DNA of 64,000 nt from Allolobophora icterica (lineage: Eukaryota > Annelida > Clitellata > Crassiclitellata > Lumbricidae): assembly GCA_963556255.1 (NCBI GenBank), contig OY744605.1:69584693-69648692 (forward strand), written 5' to 3'. This document shows, in pieces, positions 1 to 64,000 of this stretch (position 1 is the first letter of the stretch; the number at the start of each line of letters is the position of its first letter). A program made the position numbers and the translations under genes. The notes under the pieces are model-generated. The model did no database searches and had not been told where the DNA came from. It saw only the letters and a program-made list of their open reading frames with translations.

Positions 1-192
1 TATGATGTCTGCATAAGCCTTTGTCGCGGCGTCTGTTTCCATCGTGGGCGTTCCCACGTTTGTCAGCCGAAAACCTCCAGCCGACAGAATTCCCATCATG
101 GTATCACCCGCTTTGTGGACGAGCCCAGCGGCGCTTATCTGCCCCCCTCCCACCCCACCTCCACCGTCTCTTCCAAATTTATCAACCGGCAT
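1..192 (-). CDS. Fibre/spike-like virion protein, N-terminal 64 residues (cut by window edge)
   Basis: The minus strand is open from an ATG at 190-192 to the window edge (64 codons). A glycine-rich stretch (residues about 9-17) is followed by a segment containing KAGDTMMG, then LTNVGTPT and DAATKAYAD. The order G-D-x-M-x-G, then nlGtPt, then DAaTKaYaD is the signature found at the N-termini of phage tail-fibre and other trimeric fibre proteins, where it starts a beta-structured stalk. The gene follows the protease gene on the same strand with 27 bp between them. A TATATAAAA stretch sits directly before the ATG. I infer a receptor-binding spike or fibre; the distal part is not visible. Confidence 0.6.
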   Translation of the reverse strand, partial: MPVDKFGRDGGGGVGGGQISAAGLVHKAGDTMMGILSAGGFRLTNVGTPTMETDAATKAYADII

Positions 193-219
193 TTTTATAT
201 ACAAAAAGGTGACGGAAGT

Positions 220-1164
220 CTAACATAGGTCAAGAATGAAAGCTTCAAAATTCTTTCCAGCAGTGAGCTCTCTTAGCACGGTCAGGCAGAGATGACCACA
301 GACCACATCATCGGGACCCTGCAGCTGGAACGTCTGTGTTCTTATGGAACGGTTTAAATATCGAGAGATTTCGGTAGGCGGATCCAGCCCATAACTGTCA
401 AAATAGACTGCTGTAGGTCCATCTATCCAATAGGCGACCCAGTGAGTACCATCGCCGGAACCGGAATCTAAATTAACAACTCCACACTCCTTCTCACGAG
501 CCACGGCGGGCAGACCATCTCGCATGAAAACACCGCGGAAATGCGGCAGCGCTCCGGCAACTTTCTCTATATCGAAGTTGCTCAGCGGTTTTAGTTTTTT
601 TTGTCCGATGTACAGGCCGGATCCTTTACACATTGAACAGCAACCACCATAAGTCTGGCGCCCGAGATATAAACCGGTCCCGCGGACCTGAGCTTCGAGT
701 TCGCGATTGTGACGCGCGGCCTCTGCTAAAGCCGCGTCGTCGATCCGTTTTTTCTCGGCTTGGGCCGCATCGCTGGCCTGTTTCTTGCGCAGAGCCTCTG
801 CATCGCTGGCCTGTTTGTTGTGCACGGCCTTTGCCACCTCGGCGGCCCCTCCAGCCGCGGCACCCACCGCGGTTAACCCGCCAAAAATCAGCGGGAGGAG
901 AGCCAGTAGTGGAAGAAATCCGCCCGATTTTGTCATCTTTTTCAGTTGCGTTTTGGTGAATCTCAGCTCCATGCCAACGCCTTCCGAAATCTTCCTCACG
1001 ATTCGGGCGGCTTGAACTTTTGTCAGCGCGAGCTTATCGTCTCCACGAAGCTGGCCATGAGCGAGTCGGATCGTGGCACCAGTGCCGGCTCGCGCAGCTC
1101 TAGCTAATGTTTGCTTTTGCCCGTCGGTCAGTGAAAGGCCGAACGCAACGTATTCAGTTTTCAT
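220..1164 (-). CDS. Adenain-like cysteine protease fused to a hydrophobic virion-protein domain
   Basis: 314 aa. The C-terminal ~100 residues form an adenovirus-protease-type domain: His241 (in GTHWVAYW), Asp256 (YFDSYG), Gln282 (LQGP) and Cys289 (VVCGHLC) give the expected H-D-Q-C order. Such proteases cleave virion precursors during capsid maturation. The N-terminal half is different: a TKTQLKK motif, then a glycine/alanine-rich hydrophobic segment (about residues 80-112, beginning GGFLPLL), an Ala/Lys-rich coiled-coil-like stretch and two GLYLG/GLYIG motifs. This resembles small membrane-active virion proteins of Polintons and adenoviruses, and may be released by self-cleavage (inference). 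Start is ATG at 1162-1164, with an AT-rich element just upstream. It lies between the capsid gene and the fibre-like gene. Confidence 0.88.
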   Translation of the reverse strand: MKTEYVAFGLSLTDGQKQTLARAARAGTGATIRLAHGQLRGDDKLALTKVQAARIVRKISEGVGMELRFTKTQLKKMTKSGGFLPLLALLPLIFGGLTAVGAAAGGAAEVAKAVHNKQASDAEALRKKQASDAAQAEKKRIDDAALAEAARHNRELEAQVRGTGLYLGRQTYGGCCSMCKGSGLYIGQKKLKPLSNFDIEKVAGALPHFRGVFMRDGLPAVAREKECGVVNLDSGSGDGTHWVAYWIDGPTAVYFDSYGLDPPTEISRYLNRSIRTQTFQLQGPDDVVCGHLCLTVLRELTAGKNFEAFILDLC

Positions 1165-1221
1165 TTTTGGAAAAAATATATCTAAAAGAGGGCCTTGTAT
1201 CTAAATGTGAAAAACCGATTT

Positions 1222-2517
1222 CTAGTAGACGACGTTGAATTTGCTGCCATCCGATTCAAAATTCAGGAGTCGGTCACTGATCAAGACGGCATATGCTGTC
1301 GTATTATTTGGTACCCCTTCGTTAAAGTCCACCTTGATTTGTATGTCCTGTACAGAGGTTTTAAGTCGTTCAGATTGCCTCCGCACGTCCAGAACGAAGA
1401 TCGGAAACAAATCTACAAATTCGATTGGTGTCGGTTGGCATGACGATTCACGCGCGTCTATGCCGCAATATTCTTCCTTGAAGTCACGTAGGGCCTTGTA
1501 AGCGCGAGAGGTTGTCCTCTTGGTGAAGTCGAGATTCATGTCAACAACCGGGTAGCGATCGCTGTTGAGCATAGCGAAAATGTTGCGAACCTGCACATGG
1601 TCAAACAGTGCCGGATTCTGGCCTTGATGTGCATTCTTTCCAGTCTGAAAAGCAACAAGAATCCAGCGTGGCTTTTCCGTGCCCGACTTAACGCTCAAAC
1701 GCCAGGAAAAAGTCGTCGCTCGTGGCACCGCAATGTTGTCGCATTGCATGGCGCGGAATGCTACAGGTACCTTAACCTTGGCTTCAATCTGCTTCATAAG
1801 CATGCTTTTATACTCCAAAGCGGGTATTATATGCGGCATGAACCAGGAGAGTTTAGTCAGCGCGATCTGGCCATTGGTCGCAGCGGCTTCCTTGAAGATC
1901 GCGTCTGCATCCCCCTGCCGGCTCAGCAGTAAGGAGTGTTTAATCCCGTAAACGACCTTGTGATAATCATCGCAAAAACCGAATAGATGTCTTAAGGGAA
2001 CGATGAATGAAAACGTTCCAATAGGGACGGGTTTTCCAATGATCATCAGTCGACGGGCCTCGAAGCCGATATTCGCAGCCGCCGCTGCCGCTGTCGTGTC
2101 CTTTTGCCAACACATGTTTAAACCTTCGCCTTTGGAAAAATCATCGCCGTAAACCAGCATGCCTTTCATCGTCGTGGCTTGCCCAGGAGACATGACATTC
2201 TCTATCTCGGTGTTGTTAGCCAAGTATCGAATCTGAGAAAACATGTACGGGATGGCGTTGTTGACGAATGACACCAGCGAGTCTGCGATGTAAGCCGCGC
2301 CAGTTGATGTAAGCCTGCCCTCCACAAGAAGGTAGCTCTTGGAAGGCTGTGTGAAAATGTCTTGGTTCTGGATGTCTATCTGTATGGCCTGGCCATTGTT
2401 GATAGCCGCAGGGTTTTGTGATTCATACTCGCGGTATTCAAACGATTCGATGCTATTGTCATCGGGCACCGCCGAAGCGATGTCCAACATTTCACTCGGC
2501 ACGTCAAATGCTGCCAT
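1222..2517 (-). CDS. Major capsid protein (double jelly-roll, hexon-like)
   Basis: 431 aa. Length, position next to the penton and pVI/pX-like genes, and content fit the Polinton/adintovirus major capsid protein, which forms the pseudo-hexagonal trimers of the shell. The N-terminus has an acidic region followed by beta-rich sequence; mid-protein has the motif LRHLFGFCDDYHKV; the C-terminus contains IEFVDLFPIFVLDV and VDFNEGVPNNTTAYAVLISD, a style typical of these capsid proteins. I identify it by overall resemblance and context, not by a single catalytic motif. The start ATG (2515-2517) is preceded by an AT-rich tract. No breaks are seen. Confidence 0.82.
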   Translation of the reverse strand: MAAFDVPSEMLDIASAVPDDNSIESFEYREYESQNPAAINNGQAIQIDIQNQDIFTQPSKSYLLVEGRLTSTGAAYIADSLVSFVNNAIPYMFSQIRYLANNTEIENVMSPGQATTMKGMLVYGDDFSKGEGLNMCWQKDTTAAAAAANIGFEARRLMIIGKPVPIGTFSFIVPLRHLFGFCDDYHKVVYGIKHSLLLSRQGDADAIFKEAAATNGQIALTKLSWFMPHIIPALEYKSMLMKQIEAKVKVPVAFRAMQCDNIAVPRATTFSWRLSVKSGTEKPRWILVAFQTGKNAHQGQNPALFDHVQVRNIFAMLNSDRYPVVDMNLDFTKRTTSRAYKALRDFKEEYCGIDARESSCQPTPIEFVDLFPIFVLDVRRQSERLKTSVQDIQIKVDFNEGVPNNTTAYAVLISDRLLNFESDGSKFNVVY

Positions 2518-2627
2518 TATTATAGTTAAAAAAGTTCAAGCTTCAATTATTAATCATGTTGCAAATTAATTTCATATGTGGTGGGTTAAACTTTTTTTCC
2601 GTTTTGTGAATTAGTCGGAAATTTTTT

Positions 2628-3134
2628 TCATTTTGCAAGAAACAGACCCCGCGCATGAATCCGCGAACGCGAATGAAATTCATTTGCGTTTGCGTTTGCG
2701 CCGCCACGACTCGGCTTTATAGTTTTGAAACCGGATCCAGCAATGCGGCTGTTTATGTCGGCCATTGTCGGAACAACGGGTGGTGGACTCACAGCCAGTT
2801 GTTTTAAGTATTCGATGCTCTTGTCGCTGAGCGCCTTCTCCAAAGGTGCGGGGACAACGGGCGCGGCAGCTGAATTTTCATTTCGTAAATGAGCTTCATT
2901 TACGGCTGCAGCGCGTCTCGCTTTCACGGCATCAACAATTTGCCTGACGGCAGATGCTGTTGTGGCGCCGGCTTTCGCGACATTACCAACCGCCTTGGCA
3001 ACGTTTGTGATTGTGCCTCTATTCGCCGAAATGAAGGAGCCTGCACGGCCAAGGAAACCCGCGATTTTGGGTATCCAGTCGAAAAGTCCACCACCCACGA
3101 CACGACGCCGCTTTTTAATTCCAAGAACCAACAT
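2628..3134 (-). CDS. pVI/pX-like small virion protein
   Basis: 168 aa from ATG 3132-3134. An upstream in-frame ATG at 3164 would overlap the penton stop codon, so I prefer the downstream start. The N-terminus is basic (KKRRR) and followed by GGGLFDWIPKIAGFLGRAG, a short amphipathic stretch like those in membrane-active or DNA-condensing adenoviral minor proteins. An Ala-rich helical region (about residues 40-80) and a Pro-rich linker follow. The C-terminus contains GGANANANEFHSRSR, encoded by one of the palindromic repeats found elsewhere in the element (2672-2700); a second palindrome (2884-2904) lies mid-gene. Function in capsid interior or membrane escape is inferred. Confidence 0.65.
   Translation of the reverse strand: MLVLGIKKRRRVVGGGLFDWIPKIAGFLGRAGSFISANRGTITNVAKAVGNVAKAGATTASAVRQIVDAVKARRAAAVNEAHLRNENSAAAPVVPAPLEKALSDKSIEYLKQLAVSPPPVVPTMADINSRIAGSGFKTIKPSRGGANANANEFHSRSRIHARGLFLAK
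2672..2700. repeat. Small palindromic repeat, copy A (inside the pVI/pX-like gene)
   Basis: AATGAA-A-TTCATT palindrome (2672-2684) followed by a repeated TTTGCG run. The same palindrome plus (GCGTTT)n occurs at 10313-10346 and, altered, at 6518-6547. Here it is translated as ANANANEFH in the minus-strand frame. Confidence 0.7.
2884..2904. repeat. Small palindromic repeat, copy D
   Basis: CGTAAATGA, 3-nt spacer, TCATTTACG: a perfect 9-bp inverted repeat sharing the AAATGA/TCATTT core with the other copies. It lies inside the pVI/pX-like frame and lacks the GCGTTT extension. Confidence 0.55.
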
Positions 3135-3156
3135 TAGAATATTTAAGTGTGAACAT

Positions 3157-3948
3157 TTACGCACTGCGGATGTGAAACCTTATAGTTACTGTCTCACCGC
3201 GGAGGTTTAATTGTTCACCATTCTGGTCGGTCAGCCACACACGAATGCCCTGTACGTTACCAGCCGGTGCAACTGGTAGGTACACCAGATTTTTCGGAGA
3301 CTCGATTACCTTGTAGCCGGGCGACACATCCGGGAAAAAACTATAGATTACTGGCAGCTGGCTACCATTTCGATACGATCCAGAGATAATGTCACAATTT
3401 ACCAGGATTGTGTCCACGCGGAGAATATCGACTGGATTTTCTCCCTCTTTATAACCACTACCAAGCCTCTGAGGGTTAAAACCGAGCATTTGCCTGATGG
3501 TAGATTGAGCCATATTTACCTTATATAGGGCATTCGTAATTTTTATGAAGGCGCGTAGGGTAGATGCGTTAGCTCCTATGGTAATAGGAGAATTAAAGCC
3601 GAGTGGTGCCACACCCGTCGGAGAATTTTGCTTTTCTAACTGCCTACCGATTTCATCATTAATCTGTGCGATCTCGTAGCTTCCGTCGGGCAAAATGATC
3701 GTCTTCCACGTCACACCATTGTCGGTGCTGTAGACGAACTTGTTATTTGTACTATCGATGTTGGGAATCGAATTATAAGTTTCAAGATTGACCAAAGCAA
3801 GCTCAAAACGTCTTTTTGGATCCAGGTACAGCGGTGGTGAGAAAGCCGTGGTCCACCCTGTAGTATCTGAGGAAACAACTATACTAAAATTTTCCTTAGG
3901 CTGTAAAAGTTCTCTAATTTCTTCGAGCAGTTTCTCCGAGCGTTCCAT
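3157..3948 (-). CDS. Penton-like minor capsid protein
   Basis: 263 aa. Contains RRFELALVNLETYNSIPNI followed by NNKFVYSTDNG near residues 45-75, then alternating beta-strand-like segments and a hydrophilic C-terminus ending in VTIRFHIRSA. This organisation and size fit the single-jelly-roll minor capsid protein of Polintons and adintoviruses, which makes the pentameric vertices. It sits between the pVI/pX-like gene and the 373-aa gene on the same strand. Start ATG is at 3946-3948, with an ATAAAATAAA stretch about 15 bp upstream. Its stop lies 22 bp from the preferred pVI/pX-like start. Identification is by resemblance and context. Confidence 0.8.
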   Translation of the reverse strand: MERSEKLLEEIRELLQPKENFSIVVSSDTTGWTTAFSPPLYLDPKRRFELALVNLETYNSIPNIDSTNNKFVYSTDNGVTWKTIILPDGSYEIAQINDEIGRQLEKQNSPTGVAPLGFNSPITIGANASTLRAFIKITNALYKVNMAQSTIRQMLGFNPQRLGSGYKEGENPVDILRVDTILVNCDIISGSYRNGSQLPVIYSFFPDVSPGYKVIESPKNLVYLPVAPAGNVQGIRVWLTDQNGEQLNLRGETVTIRFHIRSA

Positions 3949-3958
3949 CTTGTGTGCT

Positions 3959-5080
3959 TTATTTTATGAGCATGTTTCTATTCAATTCGAGTGCCAGCTC
4001 TTTGGAGATCGCACCGGAACGCAGTAACTCGTCGAGAATGGCGGAGATTTCGTTGCCGAGACCAGTGTTTCCCGCGGCCCTAGAGGCCACCAAAAGCTGC
4101 AACCTCTCTACCAGAGCGTTTGGGTCGTTGTAGAACTGCACCGCGCCGCCTCGAATCAGCTGGAACTTTTTACTTTTCCGGCCATGAATAGGCAGACCAG
4201 ACATCTGTACGAGTTTTTTAAAAGTTTCAATTGCTTGAGGCGAGTATTGCTTAGTCTTAACGAAGCGTTTCGTTAACAGGCTGAACAACGACTCATCGGC
4301 CGGAGATTCGAGAACGAGGTTACCACCTTTAAACACTCTCAGTCTACCGGCAGGCAACGCGACGGGGTCAACGGAGAGCTCACCCAAGGCGTTACCTTGT
4401 AATTTCAGAGGAACGGCTGGAACACTGAAACCCTTTCCTTTTTTAGTGAGGGCGTGGCCTTTCAATAGCAAACGAATTCGATCTCTGTAGTCCTGTAGGA
4501 CGCCGATATCTACGGCCAGCGCATGTACCTTTTCTTCGTCTCCGTTCTTATTGGCCTTCCTTTTCTCTTTGCCCAGGGTGTGGCGATTATAATAATTTAC
4601 GCCTTCGATTATCTGTTTCACAGCTGCCGTGTCGTTCAGGTCGAGCTCGCTCGGAGGGGTAAAACCGTGCCGCCTTATTGTATCGACGTTGAGATGTCTG
4701 TTTGGGTGGACGAGCAATGCTTCCGCTGGAGCAGATGCTCCTGCGGCGGGGTGTGCCGCAATCGCCGGAATAGCCGTTGGAGCAGTTGCTCCAACGGAAT
4801 CACCGAACAACGCCGCTATCGGGTTAAAATTAGCAGACTCTGAAATCTGCGCCGGCAAATCCTGTAAAGCGCTGGTAACTTTCTGCAGCTCCTTGGACGT
4901 AGCCGCCTGGGATTCAGCCGTGGCTGTGGATATTGGTTTGAAAAGCTTTGCCGCATCGTACTGAAGGTTGGCTTCACCGAGCTTCTCATCCACGAAACGC
5001 TGTCTCAATCGATTTCTGCGAGCTAAATAATCCTGAGTCAAGGCGTCTCGCTCCTGTTTAGACGAAACTTTTGTCCACAT
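3959..5080 (-). CDS. Probable virion core/structural protein of the Polinton (function unproven)
   Basis: 373 aa, not assigned to an enzyme family. Residues 1-60 are charged and helical; 60-130 are Ala/Pro-rich and low complexity; the middle contains HGFTPPSELDLN and a basic stretch; the C-terminus has FQLIRGGAVQFYNDPNALV and then GNEISAILDELLRSGAIS. That C-terminal style recurs in uncharacterised proteins encoded by invertebrate Polinton-like elements. The position within the capsid gene run, 10 bp from the penton start, suggests a core or internal capsid protein. The start codon and promoter region are partly duplicated upstream (5122-5157). Confidence 0.6.
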   Translation of the reverse strand: MWTKVSSKQERDALTQDYLARRNRLRQRFVDEKLGEANLQYDAAKLFKPISTATAESQAATSKELQKVTSALQDLPAQISESANFNPIAALFGDSVGATAPTAIPAIAAHPAAGASAPAEALLVHPNRHLNVDTIRRHGFTPPSELDLNDTAAVKQIIEGVNYYNRHTLGKEKRKANKNGDEEKVHALAVDIGVLQDYRDRIRLLLKGHALTKKGKGFSVPAVPLKLQGNALGELSVDPVALPAGRLRVFKGGNLVLESPADESLFSLLTKRFVKTKQYSPQAIETFKKLVQMSGLPIHGRKSKKFQLIRGGAVQFYNDPNALVERLQLLVASRAAGNTGLGNEISAILDELLRSGAISKELALELNRNMLIK

Positions 5081-5157
5081 CGTGGTTGTATGTCGACTAT
5101 ATCTTGACGGTAACGATTACCTTTGTCCACATCGCGTTGTATGTCGACTATATGTTG
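5071..5157. repeat. Direct duplication of the start codon and promoter region of the 373-aa gene
   Basis: The block at 5071-5102 is repeated with small changes at 5122-5157. Both contain TTGTCCACATCG and TGTATGTCGACTATAT. On the minus strand the upstream copy again has ATG TGG ACA AAG, but that frame closes within about a dozen codons. The duplication doubles the ATAGTCGACATACAA segment before the gene. Confidence 0.7.
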
Positions 5158-5171
5158 TCTATATCGTGTCT

Positions 5172-5858
5172 TTAAATACTTGCCTTGGGCTTATAGAAGC
5201 GATCGAACCCGCAACGATATTTTCCGTCGTACACTTTGGACGTCAAATCTATGACTGCGAATCCATATGGCTGAGCAGCACACTCGCTGAAAAATGAACG
5301 GAACTCATCGAAAGACATGTCGCCGCCCACGAACGTATCGTGAATGGCTCGCAAATTTTTGCTGTCTTGGTTGAAGAGGACGATAAGATTAGCATTGTCA
5401 CGGATCGCTTGCTTGGGAATGCGGAAGTAATTTTGAGTTAAGTAGAAGCAGTCCGCGCCACCGTGTCGACCCATAGTGAAATACCTTTCGATGGGCGACT
5501 GTTTTTCAAGCATGACGTCATCGAAAACTAGAAGACTTCTGGCATTCTTATTTAATGATTCAACTGGAACTATTTCATCTGAGCAAGAGTGAAAGGAAGC
5601 CACTTCCTTCCCGGCAACTTTTTCGAGTTCTGTTATCCAGTCCCGAAGAAACTGATATTTTTCCTGTCCCAGAGACTTTGAGTAGAGGTATAGCCGGTCA
5701 AAACGTAGATACCCCTTTTTCAGAAGGAGGTTGAGCAGTAAGTTTGTTTTTCCACATCCGCTAGGCCCACAGATTATACACCGTATGCTGGATGGCAACA
5801 ACCAATGGTGGTGTTTTTTCCCATCGTCGGCTTCGAGATCGAAATTTGTTATTTCCAT
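5172..5858 (-). CDS. Packaging ATPase (FtsK/HerA-type, A32-like)
   Basis: 228 aa from the ATG at 5856-5858; a longer frame to 6005 exists but would run into the divergent PLA2 gene. Walker A is CGPSGCGKT (residues 30-38) and Walker B is LLVFDD (109-114), followed by a LTQNYFRIPKQ sensor-like segment (about 140-150). This is the layout of the ATPases that pump genome DNA into capsids of Polintons, adenovirus-like elements and large DNA viruses. It closes the minus-strand morphogenesis block and shares a 38-bp divergent region with the PLA2 gene. Confidence 0.9.
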   Translation of the reverse strand: MEITNFDLEADDGKKHHHWLLPSSIRCIICGPSGCGKTNLLLNLLLKKGYLRFDRLYLYSKSLGQEKYQFLRDWITELEKVAGKEVASFHSCSDEIVPVESLNKNARSLLVFDDVMLEKQSPIERYFTMGRHGGADCFYLTQNYFRIPKQAIRDNANLIVLFNQDSKNLRAIHDTFVGGDMSFDEFRSFFSECAAQPYGFAVIDLTSKVYDGKYRCGFDRFYKPKASI

Positions 5859-5896
5859 ATAGAGACAACGAGTTATGATTGTATTCAACGAAAACA
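5859..5896. promoter_or_regulatory. Divergent promoter region between ATPase and PLA2 genes
   Basis: Only 38 bp separate the two opposed start codons, so both promoters must overlap here or lie inside the genes. It is AT-rich but has no clear TATA box. Confidence 0.45.
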
Positions 5897-6499
5897 ATGT
5901 ATTGCCTACGATGTAAGAAACATACTGAGACTTCAAATGAAACAATCGTCGAGTTACGAAACGGTCGGCCAGCCAAGAAGGGAACCTGTGCCGTCTGCGG
6001 TGCAAAGAAGAGCCAGATTTTGCCTTCGAAAGAGCGAAAGCATAAGTCTCGTGAGCGCGAGACTCATGAGCATAAGTCTCACGAGACTTATGGAGGCTCG
6101 CTACTGAATAGGGCCCTCAACGCTCTACCTCTACCAGAAATGCATATGAGCCTTCCATCCGGTATGTCTTCGGAAGATAATCCGGGAGGTTCTTTTCAGA
6201 ACACGGGAAAGTACTCTTACTGTGGACCATTCACAAAACTCGACAAACGGCTGTCACAGCGATATCACGGTGTTAATCAGCTCGACCGTGCGTGCCTCCA
6301 CCACGATGTGGCTTACGCAGTTCATAAAGATACTCCGGGGCGTAACCACGCAGATGACATCCTCGCTGCAGCCGCGTCGAAGATCGCACTCACCGATGAA
6401 ACTCCGGATTATGAGAAGAAGGATGCGCGGCTGGTATCGGCCATTATGTCAGCGAAGTCGAGGCTAGGGATGGGTGTCAGAACAAAGGGCCATAAATGA
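5897..6499 (+). CDS. Zinc-ribbon plus parvovirus-type phospholipase A2 protein
   Basis: 200 aa from the ATG at 5897. Residues 1-42 form a small zinc ribbon (C3, C6, C31, C34) with ETIVELRNGRPAKKGTC, the pattern of the DUF5679 family. Residues 43-66 are a Lys/Arg/Glu/His linker encoded by hairpins (6041-6092). Residues about 107-160 carry a secreted-PLA2 core: Ca-loop-like YCGP (108-111), then D130-xx-C133-xx-H136-D137-xx-Y140, and a second acidic pair at 153-154. The same signature occurs in the VP1 unique region of parvoviruses, where the lipase helps virions leave endosomes. A similar entry role is inferred here. The stop codon lies within a palindrome (6491-6511). Confidence 0.85.
   Translation: MYCLRCKKHTETSNETIVELRNGRPAKKGTCAVCGAKKSQILPSKERKHKSRERETHEHKSHETYGGSLLNRALNALPLPEMHMSLPSGMSSEDNPGGSFQNTGKYSYCGPFTKLDKRLSQRYHGVNQLDRACLHHDVAYAVHKDTPGRNHADDILAAAASKIALTDETPDYEKKDARLVSAIMSAKSRLGMGVRTKGHK
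6041..6092. repeat. Nested hairpins inside the PLA2 gene linker
   Basis: CATAAGTCTCGTGAG (6041-6055) is the exact reverse complement of 6078-6092. Two smaller perfect hairpins sit inside: AGTCTCG/CGAGACT (6045-6051 and 6058-6064) and CATAAGTCTC/GAGACTTATG (6071-6080 and 6083-6092, 2-nt loop). They are translated as the charged His/Lys/Arg/Glu linker. Confidence 0.8.
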
Positions 6500-6547
6500 G
6501 TTTCATTTATGAAAACGCAAATGAAAATCATTTGTGTATGTGTTTAC
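6491..6547. repeat. Small palindromic repeat, copies C1 and C2 (between PLA2 and integrase)
   Basis: CATAAATGA/TCATTTATG (6491-6499 and 6503-6511) and CAAATGA/TCATTTG (6518-6524 and 6528-6534), followed by a GTGTATGTGTTTAC tail that resembles the (GCGTTT)n tail of copies A and B. The PLA2 stop codon lies in the first arm. Confidence 0.65.
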
Positions 6548-6574
6548 CTGTTTGTAATATATAGTTTTACTGAA

Positions 6575-7588
6575 ATGTCTAAGCACCTTTCAGCCGTCTA
6601 TTACAGCCCTAGAGGTTACTGGCGAGGTAAGGCTGCGGTGAAGAAACTAGCCTCAGCCGCCAAAGTTTCCGAGGCGGAGGCTCGTGATTGGTTGAAGAAA
6701 CAAGCTGTGTGGCAGATTTATCTACCCGTTCCTCGCCCCATACCGCATCCAAAGTTCGAGGAAAATCGACCAAACGCGGTACACCAAGCCGATCTCTTGT
6801 TTTTACCTCACGATAAAGTAGGTCGCAAGACTTATAAATACGCTCTCACTGTTGTTGATGTTGCCTCACGATACAAAGAAGCTGAACCGTTGATCAACAA
6901 AAGTGCGACCGAAGTCGCCGCCGCTTTAAGCCGGATCTATAAGAGGGGCCCATTAACTTGGCCTCGACTCTTTCAGGTCGATCCTGGACGCGAATTTATG
7001 GGTGATTTTACACCGTTGCTGACGAAGCACGACGTTCTTGTAAGACGCGGACAGGCCGCAAATCATCGTCAACAGGGCATCGTTGAACGCTTTAACCGTA
7101 CTCTAGCTGAGCGACTTTTCGGTGCCCAGTACGCTCAGGAATTGCTCCTGGCTGCAAGGGGGTCATCCGAACGGTCGGTGGAATGGGTTCGCCGGTTGCC
7201 CGAAGTTGTGGCTGCACTAAACGATGAGCCGACGCGCTTGCTCGACATGAAGCCGGTTGAAGCGATGAAAGCTGCTAAAGTGACACAGAAGCCCTCTCAT
7301 TCACAAACTAAAGGTCGTTTATGGGGCTTGGATGAGCCTGTTCTCGGGCACGACGTTCTCGTCCGATATTTATACGCTCCAGGCGAGCTCGAAGGTGGAA
7401 GCAAACGTGCCACCGATCCTAACTGGTCGCTCACCATCCACGCTATTTTGGATGTTGTTCGGCGGGCTGGCCAACCGGCTTTATACCATCTAGTTGATGG
7501 GCCTGGCCGCGGGTTTGTACGTGAAGAGCTACTTCTGGTTCCTATGGGCACTGAGTTACCCCCCGATAGAATACTCAACCGTCGTTGA
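6575..7588 (+). CDS. Retrovirus-type DDE integrase (rve) of the Polinton
   Basis: 337 aa from the ATG at 6575. An earlier in-frame ATG (6509) would add 22 residues read through the palindromic repeat, and a TAATATATAG element lies between the two. The catalytic triad is D73 (QADLLFL), D136 (FQVDPGREF) and E171 (GIVERFNRTL), with 34 residues between the last two. The N-terminus has YYSPRGYWRGK and LKKQAVWQIYLP, typical of Polinton integrases. The C-terminal ~80 residues include HDVLVRYLY and YHLVDGPGRGFVREELL, an SH3- or chromo-like beta barrel. The protein would insert the linear element into host DNA. Its last 14 bp overlap the convergent polymerase gene. Confidence 0.94.
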   Translation: MSKHLSAVYYSPRGYWRGKAAVKKLASAAKVSEAEARDWLKKQAVWQIYLPVPRPIPHPKFEENRPNAVHQADLLFLPHDKVGRKTYKYALTVVDVASRYKEAEPLINKSATEVAAALSRIYKRGPLTWPRLFQVDPGREFMGDFTPLLTKHDVLVRRGQAANHRQQGIVERFNRTLAERLFGAQYAQELLLAARGSSERSVEWVRRLPEVVAALNDEPTRLLDMKPVEAMKAAKVTQKPSHSQTKGRLWGLDEPVLGHDVLVRYLYAPGELEGGSKRATDPNWSLTIHAILDVVRRAGQPALYHLVDGPGRGFVREELLLVPMGTELPPDRILNRR

Positions 7589-10500
7589 TTTTGTAGTGCC
7601 CGTATGCCAGCGTTCTTATTCCGTCCGGAGATATCCACTTTTTTTTGTCTAATGGAGAGAGGCTGATCTTATTCTGCTCGTATACTCCGATTTGGTGGTC
7701 GTGGCTTCGAATCACGACTTGCGTGTGTCGCATCTCTTCTCGTTCGAACAGGCATTCCTTGTATAGCTCGTGGTGCAGATCCTTCTTCACAACTGCTCTC
7801 TGAACGCCTTTTGCTTTCCTGATCTCTGAACCACCCGATTTTAAGATCGAGTACATCTTCGGGCGTAATCCTACGAATTCCGCGATGGCGACTCCGTTAC
7901 ATTCATCCTTGAACTTGCCCACGACTTTCTTGTTCTCGACGTCGTAGTATGGGCTGTCTTTTGGAAACTCACTAAAGTCGTATAAGTGTTTTTTATTCCA
8001 CATATCGGCGTAAGCGTTCGGAGTTTCCACCTGAAATAAGAGGCTATCTGTGTCTGTATATAGCAACTGGGCTTTTTCTCCGTACTCGTTTTTCACATCG
8101 TTGTACCAGAAGTCGTACATGAGGTGCTTGCTGAGGTCGAGGACAGCCTGACCAACATATACAGGTCTGTTTAACTTGAGCTTGCTCTTCAAACTGTGAA
8201 TCGCGGCGAGTTGGTCGTTGAAGATTTTGTGTGATATGTAGGCCGGGTCAGCAATTAGTTTACGAAGTTTGTCAACTTTTGAGGTCGGTACCAGGTTAAC
8301 TCTGATTCTTTTTCTAAGATTTTCCATGGTCTTTCCAAAGACCGCATTATTAGCCAGTTTGAAGAAATCCTTCTCAAACTCCGACGTTGCCTTCGCTCTC
8401 AATTTCGTATTCATCTCGATGTATGGAGCCATCCATGCCTCCTGCCTGAATTTAATGGCACGATGGATCTTAGAAACTCGTAGGCCCAACGAGTGATATA
8501 GTTTGAGATTTCTATAATGGACCACATACCGCTCCTTAGGTCGTAGGCTTGGTACTAACTTCACATGCTTTGTGAACTTGCCTCCCAACTCGTTCATAAG
8601 CACATTCTGATAGTCACTCAACCACTCCTCTTCGACGGTCAGGGTCTCCGGTGCTAAGGGATAGTCGCTATGTGCATCGTGAAGGTGCTCCGGGTACCCG
8701 AGATCTACTTCAAGTAGGAAGCCTTCAGGCGCGTCGTCTGGAGTTTCCAACACTTCATCGAGAGTTGGACTTTCCCAGCTAAATCCTCCAACTGGTAGTG
8801 ACTGTTGCATCGCCCAGCCGTACAGGTTATTAGCATCGAGATACATGATCCAGTTTTCTGGCTTCGTGGTATCATGATCTGGACATAGTGGGTTGTTGGC
8901 CTTTGCGAATCTCTTGGATACCATCGAAATTCCGCCTCTGAGGCCTTTCTCTACAAACAAATGCATGTCTATATCAGTTAAAAGTTCGAGTTCGATCTTC
9001 GTCTTTTTCAACAAAGCGTCCCAAGCCATTCCTGGTAGGCTAAAGTAGTTAGCCGGGTCCAGACTGTAGTGCTTCATCGATGTGGATCTGAAGGTCTCGA
9101 ATACATCGGCTAGTAGGAGTACATCCGTACGGAGATACAAGTCATGATAGTCGCCCAGAGTTTTACAATCGAATTCATTCCATACTCGTTGGGCGTGTTC
9201 ATAATCCGCATCAGAAATGTTCTCTCGGGAGAGCCTGCTGTAGAACGCTTCTTTGGGTGGAAGTCGATCTTCTTCGAAGCGGTGGTAATCATGGATGTAT
9301 TCGTAACAATAAACGCCCTTTCGCCTCAACAGATCTAATTTTAACCGTTCGTTATGAACGAAATTTTCCTTTATATACGCCGTTGTGACTTTGAGATCCT
9401 CTAGCGACAGATTTCCTGATAGTTTATCTAACGAGCTGTTTAGAAACTGGAGACTATCGATGAACTGCAGTTGTCCTATGTTGAATGTCATGTATTTCTC
9501 CATATTGTTTGGGATGCAGTTAATATCAGTTTCCTCATCCTGTGCGGCCTCACAGCTGCCTATCGCTTGCATTATGAGGTGGCTGTCGTAACCTCGTAGA
9601 TTGTGGAAGACCACTGGTACCTTGCACTTATCTGGATATATTCGAAGCTTGAGGTTGCAGGCGTTATGAGCAGCACCTCGGTACTTACCAGTAATGTGAC
9701 AGTGGTCGCGAACTCTATCCTCTTCGAGCGCTTCTCCGCAGATATGACATTCGTTAGCCTCGCGGAATGATTGGCGATCGGCCGCTGACATAACCATCTT
9801 AGCTGGGGTGGCCAGCCTTTGCTTGATAGTGGCTAGCTCGCCTTGTAGTCGTTGCAGGAACTCTGGCACGGCGTTCTCTCCACGATATAGAACTGGTTTC
9901 TTGGTGCGGCCATCGCATCGAACTACAATATAACAAAAACTACATGGTTTCTGCTCAGCTATCTGTCTTGTATTGCTCTCGTTAGGGTTCATGGCCGCAT
10001 TGATGACTGGCACGTTCAACGCCTCGAAGTCTGCGTAAACGATATACGGAGTGCGCATCTGTTTGTGATGGTTCTGGAATTTGAGGATATTTTCATCCTC
10101 TTTTGGCATCTCAATTCTCTGAGGCTTCTCACTAATACCCTGACAATCTTTGACATGAGCATCCAGCAAGTCTTGTCTACAGAATACGTGTAGGCAGCGA
10201 CGACATGGGTGTTTCTTGCTTTTGTCTTTGCTATTTTGATTAAGAATTCGGCCAAGGTCTTTAATCCAGACGTAGTGGTGATTCTGTAAAGGAAAAGTCT
10301 GCAAATGAGCCTGCAAATGAATTTCATTTGCGTTTGCGTTTACGTCGCTGGCCAATAGCAGAAGGTCAATATTATGGCCTCTATCGATCTGCTTTGATAC
10401 ACAGATTGGATATAAAGCTTTATCCCACCCGAAGACTGAGACGCTTATAGTTGGGTTCTGACGTTCGAACTTACCGATATCTGTGACCTTCACTGGGAAT

Positions 10501-11321
10501 TCTATACCGTCAAAGTTTAGCTCCTGCAGGTGAGCCTGATACTTATAGGGGCGATTCGGATTTTGATCTGCTGGGTACATTGCGCTTAGTATGGCCCACT
10601 CGAAGCAGCGATTATCGTTGTTTTGCACGTTAATAACTGAGCGGGGTGGCACATACTTCGGTGTGGGAAAGTAGCTCTTACCTCGGAAAGGCTTATATCT
10701 TGCAAAACTGAGGTCTAGCGACACGACCCGCTTCACTCTCCACCCCGATCCCTCATTGGTATACTCCTCGAGGAGTTGTAGTACTTCGGCCTTGGCCTTC
10801 CGTATAGCCCCTTGGACTTTACCTGCATTGGTAATTGGTGCTGCTGTGCTTCGAAAGTAGGCGGTATTGGTAATGATGCCGGGGGGCGTGTTGCCACCAT
10901 ACACATTATCAACGGTCGGTGCCAACTTTTCCAAATCAACAGTCAACACTTGAGAGTATTTAAAACCGCCATTTTTCAAGAGCTCTTCGTTGAGTTGCGC
11001 CTCAATATTCTGCTCCATTGCACTCAAGAAAGCCAACGCATCTCCTTCCAGCCTGTGGTTAAGAGGTACTTCTGCACGGAAGTCTCTCAGATGCTGATTG
11101 GCGAGCTCTCTGTACACTAGAAAGGGTGGTGGTCCACCTCTATCCTTCTTAAGTAGGAGTGGGTCGAATTGTGCCAGAATGGCTTTACGTTTTAACCCTC
11201 TGCGCTTACGCACTGGAGGAATTGGCCTTGGAAGCAGTGGCTGTAGTAAGCGCCTTTTGACTGCATCAGGGATAGGTTCGTCTAACAATTGTTCAATTTT
11301 TTCATTCGTAGACAATGCCAT
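7575..11321 (-). CDS. Protein-primed family B DNA polymerase with extra N-terminal and zinc domains
   Basis: 1,248 aa from ATG 11319-11321; an upstream in-frame ATG at 11366 is less likely because a TATAAAAC-like element lies between them. Exonuclease motifs: YADFEAL (D431, E433), HNLRGYDSH (N574, D579) and YLRTDVLLLAD (Y729, D733). Polymerase motifs: A, YLDANNLYGWAM (D829); B, KLANNAVFGKT (988-998); C, YTDTDS (D1090, D1092). Additional parts: a possible papain-like segment with NRCFEWAILSA (C239) and HHYVWIKDL (348-356); a C2HC finger (C373, C376, H389, C393); and an endonuclease-VII/HNH-like zinc cluster (C525, C528, H540, H542, H552, C555) between exonuclease motifs I and II. It replicates the element by protein priming. 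A palindromic repeat encodes VNANANEIH near 327-335. Confidence 0.95.
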   Translation of the reverse strand: MALSTNEKIEQLLDEPIPDAVKRRLLQPLLPRPIPPVRKRRGLKRKAILAQFDPLLLKKDRGGPPPFLVYRELANQHLRDFRAEVPLNHRLEGDALAFLSAMEQNIEAQLNEELLKNGGFKYSQVLTVDLEKLAPTVDNVYGGNTPPGIITNTAYFRSTAAPITNAGKVQGAIRKAKAEVLQLLEEYTNEGSGWRVKRVVSLDLSFARYKPFRGKSYFPTPKYVPPRSVINVQNNDNRCFEWAILSAMYPADQNPNRPYKYQAHLQELNFDGIEFPVKVTDIGKFERQNPTISVSVFGWDKALYPICVSKQIDRGHNIDLLLLASDVNANANEIHLQAHLQTFPLQNHHYVWIKDLGRILNQNSKDKSKKHPCRRCLHVFCRQDLLDAHVKDCQGISEKPQRIEMPKEDENILKFQNHHKQMRTPYIVYADFEALNVPVINAAMNPNESNTRQIAEQKPCSFCYIVVRCDGRTKKPVLYRGENAVPEFLQRLQGELATIKQRLATPAKMVMSAADRQSFREANECHICGEALEEDRVRDHCHITGKYRGAAHNACNLKLRIYPDKCKVPVVFHNLRGYDSHLIMQAIGSCEAAQDEETDINCIPNNMEKYMTFNIGQLQFIDSLQFLNSSLDKLSGNLSLEDLKVTTAYIKENFVHNERLKLDLLRRKGVYCYEYIHDYHRFEEDRLPPKEAFYSRLSRENISDADYEHAQRVWNEFDCKTLGDYHDLYLRTDVLLLADVFETFRSTSMKHYSLDPANYFSLPGMAWDALLKKTKIELELLTDIDMHLFVEKGLRGGISMVSKRFAKANNPLCPDHDTTKPENWIMYLDANNLYGWAMQQSLPVGGFSWESPTLDEVLETPDDAPEGFLLEVDLGYPEHLHDAHSDYPLAPETLTVEEEWLSDYQNVLMNELGGKFTKHVKLVPSLRPKERYVVHYRNLKLYHSLGLRVSKIHRAIKFRQEAWMAPYIEMNTKLRAKATSEFEKDFFKLANNAVFGKTMENLRKRIRVNLVPTSKVDKLRKLIADPAYISHKIFNDQLAAIHSLKSKLKLNRPVYVGQAVLDLSKHLMYDFWYNDVKNEYGEKAQLLYTDTDSLLFQVETPNAYADMWNKKHLYDFSEFPKDSPYYDVENKKVVGKFKDECNGVAIAEFVGLRPKMYSILKSGGSEIRKAKGVQRAVVKKDLHHELYKECLFEREEMRHTQVVIRSHDHQIGVYEQNKISLSPLDKKKWISPDGIRTLAYGHYKINDG
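10313..10346. repeat. Small palindromic repeat, copy B (inside the polymerase gene)
   Basis: GCAAATGAA, 1 nt, TTCATTTGC: perfect 9-bp arms at 10313-10321 and 10323-10331, followed by GTTTGCGTTTACG. Nearly the same unit as copy A at 2672-2700. An additional GCAAATGA lies just upstream. Translated in frame as NANANE. Confidence 0.75.
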
Positions 11322-11372
11322 AATTATAAATTGTTTTATACTAATCCATGGTAATATCAGTCTCATCCATTG

Positions 11373-11684
11373 TCAATAGTATACCTCAGAAGTTATTACT
11401 ACTAATACTATAGTCGGAAGTTATTTATACTAATACATTTAAAAAATTTGTTAATTTTAATTATTTATTTATACCTGATATTAAATTATGGTCTGGCGTC
11501 TCCAACCGCAGATAATACTATATTCAATTATGGCCAGGCGTCTTCAACTGCAGACAATACTATAGTCAGAAGTTATTTATACCACTACTATAATCAGAAG
11601 TTATTTATACTAACATTTTAAAAAATTCGTGAATTTTAATTATTTATTTATTTTTATACCTGATATTCAATTACAGTCAGACGC
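11373..11684. repeat. Degenerate direct repeats upstream of the polymerase gene
   Basis: A block of about 100 bp (11400-11500) containing AGTTATTTATACTAA, a run of A and TTAATTTTAATTATTTATTT and then ACCTGATAT recurs at 11580-11684; shorter pieces with CTATAGTCAGAAGTTATT occur between. The right copy includes the 3' end of the small Cys-rich gene, so the left copies are partial duplicates of that gene end plus its trailer. Because the polymerase starts at 11321 on the minus strand, these repeats sit in its promoter region. Confidence 0.65.
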
Positions 11685-11926
11685 TTACATTCGTCTTGAA
11701 AGATGCTTTCATCTCGCAACTTTTTAAGTCTAGCAGCCTTGTAGCCACAACCCAGGCAAACACCTATTTTATTTTTCACCGCCTTTCCACAACCTATGCA
11801 CGGCTGCGTACCACCACCCTTTCTCAGTCTTAACAAGTGAAGTTTGCAATAAACTCCTAGGCAGCTATTACCACATATGTCTCTTGTCCCAATTACCAAC
11901 CACGCACACAGATTTCTGCCCTTCAT
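11654..11926 (-). CDS. Small Cys-rich zinc-binding protein of the Polinton
   Basis: 90 aa from ATG 11924-11926. Cys pairs are arranged as CGNSCLGVYCKLH, then CIGCGK and CLGCGY, a pattern able to hold two zinc ions; the C-terminus is helical and charged. A TATATAAT box lies about 15-22 bp before the ATG on the minus strand, the best promoter-like signal in the element. Small CxxC-rich proteins of this kind are common accessory genes in such elements. A DNA-binding or regulatory role is a guess. I do not recognise a named family. Confidence 0.6.
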   Translation of the reverse strand: MKGRNLCAWLVIGTRDICGNSCLGVYCKLHLLRLRKGGGTQPCIGCGKAVKNKIGVCLGCGYKAARLKKLRDESIFQDECKRLTVIEYQV

Positions 11927-12149
11927 TTTTGATAGATAATTATATATACCCAATATAAAACTTTATCTAATTGGTTTATCAAATAGTTAGTCAAAGCAAT
12001 AGATTAATATCCAAAGGGTTTAGGTTGGCAGTAAAAACGGCCTACAGCGGCTCAGCTGGCTAGCCTTTATTTTTAAAGCATATATTTTTCATTTATGGAT
12101 TGGCCAAAACGATGTCTCGATTTCGATTCTTCCTCTTCCCTTAAAACTG

Positions 12150-12360
12150 TCCGACTCATTGAAGCATTTGGATTTTTGATCCCCACCTATCGATTATGAT
12201 TTGACTGAGCGCTTGTGAATAGGCTGCACGACTTCGCCTTTTGTGCGCTATAGAAATCTCCAGAGTACTATTACACTGAACCGTATGACTGACTTGACTA
12301 AGCACCTGTGAATAAGCTGGGGGGTTTTTTGCGATCACTTTTGGTGCTATAGAAGTTCAA
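12150..12360 (+). repeat. Two SINE 3'-end copies in tandem
   Basis: Two copies of the tail unit that recurs at 27150, 28136, 30390, 37268 and 41222. Copy 1 has TGACTGAGCGCTTGTGAATAGGCTG and GTGCGCTATAGAAAT; copy 2 has AAGCACCTGTGAATAAGCTG and TTGGTGCTATAGAAGT. Both can fold into a terminal hairpin. Confidence 0.6.
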
Positions 12361-12522
12361 CAGAGCGGCTTGTCCAATGTATCCTTTATCTATAGAAAGC
12401 TGACAGCCATATAAAATTTACCATGGTGCTGTATAAATTCCCTCTAGTAAAGACCGGCTGTAAAAAAACAGTCTTGGTTTAAACGTAACACGTTTCTGAA
12501 AACAGCTTGCTACGAAACCACC

Positions 12523-12862
12523 TTCCAATGTAAATCTCAACTTTACTTTGGAATGTCAGAGGGAGACACGATACGTCAGGGTTATTTATAGATGTGACGT
12601 CATTGTATTATAATGATCTTTTCTGGGGCTGTTCAACGAGGCCGCATTCCAATGTAAATCTCAACTTTACTTTGGAATGTCAGAGGGAGACACGATACGT
12701 CAGGGTTATTTATAGATGTGACGTCATTGTATTATAATGATCTTTTCTGGGGCTGTTCAACGAGGCCGCATTCCAATGTAAATCTCAACTTTACTTTGGA
12801 ATGTCAGAGGGAGACACGAAACGCTAGGGTTATTTATAGATGTGACGTCATTGTACTATAAA
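12523..12862. repeat. 124-bp tandem repeat, about 2.7 copies, each with a CRE palindrome
   Basis: Units start at 12523, 12647 and 12771. Copies 1 and 2 are almost identical; copy 3 diverges after its TGACGTCA. Every unit has an imperfect hairpin (TTCCAATGTAAA against TTTACTTTGGAA) and the palindrome TGACGTCA (12595, 12719, 12843), the consensus for CREB/ATF factors, preceded by GGGTTATTTATAGATG. Confidence 0.85.
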
Positions 12863-13997
12863 TATTTTTCATGGTCTTTGTTTTCGTGAAGCCATATATT
12901 CGAGTCTGCCCAATAGTTAAACTTGAATGTCTGGGTCAAGACTCGCCCTAGTGCTAAATAAATTCTATTTTGTATTACTCAGTCTTAATTTAAAAAATTA
13001 ACACGTTTGAAACACAGGCTTGATGTGTCCAGAACCTGGAAAACCTGAAAAAACCAATAACACTGACTTAAACAAAGCAATACGCTTAATCAATGGTTGT
13101 AGGCTGTAGGCAGAGTTCGCAGAAGATGGTTATGCAAAACGTTAGGGTGGCCTAAAAAATATCTGCTGCTTCGGGAGAAAAATCAGTTTAACAAAGCCAA
13201 TAGGCTATATGAAAAATACGCAATATTTCTGGGCCACCCTATTCTGCGCAGAGCCGTAGGAAAACACAGCCTACAGCCCGAGGGCTGGCAGTCCGCACGC
13301 GTCGCCTGTAGACACGCCCTGTTTCCGGCTTCAGCTTGAATCAGCGGCCTTTGTTCCAGCTGGTGAACTTTGACCTGCTCAAGCAACAACAAAATTTATT
13401 CCTATCGGCGGTGATTTTAGCACCAAAAGCAAGCGATGATTGTAAAATAAGGAAAACAACATTGATTAACCAGTAAAAAAGACTATGTCGATACTAAAAG
13501 GCATTTACATTTTAAATATTTACACGGTTTCAATAAATCTATTCATTCGGTAAACATATAATTATAGGCCTAGGCATAAAGCGGATATAGAAAACAGAGC
13601 AGTCCCTTAAGCCAGCCTAAATATAGAGCGGTTTTTCCGCCAGAAACGCAAGCGCTGCTGTATAAATGAAACAACATTGGTTGCCTTGTAGAGACTATGT
13701 CATATATAATCCTAGTTTTAAAAACATTTAAATGGTTTCAATAAATCTACTCCAGAAACTGATTTTCATTCAGTAAAAATATAGGCCTAATCGGATAAAT
13801 AAGAACAGTCCCTTAAGGTAGTCATGAATATTAAATATTAGCGACTTAATTTTCTTAGCCTCCGTATATGATGGTGGATGGCCAGTCGTCTCCCTCACCG
13901 TCTCATCTTTCCACCAACAGTGCACAGCTGGTGTACTCATTATAGCCGAGTCGGCTAGGGCATGCAGATGAAGCAGAAATCTCGAACCCATTTTTTC
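12863..13997. other. AT-rich stretch without recognisable genes
   Basis: No coding frame, RNA gene or clear repeat family seen. Short direct repeats such as TTTCAATAAATCTA (near 13530 and 13740) hint at old repeat copies. Confidence 0.5.
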
Positions 13998-14070
13998 TAC
14001 CCTGGTGGGAATTTGAACCCCCGACCTCTCGATTGAGAATTCACCACGCTAACCACTATACCATCGAGCA
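13998..14070 (-). repeat. tRNA-derived SINE head (internal pol III promoter)
   Basis: On the minus strand the segment has an A-box-like TAGTGGTTAGCG (14048-14059) and a B-box-like GGTTCAAATTCC (14008-14019) at tRNA spacing, like an Asp/Glu-type tRNA. The acceptor and anticodon stems do not pair well, so it is a tRNA-derived repeat rather than a working tRNA. A SINE-tail-like GGGCGCTATATAAATGTT lies at about 14138-14156. Confidence 0.5.
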
Positions 14071-14314
14071 TTTAGATGCCTCAAAAATCTTCCTTTTGCA
14101 GGTGCTGGTGTGGGTTGAGAGCGCGGCTGATCTGAGTGGGCGCTATATAAATGTTCAGTAAATAAATATTTATTTTTCCCCTAGCATAGTACGGTATGGT
14201 TGTGTATAGGCCTACATGCATGCATACATACTGTATAAATATACTCAAGCTTAGTTAGACCATAAAATGTGAAATAAGCTTTAAATTTTAAAGGCCTGCA
14301 GATGAAACACTAAC

Positions 14315-14581
14315 CTTCGCTCATACGTGGCTGCATCGCCTCGTCAAATCTTAGGAATATTCTTTGATGTCGCTGACGAGGAATACGTTGACAGTTTATA
14401 CAATCTTTACCAAAACTATCGTTGATAACTAGTCGAAGGAAAAATCCTTCGAAGAGGAAGTAGATAAGCCATAAGCCATTTTCTGTCTGACGCATATGAC
14501 CGGCTTCAACCGGATCTAAATGTATGCATTCATAGGGCTGTTGCGGCCTGATTGCAGCGTGTAATATATGGCACGCTCTTG
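14315..14581 (-). CDS. Candidate internal coding exon, unidentified protein
   Basis: On the minus strand a reading frame of 88 codons is bounded by an AG acceptor (GTTTATGACAG before 14581) and a GT donor (GAAG then GTTAGT after 14315), with start phase 2 and end phase 1. The peptide is not low-complexity: it contains HLDPVEAGHMRQTENGLW, LIYFLFEGFFLRLVIND and a CINCQRIP motif. It looks like conserved protein sequence, but I do not recognise the family and see no neighbouring exons. It could be part of a gene extending outside recognisable range or a captured exon. Confidence 0.4.
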
Positions 14582-14844
14582 CTGTCATAAACGCAGATTA
14601 GAAGATGGATGGTATAGAGACGGTCTTTTTTGTATCAAATCACTTGAGCCTGTTTTTTAAAAACTCTTAACACCATGATTCAAAAGACTTCTAAGCCACG
14701 ATAGCCACAGACACTGCTTGGAAACCGATCTTTGATAAGGGTCAGTGGGTCCTGTAGGCCCTCTGTGGACCCTTTTTCTGTAGAGGCAGTCTTTTATATC
14801 AAGTAGCTTTTGTAGCGCATGATTTCAACCCCGTGTTACCCCCC

Positions 14845-14847
14845 TAC

Positions 14848-14878
<31 letters not shown>

Positions 14879-14892
14879 CATACATACATACA

Positions 14893-14953
<61 letters not shown>

Positions 14954-15035
14954 CATACATACATACATACATACATACATACATACATACATACATACAT
15001 ACATACATACATACATACATACATACATACATACA

Positions 15036-15067
<32 letters not shown>

Positions 15068-15239
15068 CACATACACACATACATACAATCATACATGCAT
15101 ACATACATACATACATACATACATACATACATACATACATACATACATACATACATACATACATACATACATACATACATACATACATACATACATACAT
15201 ACATACATACATACATACATACATACATACATACATACA

Positions 15240-15270
<31 letters not shown>

Positions 15271-15625
15271 TACATACATACATACGTACAATCATACATG
15301 CATACATACATACATACATACATACATACATACATACATACATACATACATACATACATACATACATACATACATACATACGTACATACATACATACATA
15401 CATACATACATACATACATACATACATACATACATACATACATACATACATACGTACATACATACATACATACATACATATATACATACATACATACGTA
15501 CGTACATACATGCGTACATACATACATACATACAATTCATACATACATACGTACAATCATACAAGCATGTATGCATGCATGAATACATACGTACATACAT
15601 ACATTCGTACGAACATATGCATACA
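14845..15625. repeat. (TACA)n microsatellite, about 780 bp
   Basis: Nearly pure TACA/TGTA repeats with scattered interruptions (for example TATTACATAC and CGTACAATCATACATGC, each present twice), indicating internal block duplication. Long open frames on both strands here are by-products of the 4-bp repeat. Confidence 0.98.
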
Positions 15626-15649
15626 TACATGTATATAAAAACACATTGG

Positions 15650-16065
15650 CAAAGGTAGGCCTAGGTCAACTCCAGTGTGAAATTCATAGATCCAACGCTC
15701 TTAAACACAATTGTTTCAATGACTTTTATTGCCTTAATTAACATAAACAAATGCAAGAAAGAACAATAATAAGCCTAATCATTTTGCATCGCAGATCTCC
15801 CCATCCTACTCTTATTCTTCATTAGCGATTGCTTTGTTTCACTTTTATGGTTCCTTCGACCATCCAGACGTATTCTCGTTACTAGGGACGAAAGCAACGA
15901 ACGGCGAAGAAATTCGTTCAGAGCAAAAGACGTAAACAATTCAATTTATTCGGATGACGTCATCCTCTTCCGACCTGATATGTCTGCTAATAGGACGCGA
16001 AGTATGCATTTGAAAAATGACAAAACTGCATCGAGTGGGGCAAGATAACTTTTACATCATATGAT
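15650..16065. other. No gene seen
   Basis: Unremarkable AT-rich sequence. It contains one TGACGTCA palindrome (15955-15962). Confidence 0.5.
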
Positions 16066-16073
16066 AATAATAA

Positions 16074-16134
<61 letters not shown>

Positions 16135-16135
16135 T
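16066..16135. repeat. (AAT)n microsatellite
   Basis: AAT/TAA trinucleotide run of about 70 bp with one AAA interruption. Confidence 0.95.
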
Positions 16136-16380
16136 TTCGTTTAATATTTTAAAACTGACAATTACGCAGTATGATTACAAATCAGTATGAACGGATGATC
16201 ACAGGTTATTGCAGGAGTCGAATTTAACTGTATACGGCAGCCTTGCAAGGCGCCCATCACGTCCTACATCTCATTTTAACAACGCGCCATCTCGCGAATG
16301 AGTGGACCTTTGGGAGGGTTTCGGGAAGCGATCCCGCTACCTAATGCTCTTCACGCCAGTGATGTTACCACTACTCTATG

Positions 16381-17194
16381 CAGGCCCGGCCCTAGGGCAA
16401 GGCGAACGAGGCAGCCACCTTGGGTCCGCGCTTTCAAAGGCCCCGCGCTGTTGGCTATAATTTCTTTTACTGTGATGAGATTGAACGCTGACAACGCTTA
16501 CGTCGCTTAGCAACAATACGGGCAGTCACTTTGCCGCGTGAATGTGATAGGTGATTTAGGAAAAGCGAGCCTGCAGATAAAGCGAATAACAACTAGAACC
16601 CACGCTATTGTCTATTGTGACTACGAACTTTCAATTAGAAGGATGATAAAATATCTAATTATTAACATCCTTTTCAGTTGTTGGATAGTCAATAATAATT
16701 CAGTAAAACATAATAACCCGGTATTGCTTTCATAGATAAATGCTGGTATTAAGAGCCTGATTTGCATTTTGTGTTCATTAAGCCCAGTGCTGTTTTTCTA
16801 GAAAAAAGGTTCCGGAACTGAACAATATTATTATGGAAGGACTAAATCGAGAGCGAAGCCCTAAAAAAACGGGGTTTCGGTTCTGGGAGGGATCTCGGTG
16901 AAACCTTTCCCAAGAAATTTTTTGACGTCACATTAAATTAAAATAACTAAATTATTCTTTTATGAAAATAACTAGATTATTTTTAATAGCTGAAAGAGGT
17001 GCCGGAACGTCGTTACAGAGCGTTCCAGCAGAAAAAAGCACTGATTAATTTAATTTCCATTTTGCATTGTTTTAATATATATGGTATTGCCAATACCGTA
17101 TTGACAGGAAATCAACTCCGCAATGCCTTTTTATGCTTGGGGCCCAGCTCATCGCTTCCTGCCTTGAGACCCGCACACCCTAGGGTCGGGCCTG
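16381..17194. mobile_element. Non-autonomous hAT-like element with nested MITE
   Basis: The ends are CAGGCCCGGCCCTAGGG and the near-perfect inverted CCCTAGGGTCGGGCCTG. The 8-bp target duplication ACTCTATG flanks both sides exactly (16373-16380 and 17195-17202). No transposase frame is visible. Another element (16785-17043) is inserted inside. Confidence 0.85.
16785..17043. mobile_element. CAGTGCT-type hAT MITE, copy 1 (nested)
   Basis: Starts CAGTGCTGTTTTTCT and ends AGAAAAAAGCACTG; subterminal GGTTCCGGAACT. The same family occurs at 21441-21555 and 29864-30130. The flanking 8-mers share only the first five bases (ATTAA), so the target duplication is uncertain. Confidence 0.7.
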
Positions 17195-17202
17195 ACTCTA
17201 TG

Positions 17203-18690
17203 GACCCCCTCCCCCCGAATTATGCTGTCCATATCTTACAATACATTAAACTGGGTTACACTATTCACATCGTATACCTGTTCTACAATAAGGTACTCAA
17301 CAGTACATGACATTATATTGTATTAAATAAAATTAGAAATACGATGTCATCATCATACTGGGTTTCACTCTACATTAGCCTACTAGCAACGTCTGTTGCT
17401 ACTTTTCATTACGCTACTACACTAAGCATTACACTAAACCGCATTACATTACATTATATTCAAATTCAAATTTTCGTTTTTTTATCAACCAGTTGACACA
17501 ACGCAATTGGTTACAGTCATAGATAGGTAAACTAATAAATAGAAATCTATCAGCTAAAATCTAATATCAGCTAAATGCAGCATTGCATTACACTCTGTAA
17601 CCCTACCCGACCTTTCATTACGTTACATTTGACTGCGTTTCATTTAGGCTGTATTATACTGGCCGTACAATGCATAGCGCTACAAAAGCCGTCTCCCATC
17701 CGGTGCGTATTTCCTTTGCTTTGGTCGCATTTTGTCCTCCTCTTTGAAGTAGAAGCTCCGTCTGGAGTCGACCTTTAGGGAAATATAACTTACATTGAGC
17801 GCTGAATCCATTAACCGGTTGCGTCACTTGCTCTCCGACTCTGCCGGAGACCTTTCGCTCTAACGACAGAAAGGCTGATGCGTTTAACGTGTACGCAACA
17901 TTAGCGCTGATGTGCGATTTAGTGCTAAGAGTTGCGCTACATAATTAACTAGCGAAGCGACCTCTGTCGTTTGATGCCCTATTCTGCAGGCGTTTTATTA
18001 AATCATTTACGTGGCGTGTTAAGTGATGAGCGGTGTCGTGATAGGCCTAAACGAGCGACCGTTACTGGAGGCCTATTTTAGTTGATAGGCCTCAGAACTC
18101 GTATGCATAAAAAGCAGAAAGGTTAATTCGAGGCCTGGAGACATTTTTAGTTTGAGACGATAAGGTAAAGCAGTCTTTTAGTCTAGTTTAAAAAAACATT
18201 AGCAATGAGGTTTAGAGCGCAGCAGATAAGAAGGCTAAACTATACGAATCTCAGCCAAAGTTGTTGGTTGGTGTAAAGTTGGAGTAAGTCGGTGGGTGGT
18301 ATAAGCCACCAGAGGAAGGAACATCAGAAAATCGAAGTCTGAGAGGAGAGATCTTGTCTGGCTAAGAATCTATTGGCAAAGGAACGGCATACGAAGAAGA
18401 GCATGGCTGTATAATAATCTGTCGCGATGCACGATCTCATTCACCAGTGTTTAAACTATAGTCCCCCTCTTCTGAGGGGGGAACAAGGTTTGTCGGGGGT
18501 GGGGGGACCAGCAACGGCGAATTTTTTGGGACGTTCAAAAAAGGCGTCTAGATTAAACACTGCTCATTCACTGCCTACCGTAGCAACTTCAGAGAAGAGC
18601 TTTCAGAGACACCTTGAGACAGGTACATGGATTTGGCAGCAGAGGCAAGTTTCTGAACACACTGGCGTCTAAATTTGAAGCGATGAGAAG
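17203..18690. other. Intergenic sequence without recognisable genes
   Basis: Short open frames here have no protein-like features. Several TAGGCCTA palindromes and a CCCCCTCTTCTGAGGGGG-like hairpin (about 18461-18480) were seen. Confidence 0.45.
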
Positions 18691-18905
18691 GCATATGTGA
18701 GCATCGCCAAACACCTTTTAAGCCAGCTGCACAACCTCATTGCAACAGCAAGTATACATCAGAGAGCTCTGCGTTCCTGTTTCCAGTCAACCTATAGTCG
18801 ACCGTTGTTGCGTTCAGAGGCCCGTGGAGACCTGTTGGTCCCACGCTTCCGTGCAACGATGCGGGCACATCGTGCTTTCTCATGCATTGGACAATCCTTC
18901 TGAAA
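18690..18905 (+). mobile_element. LINE fragment (C-terminal end of a CR1/L2-like ORF2)
   Basis: Translates to RSEARGDLLVPRFRATMRAHRAFSCIGQSF, the R-x-L-x-VPR ... RAFS-x-x-G pattern that ends CR1/Jockey-type reverse-transcriptase proteins. A related fragment lies in reverse orientation at 27540-27665. Confidence 0.6.
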
Positions 18906-19088
18906 CAGTATTCCATTGAACCAACGTACTTTTTCGTAAAATTAGCAGATCAAGAAACATTTTAAAACCATCTTTTTAGATCTGTTAGATTGCCATATTA
19001 AGCGCTCTTGTGAGGGTCCTATAGGACGATTTCAAAATATTCACATATAGTCTATTAATACATACATACATACACAAATACATACACA

Positions 19089-21374
19089 CAGTGTGATTCT
19101 CCTTACAGATTTTAATTTAGTTACAGTTACAGTTATAGTTAATTTTTTTCATTTTAGTTATAGTTACAGTTATAGTTAGTATTATTTTTTAGTTATAGTT
19201 ATAGTTACTGGATTTTATTTTAGTTAATTTTAATTAGTACATAGTTACAACTATACCTCGTGATCGATCGAGTCGAACTGCTATGATCGACTTGGCTTGG
19301 CCGACGATCGACTCTCGCCGACTTGATCGACTTGGCAAATAAACGATCGACTTGGTCGACTTTCTCGACTTGGACTGTAGCCTAGTCTCTTGGCTAAAAT
19401 TGCTGACGAATGTTGCATTCTTACATTCCAGTTCCTAAATTACTTATGAAGTTCAATTGCACACTGTTCATCAAACTGTCAAACTGTAATTGAACTGTTA
19501 AGTAAAATTGCAGGCATTGTAATGATATAGTTTGCGGTTGACTTGAGCTAATCTCTCAAAAATTCATACTGCGTGCAGTGTACACTCCCAGACAAAAAAC
19601 TTTAAACTGCTCAAGAATACTCAAGCTGGTTGCTATTAATAGTAGTCTGTAATGCATTTTAAGGTTAAACAGAACAGCGAAACAAAGCTACCTCAATATA
19701 TGACAATTTTTACAAGTACAACTATTATTCATTGTCCGAAAATTGTAAACGTAAGTAAGTAAGTATATATATTCTTTATTAAAAAAAGCACTAGCAAACG
19801 CACAGCGCTGTACATGGTACACATATTACAATCAAACATGGTAGACTTGTTATAATCAAACAATTATATAAGAGAGAAGTTATAACGAATCAAGTCGGGC
19901 GTAGAGGGGTCGAAGAGGAGTAAAGTAACCAGATCCAGGGAGAGCATAGTTATTTGTATAGCATCCTAGCGAGGAGGCATTTCTGAGACAAGTTATCATA
20001 GCTTGGAAACTTACGGTTATAGGGCCGTGGGCGCAGAGAGAGGAAAGTGAGCTTAAATAACGTTATCTTGCTCATAATATTAAAACATTACTGCCTGTGT
20101 ATCCAGGCAGTAATGTGCTCGAATTCCATCTTAGTGTTAGTGATGTTTGATGCGGGGACTGCAAGGTTGCAATCATCGGCATATTTAAAATGCGGTTGCT
20201 TTTGTTGATAGTATTTAAACCTGAGTTTAGTCTCCAGCTAATCTACGCTTATAATTGTAAATTCTATCAGCTGTTGGAAGTTCTGCAGTTATGTGCAATC
20301 ACTACCAATATGCATAAGTTAGTTGTTGAGAAAAAGAAAATTATCGTGTACAAAGATGAGTTTGGGCATTGGGTGAGTAGCCGACAAAAATAGAAAGTAA
20401 AATATTTCAGAGTCGAGTCAAGTCGAGGAAACAATTACCGATCGACTCGACTTGTCAAAACATTCGATCGACTCGACTTGCAAGTCGATCGAGTCGAAGA
20501 TTTTTCGACCGACTCGACTTGGCCGAGTTTCGACCAACTTGATCGACTGACTCGATTGATCACGGGGTATAGTTACAACTGGCCCCTATGGCGCTCCGCC
20601 TGGTCCCTATGGGGTCATCGATTAATTATGTCAACAAATTTTTGGCAGTTTTTGATTTCCTCCCCTTGTCAACAACAGTCAAACATTCAAGGACCCCCAA
20701 CAAAATTATCTCAAAGAAAATTACCTCACCCCCAGAAAATTTCTATTAGGCTACTCTAAAAAATGCAAAAAACTGAAATTGCCGAAAAAAACAAAATGTT
20801 GTTATTCAGATTTGAATTTGATACTTGATGGCTACACTACATGTGGAATCACTGTCTAACACATATACATGTATATAATGGATTTTTTCCATTCAAAATA
20901 AAATCTCGTCTTTTTTAAATGCGTATTCAATTTGATTTTTATTATGAACATTTCAAATTTGAATATGAACATGATAATTTTTTTATTATGCAAGTCAAAT
21001 TGGGTCGCAATCGCTATAGAAACGTTTACATAATAATTACATTTTAATAAAGTGAGCCAATGGATGTCTATAGTTAGACTATAAATATCGATGAATGAGC
21101 CACTACTACTAAGTTAATTCACAAATCCAAAGTCCGGGACGAACGTAGGCTGTTGTAGCGCATCTTCACATTCTCATGTTTATCGATATTGCACTTTTTA
21201 TTTCATTAACGAAAACAGCGATGAATTTTCGTTAGTGTTATTTTCGTTATAGTTATAGTTATAGTTATAGTTAATGATATTTTTTAGTTACAGTTATAGT
21301 TATCGTTAACGAAATCATTTTTTGTTCGTTAACGAACATTTTCGTTATCGTTAACGTTAACGAGAATCACACTG
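19089..21374. mobile_element. 2.3-kb TIR element (CAGTGTGATTCTC family) with nested insertion
   Basis: CAGTGTGATTCTC at 19089 and GAGAATCACACTG ending at 21374 are perfect 13-bp inverted repeats, flanked on both sides by CATACACA (19081-19088 and 21375-21382). That flank lies in a TACA-rich context, so the 8-bp duplication is suggestive only. Subterminal arrays of TTAGTTATAGTTACAG on the left and CGTTAACGAA on the right. Partial copies occur at 29768-30240 and 37780-37944. No transposase is recognisable. Confidence 0.7.
19250..20575. mobile_element. Nested element with GATCGACTT/AAGTCGATC arrays at its ends
   Basis: The left end (CCTCGTGATCGATCGAGTCG) and right end (reverse complement CCCCGTGATCAATCGAGTC) are inverted. 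Each is followed by dense short repeats of TCGACTTG and related words. ATAGTTACAACT occurs on both flanks as a direct repeat. The interior contains a reversed LINE 3' tail (AAGTAAGTAAGTATATATATTCTTTATT near 19750) but no gene. Confidence 0.6.
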
Positions 21375-21440
21375 CATACACACACATACTTACTTACATA
21401 CATACATACAGTCATACACACATACATAAATACATACACA

Positions 21441-21555
21441 CCGTGCTTTTTTTCTAGAAAAAGGTTCCGGAACAATAGGTTCAGGAACTGAACAATTATG
21501 GAAGGGCTCAAATCCCGAGAAAACCTGGATTGGGGATTGGCTGAAAAAAGCACTG
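21441..21555. mobile_element. CAGTGCT-type hAT MITE, copy 2
   Basis: Ends CCGTGCTTTTTTTCTAG and AAAAAAGCACTG, flanked by CATACACA on both sides (21433-21440 and 21556-21563), although inside a TACA array. Internal GGTTCCGGAAC as in the other copies. Confidence 0.75.
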
Positions 21556-21936
21556 CATACACACATACATACATACATATATACATACATTCATACATAC
21601 ATACACTCACACATACATGCATACATACATACATACATACACACATACATACATACATACATACATACATACATACATACATACATACATACACACATAC
21701 ATACATACATACATATATACATACACACATGCATAGGCCTACATACGTACATACATACATACATAAATACATACATACATACATACATACATACAATACA
21801 TACATACATACATACATACATACATACATACGTACATACATACATACATACATACATACATACATACATACATACATACATACATACATACATACATACA
21901 TACATACATACATACATACATACATACATACATACA
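21556..21936. repeat. (TACA)n microsatellite, second array
   Basis: About 380 bp of TACA repeats interrupted by TACACACA and one TGCATAGGCCTACATACG stretch. Open frames inside are artefacts of the repeat. Confidence 0.97.
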
Positions 21937-21940
21937 ACAG

Positions 21941-22020
21941 CTATATCTGAGTTCTACCAGGACTGGGAAGGACGTGCAGCAACCATCTTAGAACCATTAG
22001 TGAGAACGCGCTGGTCCAAG
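21941..22020 (+). CDS. Candidate short coding exon, unidentified
   Basis: Bounded by ACAACAG (acceptor) and GTAAGC (donor). In start phase 2 it reads ISEFYQDWEGRAATILEPL followed by VRTRWSK, protein-like and without stops. The acceptor abuts the TACA array and lacks a pyrimidine tract, which lowers confidence. Confidence 0.35.
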
Positions 22021-22475
22021 GTAAGCTTACCTAATGAAGTTAAATTCATTGTACAACAAGTTCGCTATATATATCTGTGTCTGTGCTAGGCATGACCACT
22101 GTAGTGGAAAGGCACGATGGCCGACTTTGATGGTTAATACAATGAGCAATTTACAATGTCACTAACTAATGAAAGACGATGTGGCAGGTGGTTTATTATG
22201 AAAAGGAAGCCTCATTGGTTTTTGACACGATAATGGTTGGCTTAATACCTATAATCTATATAAACACATACACTCGTCATATACATAGGCCAACATTTGC
22301 ATGCATGAATGCATGTAATCATGCTTGCATAATTATATATATTAGTAAACCTAGACAGTTGTATATAATAATTACTAGAGTATTTTCCCGTCTTCTTATG
22401 ACGGCAGTGTATAGGCCTATGCAATTATGTCGTTGGTAAAATGCTTTGATCGTCGTCGTCAAGACGACAGTACTG

Positions 22476-22528
22476 ACGTCACAAACGGTTTCTGTTTCAC
22501 ATTAGAATCCAGAAACCGTTTGTGACGT
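22476..22528. repeat. 19-bp perfect inverted repeat
   Basis: ACGTCACAAACGGTTTCTG (22476-22494) and its exact reverse complement (22510-22528) with a 15-nt spacer. TGACGTCA (22474-22481) overlaps the left arm. Confidence 0.85.
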
Positions 22529-22666
22529 ATCGTCCTCCGACAGACACACGCTATATGGATATTATATGTATAGATATTATGATATAATATTGCATGATGC
22601 ATTTTTCGTTGTATATTTTGTTTAGGCCTACTTAACAACATTTTAGCATTTCTCCTGTTTTATTAC

Positions 22667-22792
22667 TATGTTACACAAATAATCACCAGCACAGATGTGT
22701 GTGTATGTACGTATATAATTATATGTATAAATGTATGTATACAAACAAGTATATATATACACATCTGTGCTGGTGATTATTTGTGTAACATA
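22667..22792. repeat. 34-bp perfect inverted repeat (long hairpin)
   Basis: The arms at 22667-22700 and 22759-22792 are exactly complementary (they include TTACACAAATAATCACCAGC). The 58-nt spacer is TA/TG-rich. It is either a very small TIR element or a hairpin-RNA-type structure. Confidence 0.85.
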
Positions 22793-22929
22793 TATACTAT
22801 GTATATTTGTATATGTGTGCATAGTTGGGCGTTGCTGTGTTGATCCCTAGCCACACGCTGCATGGTATACGGTTGGCGGATTTCCCGGCTTTGCTTCCCT
22901 CGGTCGCACTTGCATCCCTCCCATCATCC

Positions 22930-23470
22930 GGGCGATAAAGAGACGGGAAGGTGGGAGGGGATAAGATGGGGCGAGAAGGCAGGACGTAAGCCGGCGGATA
23001 ATTTTACGTGAATAGAAGATGGTCGGCGGAGGAGAAGGAGGAGCAAAAGGAAAGGAAGAAGAGGAATAGGAAATGAAGAAGAAAGAGGAAAAGAAAGGTG
23101 GGGGAAGTGAAGCTCAGGGAAATTTAGCGGACGAGGAGGAAGACAAAGAGGACGAGGAGAATTGGAAAGGATGAGGATGAGGAAGAAGAAGAGGATGACA
23201 AGGAATAGGATGAAAGAAATTAAGAGAATAAGAAGAGTAGCAGAAGGTAAGGAACTGGAGGAATAGAGAAATGAGGACGAGAGGAAATAGAAAATGGCAA
23301 TGAATATAGGCCCTAGGCAAATGTGCAGAAGGGGAGGACTAAGCTGAGGAGAGTGCAGAAAGAAGAAAATGAGGAGAACGAAGAATAAGAAATGTTCTAG
23401 GGAGGAAGTCCATGACGGAAGAGGAGGAGGAGTAAGACGAACAACAAGAGAAGGAAGAGGAAGAGTTTGG
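22930..23470. repeat. Purine-rich (GGA/GAA) tract
   Basis: About 500 bp of strongly strand-asymmetric sequence: long runs of A and G on the plus strand with few pyrimidines. No coding potential; the minus-strand open frame here is low-complexity Ser/Phe/Leu. Confidence 0.8.
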
Positions 23471-23844
23471 GAGTACGATTTTTACATGGTTCGAATGGAG
23501 CTATAACTGCCCCGCTGGTTTAAACTATCTCCCTCTTGAGATCATATACATTTCCTCAGGCATAGACTTGCATATCGCTCCGTACTTAAGACCATGGCCA
23601 GCCAATCTTTGCGAAGTTGTTCTATTGAAGCATAGATTTCAGAATTCTTATTGTTATGTTCTTACACAAGCGCTGTATAAGCTTTCATAAAATTTGCCCT
23701 TAGGTGGTATGGCTCTTTCCCTCAAATACTGTGTGGTGCCGTCAAAATGGGTCATAAACGCAACCCAACAAAATTTGCAATAGTGTGCTGTTAGGAGAAC
23801 AGATATTTATCATAATAAAATGATATAACTTAAATTAGGCTATG

Positions 23845-23849
<5 letters not shown>

Positions 23850-23884
<35 letters not shown>
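23850..23884. repeat. (TA)n microsatellite
   Basis: Uninterrupted TA dinucleotides, about 35 bp. Confidence 0.95.
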
Positions 23885-23889
<5 letters not shown>

Positions 23890-24022
23890 CATTTTGAAAT
23901 TTATCAATAATATTGTTTTTACAACGAGGTATAAAGTGCTATTTTCTTACACAAAGTGGTAATGCGCTAAATCGATTGCAGTGACTCTAGTTGTGGAACA
24001 TACATACTCCTTTCTTCTATAG

Positions 24023-24084
24023 GGACGTAGCTTCAGAATGGCGTTCGTACAGTTACTGCTGATCTGTTCTGCGCCGTGTCTCAG
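24023..24084 (+). CDS. Candidate signal-peptide exon, unidentified
   Basis: Preceded by a pyrimidine-rich acceptor (CTTTCTTCTATAG) and followed by the donor GTAAGC. An ATG at 24038 opens a frame MAFVQLLLICSAPCLR, typical of a short signal peptide. No downstream exon was found. It may be a chance combination. Confidence 0.3.
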
Positions 24085-24485
24085 GTAAGCTTATTTATTG
24101 ATCTATGGTTACATGTGTATATACAAGGGCATCGATTTATACCTTATATACATGCAGAGCATTGTAGACCCTATACAAGACATATACAAAGGGGAAGAAT
24201 ACATAAATATTTATTTAAGAATAAGAAAAGGGACTCCCAGCCCTTTACGCTCCCTCTTCCCTACCTCTCCTATACCTTTCTCTGTCATTCTGTGTCAGTT
24301 TTTGTATTTGAAAACGTACTCTTCGTCTGTATATATATACACATATATAATTATTATGTAGGTAAAGAGACAGTGCCGCCATCTAGTGACTACCACACTG
24401 TTCTAAAGTAATAGCTTTAATCACTAGAGGGTGTCACTGTTAAGCACATTGGAAAATAAGACTCTATAGCTGGTTATGTGCTGTC

Positions 24486-24556
24486 GGATGATGGTTGAGC
24501 GGCTAGCGCGTCGACTTTCGCTTCTGCGACTAAGGTTGGAATCCTGGTCCAGTCAT
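24486..24556 (+). repeat. tRNA-like SINE head
   Basis: TGGTTGAGCGGCTAGCGCG (A-box-like) and GGTTGGAATCCTG (B-box-like) at tRNA spacing, resembling a Leu/Ser-type tRNA, with poor stems. Confidence 0.35.
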
Positions 24557-24639
24557 GTGAAATCGTATAGATAGTATTGTCGCAATGCGCTTGAATACTA
24601 TCCAGAATGCTCTCGCTCGTACTGTCACTATGTTGATAT

Positions 24640-25605
24640 TAATGCCAAACATCGTCCAAGGTTCGGGAATGGGCCCATCAATTTCATTTCAGTAATTTCT
24701 AAGCTGGTCACTGCCCACTCTGCAAATAGTCTCCATAAATACGCTGATGATTGCTACCTGCTGGTTCCGTCTTCTAACAGTGCGTCGGTGCCGCTGGAGT
24801 TGGCCCATGTGTCGCGATGGGCTGCAGAATGCAATCTGAAGATCAATCACAAGAAATCTCGTGATATGTAATTCGGCGCCCTAGAGGGGGCGCGACCGGG
24901 CTGAAGCCCCAGGTGCAATGCCGGGGTTGGAGAGGGTCACTAGCATGGAGATCTTGGGGGTCACAGTCACGGATACACTGGGATTTGGAAACCACGCTCA
25001 TCGCATATGCTGCCGGGCACGCCCCTCCATTTATGCTTTACGCACCCGCTTTACCCATGGCCTGCGCGGACCGCCGCTTCATGATGTACTGCGTGCCACA
25101 ACCTTGGGTAGGATGCTCTATGCCTCTCCTGCTTGGTGGGACTTTACGAGTCGGAGCGAGAGAGACCGCGGTTTGGGGCTACTGTACGTCGCCTCATCCG
25201 TTACCATTACCTTACTGATGATACTCCTACTTTTGAGCAGCTATGTCTCAGAGCAGAATCTTCCCTTTTCTCAACAATCTTGGCGGCTGAGGGGCAAATA
25301 TTGCATGATCTGCTCCCACCGTTTAGACCCTCTGACTACCATCTGAGACCGAGGGCCCATGATCGCGTTATCCCACCAGCCGATAACCTGGTGATAAAGA
25401 CATACATTACTAGGATGTCATATGGGATCAAGACTGTTTATAACATATATAATGCATGTACTCGTGTGTATATATAAATATATGAGACCTAGATTAGAAC
25501 TGTTGCGGGTAGCGGAAAGATGTATACGGTTAGCGGAAAGATGGTTGTACACCAAAATACGGATAGCAATTGGTTGAATAAAGAATATTCTTATCTCATC
25601 TTATC
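24640..25605 (+). mobile_element. Degraded LINE, reverse-transcriptase and 3' end
   Basis: Contains KYADDCYLLVPSSNSASVPL (reverse-transcriptase motif YADD) and NLKINHKKS, then after stops and frameshifts MEILGVTVTDTL, a typical post-RT segment. It ends with GGTTGAATAAAGAATATTC and TCTTATCT repeats, a LINE 3' tail also seen at 63105-63165. Confidence 0.75.
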
Positions 25606-25639
25606 TTACTAAAACTCCCGAACACCATTACATCATTCC

Positions 25640-27000
25640 TATTCTTAAATCACTCCACTTGCTTAAAATACCTGAACGAATACAATGTATAATACAAACT
25701 CCTATCACTCACTTACAATACACTTCAATACTCCCAGCCCTCCTATATCTTCGCCAGTTATTCTCCAATCCATCCACTTCGTTCAACCTGATCCTCTTCC
25801 ACCCAAATAGGCCTTTCAAGGACGTCATTTCAGTTTTTCTCAGGGTGGGGGCAGGGACGTCATTTGAGTATTTTCCCGGGGGGAACTTGGCCAACTTGTT
25901 AAGTTTTGTATCTAGTCTACATGTGCAAAACTGTAGCCAATGCTGCATGATGTCTGCTGCGGCGTGCATATTGAATTTGAGGAGGCCTGTAATTTTTTTC
26001 TTCTTTTCACCCCTTTCTTCTTCCTCCTTTTCTTGTTTCATCCTTTTTTCAGAAATCAAGGGGGGAAATGCAGTCTCCCCCCCCAAATGACGTCCCTGCC
26101 TACTTCTCATCCCTTCCGTCACCTCATCACTAAATTTGGAAATCGGTCCATAACCGTAGCTATCCCGCCTCCCTGGAACAAACTCTCGCCAGAATTACGT
26201 CAAATATCTGATCCATCCTTCGAACTCACCAAACCCTTACCTCTTGCTATCTTTACACAGCTAGTCTTAAACTCAAAACTTAAAACACAGCTCTTTCACA
26301 AATCATATCCTGAGCCATCCTCCTCCCCTTACCTCCCTCGCCGTTTCAATCCGCCTCCCTGGAACAAACTCTCGCCAGAATTACGTCAAATATCTGATCC
26401 ATCCTTCGAACTCACCAAACCCTTACCTCTTGCTATCTTTACACAGCTGGTCTTAAACTCAAAACTTAAAACACAGCTCTTTCACAAATCATATCCTGAG
26501 CCATCCTCCTCCCCTTACCTCCCTCGCCGTTTCTCACCAAACCCTTTGAGTTTAAGACCAGCTGTGTAAAGGGGAGGAGGATGGCTCAGGATATGATTTG
26601 TGAAAGAGCTGTGTTTTAAGTTTTGAGTTTAAGACCAGCTGTGTAAAGATAGCAAGAGGTAAGGGTTTGGTGAGTTTGGTGAGGAAATGCAGTCTCCCCC
26701 CCCAAATGACGTCCCTGCCTACTTCTCATCCCTTCCGTCACCTCATCACTAAATTTGGAAATCGGTCCATAACCGTAGCTATCCCGCCTCCCTGGAACAA
26801 ACTCTCGCCAGAATTACGTCAAATATCTGATCCATCCTTCGAACTCACCAAACCCTTACCTCTTGCTATCTTTACACAGCTGGTCTTAAACTCAAAACTT
26901 AAAACACAGCTCTTTCACAAATCATATCCTGAGCCATCCTCCTCCCCTTACCTCCCTCGCCGTTTCAATCCGCTTTCAATTCTTCAATTCACTGGGTGCG
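25640..27000 (+). mobile_element. Rearranged LINE C-terminal region (three direct copies and an inverted piece)
   Basis: Frames contain KFGNRSITVAIPPPWNKLSP, ELRQISDPSFEL and NSKLKTQLFHKSYP, the conserved end of L2/CR1-type ORF2. The CGCCTCCCTGGAAC segment occurs at 26166, 26352 and 26785. The block 26066-26340 reappears at 26685-26970 (619-bp shift), and 26545-26683 is an inverted copy of pieces of the same unit. Confidence 0.8.
25852..26098. mobile_element. Small TIR element inserted in the LINE
   Basis: CAGGGACGTCATTT and its exact inverse AAATGACGTCCCTG mark the ends; C-rich and G-rich runs lie next to them. I find no 8-bp target duplication. The right end was carried along in the later 619-bp duplication. 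Confidence 0.55.
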
Positions 27001-27079
27001 GTGTGTCATTCAGATTTGATTATAATAAACGAATATACATAATTCTAAATATGCTCCGTAGGCCTATAGCCGTCTGACT

Positions 27080-27235
27080 CTCTGCCCGCCGGACTCTTTG
27101 GATCTTGACCTAGAACCGATTTTTACCCCTCTGCCTATAGCTTTTGTTTTAACTGAGCGCCTATGAATAAGCTGGTTCCCGCGTCTCGGCTTTCTCGGGC
27201 TCTGTAGAAAATCTCGAGATTATGATACGACTTCG
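27080..27235 (+). repeat. SINE 3'-end copy
   Basis: Contains CTTTGGATCTTGACC ... CCCCTCTGCC ... TGAGCGCCTATGAATAAGCTG and TGTAGAAAATCTCGAGATTATG, a diverged copy of the tail unit seen at 28136-28213. Confidence 0.5.
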
Positions 27236-27539
27236 GAGACCATCATCTTTGCAATGTGGAGAGCCTCCTTGCGTGCATGTGACTGGCTACTTTAAAACGC
27301 CTAATCAGAACCTCACAAGGGCCTTTAACATGACAATCTAACAGAAACAGCTTCAAACAGGTGCGTCTTAAGATGGCTTAGAAAAGTTTTGTGAGCTGTC
27401 CTTGAGGAAATAGTTCTTAAATTTAATGGTAGACTGTTCCAGGAGAATTTCCAATGCACGAGAAAACCCTATGTAATGTAATGTAAATCTCCAAAATTTC
27501 TCATCGACACACAAACTTGACTTAGGGAGACCAGCTTAT

Positions 27540-27995
27540 TCACCGGCATTGCGTCTCCACATCGTCGTAGGGAATTGAGCACGGGACCAACAGGTCTCCA
27601 CGGTTCCCTGAACGCAAGGACCGTACTCGGCTGGAAACAGGAACGCTGAGCTCTCTGCTGTACCCAGATGCTGTACCAACTATATCGAAGGTCTTCCCAT
27701 AACCTTTATAATGTGTTCAAACTAGGTTGTCCAAGACGATGATAACCCTAATTGTCGGTCCATTCAGGTTAGAGCGTAGCCACTCCAACGACTGGTCCAC
27801 AACTCCGTATGAGCTGCTAACTCTTTTCAGCAGTATGTCGTGATCCACCCTATCAAAAGCCACGCTCACATCCAAGAATGCGAACACCGTGACGTGTCAG
27901 GTATCAACGGCGTCACAAACATCAGAGGTAAGTCTCAGAAGAACTGTTTCTGTTGAATGGCCTTTTCTAAACCCGGATTGTAGCTGTGGCATTTG
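27540..27995 (-). mobile_element. LINE fragment, reverse orientation
   Basis: Minus-strand reading gives QSGFRKGHSTETVLLRLTSD and, after a break, VFAFLDVSVAFDRVDHDILL, the classic reverse-transcriptase core of CR1/L2-type LINEs. The left part (27540-27665) matches the fragment at 18760-18900. Confidence 0.75.
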
Positions 27996-28011
27996 GCTGC
28001 AGGATTCTGCA

Positions 28012-28213
28012 CGGTGACGCGGTGTGTAGTGATATGTTCTCTGCCTTGTAATCGGAGGGTCGCAGGTTCGAATCTGCCTCAAGCCGCTGCATAGCGACCT
28101 TGTACAAGATGCTCACCCACAATTGTCCACTGTCCAGCGCTCGTGAACAGGCTGGTGCCCTGCGCTTGGCCTTCAAGTGGCGCTTTAGAAGTTTGGAGAT
28201 TACGATTACGATT
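28012..28213 (+). mobile_element. Full-length tRNA-derived SINE
   Basis: B box GGTTCGAATCT (28065-28075) within a tRNA-like head, then AGCCGCTGCATAGCGACCTTG (body), then the tail AGCGCTCGTGAACAGGCTG ... GGCGCTTTAGAAGTTTGG ending in a short GATTAC repeat. The head and body align with the SINE at 60010-60240. Confidence 0.75.
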
Positions 28214-28352
28214 CCAGATACCCTAACAGCTGCTGCTGCACAATTACTTAGACCTATCAATCCATAACAAACACACTCTTGCCTGTTTTAGGCTCCGAAG
28301 AAGCATGGTTTATGCTTTAGTTAGTTTAAGCTAGCTGCCATGTAACCGTTAG

Positions 28353-28527
28353 CAGGGGCGTCTACACTATAGAAACCTTGGAGCAAATGCTCCATCCAAG
28401 AAATAGGGGGGAAGATTTGTCAGTGTGTGTTTCACCATTTTAGGGGGGGAAGGCACGGGGAGGGGGGAAGAACAGGGGGAAAAGGGACGTTGCTCCAATG
28501 ACTTAGGGGGGGGGATAGACGCCTCTG
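28353..28527. mobile_element. 175-bp hAT-like MITE
   Basis: Ends CAGGGGCGTCTA and (inverse) CAGAGGCGTCTA; exact 8-bp duplication ACCGTTAG at 28345-28352 and 28528-28535. The interior is G-rich. Confidence 0.85.
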
Positions 28528-28589
28528 ACCGTTAGTGTAATCCTAGTTTCTTTCTAAGGTTTCACATAATACACCGTCTTTGTTCCGAT

Positions 28590-29770
28590 CCTCCCCTTCC
28601 TCATCAATGTCTCCACAAGACCACAACCCAGGCGTCTCTACCCGCTGAACATAAACGCGCGATCATTCGTCTTCGTGTCAAGAAGCCGGGACTCGACCCA
28701 ACAGACCCGGCCAGCTTTCGTCCCACCTCGAATTTGTCCATCTTAAAACTGGTCGAACGTGTTAATCACAAGCAATTATCCGCTGCCTTTGACCGTGTGG
28801 ATCATACCATTCTTCTTTAACTCCAGCAAATACAGATCGGTGTCACTGCCTTAGCTATTCAGTGGATTGCCTCGTTCCTTTCCTCGAGGTCTCATAGAGT
28901 CAAACTCGGTGGGTGCACCATCAAAAATCTTTTCTGTCCTGTTCAGCGTCCCTCAAGGATCCATTCTTGGTCCACTTCTCTTTATTCTATGCACCTCCAA
29001 TATTGTTAACATCGCTTCGCAGCAGGGTCTCATGATCCACCTTGGCCTATATGCTGACGACATCCAGTTCTACAAAAGCTCTCTGAAATAGCATTGGTAA
29101 CATCAAAATTAAAATTGCGGTATGCGTCCGTGATATCCAATTCATCCTGGTGTGCATCTATGCGTCTGAAGCTAAATGCCACTAAAACAGAACTAATCTG
29201 GTTCGACCGTGGAAACTAATGAAAATTCTTAACCTCGACTCTAGCTGTTCTATTCCACCCTCCGTCGTGGTTCGCGACCTCAGTTGCCAGAGCCTGCTAC
29301 TTCCACCTTCGCTGAATTCGACAAGTGAAACGCTGCCTAAATGAAACTTGCCTCAGTATTCTTGTTCAAGCCTTCGTCATCTCTTGCCTTGACTACTGCA
29401 ACTCGATCTGTCCTACGCGGTCTGCTCTCATCGACACTGGAACCTCTATCATCTGTTCTCCATAAGGCCACTTTTCTAGTAAAAGGTCTTGGTTCTAGAG
29501 ATCGTATCTGAAACAAGTACACTGGCTTCCCATCCGAACTCGTATCGTCTTCAAAATCCCCCTCCTCGTGTAGGCCTACCATTATCCACTCCTGAACCTC
29601 ACCCTCGTACATGAAATCCATGGTCACGCTATGTTCTACTTCAAAATCCAGAGGACTCCGATCGGCCACGCGAGGGGATTATACAATACGTCGCACCAAC
29701 CGGAAGTTTGGCAGTCGTGTCTTCTCGGTTTCAGGACCCATAGAATGGAACAGCTAGTCTTCCAACTACA
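28590..29770 (+). mobile_element. Degraded CR1/L2-type LINE
   Basis: In successive frames: RVKKPGLDPTDPASFRPTSN, SAAFDRVDHTILL, FSVPQGSILGPLLFILC, YADDIQFY, RLKLNATKTELIWFDR and ISCLDYCNS. These are reverse-transcriptase motifs in the correct order. The segment between LVERVNHKQL and SAAFDRVDH lacks about 50-60 residues of the usual core, an internal deletion. Confidence 0.8.
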
Positions 29771-30240
29771 CAGTGTGATTCTCCTTACAGATTTTATTTT
29801 AGTTACAGTCATAATTAATGGTTTTTCATTTTAGTTATAGTTACAGATATAGTTAATATTATTCAGGGTTTTTTTCAGCCGGAACACGCTGGAACGGCTT
29901 TCCGACACTTTTTCAGCTAATAAAAATAATTTATTTTAATAATAAACACAATAATTTAGTTATTTTAATTTCCCAGTTTAATTTTAGTGTTGTGAACTGC
30001 TTTCAGTGTTTATTGAGATCCCTTCCAAACCCCCAATCCTGTTCTTCTCGGGATATTAGCTCTTCCATAATTGTTAAGTTCCGGTACCTATTGTTAAGTT
30101 CCGGAACCTTTTTACTATAAAAAAACACTGATATTATTTTTTAGTTGTAGTTATAGACTTATAGCACAGTATAAATAATTATTTATACTGTGGTTATAGT
30201 TAGTGTATTTTTTATTTTATTTAGTTACTTAATTACAATA
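29768..30240. mobile_element. Partial CAGTGTGATTCTC element, interrupted by a MITE
   Basis: The left end matches 19089 onward, including the TTAGTTATAGTTACAG array. The right end is missing. The element at 29864-30130 is inserted inside it. Confidence 0.65.
29864..30130. mobile_element. CAGTGCT-type hAT MITE, copy 3 (opposite orientation)
   Basis: 267 bp from CAGGGTTTTTTTCAG to TAAAAAAACACTG, flanked by an exact 8-bp duplication ATATTATT (29856-29863 and 30131-30138). Contains GTTCCGGAACC near the right end. Confidence 0.88.
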
Positions 30241-30299
30241 AGGCTAAGCGAAATTGCCTGCGTTACACAATATACTTAAAGTTTCGAAAGGCTGCTTAA

Positions 30300-30465
30300 A
30301 AACAGCTGGTCTGCCTCCTGTCTTGATCTGGACTCCGGAATCCGGATTCGCACCTCTTTTGACTACCCTCTGGAAAAATTTCTCTGACGCAGCGCTCGTG
30401 AATAAGCTGGTGCCCTGCGCTTGGCTTTCGAGAAGCGCTTTATAAGTTTGGAGATTACGAGAATT
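30300..30465 (+). repeat. SINE 3'-end copy
   Basis: CTTGATCTGGACTCCGGAAT ... ACCTCTTTTGACTACCCTCTGG, then AGCGCTCGTGAATAAGCTGG ... AAGCGCTTTATAAGTTTGG. Same unit as 40985-41300 but without the triplication. Confidence 0.65.
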
Positions 30466-30535
30466 TGTATTTTCTCATTTTGGGATGCCATTTTGTGAAA
30501 CGGTTGGATTCGACGGAACCTTCCTGTGTAACTGG

Positions 30536-31568
30536 CAGCGTTACCACTCCTTGGGTTTTTTCACAAGATCTTGGGTTTTTTAATCCGAACTTGGGAAATG
30601 GGGTTTTTTCCTGGAGACCTTGGATTTTTTGCTTGGGTCTTTATTGCTGTATTGAAACCCTATTTATCATTATTTTAATCAATTTTTGCAACGGTCTGGA
30701 TGATTGAGGTCATAAATAAATTGCACAATATGTGTGCAAGCATCTGTTATACTAATCTATTGCTATATTTAACATATAACTCTAAAGGCTAAACGAATAT
30801 TCTACTCTACTGCTAGAAAATATAACTCTAAAGACTAAAGGAGACTGCAGACTCAGACTGTACTTTTTCGGGAATTTCCTGAAGGGGGTAATCAGCTCTT
30901 GCTCTTTTTAAAACTTAGGATATAATATTTTGAGTTCATCATGGGCGTCCGCAAGAATTTTTAAGGGGGGACTTTTAGGAAGCAAATTTTTTAGGGGAGG
31001 GGAAAACTGACGTTTGTGCATAGAAACAAAATTTGCATAGAAAGAAATTTAAACGAAATAATGATCAAGAAACTTTACCTAAATAATGAAGTGCTTTTTC
31101 GCATTGGAAATCGTGTTGGAACTGTCGTACATGTAATTATCAAAATAATGAAAAGATTTTATTTTTGTAAAATATTTGCAAAATCCAGGGACCCCTCCTA
31201 TAAGTTTCATAGTCTTTTATCTTTATTCTTATTTTAAAAAATAAATAAAATGTGCGATAGAAGTAATGATTCACGTGACTCGAACTCTGATGAAAATAAA
31301 ACCATGCATAGGCCTATAAACATTTTTAATATGCTTTGAAAATTTACTAATAACTTTTAGCATTTAACGATTACCCATAAAATTGTAAAAATGAAAGATA
31401 GAACAACATTTTTCTTACAGGAATTGGAATTATTGCATTATATTATTATATTTTATCTTATGTTTCGTTTTTTAATTTTAAAAAGTCTGCAGAAAACCAC
31501 CTTGGGTTTTCTTGGGTTTTTTCAATGTCCTAACTTGGGTTTTTCATTTTTTATGAGTGGTAACACTG
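30536..31568. mobile_element. 1.03-kb hAT-like element
   Basis: Ends CAGCGTTACCACTC and (inverse) CAGTGTTACCACTC. Exact 8-bp duplication GTAACTGG at 30528-30535 and 31569-31576. Subterminal CTTGGGTTTTTT repeats lie near both ends. The AT-rich interior shows no transposase. Confidence 0.88.
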
Positions 31569-31576
31569 GTAACTGG

Positions 31577-32862
31577 CTTCGTAAAGAAAGCGATTCATAA
31601 GTACTCTTTTCGTTATTATACTGCTTTTTGATACATTAAATTTCGCGTCATGCTGGTGGAGCATATTTCGTTCTATAAATCTAAGCTAAGGAATCTATAC
31701 GTAATATTTAGGCTAAGTTATTACATTAAATATAGCCTATGTAGGCTATGTATATTTCTATATAATTATGTCAATTTTTAATTTCACCGACCATTACCTT
31801 CGATTTGTAATCTCATTATACTATAAATAGGCTGAAAAATGCAGTTTCAGCTAACTTACTCGGAATTTGTTTAAATTCAACGAAACTTAACCACGCCGAT
31901 AATCTATGCAATCATGTGCTGATTTCAAGATCTTGTTGTTTCTGTAATTGTTTTGCAGTCTGTCTGAAATTAAATGGACTAATTACAGTTCTGTCAGAAA
32001 GTATAGAAATAGCTCCTTTGGAAAAAACCTTATATCTTTTAATGCAGTGACGTAAAGTTACAAATGGTATTCTTTTCGAAGTTAGTAAATTAGTAAATTT
32101 TAGCGAAATACAATATTTTGCAATTTAGCAAACACTCATAGATGTAATTTAACGAAACAACTATGTGCAGTACTTTTGTTGTGTGGCACTGCACTCTGCG
32201 ATTCCAAACAGAGTTAGACTGGCAAGGATCTTGTTCAATTGCTCTGACTTTGGGCAGGTTCAAACGTCCAATTGCTCTCACCTCTTGATGAGACTTCCTC
32301 ATTCAGTTTACTGTAACCATCATGCAGTCCAACAGCATCCTTCTAGGTCCTCTTCTCATTCCCTTTTACCCCATTCTTTTCTTGATGAATAGCCTCAGAA
32401 TGTGATCAATCCACTTCCTGTGTCTCTCTCGTATATTAGCAATAAGAGATCTTTCCTCGTCCGCCTTATTCGGCATATTTTCTTTTGTTTAATGAAGTTT
32501 TATTGCTACGATCACAGGTATTAATTTTGCCAATAATTGTGTTATCCAGATGTCAAGGTGGCTACTTTAGCTTCCTGGTCTTTCTTTGACATATTTTAAA
32601 TAAGCATGCAAGAAAGCAATCTTATTCAATCATTAATTTGTGTTGCTAGACTGCCTTTTTCAAACTTTCTATCACCATATCTTGGAGGCACAGTCACACA
32701 TTTGTCTTCAGTTTCGTATTGCATCCCATCTTCCTTCAATAATTTTATTTCAACAGTTGCATTTTCTAATTCATGATAGGTTTGCGATAACATGGAAAAG
32801 CAGTAATAAATTCAGCCTTTAAATTTGGGTTGTGGTCAAGATATCAAGATGCAAGCAAGTAG
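31577..32862. other. No gene seen upstream of the zinc-finger array
   Basis: AT-rich. No start exon for the zinc-finger array is evident. Confidence 0.4.
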
Positions 32863-34725
32863 CCACAACAAACCAAAAACATACATTTTTGTAACAAAAC
32901 GTTTACAGGGAAATCCAGTCTGAAAATCCATAAAAGAACCCACACTGGAGAAAAACCATATAAGTGCGATTTATGTCACAAATCATTTGCTCAGAAGAGT
33001 GCTCTAGACAACCATAAAAGAACCCACACTGGAGAAAAACCATACAAGTGCAATTTCTGTCACAAAGCATTTGTAGAGAAAAGTCATCTGGAACGCCATA
33101 AAAGAACCCACACTGGAGAAAAACCATACAAGTGCAATTTATGTCACAAAGCCTTTGCAGAGAAGACTACTCTGGAACGCCATAAAAGAACCCACACTGG
33201 AGAAAAACCATACAAGTGCAATTTATGCAACAAAGAATTTGCATGGAATACTACCCAGGAACGCCATAGAAGAACCCATACTGGAGAAAAACCATACAAG
33301 TGCAATTTATGTCACAAATCATTTGCACAGAAGACTGATATGGAACACCACAAAAGAACCCACACTGGAGAACAACCATACATGTGCAATTTATGTCACA
33401 AAGCATTTGCATGGAATACTAGCCTAAAACGCCATAAAAGAACCCACACAGGAGAAAAACCGTACTTGTGCAATTTCTGTCACAAAACATTTGCAGAGAA
33501 AAGTCATCTGGAATGCCACAAAAGAACTCACACTGGAGAAAAACCATACATGTGCAATTTATGTCACAAATCATTTGCAGAGAAGACAACCATGGAATGC
33601 CATAAGAGAACCCACACTGGAGAAAAACCATACAAGTGCAATTTATGTCACAAAGCATTTGCACAGAAGACTGATATGGAATACCACAAAAGAACCCACA
33701 CTGGAGAAAAACCATACATGTGCAATTTATGTCAGAAAGCATTTCCATGGAATACTAGCCTACAACGCCATAAAAGAACCCACACTGGAGAAAAACCGTA
33801 CTTGTGCAATTTCTGTCACAAAACATTTCCAGAGAAAAGTCATCTGGAATGCCACAAAAGAACTCACACTGATGAAAAACCATACATGTGCAATTTATGT
33901 CACAAAGCCTTTGCAAAGAAGACCACTCTGGAACACCATAGAAGAATCCACACTGGAGAAAAACTTTATATGTGCAATTTATGTCACAAAGCATTTGCAG
34001 AGAAGACTAACGTGGAATGCCATAAAAGAACCCACACTGGAGAAAAACCATACAAGTGCAATTTCTGTCGCAAAGCATTTGCAGAGAAAAGTCATCTGGA
34101 ATGCCATAAAAGAACCCACACTGGAGAAAAACCATACAAGTGTAATTTCTGTCACAAAGCATTTGTAGAGAAAAGTCATCTGGAACGCCATAAAAGAACC
34201 CACACTGGAGAAAAACCATACAAGTGCAATTTATGTCACGAAGCCTTTGCAGAGATGACTACTCTGGAACGCCATAAAAGAACCCACACTGGAGAAAAAC
34301 CATACAAGTGCAATTTATGCAACAAAGCATTTGCACGGAATACTAACCAGGAACGCCATAGAAGAACCCATAATGGAGAAAAACCATACAAGTGCAATTT
34401 ATGTCACAAATCATTTGCACAGAAGACTGATATGGAACACCACAAAAGAACCCACACTGGAGAACAACCATACATTTGCAATTTATGTCACAAATCATTT
34501 GCATGGAATACTAGCCTAAAACGCCATAAAAGAACCCACACAGGAGAAAAACCGTACTTATGCAATTTCTGTCACAAAACATTTGCAGAGAAAAGTCATC
34601 TGGAATACCACAAAAGAACTCACACTGGAGAAAAACCATACATGTGCGATTTATGTCACAAAGCCTTTGCAAAGAAGACTACTCTGAAATGCCATGAAAG
34701 AACCCACACTGGAGAAAAACCATAA
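32863..34725 (+). CDS. Tandem C2H2 zinc-finger array (21 complete fingers)
   Basis: The frame is open from just after a TAG at 32860 to a TAA at 34723-34725 and encodes 21 complete fingers of 28 residues (C-x2-C-x12-H-x3-H, TGEKPY linkers), preceded by one finger that lacks its first Cys. The first ATG is at 33340, inside finger 6; translation from it gives 461 aa and about 16 fingers. An upstream exon supplying a start is possible but not seen. The helices use few variants (EKSHLEC, QKTDMEH, WNTSLKR, EKTTLER). Fingers 3-9 match fingers 16-22, a 13-finger (1,092-bp) duplication. Such proteins bind DNA sequence-specifically in the nucleus. No KRAB, BTB or other effector domain is visible. Confidence 0.7.
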   Translation, partial: PQQTKNIHFCNKTFTGKSSLKIHKRTHTGEKPYKCDLCHKSFAQKSALDNHKRTHTGEKPYKCNFCHKAFVEKSHLERHKRTHTGEKPYKCNLCHKAFAEKTTLERHKRTHTGEKPYKCNLCNKEFAWNTTQERHRRTHTGEKPYKCNLCHKSFAQKTDMEHHKRTHTGEQPYMCNLCHKAFAWNTSLKRHKRTHTGEKPYLCNFCHKTFAEKSHLECHKRTHTGEKPYMCNLCHKSFAEKTTMECHKRTHTGEKPYKCNLCHKAFAQKTDMEYHKRTHTGEKPYMCNLCQKAFPWNTSLQRHKRTHTGEKPYLCNFCHKTFPEKSHLECHKRTHTDEKPYMCNLCHKAFAKKTTLEHHRRIHTGEKLYMCNLCHKAFAEKTNVECHKRTHTGEKPYKCNFCRKAFAEKSHLECHKRTHTGEKPYKCNFCHKAFVEKSHLERHKRTHTGEKPYKCNLCHEAFAEMTTLERHKRTHTGEKPYKCNLCNKAFARNTNQERHRRTHNGEKPYKCNLCHKSFAQKTDMEHHKRTHTGEQPYICNLCHKSFAWNTSLKRHKRTHTGEKPYLCNFCHKTFAEKSHLEYHKRTHTGEKPYMCDLCHKAFAKKTTLKCHERTHTGEKP

Positions 34726-35134
34726 AAATGTAATTTATGTTACAAAGCATTTGCAGAGAAAACACATCTGGAATGTCTTAAAAGAACCCACACGACGGAA
34801 AACCATACATGTGCATTATATGTCACAAGGGATTTGCACAGAAAAATGTCCTAGATCACCCTATAACAGCCCACACGAGAGAAAGGCATTCAAGTGCTGT
34901 TTATGGCCCAAACGATTTGCATGCAGTGGTTCTCTCAAATGCCATGTAAGAAACTACTCTGGAGAAAATATATACACATGCAATGTATGTCGAAAATTAT
35001 TTACACAGACATGTCCTAAGGAACGCCATGCACGAACCCACAACGGTGAAAAACTACACAAATGCACTTTATGTAACAAAGCATTTACACAGAGTGACGC
35101 TCTCAAAAAGATGGCAAAAGCCACAGAAGTGTAA
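34726..35134 (+). pseudogene. Decayed zinc fingers beyond the stop codon
   Basis: The stop replaces the Tyr of the usual TGEKPY linker. Finger 23 continues in frame but has Leu in place of its first zinc-binding His. A frameshift follows, and three or four further relics (FKCCLWPKRFACSGSL, YTCNVCRKLFTQTC, HKCTLCNKAFTQSDAL) can be read to about 35130. The original protein was therefore longer. Confidence 0.8.
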
Positions 35135-35983
35135 ATTATGTGATGTTACACTGCACGTAGTCTGTGTCTCGGCTATCATGCAAGACCCCATACTGGTAAA
35201 AAAAATAATGTAAGAATGAATTATATGAATTCGTTGTGCCGAACATAGGGCAAATATGCCATGCAAGCACTTTATTGTAAAAGATTCAGTACATATACTG
35301 ACTATGAGAACTGTGTTGATAGAAAACAGTTGTCGACTACGGAAATCTTGCAAGATCTTCCTAAGCAGAGAACAAATCGTAGTCCAGTTGAAAGCGATTT
35401 TACTGGAGTAAAATTCTAGAGTAATCTCTGAAGTTATTACACATTTAATTTTTTAGACCATATGGATGTGGAATGTGTGACAAAGTGTTTTGAAATTGAG
35501 AAGGATTTTATGAAACATTGTTATTATGTTATCATCAGAATATTATCATTATGTTATCATCACCAATGTGATGCTCCACAGACATAGATATAAGTGTATT
35601 TGTTGAAATATTTTAAGTTTATGGTTTAGTTAATTTCCTAGAACAAGGAAAACACATTAGTTTTTAAGTCTATAGTTCCGTCAGTTGACTTTACACCAGT
35701 TTTAATGTTATAAACATGTTTGACTCTCGTCTAGTTATATTTCATTAATGTCTAGGCTTAATGTATACAATGTAGCCTACCAGTTACTCCTCCTGTCTAC
35801 CACCATTGACGTTGATATGGCCGCTTTACTGTTCAGTTGTGATATTTGACGTGCCTTCTGAATTGTATGGATAACGTTGAACCTGGAGTTACATTGGGGT
35901 CACCATAATCGATGTCCGCGAACGTTCGTTTCCAGATTTGGTACGTAATTATTTCAGGGAGCCTGTGCATTAAACACCAGTAA
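35135..35983. other. No gene seen downstream of the array
   Basis: AT-rich sequence, possibly an old 3' UTR. I find no convincing polyadenylation site. Confidence 0.4.
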
Positions 35984-35991
35984 TATAGGCC

Positions 35992-36282
35992 CAGGGGAGC
36001 CCGCAGGCTAAAAAAATTGGACGCACAAAAATTTCAATTTAGATAACATCTAGGCTAAATGCTTTAACATGCCGTATTTCCGTTTAACAAAATGCTGTTT
36101 TCTGTGAGCATTTATTTCCGCTCTTGATTAAAACTAATTTAAGAATTTTCCGTTTTGCATGTTAGGTAGGTGATTCAATTTACTGCTTTCAAAAATATCG
36201 ATGCGATGCCTATTCCTTGTGTGGATTTGAATTGGTGGGTGGACGCACGTGCGTCCAGTGCGTCACGCTGCGGGCGCCCCTG
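35992..36282. mobile_element. 291-bp hAT-like MITE (CAGGGG-CGCCCGCAG family)
   Basis: Ends CAGGGGAGCCCGCAG and (inverse) CAGGGGCGCCCGCAG. Exact 8-bp duplication TATAGGCC (35984-35991 and 36283-36290). GGACGCACGTGCGTCC is a near-terminal palindrome. A diverged, interrupted copy in reverse lies at about 37961-38622. Confidence 0.88.
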
Positions 36283-36290
36283 TATAGGCC

Positions 36291-37027
36291 TATAGTCAAA
36301 AAGCATAGGCCTACTGTTAACAGCGTTGAACCTGATTAGATACTATTTGATCTAGTGGCGGCGTTACCATGGGTCGCGGTAGGTCATTTGATCTTCCTAT
36401 TTTACGTATGATCTGCCTTATGACCTGCCTATTTTACGCCTGACAAGTCTGGTTGACTGTTCCTGTAATGTGCATCTTATTAGGATGCATGTTCATGTTG
36501 CTCTGAGTACCTAATCAGTTTTTCCAGACCTTTAAAGAGTAGTAAAGTTAGTAAAGTTTAACGTTTTAATTGCTGAATTGTTTCAAAATTGAAATTGCTA
36601 CAACAATTGGGCTATATAGGTGTTTCTTCAAAATGTGGGGGATGCATGGCGTGTCCCCCCACTGTTAAAAGTGAGGGGTCTTGTCCCCTCGACCTCCATG
36701 ATCGCCGCCCATGAGTCCAACCAGGGCCGGATTAACCACTCGGGGGCCCCATGCTAATTATACACGGGGGCCCTTGTCGTATATTTAATTTATGAATGAA
36801 TGAATGAGTACAAATGTCGGCTAATGACCAACTGACATCAAGCAACCGAAGCCCATGAGCCCACATGTCGCCCATCTATAAGTGGGATATTGAAAATGTT
36901 GGCTAATGGGCTTCTGGCTGCTTCGCAGATGTGGACAGACAAGCCCATATGCCCATCTATCGCACATCCAAATATCGGATGTCGCAAATGTCGGTTAATG
37001 GGCTTCTGACCTCAGGCCTAGATGGGT
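36291..37027. other. Intergenic, with a solitary hAT left end
   Basis: CAGGGCCGGATTAACC at 36723 resembles a hAT terminal repeat, but no matching right end was found. No gene seen. Confidence 0.4.
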
Positions 37028-37035
37028 TTAGTGCG

Positions 37036-37215
37036 CAGGCACGTAACTAGGATTTTTCGTTTGGGGGGGGGCTTAAACCTTGAACATGGCAACATTTATA
37101 CAGTGTTCATACGAATTTTAGCCGTAAGCATACAACGGCTTGACTTGTTTGGGGGGCTTCAACTTCGTTTGGGGGGGGCTTAAGCCCCCCAAGCCCAACG
37201 CTAGTTACGTCCCTG
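37036..37215. mobile_element. 180-bp hAT-like MITE
   Basis: Ends CAGGCACGTAACTAG and (inverse) CAGGGACGTAACTAG. Exact 8-bp duplication TTAGTGCG (37028-37035 and 37216-37223). Contains two G runs (GTTTGGGGGGG). Confidence 0.9.
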
Positions 37216-37264
37216 TTAGTGCGGGTAGCCGGGGTAGTCCTAGCCTATGAGCCCACTTAGCCAA

Positions 37265-37350
37265 CAGCGCTCGTGAATAGGCTGCTGCCCTGCGCGTGGC
37301 CTTCGAGTGGCGCTTTAGAAATTTGGAGATTACGCTTACGCTTACTTTTC
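37265..37350 (+). repeat. SINE 3'-end copy
   Basis: AGCGCTCGTGAATAGGCTGC ... TTCGAGTGGCGCTTTAGAAAT, ending GATTACGCTTACGC. Confidence 0.7.
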
Positions 37351-37479
37351 AGCTATATTAAATTTTATTGGGATAACGGGCTCCTCACCTCGCTCCAAGA
37401 TGGGCTGATATGGGCTAGCCGAAGCCCACCAGCGCACCTAATATTTAGATGGGACCTATATGGGCATGCTGGCAGGGTA

Positions 37480-37654
37480 TCAATCAATCAATCAATCCTT
37501 TTATTGAAGCCATTTGAAGTACAAGGAAAAAATACAACATAAAAGTTTGAACTTTGGCAACAAGAGGAGACCCAAAAGGGATCTAGATCCCGCTTAGCAG
37601 GGCCACCTAGTTAACATTTATCGTAATACAAGTAAATGGCAGCACAATCAATAC
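37480..37654 (-). repeat. LINE 3' tail, reverse copy
   Basis: Reverse complement of the unit at 38089-38262; it ends in (TTGA)n on the minus strand and contains AATAAAAGG before the tail. Together they form 174-bp arms about 435 bp apart. Confidence 0.75.
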
Positions 37655-37779
37655 TTTTAACGGTAACATCGATCAAGTTATATGATCAGCAGGTAAAAGA
37701 AACAATGATAGAACTCTTAACTAGAGAACTTAACTATCAGTACACATGGGTACTGCACCTTTTTACTTTTTGTAGGCCT

Positions 37780-37944
37780 AACGAAAATAACGATGAATTT
37801 TCGTTATAGTTATAGCTATAGACTATAGTTAATGATATTTTTAGTCACAGTTATAGTTATCATTAACGAAATCATTTTATTTTCGTTAACGAACATTTTC
37901 GTTACCGTTATCGTTAACGAGAATCATAACTGCAACTAGCTAGG
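37780..37944. mobile_element. Right-end fragment of the CAGTGTGATTCTC element
   Basis: Contains ATTTTCGTTAACGAACATTTTCG and ends GTTAACGAGAATCATAACTG, matching 21180-21374. Confidence 0.6.
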
Positions 37945-38088
37945 CTACAGTCAGAGTGAGCGTGACGCACTAAACGCACGTGCGTCCACCCAAAAAAAAA
38001 TCCACACAAGGATTAGGCATCACATCGATATTTTTGACAATTTCACTGTGTAATTTTGTAGATAATAAATCACAATCAATACATAATT

Positions 38089-38262
38089 TGTATTGATTGT
38101 GCTGCCATTTACTTGTATTACGATAAATGTTAACTAGGTGGCCCTGCGAAGCGGGATCAAGATCCCTTTTGGGTCTCCTCTTGTTGCCAAAGTTCAAACT
38201 TTTATGTTGTATTTTCCTTGTACTTCAAATGGCTTCAATAAAAGGATTGATTGATTGATTGA
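38089..38262 (+). repeat. LINE 3' tail, forward copy
   Basis: Contains GGTGGCCCTGCGAAGCGGGA and CTTCAATAAAAGG followed by (TTGA)n. It sits inside a diverged copy of the 35992 MITE family. Confidence 0.7.
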
Positions 38263-38383
38263 TATGCATGTGTTATAGGCCTTATACTGTAGTTTTATGA
38301 GTCACTCTGAGTGATTTTCAGAGTATGACTACGAGTGGCAGACAGGAGACGGTTGTGGATGGGAGAAGACGGGAGGGTGTGCG

Positions 38384-38582
38384 CATAGGCGTAATTTGTT
38401 GGGGGTACGAGGGGGTACCCGTACCCCCACTTTTTGGACTGGGGGTACCGTACCCCCCACTTTTTGAACGATGCCAGTGAACATTTTATTACTGTGCCTT
38501 CCCAGAGATCGCAATTTCCGCCTTGCTTCATGTATGTAAGAAGTTTGTACCCCGCACTTTTTAGATCAAAGTTACGCCCCTG
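38384..38582. mobile_element. 199-bp hAT-like MITE
   Basis: Ends CATAGGCGTAATTT and (inverse) CAGGGGCGTAACTTT. Exact 8-bp duplication GGTGTGCG (38376-38383 and 38583-38590). Two GGGGGTACC blocks inside. Confidence 0.88.
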
Positions 38583-39101
38583 GGTGTGCGTCCAACATTT
38601 TTAAGCCTGGCGGCGCCCCTGGTTACAGTCCATCAAAGCACATCTAGAGCGCTGTTATTCAATTTAAATTAAAATCAAAAACTCATTTTTTCACATTACA
38701 CTATGACTAGGAATGCTGCGCAACGCGCTGTCGTGCGAGACTTGTTTTGTTAACGACGACCGTGTACTAAATGTGGCTGGGAAACCAATACAGCTCGTCG
38801 TTAAAGTGCTAAAGCGCGCTATAAATCTATAGTTCTGTTGTAAATTTTATCGATTGCAGGTTTATATTTCACAGTAAAGACTGTAAAGCGTTACATAAAT
38901 TATATGACCGTTTTCATCAACAATGCATAAGTTGCAAGTTGGACTATTTATGTTCAAACTTCAATCGAATCTAGCCTACTGCCTGTGAATTTTTGTCATT
39001 GTTTTTGTAAAAATTCTGAGGTACATCATCATTACACGCGATCGCTCAACAAGTACCATCAAGGTAGTGTGCACACTACTGTTAAGCAGCATATAGCATC
39101 G

Positions 39102-39554
39102 CAGGGCATATTTTAACTGTAGGCCTATAACTAGTGGGACAAATGTCCCAGTAGTCTTAGGATTTGTCCCAGTAGTGAAACTGATTTGTCCCAGGCATAA
39201 AGTACAAGTAGTGGGACAAATGTTGGAAGAATTTAAAGATTTGTCCCAGTAGTAAAATGAGAAAGGTATGACATTACTGTTGAATGCCCCCTTGTTATTG
39301 GTTGGGAGACCCGAGAAAAGTTGTAAAAGAAGGCGATGACTAAAAAAAGGTCATCAACTTTTTTTGGAGATGATTTTGTAGAAAAAAATCACAGAAAGTT
39401 GTAAGTTCGTGGAGATTAATTCCTAAAAAAGTTCTTCGACCAGAGTATGGCCGACTTTCTCCCACCCACCTCTCAGAGACGAGTTCCAAAGATCATGAAC
39501 TAGACCCATGGCTGATTTTGTCCCAGTAGTGAAAATTCCTTAAAATATGCACTG
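39102..39554. mobile_element. 453-bp hAT-like element
   Basis: Ends CAGGGCATATTTTAA and (inverse) CAGTGCATATTTTAA. The flanks TAGCATCG and TAGCATTG match in 7 of 8 bases. Contains five copies of TTTGTCCCAGTAGT-like words in both orientations. Confidence 0.72.
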
Positions 39555-39963
39555 TAGCATTGAAGTCTATGGCCCGCTATTCTGGAATTCTTTGCCTGTT
39601 AATACTTACTGGTTTATCTACTATACATCAATTTAAACAAAAACTGAAACTATATCTCTTGGATGCACACACTGTATTTATTTGCACAGGAACTGTTGTT
39701 TCTTCCAGTTTTTTTCATCTCTTATGACACATTTATGTATACTGATTTATTTATCTTGTTTAGTATGCTGTTGTCACCAATTGATGATTATATGATTGTA
39801 TGTATTATGATTAATGTAAGTAGGGTGATAGCGGAACCTCATGTTCCTTATGGGTTTACCTATTGGCGCCATTGTATGTGACTGTTTGGAAATGCATTTT
39901 CTTACATGCTGATCAATAAAACAATCTGAATGAAAAAAAATGAATGAAAGATGGGACGGGATC

Positions 39964-40887
39964 CAGTCTTGTTGTCCTCGAGACCAAGGTCTTGGTCTCG
40001 AGTGCACTCGAGTTCGTTTTTAAAAGTCTTGGTCTTGGTCTTGGTCTTGAGGTTCAAGGTCTTGGTCTTGGTCTTGGTCTTGCGGTTCAAGGTCTTGGTC
40101 TTGGTCTTGGTCTTGAGGCTCAAAGTCTTGGTCTTGGTTTTGCAAGACCAAGACCAAGACTTTTGACATTATGAACAGTCATTTAACAAAACGCAGAGAT
40201 TTTAAAAATTTATCCAATAATTACTAATACAATTGCTTTAGTATTTACACGGTATGAGTGAGGCTTTACTGTTGCTTTGGACATTTATTTTGACTTCCTG
40301 TTATTTACTATGGCATGATTTCAAAACAGACTCACAATTTGTACATTTACATCCGGTACTTTAAAAGCTGCTCTATGTGCCAGTGAATTCAGCACTGTGG
40401 AACGTAGTTTTCACATGGCAGAGTTTTTATGAGGCCCCACAGATCACGTCTTATTCTGAAAATTCTGAACGAATTGGTTTTTATAAATTCAACAGGCATT
40501 TGGAATAACATTTTGCATGAAGAACTTTTGTAAATACGAATTCGGAATTTTCTGCAGTCTGCATTTAGAGTTGTTTTGTTTGAATAAAATAAAAGATTTA
40601 TGTTTTAATTAAAATAGCGAGTTGTCCGACTTGACAATGTTTTTAGTAAGGAATAGAAGTCTGGATAAGGTTGTGATTTTTTGGGTATTTTCTCGGTTTT
40701 GGTCTTGAGTTTCAAAGTCTTGGTCTTGGTCTTGGTCTTGAGGTTTAAGGTCTTGGTCTTGGTCTTGGTCTCGAGGTTCAAGGTCTTGGTCTTGGTCTTG
40801 AGGTTCAAGGTCTTGGTCTTGGTCTTGGTCTTGAGGTCCAAGGTCTTGGTCTTGGTCTTGAGGTTTAAGGTCTTGACAACAAGACTG
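39964..40887. mobile_element. 924-bp hAT element with decayed transposase end
   Basis: Ends CAGTCTTGTTGTC and (inverse) CAGTCTTGTTGTC. Exact 8-bp duplication ACGGGATC (39956-39963 and 40888-40895). Inside each end are arrays of GGTCTTGGTCTTGAGGTTCAA. The centre (about 40385-40500) reads ASEFSTVERSFHMAEFL, a stop, then HRSRLILKILNELVF, which aligns with the hAT C-terminal dimerisation motif. Not functional. Confidence 0.85.
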
Positions 40888-40984
40888 ACGGGATCCCTCC
40901 AGAGTTGTTCTAAGACGTTCAGCGGGCAAATAACAGTGCTGTAAGTTGATTGGTGGAATACCAAAACAGTTTAGCCTACAGCTT

Positions 40985-41300
40985 TTCTTGACAGCTGCGC
41001 TCTAGCCTCCTCTCTTGATCTGGCCCTCTGGAAACCGGACGTAGACCTATTTTGGACTATTGTCTTGAAAACCCCTCTGATTTGATCTGGCCCTTTGGAA
41101 ACCGGACTTGGACCTCTTTTAGACTACTCTCTTGAAACCCCTCTGATTTGATTTGGCCTTCTGGAAACCGTACTCGGACCTCTTTTGGACTACTCTCTGG
41201 AAAACCCCTCTGATTTGACTTAGCGCTCGTGAATATGCTCGTGCCTTGCGCTTGGCCTTCTAGTTGCGCTTTAGAAGTTTGGAGATTACGATTACGAGAG
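40985..41300 (+). repeat. SINE 3' region with a triplicated 65-70 bp block
   Basis: Three imperfect copies of GATCTGGCCCTCTGGAAACC ... GACCTCTTTTGGACTACTCT ... CCCCTCTGATTTGA, then the tail AGCGCTCGTGAATATGCTCG ... GCGCTTTAGAAGTTTGG and GATTAC repeats. It ends about 270 bp before the CLUH start codon. Confidence 0.7.
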
Positions 41301-41389
41301 TTTAAAACGCCCTTTACTTAATTTAAGCTGGCACAGCACTAAGGAAATGTTTTATCTGTCCACCCCTGGGTGGCGTATAGAATCTTTCT

Positions 41390-41568
41390 GTCACGTGTGG
41401 AATCTGCTTCAATATAGCGTCTTTGGCTTCCGGCAGCAAGTGGAGCTTAAGACGAGGTGAAAGTTATGTCCTTGGACTCAATGCAAAGAGTAGCACACGT
41501 GTAGTGAGCACAGATAGAGCAATATAGCATTCGATCCAAATTTTCTTTTGTTTTAACGCGTCGATAGT
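41390..41568 (+). promoter_or_regulatory. CLUH promoter/5' leader candidates
   Basis: TCACGTG E-box (41391-41397), an ETS/GABP-type CTTCCGG (41427-41433) and a second ACGTGT motif near 41497. An upstream ATG at 41466 opens a 12-codon frame that stops at 41504. ETS sites are common at genes for mitochondrial biogenesis; use here is inferred. Confidence 0.35.
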
Positions 41569-44500
41569 ATGGCCACGATAGAACAGAACGATCAGCACGC
41601 GGATGCCAACGCGTCGGAAGAAATTAAAAAGGCCGTCGTTAACGCTGCGGAGAAAACGGACCCCGAAACCGGTATGACATAGTGAAGCAATTATCACCGT
41701 TTTGGTTGTTCTCGGCCTGGATGCCGGGAGTTGTACAGTATTATTCAAACGGCAATTTGCTTCATTTTGTATTACGTGATGCTGCAGTATGTGTGTGTTG
41801 GATGAGTCTTTGTGATCGGTAACGTTTGTAAATAAATTGTTTAGAGTGCATTGTTGTTGTGTGGGTATGTGTGTGTTGGGGGGCGGGATGCGACGATACA
41901 GATGATCGCAATGATACAGATGATCGCAATATCGATGCAGTGATGGATAATGATCTTCAGTAATATAGACATTTAAGTGTTTTGGCTATAATTGCGAAAA
42001 GCGCTTGTCGTTTTGTTAATCTGGACACATGACTGACTTTCGACTGCTTGCATCAGCTCTCAATTACTTAGTGTCGACGGTGACATGATGTTAATGTGAC
42101 CTGGAGTGATATAATCCTGAAGTGACATGGTGTTAGCATTGACATGGTGGCAAGTAAAGTTTACCGACAAGATTTGTGAGTATGTTATAAAAGAGCTCCT
42201 TTTTCGGTGATCGTGAACGTACTTTCAGGCGCTTACATCATCACACAGTGACGAGGTGTCATCAATGACATTGTCATTTGTGGCAAAGGTTGCATTACAC
42301 CGCTGCTTGGTTCAGCATATACTTCATCTCAACATGCTACCAAACCAAGCAGATTGCATGGGATCAGCCCGAATCCCTGAAACCTGAATCCCCGAAAAGA
42401 ATTTCGCCCGGATCTCCGAAATCGATTTTCTATGTTATATCTATATTCTATATTATATCGAGATACATCAAGGCCACGCTAGGTCTATGTCATGTATAAG
42501 AGTTTACAATTTAACTTTGAATAGTTTTCGGGAGTTCAGCCGCTTTCTATAAAACTGTTTTCGGGAATTCGGGCTTTTGTGTATTTTCAGCGTATTCAGG
42601 ATTCGGGCCGGACCTGATTGCATGCATGCTGGTTTATCTGTTTATGCTTTGCTGTTTGTGGCTAACAATGGAGACGTTACTGCTAGAAGGTCATTCTGTC
42701 AGGTATCGTAGGGATCAGGCAGTGGGTGCTTTATGGGACTGTTAGGCACTAGGTGGTGATGTAAGTTTTACTTCCGTCTGGATGCCAATGATCTCCATAA
42801 TAAACAATATGGCTGCCCCAGACTCGGACAGCATGGATCACTCTGACCATCCACAGTTCGCGCAAGTAAGTAAGCAAACATCCTTCAATAAGGGCATACA
42901 CAAAATGTTGAGAATATGTTAGCTGGTCATTTAACAGAAGTATGAAGTGGCAGGGTTGCATGGTTGTTTATCTTTTTGAGTGGTCATTTGATTTGGTCAT
43001 TTTACCCATGTTGTTTATTGACTTGTTCATTTGACATTCTTTTTACTTTTTTCCTGTTTTTATAAGACATGTGCAGCACCTTCTAACCACGGCTGTAGTC
43101 TAGGGTATACACGGCTATACAACGTGTACTCGCCTCTAGAGACCGTATACTCGCCTCACAAAATATTTATATTTATTTCTGTTAAAATACAGTAGCGTAT
43201 ACTCACAAAATACTGTAGCGTATACTCACCTGTAATTTGTTTCGGAAAACTAACCGATAGCGTGTACTCACCTCTAATTTTACCACTACAGCCCTGCTAC
43301 TAACAATCTGTAAAAGGTGCTTACAACCTCTGTATATAATATGTTTTAATGACAGGTCTATCAGAGGTTTTTAGAGTAGCTATATAAATGTTCAGATACA
43401 TAGATACACGCCTGAATGTTATGGTGACAACTGCTGTTACCAGGAATTGCTTTTAGGAATTTGGTCTTTTATTTGCGAGAGTGATCTGCATGACGAAGTG
43501 ACTTGAGGGATTAGTAATCCTGTGACATCAGTCTTTCGGCTTACCTTTCCAGATAATTGAATCCCTTCTGCTCTACCACTAATCCAGTGGACTTAATCCC
43601 TTTAATCTGGTATTAATCTGCTAAATTAATATGGTATTAAAGATCTGAGGTGTGCGGCTGTTAGAAAGATGTCTGACAAAAAGCACCAAAGCTGATTTAA
43701 TACAGCACATATTTTTAATTTAATTATTTCTTAAGGAAATTTATATAGCACCTCTACAGGAAAATATTCTGGAACGTACTTGCAATTCAGCCTTTTTTGA
43801 CCATATTAAATGACTGAGAAGTTCAAGGAAAGTATGGTAGACATTTACAGATACAGACATGTACACCCATGCATACATACATAACAAGGTTTCTGTCTTT
43901 TTGAACTATTTCGTTGTATTGTATCTAGAAATTTATAAAGCGCCTCTTGCAGAATGAATATGTATGTATGTATGTATATATGTATAAAGACACTTTATAT
44001 AGCGTATTTTGAAGTATTTCACAAAAGCGCTGTCTCTGCAATAGCCTATGATGTTAAATGTCATTAGCAAAGTAGACATAAGGGAGCCAGAAATGTTAAC
44101 AGATAGTTTCTGAATACATACAGTACAATAGTAACATACTTTCCCTCTTTGTCACACCCCTGAAATGCCATCTCGCCAGGCCCTTAGCCAGAAATAAAGA
44201 GTAGGGCATCCAAAAGCATTCAAAGTCGTGACCACCCGATGCCGTGAGCGTACGAAGTCGCGACCGCCCGATGCCGTGACCGTACGAGTCCGACTGCAAA
44301 AGTCTGCAATGCCCCAACACTGAATGACTTTTGGGTTTTGATCACAATTGTAACAGTTTTGTTTTATATACAATGATACAAACAACAATCTGTTGACTTC
44401 AGATTGTAATTTTTAATTCCCTTATTTGATTATTATAGCCTAGGTAACAGACGTTACTTGTTACCAATCCAAACCCGTATAATTATTCATAAGGTCAAGG

Positions 44501-47500
44501 TATTTATATAGTCAAATCAGGTACCAATTACCATGAGCAACCTTATCTAACTGGCACTTAATTACATGTATCCTAGATCATAAATAGCTGCTACAGAAGT
44601 GTGTCTTGTGTGAGAAAAGGAACATCGTTACACAATTGAAGGGTAATGGATTATACATTATAGCCTATCACATTTAGGACGTCGCGTCCATGCACAATTT
44701 ATGCCCGTCCAAAACGTCCAAAGGACGGCTGGACGGGTGGCTGGCTAAGGGCCTGCATCTCACACCCCTTGGGGTGCAGGCACCCAGGATGGGAACCACT
44801 GTGTTAAGCCAACCAGCGAATTCCCGTTGACACGTGGCATGGATGTTCAGAGTATCTGGACCAAATTGTGTCAATAGGATGGAGAGATGACAGGTGACAG
44901 AGTGATGATGATGCTGCCAAGCAGTCCCTTATTGGTAGAAGATGACGCAAGTTCAGATAATTCATCGAAGTGCCTGGAGGTTTTCGTAGAAGAGGCACTG
45001 GTTGTGTGTAGGTTGGTAGATTGAAGCACCACCAGTGACTGATGGTCAAGTTAACTCAAATTACCCGTGTCGGTCGTCCTCTGCCGAGATGAAAACACCC
45101 GGCTAATGGCCGTGCACAGACTCAATCATACATCAGAAGGATGAGCCTGAAGCAGTCACGGAGGCCAAGGAGACTTGCAAACACAGTACCTTCCAAATGA
45201 AATAATTCCTTGATAAAAACGATGAATAAGTCCGTCACACAAACCCAGCACCAGAACACTCTGGCATGTCTGAAATTACTGAAAAATTCTGCATTTAGAC
45301 TAAATAATCCATCGAAATGACAGAGAATTCGATGAGCAACCAACGTGGCTGGTGCCATGCGAAGTCCCATTATAGCTTTAGTATTGAATTGCCTGGGCTC
45401 ATGAGCAGCACTTTCTTAAACCCTCTTGAAGTTGCTTTTCCTTGTGCTTTAAAGAAGTTCTGATCTAATCTGGAAACTAGTTCCTTAGCATAATGCAGAG
45501 ACACAGGCTGTGTTATGGTGAGATCATTTCTGAAAACTGGATTTAGGTTCTATGTTCTTTAACATGGATATCAACATCATGTTATAAAATAAACAATGTA
45601 GATGAACATTATAAAATCATAGAGCTCTGCCGTTAAGTCGGATACTAAGAAATGATCACCACAAATTTCCATACGTAACTGGTACTATTGCTAATTAGCT
45701 ACTTTTGTAGCACTGATGTTTAATATACTAAGCATAAAAAGTCTATGGCATACCAAGACCAGGCCATAATCAGGTCAATACCCTGGTATACTGGTACATG
45801 CAGAATATACTTGACGCATATCATATGTACACATAGACAAATATAGTTCTTTATCAAGATGCTTAAAATATGGCCCATAAGTACCTTTACAAGCACTGTA
45901 CACAGGGCGGTCTACCTGATGTAAATAAGGGCATTTTAATAAGTAGTTTGAAAATGTTTGCTTAACATTTTCAAGTGCAATGGTTGGTGTACATGGGTTC
46001 ACGAAGCAGAGGTGAATGGCCAAGATGTGACAAGATTTTATTTTTTTTGGCAGATGGTATTGTGATACCAAATGGTCACGATCCAACCTGTGTTGGTGGA
46101 GAAGAGAGCCTCAACGGAAGCAAGGAAGAGGCAGCCGAGGTGGAGAAGAATGCTGAAGAGAATGCCAAAGATGAATCGGGAGAGGAGGTGGTGATGATCC
46201 AGGATGCTGGATTCAATATTAAAATAGCTGTGCCTGGAGTTGATCCCTTTGATCTGCCGGTTAGTGTTGATCTTGATTCTTCAGTCGTATCAGTTATTTG
46301 ATCTAATTATTGTAGTCACATCGATAATTTTGTATTGGTCATTTAATCAATCAGTCATTTAATAATGGTCATTTATACAATACATCAGTGGCACCAACTG
46401 TTTTCAGAACAGGTCATCCTTGCAAACAGTCATTCAGTCAATTGTATCTGGCCTCCATTTCAATTATATTTTTCTTCCATTTGCTTGGTTCTTTATTCTA
46501 ATGACGAGCAACATTCCTTGTATTCAATCGCAATATTGCAACTATTTCTACACTACTTTAAGTTAAAAAGTAGTTGTAGGTCTATGTCTCCATGTTACAA
46601 ACAAAACTCTAATCAATATTTTGTGCTGTGCCACATATTTATTCATGTAAGTGATTCATTTTATTATCATTGTTAGACCAGTCATTTAGGCAATTTTTTG
46701 TCTGAATTACAATGTAATTAAATTATTATTTGAAAACTTGCAGTGACATGGGAATCAATAATTTTGAGATTATTTCTTTGTGGTGAAAATGTAACCACAG
46801 CACTTCAGTGACAGGACAATGGTATTAACCATTTATTGACCCAGAAAGAATGGAGGGCTGAGGTGCCAGATTGGATTAATTATTGTGCAGAGGATGCATG
46901 ATAATTGCATTATGTTGTGATGTTTTCTAGGTGAGTTCTATGGAACTTGTGCAAGAGATCTATCAGGTTCTTGTTGACAAGGAGGAGACATGTCACCGGA
47001 CTTGCTTCACGCTCCAACTCGATGGGACAACGCTCGACAATTTCTCGGAGCTCAAGAGCATCGAAGGACTGAAGGAAGGCTCCGTCCTGAAAGTTGTTGA
47101 AGGTCTGTATTGTATTTTTGTTCTGTTGTATTGTTTCAATATCATACTGTTTTACGTTGTATGGTTGCTGCTTTGAATTTTGACTGGAGTGTTTTAAAGC
47201 CTCTCTGTCCACAAACTTGTTAAAGGAATGTAGTGCATTGTTTTGTATTTTATTTTTGCATTGTTTTTGTATTTTATTTTTGTTTTGCACTGAACTGACT
47301 GCTGTTGTACACTGTATTGATTTAGACACTCCTTCGTCAAAATCATTGTTCTTTTGTAGAGCTTTACACTGTCCGAGAAGCGCGAATTCATGTACGACAC
47401 GTGCGAGACTTGCTCAAATCTATTGACTTACAGGATGCCTACAATGGGCTCGACTGTAACTCACTGTCACTTTTGAACATCGTGACCAATGGAAACATAC

Positions 47501-50500
47501 TGGGTGAGTTTTCAAGTGAGGATCAGTGATTTAAGTTATTGTGTACCATAGAACCATCATAAAAACTGTTAATGGAGCAGAATGACTTAAGTAATCACCA
47601 CTTAAGTAGAGCCCCTTTGAGGGATAATTGCACAGCACCATCAAGAAACATCTTTTAACTGAAGTTGTGCTATAATAAATTTCTCTGAATTATTTCTCAC
47701 CCAAAATCTGAATTGGTGACTTTTGCATTTGGAAGTGCTCTTTCTAAACCACTTCATTTGAGTAAAAACAGCCAGGTTTAATTTTGGCCTGGGTCCTCTA
47801 GATATGTTCCACATACTGTGATGTAGTGTAATTTATGAAACTGTAGCACTTGAAACATTTGCACAGCATCATTCATTGTTGCAAAGTAACCGATTTGTCT
47901 TGCAACAGGTCTGAGAATATGCTGTTGTATTTTCCAGAGAAGAAGGCAACAACTCGTTCGGAAGCAGCCGACTTTATGCCGCCGGAGTTCATTGTGCCAG
48001 GAAGCAGAGACCGACCTCTGTTGCCACTCCATCCGATCCAGAAGGACCTCAAGGTAACGCCCCTTAAATACAGTGTACATATTATGGGTGTGTGTACACT
48101 GTGTGTGTACACTGTACACTGTGTGTGTGTGCAGTGTGTGTGTGTTTGTGAACTTTACCGGTATGTTGCATCTTGTAAGAACTGACAAAGCTACTGAAAC
48201 ATGGCCATCTAACAGATCCAAAAAGATGCAAACGGTAAATGTCTTTCTGTTATTTATTTTGGTGAAGTTCTAAGTTTGAGCAGGATGCTGTCCAGTAATA
48301 AAAATGGAAACAAGAGGGCTGACACTGTTTAATTAAAACTTTGTGCTGGGGGGAATATACGATTACTGGAAAAATCAGACCTGTTCTTAAAAGGCCAACT
48401 GAGAAGCCGCCTCTAAAGGGAGTGACTTCTGAATTCTTTTAAAATTATTGAACTTCTGTTTCACTTGATTTTAGCGATCCTACTGCATTTTCAGATGCAA
48501 TTTTTTCTGCTTAAATTAATTAGCTTTCGAGAGCATCATTCATGGATAATAAATATTTTTATTAATGGTGATTTCATTAGTGTATTTTGATTGAAACCAG
48601 GGTCCACAGTGCCTGAAAGTGCTGACCTACAGTGGATGGAACCCACCACCTGGAAACCGCAGGATGCATGGTGATCTTCTGTACATTTATGTTGTAACGT
48701 TAGAGGACAAAAGGTATCACATTACAGCCTCAACACATGGCTTCTACGTCAACCAGTAAGTACTGAACATTACATTTTCAATATGTGAATTCAGATTTTC
48801 ATTACATTATGTGCAAGTACTCTAGCTTTATTGATGTTGACTGTGTTGCTTGTATACTTTGTAGGTTACTTAAGTAAACCTCTGTATAGTCATAGTAGTA
48901 GCCAGGGCTGTAGTCGAGGGTGTACGCAGGTATACAGCGTATACTCGCCTCTAAAGACCGTATATTCACCTCACAAAATATCTTTATTTATATTAAAATA
49001 ATGTAGCGTATACTCACAAAATACTGTAGCGTATACTCACCGGTAATTTGTTTCGGAAAACTAACCGGTAGCGTATACTCGCCTCTAATTTTACCACTAC
49101 AGCCCTGGTAGTAACAGTGGAAATAATAAGTTATAATGATGATAATAATAATAAATAGTCGAAACTGTTTCAATATGTCACCTACTGTTGCTTAATGAAA
49201 TGTATTACAAAAAACAGTTTTGATTAATATTTTAGACATGTGTAAAAGTTGAATTGTATTTGAAATGTAAAATGTGAGGTTTTGTCTGTGGATGGCTTGA
49301 AGGTTTGTTTTTACTTAACAGATGCACTCAGGAGGAGTTCAACCCAAAACCTGCGGGTCAGAAACACGTTTTCCATTCCCTCATTGATCTGCTTGGCCAG
49401 GTGAGAATTTCATTTTATCTCTCTGTCAGTTTTTGTACTTTGGGAAATGTAATAGCATTGCCTTTTAAATGTGTGAGGATGGTAAATGAGTTAACACTGC
49501 AAGGAAAAGTAATGTGTATTGCTTGCATTCTGGAGAAATTATTATTTTCCTTGCATCTTTGGGGAAGGATATTGATTACCTGTAATGGTGCTGTTTGAAA
49601 GTCTAGTTTTTAAATTGCTTTTAAAGTGTTGGCTTTAAAAAGTATTGGCTGTTTTCTTTTAGATAAGTCCTGCCTTTAAGAGAAATTTTCAGAATCTGCT
49701 GAAAAGAAGGTCAGTCCATTTTACTTTTGAAAAACCTATGAAGACACGCAGTTTAGTTTATGATGCTCTTAAAATGCTGTGTATGAATGTTAATGGCGCT
49801 GCATGCTTGGTTTTACTAAAGAAATGCTGCTTAAAATATAGTTGTTTAACCTGCTGCCAAGATTTGAATATGACTCATATTCCTCTGCTGGGGTAGATAG
49901 GTCTGAGAGTGGTTCTATGTAGGCATCGTATGGGGAACTGATCAATGTCTGTTCCCTATATTGCTTTATGCTATGGTCTGTTAACTGCCTATTTTCTGTG
50001 TCTGATAGGCAACAGAAGCATCCGTTTGAGCGGGTCGCTACACCGTACCAAGTTCACAGCTGGATGGCACCAGCGATGGACCACAGTGTCGACTACATAC
50101 GAGCAGAAGATGGTGAGTGTCTGATTATCTGAGAAAATTAAAACAATTATTTACTTAGTTGACTTTCCTCTACCTTAGCTTACCATTGTTACTGATTCAT
50201 TATCTTACCTGTTGTTGCTAATCCTTGTCTTGCTTGTTGCCAATCCTTGTCTTTGTTGTTGCCAATCTTTACCTTACCCTGTTGTTGCCAATCCTTCGAT
50301 TAACTGTTGTTACTGATGCTGTATTCTTACTGATTCTGTATATGTTTTTGACTTTTCGTGCACCGGAGTACGGCTCTTCGGCAACCGGTTTAACAAAGAA
50401 CATGCGTACTTATTTTATCTTTTGACAATTTCTGAGTAAGTGTTTTCAACCAATCTCTGTATTGTGGTTCTTTCTTGTTTTCCACGTGACCAGCCTTCTC

Positions 50501-53500
50501 ATCACGTCTTGGCTATGAGGAACACATCCCTGGTCAAACGCGCGACTGGAACGAGGAACTTCAGACGACTCGAGAACTGGCAAGGAAACATCTGCCCGAG
50601 AGGCTGATCAGGGAACGGACCATCTTTAAGGTCAGATTCTTCTGTTATTCTGTAACTCTGAGGCAACAAATTACATTTGAAAAAGGATTCATTTGTGTCT
50701 ACGATAGAGTTTTCATTGCAGTTTTACATTTGTATAAGTATTTGTTTGTAATATAAATTTTCATTGCAATGTATAATTACAAATTATTTTGTGTTATGTC
50801 GTTCGTTAAATTTTACAGTGTGGTCATTTGTGTCTCAATAATAAATTTTAATTACATCTGTAATAAGTATTCATTTGAGTCTTTAGTGTTCTACTTTAAA
50901 GTTTGTGTGTACAGTTAAGTCACTAAATTTTACCTAGTATGATTTGTGTGTGGTGTAATCACTTTTTACAAAGTATTTTTGTGTCAGGTATATTATTATT
51001 GTTATATTTTTACCATAGGTAATTAGGTACAGTTGTGTAATCAATTAAATTTTTACAGAATATTCTTTTGTCTCTGGTGCTTACAGGTTCACAGCGACTT
51101 TGTTGTGGCTGCCACTCGAGGAGCAATGTCCGTTATTGACGGGAATATTATGGCCATCAATCCCGGCGAGGATACTAAGTGAGAAATTGGATAATTTCTA
51201 CCTCAAAGTGTACTGCAACTGTTTTGCCATTAGTGACATTCAAGGCCTTTAAGACTTTACCGACAAGCTCCATTGGTTTCCTAGTCACTTTTAGTAACTC
51301 TCATTGTTAAAATGTTAAGCATTACTTGTATTTCACGTACAGATGATGTTTGGTTTTAGTGAACTCTAGTATTATCTAGGCCAGCCGCTGAGAGGTACTT
51401 AGAGGGTTCTGTAGAAAGATTCAGTTGCGTGACACTGCGTCGCTAGTATTTACATTGTGTTTCACGAACTTAACAGCTATTTATAATGCAAAATTTTAAA
51501 ATTGTTCTTATTTCTTAATTAATATTGTTATTTTAGTTGGCAGAAGTGATGTTTAGTAAACTTTGCTGTTTGTAACATTTTTATTGTTATAGCTTAACTG
51601 TTATGTCAGTATTAGTAAATACATTTAGAAGTTATTAGGTGTTGCTTCAGAAAAGTGTGTGCCCTTTACCCTCGTTTTTATCAAAGTGTTGAAGCTGTTT
51701 TTCTAAGTGTTTAACTTTTAAGAGCGCTGAACGTTTCTTTAGGATGCAGATGTTCCTGTGGAACAACATCTTTCTGAGTCTGGGTTTTGATGTTAAAGAC
51801 CACTTCAAGGACTTCGGAGGTGATGCTGCTGCTTATGTGGCTCCAGTAAGTACCTTGCATATTTACGTTCATGCATTTGTATAGCTCCAGTATCTATTGG
51901 CAGTATATAAATTACTTAATGACACCAGGCAGGTGTGGAGAAGAAACTTGTTATGGTTGTTTTAATTTAAAGACTATGGCCATATTCCAGCTGCAAACTG
52001 TCTCGTTGTATATGTACAGAGTTGTAGTAGCCTCTGTGCGGAGTGCTGGAGCAAGCTGTTGATGTGCAATTTCTTTACGGTTTATACCAACTGATGATTG
52101 CCGCTAGAAGTGGGTTGTTTATATAGATAAAAAAATCAAAATACGAGACCTAAGAAAGCTCTTATTGCAATTGCCCAGCGAACGTGTATAATGACATTTG
52201 TATTTTGTATTGGATAACGAGCAGGCTTCAGCAGGCCTCGAGGACTAATGTTGATGCAGGTGCGTAGAATAATTTAGCAGTTGCCGTACCTTACCATATA
52301 AGATGTGGTATTTTACTCTGACCTTTACATGATCCTGTGTAGGTATCTAGGGAACATTCAACCAAGCCTCGTGTCTACTGACTCTGCTCATACAGTAGGT
52401 GCTTTAAGTAATAACCAGGGGTGGTGGACTGTGCTGTTGCTTTACCCTCTGAATACATGGATAAGTACTTTGTTTTTCAGGGCTGTGATCTGCAAGGAGT
52501 GAAGGCCTATTCGGGAGTCGACCCTGAGGGACTGTACACTCTTGGTACAGTTGTTGTGGACTACAGGGGCTACAGAGTGACAGCACAGTCCATCATCCCT
52601 GGTTTGGATTACTGCTTGTTTCTTGTTCCATTTGACTAATGTTATGTAATATAAGATTCACAACAAGTCTCTATCATGTAAGTTGTTTTGACTTCGGAAT
52701 AAAAAATTTCTGGTTGTTTTTATGCTGTGGAGATTTTTTAAGGTCTGGAGATAAAATTGAAAATAATCATAAGGTTTGTGTTTCAAACTATGTATGGCCT
52801 TCCAGCACATGAGCAGGAAATAAGCCATTCCATGTCAGACACATATCTCTAAGCATAATTATTCATTTACTGTGCAATTATCCTTTGACTGAAAAATTAT
52901 TACCACATCTATTGTAGGAATTTTGGAAAAGGAGCAGGAACAGTCGGTTGTCTATGGATCCATTGATTTTGGCAAGACGATTGTTGCCAATGACAAGTAC
53001 AAAGAACTTGTAAGAAGTTTTACTTTTACTTCATGTGTAGCAGATTGTTAAATTATCAGTGACAGCACAGTTTTTGTTTATTGCCCTGCAGTGTTCCAAG
53101 TATGAAGTACTGTGTGTTTTTAGCATTCTAACTGCATTATCTTATTAACGAGGTTTTCACTCTCATCTGCTTTCATTCTATAATTCAATTTTAGTAACAG
53201 TGGTATCATGCTTGACACATATTTGGCACCAGATTCGTTCATTTGTGCCTTATGTCAATACAATCTTTGTTTGTGCATAAAGCCATAATAGTAGATCGGA
53301 TTCAGTATAATTCTGTGAAAAGCTGAGGGAAAATGATGGCAGACTTAGCATGTCATCTGATTTAGCCTGTCATCTGGCCTTCCAAGGCATCCTCGATATA
53401 GACTGGTTCTGCCCAAAGAATTATGATGTTAAAATTTAATTTTTATTTAGAAACGATTTCTGTGTCATGTAATTACTAAAACATAGTGCAGTACAAGTTA

Positions 53501-56500
53501 CCAGGTAGGTTAGATTTCATGTGAATGGGTGGAGGAGGTTGTTGACTGTGACTTTGTATCTTTCTCAGCTCAAGAAATCCGCTCAGTCTTTGAAGATTCA
53601 TCCGCATCGGTGAGTTCTGGTTTTTAGCCAAATTTTTTAAAATTTCTTTATCTAATAATTCTTTATACAGTATTTTACCTAGCTTAACATGTTCCACTGA
53701 TAATTAAAGTAATTGAATTAGGAGTGCAATTAATAATTACATGTTTTTATTTTCATACAATTAGGACAGATTATGCAGTTGCCATGAGATGACAAATTGT
53801 CAAAATCATTTGCATTAATGTGTTTTTTTTTTCTTCAGTGTTGTCAACAGCAAAAATGAAGAAGTAGAACTATATTCATCCGTTGAATGCAAGGTAGGTC
53901 CACTGAAGTAACGGTTAGACAACTTGTCTTCCAAAATCTCAGATTTCAGATTTTTCGTCCGTGCCTACTTCTTGTGTTGCATAAGGCAAACAATACTTGA
54001 AGTCATATGACAAGATTTCATAGTTTGACTCCCATTGTCCGAGTAGGAATCAAACTCTAAATACACATTGATGAAATGCTACATTTAACCACTTGTCCAG
54101 TTACGTTACAATGCTTTGTTGGTCTGGTTGGGCAAGCCATCGAATTAGTGCTATATAAATATGCTCTTTTATTTCCAGGGCATTGTGGGTAACGATGGTC
54201 GACATTACATCCTGGACCTTCTGCGGACGTTCCCACCAGATGTCAACTTCCTGCCTGGTATGATTAAACTAATATCTACTCTGTAGATCATCATAAAGGT
54301 CATTAGTAATCTAATCTGACCTTGTGGTTTTTCTGATATTCATTTTCTTAATATATAAGATAGGTTTCAGTCAATGGTGACGTGAACATCGCTAAACATG
54401 TATGCTGGATTTTGGCCAAAAATGTGTGTGCCTGTTGGTTTCAGAGCAATGACGATTGATCACTATGCAGCACATCACTGTGGCACTATGCAAGTTGGTA
54501 GTTCTAACAGATAGATACAAAGTTCATCTGCATACAAAGGTGTGCTATAGTGTAACCACTGATGATCTCTCACACGTGCTGACCAACCAATTCCCATCTG
54601 TGGTTGACAGTCGAAGTGTCTTCTGTTGAGTCTGTCGAAGACCAGTTAAAGACATTTGGATTCTTACCAGTAGTGTACTGAGATTTGTACGTCTGAGATG
54701 TTTTTTGTTCACTGGTGATTTTGTTTTTTTTCTCTTTCAGTTGAAAAAGAGGAGTTGAGTGAAGCTGTTCAGGCGCTCGGATTTCCTCGTAAGCACCGCC
54801 ACCGTCTGGCCTGTCTGAGGCAGGAGCTTGTCGATGCATTTGTTGAGTACGTTCCTTTGCCATATGCTTCCATTCATCAATATATCCATCCTTCCCTTAT
54901 ATTTATCTGTCACAGATATCCAACCTCCCATTAAAGTATTCATCCATGCATCTGTAGATCCATTCATACATCCATCCTTATTTAATTCTGACACTGCTTC
55001 TGCTTTTCAGGCATCGATACATGTTGTTTGTGAAGAATGCTGCGTTTCAATTCCAACAGCTACGACTTAGGAAAATGCAAGAGGCTGAACAGGTAAAAAA
55101 ACATTTTCATGTAGCAAATGTCAAAGCATACGAGTAGAGTTATCTGTTTATCATCTGTGAGCAAATAATTCTGAGGTAACTGGACTCTTAAATGCATGAT
55201 GCTGAATCTGTTTTGTTTTGCCCTTGCAGTCAAAAGCAAAAGAGAAGTCCGAGACAGCAGGTCAGGATGCAGTTCAGGTAGAAGCAACGAAAACCCAGGA
55301 TGAGATAGAGACGGAAGAGGCGAAGAAGATCGTGGAGACACTGACGGATGCAGTTGCCACGGCAAAGGACGAGGAGAGTGCCAAGGAGATCGTCAAGGCA
55401 GCAGCTCTTCTTGTTGGGTCGCTTAGCGACACTGAATTCAACATCAGCTTCAATCCTGACGTTTATCAGGATCATGTCCAGCATGCGGATCCTGAGGTGA
55501 GGACATATGCTTTAGAGTTAGAACAGATAAGTTGGAGAGTGCAAGGTAGCATCAACCCTGAAGTCATGGGTTCAAATCTCTACCAGGGGTGAAAGATATT
55601 TTGAGATTTCCGTTCCAGTTGAACCCCAGTGTAACGTGGCTACAAAATTGGTACACTGACCTACACGGTCAGTGGGAAGATCAGGTATTGAATAACAAGG
55701 CTACCACCCACCCCTTACTTACACCAAGGCTGAAAACTGTTGCTAACGCTCATCTCCATGGCTGCATCATGTCGTTAGCTTAATGGACTACCTTTCTATT
55801 TTTTCAGAAATGCAAGCTGCAAAAGAGCTTTCAACCATTCTGATGCTAAAATAAATTGAATATGATTACTGTGTTTTCCTTATACTTTCCTTCTCAAAAG
55901 TTGACAGAAGTCTCTTTATGCAGTCTTCTGTTCGTTGGCTAGTCATACAGGTTGCAAGTATTTTCATTTACATTTTCTATTTACTATTTCATCATTTCTG
56001 TTCTTCGTACTGTGATATCTGTGTTGTTAATGTTAGTAATTTATGATGATATCACTATCTGTAGCTCTATTGTTTGCTTTATGGTATTATGTTGTGAATT
56101 TTATATTTCCCGTTGGTTAATTACCGTATCGCTGGTGTGTTTCAGTCGTCGACTTTGAAACAAGAGAAACGACTTGTGAGGGACGCTGCTGAATTTCTTT
56201 TGCTGAATCAGATTCCAAACTTCGTAAGTTGCTCTTCTGTACAATATTCTTTTACCCTGTTGATTTGGTGGGTCTCTCAGATGTTGTGTTTTTAAATTGA
56301 ACGAAGGCAAAATATTATGCTTGCATGCTTAGGTATTGGCAAGGAAATAAAGTTTTCTGTGATGTGTTTATCTTAGATCTGTGAATGCCTGGAACATACA
56401 TCATCTCCGATCGATGCGTACACTCTGACTGAGGCTCTGCATCATCAGTAAGAAATGTTGAAGTCTTTAATTATTTGTATCTGATGTGTTAAAAACTGGT

Positions 56501-59500
56501 TAGGGAAGGTAACTGATTGTTCGTTTATTCGTGGAATCTTGTGGCTTGAAAGCAAATTGCTGATTACACTTGATATGCTTGGATTTGAACCCTGGATGCA
56601 GAGAAGAAGTAAGGAATTAGCAATTGTATGGTATGCGATGCCTCTTAGTACCTCACAAAATTACACTACACATGACTAACTTGTATTATAAGTAAATTCG
56701 ACTTGTGCAAACAGAAAACGTATGTTTACTTAAGTCAACTATGGGGTGTATCTCTGGCTTTGTGGGTTGACCTTATTGAATTTGGCTTTAGATTGATATG
56801 TATATGCTATCAGGCAATGCCTTTCATATTAGATGGTTTAGGCTGTGTGTGATAGGTCTACATGTTCATGTGAAAAAGTCCTTGTTTTTTATACAAAGGC
56901 AGTTTTTGTGCATGTGTGAAAGAACTGCTTTTTTGTGTGTGTGCAGCGGTATCAACATGCGCTATCTTGGTACGGTAACAGAATGTGTGAAGAAACAATC
57001 GCAGTTGTCCTATCTCTATGTGAGTTTCATGTTTTTATTTTCAATTCTTTTGAGTTTTTAACCAGCGTTGTTTGAAATCGTATCTGCTCTAATTAACAAT
57101 AGTGCAATATGTAGTCAGCTAAGCTAATTATTAGTGCCAGGATCGATAAGAGAACCAAGCCAAATATCAATTATTTGAAGGTTAATTTGTTGAAACATTG
57201 AGAGGATATGATTGGTGCATGCAGAAAGAGGTACTTGGCATTCTGGCAGAGGTAACAAACCTGCTTGAATAGTGAACAAGCTTGTGCAGGAGGCAAGGAG
57301 CATGCTGCAAGAAGAAAGTGGGTTTTGTACTAGGTAATAAATGTGGAAGAATTAGGTGAGGTAAGAAGCCTGCTGGAAGGCTGAAAGGAACACACTGAAG
57401 GAGTTACAAACTTGAAGGGACAAGAAGCCAATCCCTCTGCTACACACTGTTTTTTTTATTACATTACCGTATATACTCGAGAATAAGTCGGCTTCGAGTA
57501 TAAGTCGTCCCCTAAATTTTGGGCTGGGAAAGTGAGAAAATGTATTGACCCTAATATAAGTCGCGGCCGTAAATCACGCATCATCTGGCAAGTGTTTGAT
57601 CACACTATACTAACATTGTTAAGAAGTCATGCTGGGCGCCATGAGTGATTTTTCAAACTATGTCATAAGCGCCTTTATGCTTTTTAAAGCATTGCTAAAT
57701 GAATTAAAAAGTTTTGCCCAATTATATAAATTAAATAATTTATTTTAAATTTATTTTAATATATGTGGAGTTTGTGCTTTTTGCAACTAAAGAAACTTGT
57801 GAAATTGCCTATTATCGCCACCATGGCGGAACGTATAGGGCAAGGAGTATATAATGTAGCGTAGAGTCATCAGTTTCTTGAAATAGCACTATAACTCAGC
57901 TTCCTGCCTATCTGGTTTTAAGGTTCCTCAACCGGTTTCAATGTACACTTTAAATGCTGTAAGTAGACCTCAAACTTTTAGACATAAATTGTACTGTGTA
58001 TCCTGCACTGTGAAACTTATGTGCTATAATTCTGAGTGGGACTTTACCTTGTGAGAGATGCCGGTAAAGAAGTAGGAACAAGATTCGCGGAAGAAATAAT
58101 TATTTACATAGAAAACTTTAATCAAATGCTGAATTTTTGCAAGAACCTTCAATTTCTTTACAAAATAAACATTCATCAAATAGATTATTTTAATTTAGGT
58201 ATAATAGAAACAGTTATGATTTTACCCAACAAGAAATTATATATTGGCAAGGCGACGAGGTAGAGTACCATTCGTTAGCGGACACATTCGTCTATTACCT
58301 TGCTGGTTCACACATGAAATTTTGCCTTCACCCAAATATAAGTCGTACCTCCGACTTCAGATATGAAAAATTGTCCAAAATTTTGCGACTTATTCTCGAG
58401 TATATACGGTAGTTTTTACAATGTGTCGCTTCCTTTGCATTGTTTTGCAATGTCTGTTTCAGAGCATCTGCATTGCATCTCTGATGATGCGTGCTGCCAA
58501 GCACCTGTACAAGTCGTACATGCAAGGTGCTGACATGATGAACCTGTCACCAGCCATCAGCCACTTCCTCAACTGTTTCATCGGATCCTTCCCTACCCCT
58601 CACACGCAGGTTGCCATGGAAGAGGTCAGTTGGACTCCTTACTCTTCTTCCTCAGTCGGACTCCTTACTCTTCTTCCTCAGTCAGACTCCTTACTCTTCT
58701 TCCTCAGTCAGACTCCTTACTCTTCTTCCTCATGCCAAGCTACTGTCATTAAACGGTTAAGTGCTCTCAGCCACTGGTTCAAAGCTTTAGAATTCACTCC
58801 TCCATTCTATACATTCTGACAGTTCTGTCATGTTCAGATCTACTTAAGACTTGTCTGTTTCATCTTAGTTATCCACCATAGCCTCATTCTTCTGGTTTCC
58901 ATGACATAATACCTGTGGCAAGTATAAAGACTGTAGCATTTACTCTGTTCTTATTTTTATTCTAGAAGCCAAAAAAGAAGAACAAACGAAAGAACAAGGG
59001 TGCACCCTTCCTTGCTAACGGTTGGGCTTTGCTTTCTCCACTCTTGTAAATAAAAGGAGTAATTCCATCTTATTTCTCCCAGTCATGTTTTAATCATGCA
59101 TCAGTGAATTTTGGTTGTGCATCAGTGAATTCGATTGAGCATCAGTGGATGTTAGTGGTCATTGAATTTTTGGTTTTATGTCAGTGAATTTCGGCAGTAC
59201 TTAAGTGAATATTGCCATGCTTCAATTAATTTTGTCATGGGTCTGTAATTTTAGTTTTGAATCGCTAAATTTTGGCTCTGCTTCAGTAAATTTTGGTCAT
59301 GCATCAGTGGGTTGAAGTGAACAATCGTGCATGCTGTGCTTCTGAAATTACTTGATGCTGTGAAAGTTGCACCTGGTAAAGTAACAGGTTTTGGGTTCAG
59401 CTTTCAGTAACATGGATGATTGCTAAAAAATTTATGCTTGGTTCTTGTGCAGATAACATGGAGTGGTTGAGTGAGTCTCCTAAGTCTCTTTGGAAGAGGA

Positions 59501-62500
59501 TTGTTGATGAAGTTTCTGATTATTACGGCTACAAGCTGGAGTGGTAAGCCATTGTGGAGTGATTTTGACATTTTACAAGCAGTTCATTTAGACTAGACTA
59601 CTTGGGCTGTTGTAGTGAGAATTTACGAGACCTATGCGTGAACTGTGGTTTAGAATTTTTCTGAGTCATGGTAGGTTGGCCATCAGAAATTATAAATTAC
59701 ATTGGAAGTGTGTGGAAAGCGGTTCTGTAGAGAATGAAATCCTCAGGACCTCACTGAGCTGTGGAGTTTCTATAGAGGTGTGTTAACAAGTGTGGGTTAC
59801 TTTTAAATTTTTACTGTTTCCATAGCTAAATATACGTGTTATGCTGTATATATGCTTATATGCCATACGTATATCTCAAATCTCAAGACTGTGCTCTCAA
59901 ATCTCAAGACTGTGCTCTTCAGCCGGGGTTGGGTCGGGAGTGCTTCTGAGTAGATAGCCTTGAAGAGGCGCTATATAAATTCTCCATATGAATGAGTATA
60001 TAACAATGAGGGGCGTGGTGGCTCAGTGGTAAGTTCGGACCCTTGTGACCGGAGGGTTGCAGGTTCGAATCCCACTCTAGCCGCTGCGTACGGACCTTGG
60101 GCAAGTCCTTCACTCGCAATTGCTCGTGGCGCTTCGGCATGAAAATTCCGGCACAGTATCAAATGCTGTAGTCGGGAGCGCCTCTGAGTAGTAGTTGACT
60201 TCGAGAGGCGCTATAGAAATATCCGGAATGAATAAAATAAAAATGAGTGATAAAGCGAGTCTCTAAAGTCTCTGTGGAAGAGGATTGTTAATAATTCTGT
60301 ACTGTATAAGCACAAGCATACACACATACAAATGCATGAACGTACATAAGCACATATGTTAATACCCCATTACACACATGCAAATACCCCTTTACACATG
60401 TGTAAATACCCCTTTACAATACTCCTTTACACGTATGTAAATACCCAGTACACACTTGTAAATATATCATTACATTACTTTTTGTATTCCTTATGACAGC
60501 GACTCCGTTGATAGCGCACTGGAAAAGTATGGGCTGCAGAGGGTCTCGCTGCTCCGAGGTTTCTGCAAGATGGCTGGAATACAGATCCTTCTGCGGGAAT
60601 ACACTCTAGACAACAAATCAAAGCAACCGTTCTTCGAAGACGACATCCTGAACGTCTTCCCAATTGTCAAACACATCCATCCAAAGGTCTCGTATTTTAT
60701 TTATTGCATTTATCGTAAATAGTGTGAAATTTCTGTCCTTGGTTGCTCTGAAGGTTATTCAACTGTGCTGCTTTGCTTTCTCAAATTTTGCTCAGTCGGT
60801 AAATAAGTTGGCCTGGTGTAATTTTTCCATGCTGAAGTGTCAATGCGCTGTTCCCTACATTGTGATTTTCTGCAGTTTGGGGTAAATGTGTAGACATAGA
60901 TTAGCTGGAGAATAAACTCAGGTTTAAGCACAATCAATAAAAAAGCAACCGCATTTTTAAATATGCCGATAATTAATTGTTACCTTGCTGGCCAGACTTA
61001 GCTACATCTTATACTAACACAGCCTTGGACCTCTTATTTGTTACTTGCATCTAAACTTGGAAATTCTCACTCTGCAGTTCTCAGTAGAATTTGTGTAGCA
61101 AACACAATTAGTTCAGCATTGCTCAGTCAAGGCAATTAACAAGCACTTTTATATTAATGACACATTAATTTTGTAGGTGCCATTAGCTGCATATTACTTT
61201 TTTAGGCACCAGTGTACTGTTTTATATTCTCTGTCAATTGCAAGGCAGCATTGACTGCACGAGCATGTTCTTTTTATTAGAACTTTTTTTAAGCACTATT
61301 AATTTTTTTAACATTAATTGTATGCTATTTTAAAAGCAGCATTAATGATGTTGTTTTTCTAGGCAACTGATGCATACCACGTTTTCACAAGTGGTCAGGC
61401 CAAGATTCAGCAGGGCTTGCTGCATGAGGGTTATGAACTGATCAGTGAAGCTCTTAACCTCCTGAACAATGTATATGGTGCCATGCATCCAGAAATAGCC
61501 GCCTGTGCTCGACTTCTGGCCCGACTTAGCTACATCATGGGTGACTACGGAGAGGTATTTGACCTGACCCAAATTTTGTCTTATATATCTCAGATTTTTG
61601 GCTTTTTGATCATGGGAATTATACAGATCTGGTATTACCAACCACATGAACGTATTTGCTACAAAATGGGGTGACTACAGAGGTTCCTGATTTTTGGCAT
61701 GTGCAATGTGTATATGTATGGGTCTGAGCATTTATATAGCACCGTACATTCCTCTCAAAGGCTGCATGACAGATCCAGATGGTCTGACTTAAGGCATTGC
61801 CAGTCAGTTGTAATACAAGTATTTGGTTATGATTATGCTGGATTACAATATAAGAAAATCAGCCTGTTAAGATGTTAAGACTTTATTACCGTTATGCTGT
61901 AATGAATTGTTCTTCAGTTTTGTTTATTTGTCCGTGGTCTTCTAGGCTCTGGTTTACCAGCAGAGGGCTGTGTTTATGAGCGAACGAGTTCTAGGCATCG
62001 ACCATCCAAACACCATTACAGAATACGTAAGTTCAATAACTGTAAATAGTAATTTACTCTTGATGTAAAGAATTACTGAATTTGTTTCCCGGTTTTGTTG
62101 ATTGATTTATTACATTTTATTATGTATGCCTTATAACTAGAAATTTGTTTAGTGCTTTGAAGAAGCTTCTTGTATTATAATAATGTGCAATTAAAATTCA
62201 TTTAACTGTCAAGTTAATTTGAAAATTGAGGAAGTACAGAAGAGATAAATTATTGTAAAGTAAGATCTGTTATATGACAGATATTGTTAACTTAGTACAT
62301 ATTTGTTATAAAAAATTACAATGGTTCTTTAGTGAATATTTTTGACGTGCTGTGTACGGAATCTTTAAGCCTTTTTTAAAATGCAACTGGAGAATCATAT
62401 TTACAAATAGAATATATTTTCTGTGTTTTCAGGCTCATCTGGCCCTATATGCGTTCGCCAACAACCAAGTCCCAACGGCTCTGAAGCTCATGTACCGTGC

Positions 62501-63987
62501 TCTCTATCTGGCACTCATCTGCACTGGAGAGAACCACCCAGAAGTGGCACTTTTCTACGTAAGTGAGGCGCTGTTTGGTGACTCTTCATTATTTCGTGCT
62601 ACGGTTCATTTATTTGTTGCTACCAGCACAGATGTCATAATAACAGTGTACAAACCATATCAAGAACCAAACCCCATGTGGCAGCTAGAAGTTTGAAGTT
62701 GTTTCTTTTTGTATTGTGGAAGTAGTTTTTTTTTATTGAGCACTTGCTTTATAACTTAAGAATAGCAAATAATTGTTGTCTGATTTTGTGTGAATTTCTG
62801 TGTCACATTGGTCTGATTCTTGGTTTTGTCTGCATACCATAGCCGTCTATCGACTTAGCTAAGGAACTGCTGCTCTTCGAATTAGTATAATAATTGATTT
62901 TAGTTTTGATTTAGTTTTAGTTTTGATTGATTTGATTAGTATAATAATTGATTGTGTATTTCAGTGTAATATTGGCCTGATACTTCACGCTGTCAACGAG
63001 TTTGATCTGTCTCTAAGATTTCTCCACAAGGCGCTTGAACTGAACAGCAAGTATGAACAAGTTCAAAACATATATTGTTAGGATGTTTTTTACTATATTT
63101 ATTATATGTCTGTATACCAAAGTGCGATTAACAATCGGTTAATAAAGAATATACTTACTTACTTATTTATTTTCTCTATTGTTGTATTTTTAATTTGTCT
63201 TTTTTTGTCAGCTAGATTGTATAGGATTATGTGTTGAACCACAGGACATGACACAACTGTAACATTGTAACCTTGCATATACAAGTTATATTATCTGTGT
63301 CATGCTATGCATCAAGAGACTAACAAAGTGTCTTGAAAATTAAGGACCTTAACTCGTGGCAATATTATTATGCCCATATGGCAGTACAGTAGCAGTTACC
63401 TGTAGCAGTAGTATTTGACTGAGTCAAGCAATTGCTTCTTAAGTTATATGTTTCAGAAGGTTTGTTGAGCATGGGAAAATGAAAGAGTTCCAATATACAT
63501 TAGAAGACTGTTCCAATCGGACGATCTTGTAGCAGTCTGTAGAAATGTGCGATTGTGTTAATTGATCTATATGATCTCTACTTTATTTCTAAGTGTGGCT
63601 CTATATAAATGTTCTGATGCACTGGCCATGTGTTTTAATTTAGGTTCTACGGAGCACGTAGCCTGAAGGTTGCCCTCTGCTACCACCTCGTTGCTAGGAC
63701 ATTCTCTTGCAAAGGTGACTTCCGCAGTGCTCTGCAGAACGAAAAGGAAGCCTACTCCATCTATCGACAGCTGGTGTGCACAGTTGATTTCTCGTCATCA
63801 GAACCTTATTGTAGCAGTTCAGTTTTATCTAAGTCACATCCTTTTAGACCTGTTCAATTTCATTAATAAAAGATGCTTTGTAAATTCTCAGGTACCAAGT
63901 AGAACATATGCCAGTGGTGAGAACCTCAGAGACCACCTTCAGGATCTCTATAAATTAATCTTGTGTGTAAGCAAACTAAACCATCAG
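41569..63987 (+). CDS. CLUH: CLUH, clustered mitochondria protein homolog (33 exons, 3' end beyond window)
   Basis: Exons (all GT-AG, phases consistent, 1,243 codons): 41569-41671, 46054-46259, 46931-47102, 47360-47503, 47938-48053, 48601-48755, 49322-49400, 49663-49709, 50009-50112, 50494-50630, 51087-51178, 51743-51845, 52481-52601, 52918-53009, 53569-53609, 53839-53893, 54179-54257, 54741-54846, 55011-55092, 55230-55496, 56146-56223, 56377-56447, 56947-57019, 58463-58624, 58966-59020, 59453-59543, 60500-60686, 61363-61554, 61946-62026, 62433-62558, 62965-63050, 63644-63773, 63892-63987. The order CLU N-domain, GSKIP-like region, CLU domain, acidic linker, helical region and TPRs is that of CLUH, a cytosolic RNA-binding protein that supports mitochondrial proteins' mRNAs and mitochondrial distribution. 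Exon 33 is the least certain. Confidence 0.95.
42809..42869 (+). CDS. CLUH: Candidate alternative first exon of CLUH
   Basis: ATG at 42809 (AACAATATGG context) opens [19 protein letters not shown] and reaches a doubled donor GTAAGTAAG. The donor after 42865 ends in phase 0; the one after 42869 ends in phase 1, which is what exon 2 needs. The composition (short, acidic, Met-Ala start) resembles the exon 1 product. Confidence 0.4.
43088..43296. mobile_element. CACGGCTGTAGT hAT-like MITE in CLUH intron 1
   Basis: Ends CACGGCTGTAGT and (inverse) CAGGGCTGTAGT. Flanks CTTCTAAC and CTACTAAC match 7 of 8. Contains three GCGTATACTCAC/GTGTACTCACC repeats. Close relative of 48903-49107. Confidence 0.8.
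44177..44755. mobile_element. 579-bp hAT-like element in CLUH intron 1
   Basis: Perfect 15-bp inverted ends CAGGCCCTTAGCCAG / CTGGCTAAGGGCCTG. Flanks CATCTCGC and CATCTCAC match 7 of 8. A duplicated CGACCACCCGATGCCGTGA block lies at about 44228-44285. Confidence 0.8.
46054..47503 (+). CDS. CLUH: CLUH exons 2-4: acidic N-terminus and ubiquitin-like CLU N-domain
   Basis: Exon 2 gives [11 protein letters not shown], an acidic [18 protein letters not shown] stretch and [13 protein letters not shown]. Exons 3 and 4 give [36 protein letters not shown] and [17 protein letters not shown], the conserved ubiquitin-like N-domain of Clu proteins. Exon 1 (phase 1) joins exon 2 as a GAT codon. Intron 1 is about 4.4 kb and holds two hAT-like elements. 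Confidence 0.93.
47938..49709 (+). CDS. CLUH: CLUH exons 5-8: GSKIP-like region
   Basis: [19 protein letters not shown], then [19 protein letters not shown] and [19 protein letters not shown], then [20 protein letters not shown] and [15 protein letters not shown]: the block between N-domain and CLU domain in metazoan CLUH. Intron 6 carries a MITE (48903-49107). Confidence 0.93.
48903..49107. mobile_element. CAGGGCTGTAGT hAT-like MITE in CLUH intron 6
   Basis: Perfect ends CAGGGCTGTAGT / ACTACAGCCCTG; flanks GTAGTAGC and GTAGTAAC match 7 of 8. Same internal GCGTATACTC repeats as 43088-43296. Confidence 0.85.
50009..54846 (+). CDS. CLUH: CLUH exons 9-18: CLU domain
   Basis: [125 protein letters not shown] and [12 protein letters not shown] follow one another as in the CLU domain. 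Exon 13 uses a weak donor (GTTTGG), yet the next exon restores [11 protein letters not shown] in phase. Confidence 0.95.
55011..60686 (+). CDS. CLUH: CLUH exons 19-27: helical linker and eIF3-p135-like region
   Basis: Exon 20 encodes a Glu/Lys/Ala-rich linker and [16 protein letters not shown]. Exons 21-24 give [32 protein letters not shown] and [20 protein letters not shown]. Exon 25 is basic (KKKNKRKNK). Exons 26 and 27 give [18 protein letters not shown] and [17 protein letters not shown] ... [15 protein letters not shown]. Exon 25 has an atypical donor (GTTGGG), so an alternative end is possible (59047). Confidence 0.92.
57467..58409. mobile_element. 943-bp TA-flanked TIR element in CLUH intron 23
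   Basis: Perfect 24-bp terminal inverted repeats beginning CCGTATATACTCGAG, with TA on both sides, as for Tc1/mariner-superfamily insertions. Internal ATATAAGTCG words are repeated near both ends. The longest internal frame (58036-58263) does not look like a transposase. Confidence 0.8.
58625..58735 (+). repeat. CLUH: 26-bp minisatellite at the donor of CLUH exon 24
   Basis: About four copies of GTCAGACTCCTTACTCTTCT+TCCTCA start exactly at the GT of the splice donor. Each copy contains both a GTCAG donor-like word and a pyrimidine tract ending in CAG. Confidence 0.85.
59047..59054 (+). promoter_or_regulatory. CLUH: Possible intronic stop plus AATAAA in CLUH
   Basis: If the atypical donor of exon 25 is not used, the frame ends at TAA 59047-59049, directly overlapped by AATAAA (59049-59054). 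Confidence 0.35.
59096..59310. repeat. Degenerate tandem repeat
   Basis: Roughly 25-30 bp units built on GCATCAGTGAATTTTGGT, about eight diverged copies, in CLUH intron 25. Confidence 0.6.
59921..60000 (+). repeat. SINE 3'-end copy
   Basis: CGGGAGTGCTTCTGAGTAG ... GAAGAGGCGCTATATAAATT, the tail of the adjacent full SINE family. Confidence 0.65.
60010..60240 (+). mobile_element. Full-length tRNA-derived SINE in CLUH intron 26
   Basis: A-box GTGGCTCAGTGGTAAG, B-box GGTTCGAATCC (60062-60072), central GACCTTGGGCAAGTCCTTCA (the CORE/V-type conserved word), and a terminal hairpin AGCGCCTCT/AGAGGCGCT (60177-60185 and 60204-60212) before TATAGAAATA and an A-rich tail. Confidence 0.88.
61363..63987 (+). 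CDS. CLUH: CLUH exons 28-33: TPR region
   Basis: [99 protein letters not shown] and [19 protein letters not shown] are paired TPR helices. Exon 33 (63892-63987, [12 protein letters not shown] ...) is in phase and bounded by CTCAG and GTGGGT but does not resemble the usual next CLUH segment. Confidence 0.88.
63105..63165 (+). repeat. LINE 3' tail in CLUH intron 31
   Basis: TATACCAAAGTGCGATTAAC ... GGTTAATAAAGAATATAC followed by (TTAC)n. Matches the end of the LINE at 25550-25605. Confidence 0.65.
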
Positions 63988-64000
63988 GTGGGTCTGAATT

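Follow-up and report, generated by a model that had tools for sequence, protein, structure and literature searches.

Rickettsia palindromic elements, units of ~150 bp with 44 integrations in one genome, were described in prokaryotes, and similar coding palindromes have been reported in Wolbachia and Methanocaldococcus jannaschii (excerpts of PMC10969869, PMC2996958). Template switching, a mutational process, has been described as creating and maintaining hairpins (excerpt of PMC8794818). Among the matches listed in the literature, none describes palindromes dispersed in frame through Polintons/Mavericks or adintoviruses. The analysis presented here covers a 64-kb window (the whole stretch of DNA analysed) and suggests copying of short hairpin sequences from site to site within a Polinton.

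The Polinton part of the window spans 11.3 kb (11.34 kb), the left end of the element lying outside. A family B DNA polymerase, an rve integrase and a double jelly roll capsid protein (Pfam families in Table 1), together with an A32-type ATPase (PF04665), identify it as a Polinton/Maverick, and this gene set, including the PLA2-like gene, is that of Polintons/Mavericks and adintoviruses. The palindrome AAATGANNNTCATTT (AAATGA-N3-TCATTT), searched with up to 1 mismatch, has five matches in the 64 kb, all within the Polinton part, whereas 100 dinucleotide shuffles gave a mean of 0.66 and a maximum of 3, five never being reached. The sole mismatch occurs in copy B. When a 4-base gap and up to 2 mismatches were allowed there was no enrichment (12 found versus 8.43 expected), the true spacer being 3. 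The preliminary description of this DNA had placed the five palindromes to within a few bases; it had also pointed to the peptide NANANE being encoded in two unrelated proteins (by copy A in the polymerase and copy B in the pVI-like protein) and to other copies at the PLA2/integrase junction (C and D) and in mid-gene (E, in the pVI-like gene), all of which holds. As to the tail that it saw after three copies, GCGTTTGCGTTT is present in A and B and is degenerate in C.

Table 1. Palindrome copies, other hairpins and genes in the Polinton part of the window
Feature	Position	Strand	Remarks
Double jelly roll capsid gene	1222..2517	-	PF21738
Possible degraded sixth copy	2561..2596	-	upstream of capsid gene; not secure
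pVI/pX-like gene	2628..3137	-	name from the preliminary description; no Pfam hit; start codon uncertain
Copy B	2662..2704	-	3' end of pVI/pX-like gene; read ANANANEFHSRSR
Copy E	2884..2904	.	CGTAAATGAGCTTCATTTACG; within pVI-like gene, read VNEAHL
Unassigned gene	3959..5080		holds Ala-rich stretch
Pair of related hairpins	4728..4797	-	GGAGCA..TGCTCC; in Ala-rich stretch of gene 3959-5080
PLA2-like gene	5897..6499	+	PF08398 and PF18930
Nested hairpins	6041..6092	+	unrelated sequence, CATAAGTCTC...GAGACTTATG; in PLA2-like gene
Copy D	6491..6511	.	CATAAATGAGTTTCATTTATG; directly adjoins C
Copy C	6513..6552	-	non-coding, between PLA2-like and integrase genes
rve integrase gene	6575..7588	+	PF00665
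Family B DNA polymerase gene	7575..11321	-	PF03175
60-nt stretch with most of copy A	10284..10343	-	20 codons, VNANANEIHLQAHLQTFPLQ
Copy A	10313..10348	-	in DNA polymerase gene; coding strand GCGACGTAAACGCAAACGCAAATGAAATTCATTTGC = VNANANEIHL

Copies A, B and C have ~36 nt in common on one strand, with 32 of 36 bases identical between A and B and 69% identity over 36 nt between C and B. When the 11.34 kb of the element are compared with themselves at distances of at least 100 bp, A–B (score 26.0) and B–C (19.5) are the top two matches, followed by D–E (14.5) and by A against a sixth, weak site whose end is at 2578 (14.0); since the next-best match scores 13.5, score alone hardly sets D–E and the sixth site apart from background. 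D and E form a second, weaker pair of palindromes; they differ in 3 of their 21 positions, and two of these differences constitute a paired change.

Between two predicted beta strands of the polymerase, a lineage-specific insertion occupies the middle of the 60-nt stretch containing most of copy A. The run, residues 345-360, is the longest of its kind in the polymerase, and both its anchors are found in 47 of 49 homologs. At ANEIHL, the gap fraction is 0.92-0.96 of 48 spanning homologs, and the anchor-to-anchor length is 26 residues here versus 3-12 in 43 of the 47. An insertion in this loop is not special in itself, because 4 of the 47 homologs carry unrelated long inserts there. In the predicted model, the insertion has a pLDDT of 54-55. 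The same 60 nt can also be read as a GT...AG stretch, and from its sequence copy A might be a short spliceosomal intron (60 nt, GT...TTTTCCTTTACAG, phase 0), in which case NANANE would remain untranslated in the polymerase. The GT..AG ends with a pyrimidine tract, the length of exactly 60 nt and the bracketing of the extra polymerase segment by these ends would fit an intron, but the frame is open through copy A and, by eye, such ends are absent beside copy B on the coding strand; this explanation is regarded as highly improbable. Adjoining copy A is a local duplication, TCATTTGCAGGC/TCATTTGCAGAC; together with the nested repeats at 6041-6092, it resembles the product of repeated template switches.

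At copy B, residues 146-160 of the pVI-like protein are the only lineage-specific insertion run of at least 3 residues in comparison with 29 homologs, and over NANANEFHSRSR the gap fraction is 1.0 of 21 spanning homologs. For copy E, a gap fraction of 0.03 of 29 homologs over VNEAH means that it is no clean insertion. The preliminary description had proposed looking for NANANE at both sites in relatives: at the protein level the outcome agrees with its reading, as NANE occurs in 0 of 149 retrieved proteins and the NANANE DNA sits in segments absent from the retrieved relatives, so at least these two positions are not conserved. Among the coding frames of the palindromes, one always holds a stop and often two do, the frame in use being always open. 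On the coding strand, one of three frames is open in A and in E, and two of three in B; all three copies use the NE-x-H frame. A stop filter thus explains the frame of B only in part, since two frames are open there. NANANE needs no protein function, since copy C, although non-coding, also matches at the DNA level and since the other frames often hold stops; peptide function was therefore set aside as an unneeded cause of the shared peptide.

The TGA of copy D serves as the stop codon of the PLA2-like gene, and the possible sixth site has a profile score of 13.0, to be read against null maxima of 8.3-16.6 in 20 simulated 64-kb sequences. B, C, D and this weak site are all placed upstream of the capsid start or the integrase start, at distances of up to ~190 bp. 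Such a placement, the nearly even spacing of A, B and C (3848 and 3796 bp) and the half-sites AAATGA/TCATTT, exact in four of the five copies while the 3-base spacer varies, would suit a dimer-binding or hairpin signal for replication, transcription or packaging, with the half-sites acting as the signal and the insertions in the proteins as its cost. However, A and E lie deep within genes, the peptide is absent at both NANANE sites in the retrieved relatives and a search of positions 1-13000 for Rfam families gave no match; a signal of this kind is considered unlikely.

Hairpins are not confined to the family. Those with arms of at least 9 within coding sequences number 4 (A, E and two unrelated ones), for a codon-shuffle mean of 0.37 and 0 of 200 shuffles reaching the observed value. 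The nested hairpins of the PLA2-like gene overlap residues 44-59, the only insertion run of at least 3 residues in that protein (71 homologs, of which 63 span the insertion site by alignment; pattern matched in 44 of the 71), and the pair in gene 3959-5080 has a z-score of -6.0 (0 of 200 shuffles). The longest insertion run of the polymerase and the only runs of at least 3 residues of the pVI-like and PLA2-like proteins all fall on or overlap hairpin DNA. It is conceivable that hypervariable linkers grow independently by local repeat or hairpin mutation and that the likeness of the copies is partly convergence, as the unrelated hairpins of these two further genes and the near-background scores of D–E and the sixth site would allow; yet the 32 of 36 bases shared by A and B, with their score of 26.0 versus a background of 13.5, argue against slippage, which is judged distinctly improbable. 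DNA folding z-scores are modest (A, -1.89; B, -1.19). Selection on RNA structure as sole cause was rejected after a codon-shuffle fold scan covering 1130 windows: of the 14 windows listed, the first is an ordinary one in gene 220-1164, the second and third are the PLA2-like and 3959-5080 hairpins and the eleventh is copy B, with A and E not among them.

Scanned with the A/B/C profile, the remaining 52 kb of the window gave no comparable site, the best score at 12-64 kb (9.9) being inside the null maxima of 8.3-16.6. Exact GCAAATGAAWTTCATTTGCG had no match in viral contigs; the tail alone, CATTTGCGTTTGCGTTT, occurs there 41 times at 40 loci, 0 of them with the palindrome. No relative was found in viral contigs searched with the polymerase, its alignment, the PLA2-like alignment and the capsid, or in genome contigs searched with the PLA2-like alignment. 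The preliminary description had read the palindromes as a tiny mobile or converting repeat rather than as protein homology. A dispersed or converting DNA repeat is supported, because the retrieved relatives lack the NANANE segments and the 52 kb hold no comparable site; as for mobility, neither a target-site duplication nor a sharp boundary is definable. An ultra-short, non-autonomous, Rickettsia-like mobile palindrome, moved as a fixed unit by a transposase or integrase and surviving in frame inside genes, would accord with the homologous copies that two unrelated genes carry on the same strand, within insertions and read in one frame, and GTAAAC, with which the minus-strand long arms of A and C start, is a possible unit end. 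Against it, B has no GTAAAC end, inspection by eye of this one element showed neither a target-site duplication beside A or B nor a fixed unit length, and the flank and viral contigs are devoid of comparable sites and of exact GCAAATGAAWTTCATTTGCG, respectively. Such an element is a rather unlikely explanation, and it is just as doubtful that a ~40-bp mobile palindrome parasitises the Polinton by entering replication and virion genes in a tolerated frame and adding loops to viral proteins; if it does, it would be the eukaryotic-virus counterpart of Rickettsia palindromic elements.

Tentatively, and with a likelihood put a little below even, the five palindromes are taken to be related DNA repeats that arose within the lineage of this Polinton, as hairpin patches copied by template switching or templated end-joining. 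Copying is inferred from the sequence of a single element, whose self-comparison identifies neither a donor copy nor a copying boundary. Also weighing against this reading are copy E, which is no clean insertion, the identity of only 69% between C and B, the unrelated inserts in the polymerase loop of other homologs, the two open frames of B and the modest folding scores of A and B. While the element is single-stranded in replication or repair, a hairpin would fold; a patch of tens of bases would then be copied elsewhere in the same element, either by template switching of the polymerase or by templated end-joining. Copies would persist where an open reading frame is left, hence NANANE, and where the site tolerates them, whether in a loop between beta strands, in a tail linker or in an intergenic gap. 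The same template switching would maintain the complementarity of the two arms, which would also explain the paired change between D and E. If this is right, a virus-like transposon can make its proteins longer by copying short DNA hairpins, and new loops would owe their origin to DNA mechanics together with a stop-codon filter rather than to selection on the peptide. The locus would then offer a specific case, open to testing, of coding palindromes within a virus-like element of eukaryotes, and would also mark template switching during replication of the Polinton.

Several described systems resemble this locus in part, as far as the excerpts of their published accounts go. Introners are short elements copied into many genes, with GT..AG ends as in copy A, whereas copy B has no intron ends (PMC9860276). 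Another known coding sequence also shows dyad symmetry; believed to spread from gene to gene and present in eukaryotic microbes too, it forms tandem arrays of a 25-residue motif, unlike the single short palindromes seen here. Template-switch mutations at inverted repeats make and keep hairpins and can change coding sequence, as proposed here; they are described between the arms of an inverted repeat, whereas the related hairpins of the Polinton are 3.8-7.6 kb apart (PMC8794818, PMC8604942). Polymerase theta generates short copied or templated insertions in end-joining, like those proposed here, but they are described for cellular break repair (PMC4912351, PMC5068794). Rickettsia-type elements differ by their size (~150 bp) and prokaryotic hosts from the five copies of ~20-43 bp in one animal virus-like element, in which the shared part is ~36 nt and no ~150 bp unit is seen. 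They are nevertheless similar in that palindromic DNA lies in frame in unrelated genes, typically in non-structured segments in their case, and adds a peptide: A and B have palindromic DNA in common in unrelated genes and are both in frame and absent from orthologs, E being in frame without being a clean insertion.

Judged by gene content, positions 1 to about 11,340 belong to a Polinton, whose left end and terminal repeat fall outside the window, and the nine reading frames used contain no internal stops. Three 124-bp tandem repeats, located just past the coding part, are perhaps near the right end of the element.

Features of the Polinton and its flank, including palindrome copies A–E
Feature	Position	Remark
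Gene	220-1164	without Pfam match; presumably protease-like, by gene order
Double jelly roll capsid gene	1222-2517	
pVI/pX-like gene	2628-3137	named in the preliminary description; without Pfam match
Copy B	2662	pVI-like gene
Copy E	2884	pVI-like gene
Gene	3157-3948	DUF5901 match below cut-off
Gene	3959-5080	without assigned family
Related hairpins	4728-4797	
A32-type ATPase gene		
PLA2-like gene		
Nested hairpins	6041-6092	PLA2-like gene
Copy D	6491-6511	PLA2/integrase junction
Copy C	6513	PLA2/integrase junction
rve integrase gene		
Family B polymerase gene		
Copy A	10313	polymerase gene
Tandem repeats	12512-12883	

With at most one mismatch, AAATGANNNTCATTT occurs five times in the 64,000 bases, always within the element; 100 shuffles averaged 0.66 and gave at most 3. 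Copies A, B and C have about 36 nt in common on one strand, with identities of 89% (A–B) and 69% (B–C). Self-match comparison of pairs at least 100 bp apart, over the 11,340 bases of the element, gave top scores of 26.0 (A–B), 19.5 (B–C) and 14.5 (D–E); A scored 14.0 with a site ending at 2578, part of a possible degraded sixth copy, and the next best score was 13.5. Measured against the latter, A, B and C are clearly related to one another, and for D–E and the sixth site the shared core carries more weight than the score. Elsewhere in the window an A/B/C profile found no comparable site; beyond 12 kb its top score, 9.9, lies within the null maxima of 20 simulated 64-kb sequences (8.3–16.6). 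The spacing of B (2669), C (6517) and A (10313) is nearly even (3848 and 3796 bp), possibly by chance.

Insertion columns were defined as those gapped in at least 80% of spanning homologs. In the polymerase (49 homologs) they comprise 35 of 1263 residues, the longest run being NANEIHLQAHLQTFPL (345-360). The IDLLL-to-HYVWI interval measures 26 residues in the window's polymerase, versus 3–12 in 43 of the 47 homologs with both anchors; the other four (retrieved proteins P0020, P0027, P0029 and P0039) have 23–35 unrelated residues. Two predicted beta strands flank the inserted segment, where pLDDT is 54–55 (model mean 75.9). The 60 nt of 10284-10343, around copy A, can also be read as a GT...AG stretch in phase 0 that contains a pyrimidine tract. 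In the pVI-like protein (29 homologs), the sole insertion run of at least three residues is GANANANEFHSRSRI (146-160), whose NANANEFHSRSR part is gapped in 21/21 spanning homologs; a GKGLF-, GQGLF- or ARGLF-type tail, kept in 19/29, follows after 3–9 residues, versus 23 in the window's protein. Homology and insertion together show a gain of hairpin DNA at both A and B. Copy E (VNEAHLR) is located in an Ala-rich linker whose 23 residues fall within the 8–26 of the homologs (25/29 properly parsed by the pattern), and no more than 3% of the 29 have gaps over VNEAH; this copy therefore arose by replacement or evolved in place, which counts against the insertion reading.

The sole insertion run of the PLA2-like protein (71 homologs), SKERKHKSRERETHEH (44-59), is absent from most relatives and overlaps the nested hairpins, whose outer arms are perfect (15 bp) and whose sequence differs from A–E. 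Most of the 63 spanning homologs do align with the last residues, HETY. Copy D, read in the closed frame, gives the gene its stop codon. In some relatives (e.g. P0081) the protein runs on into a tail of GGKGLILGPNSPF; the pVI-like homolog P0074 ends with this motif too, and P0068 with GKGLLLGPNSPF.

In every copy, on either strand, one frame is closed by the stop of (A/G)AA-TGA, and an outer-arm TAA shuts a second, on either strand of D and E but only on the minus strand of A and C; one frame is open in 6/10 copy-strands and two in 4/10. All ten leave the N-(E/D)-x-H frame open, and A, B and E are read in it on the coding strand, with no open alternative for A and E and a second open frame for B. 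As this frame is always open and the others are often stopped, a filter keeping genes open explains most of the peptide shared by A and B (NANANE), without peptide function.

Perfect hairpins in the nine genes were compared with 200 synonymous-codon shuffles. Four have arms of at least 9 (A, E, one in the PLA2-like gene and one in gene 3959-5080) versus 0.37 expected, a number reached in 0/200 shuffles; the counts are five versus 1.54 for arms of at least 8 (4/200) and two versus 0.12 for arms of at least 10 (1/200). The 52 kb beyond the element hold nine hairpins with arms of at least 9, or eight once simple repeats are left out (about 1.5 per 10 kb), and the element five in 11.34 kb. DNA folding z-scores are −1.89 (A), −1.19 (B), −4.06 (C with D), −4.60 (E) and −3.94 (PLA2-like hairpin). 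In gene 3959-5080, a pair of related GGAGCA..TGCTCC hairpins, separated by some 50 nt within Ala-rich coding sequence, gives −6.0, the strongest of six tested.

A local duplication adjoins copy A and, together with the nested repeats, is the kind of trace that template switching would be expected to leave. Arm correction by switching would fit the paired difference shown by D and E, which a constrained hairpin fits equally. The copies may instead have spread by transposition of a palindrome unit, but no unit ends were found, and no target-site duplication was seen by eye beside A or B. Exact half-sites around a variable three-base spacer would also fit a putative dimer-binding site.

In the titles and starts of abstracts searched, no report of dispersed in-frame palindromes in Polintons was found, and the portions covered of the literature on in-frame palindromic elements and on palindromic repeats in virus coding sequences yielded no Polinton case; the passages of PMC11071296 consulted contain 0 occurrences of 'palindrom'. 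According to excerpts of PMC10969869 and PMC2996958, in-frame insertion of coding palindromes has been described in Rickettsia, in Wolbachia and in an archaeon; PARCELs, likewise from excerpts, are known in bacteria and eukaryotic microbes. The kind itself is therefore known; new here are the Polinton setting and the very small size of the palindromes.
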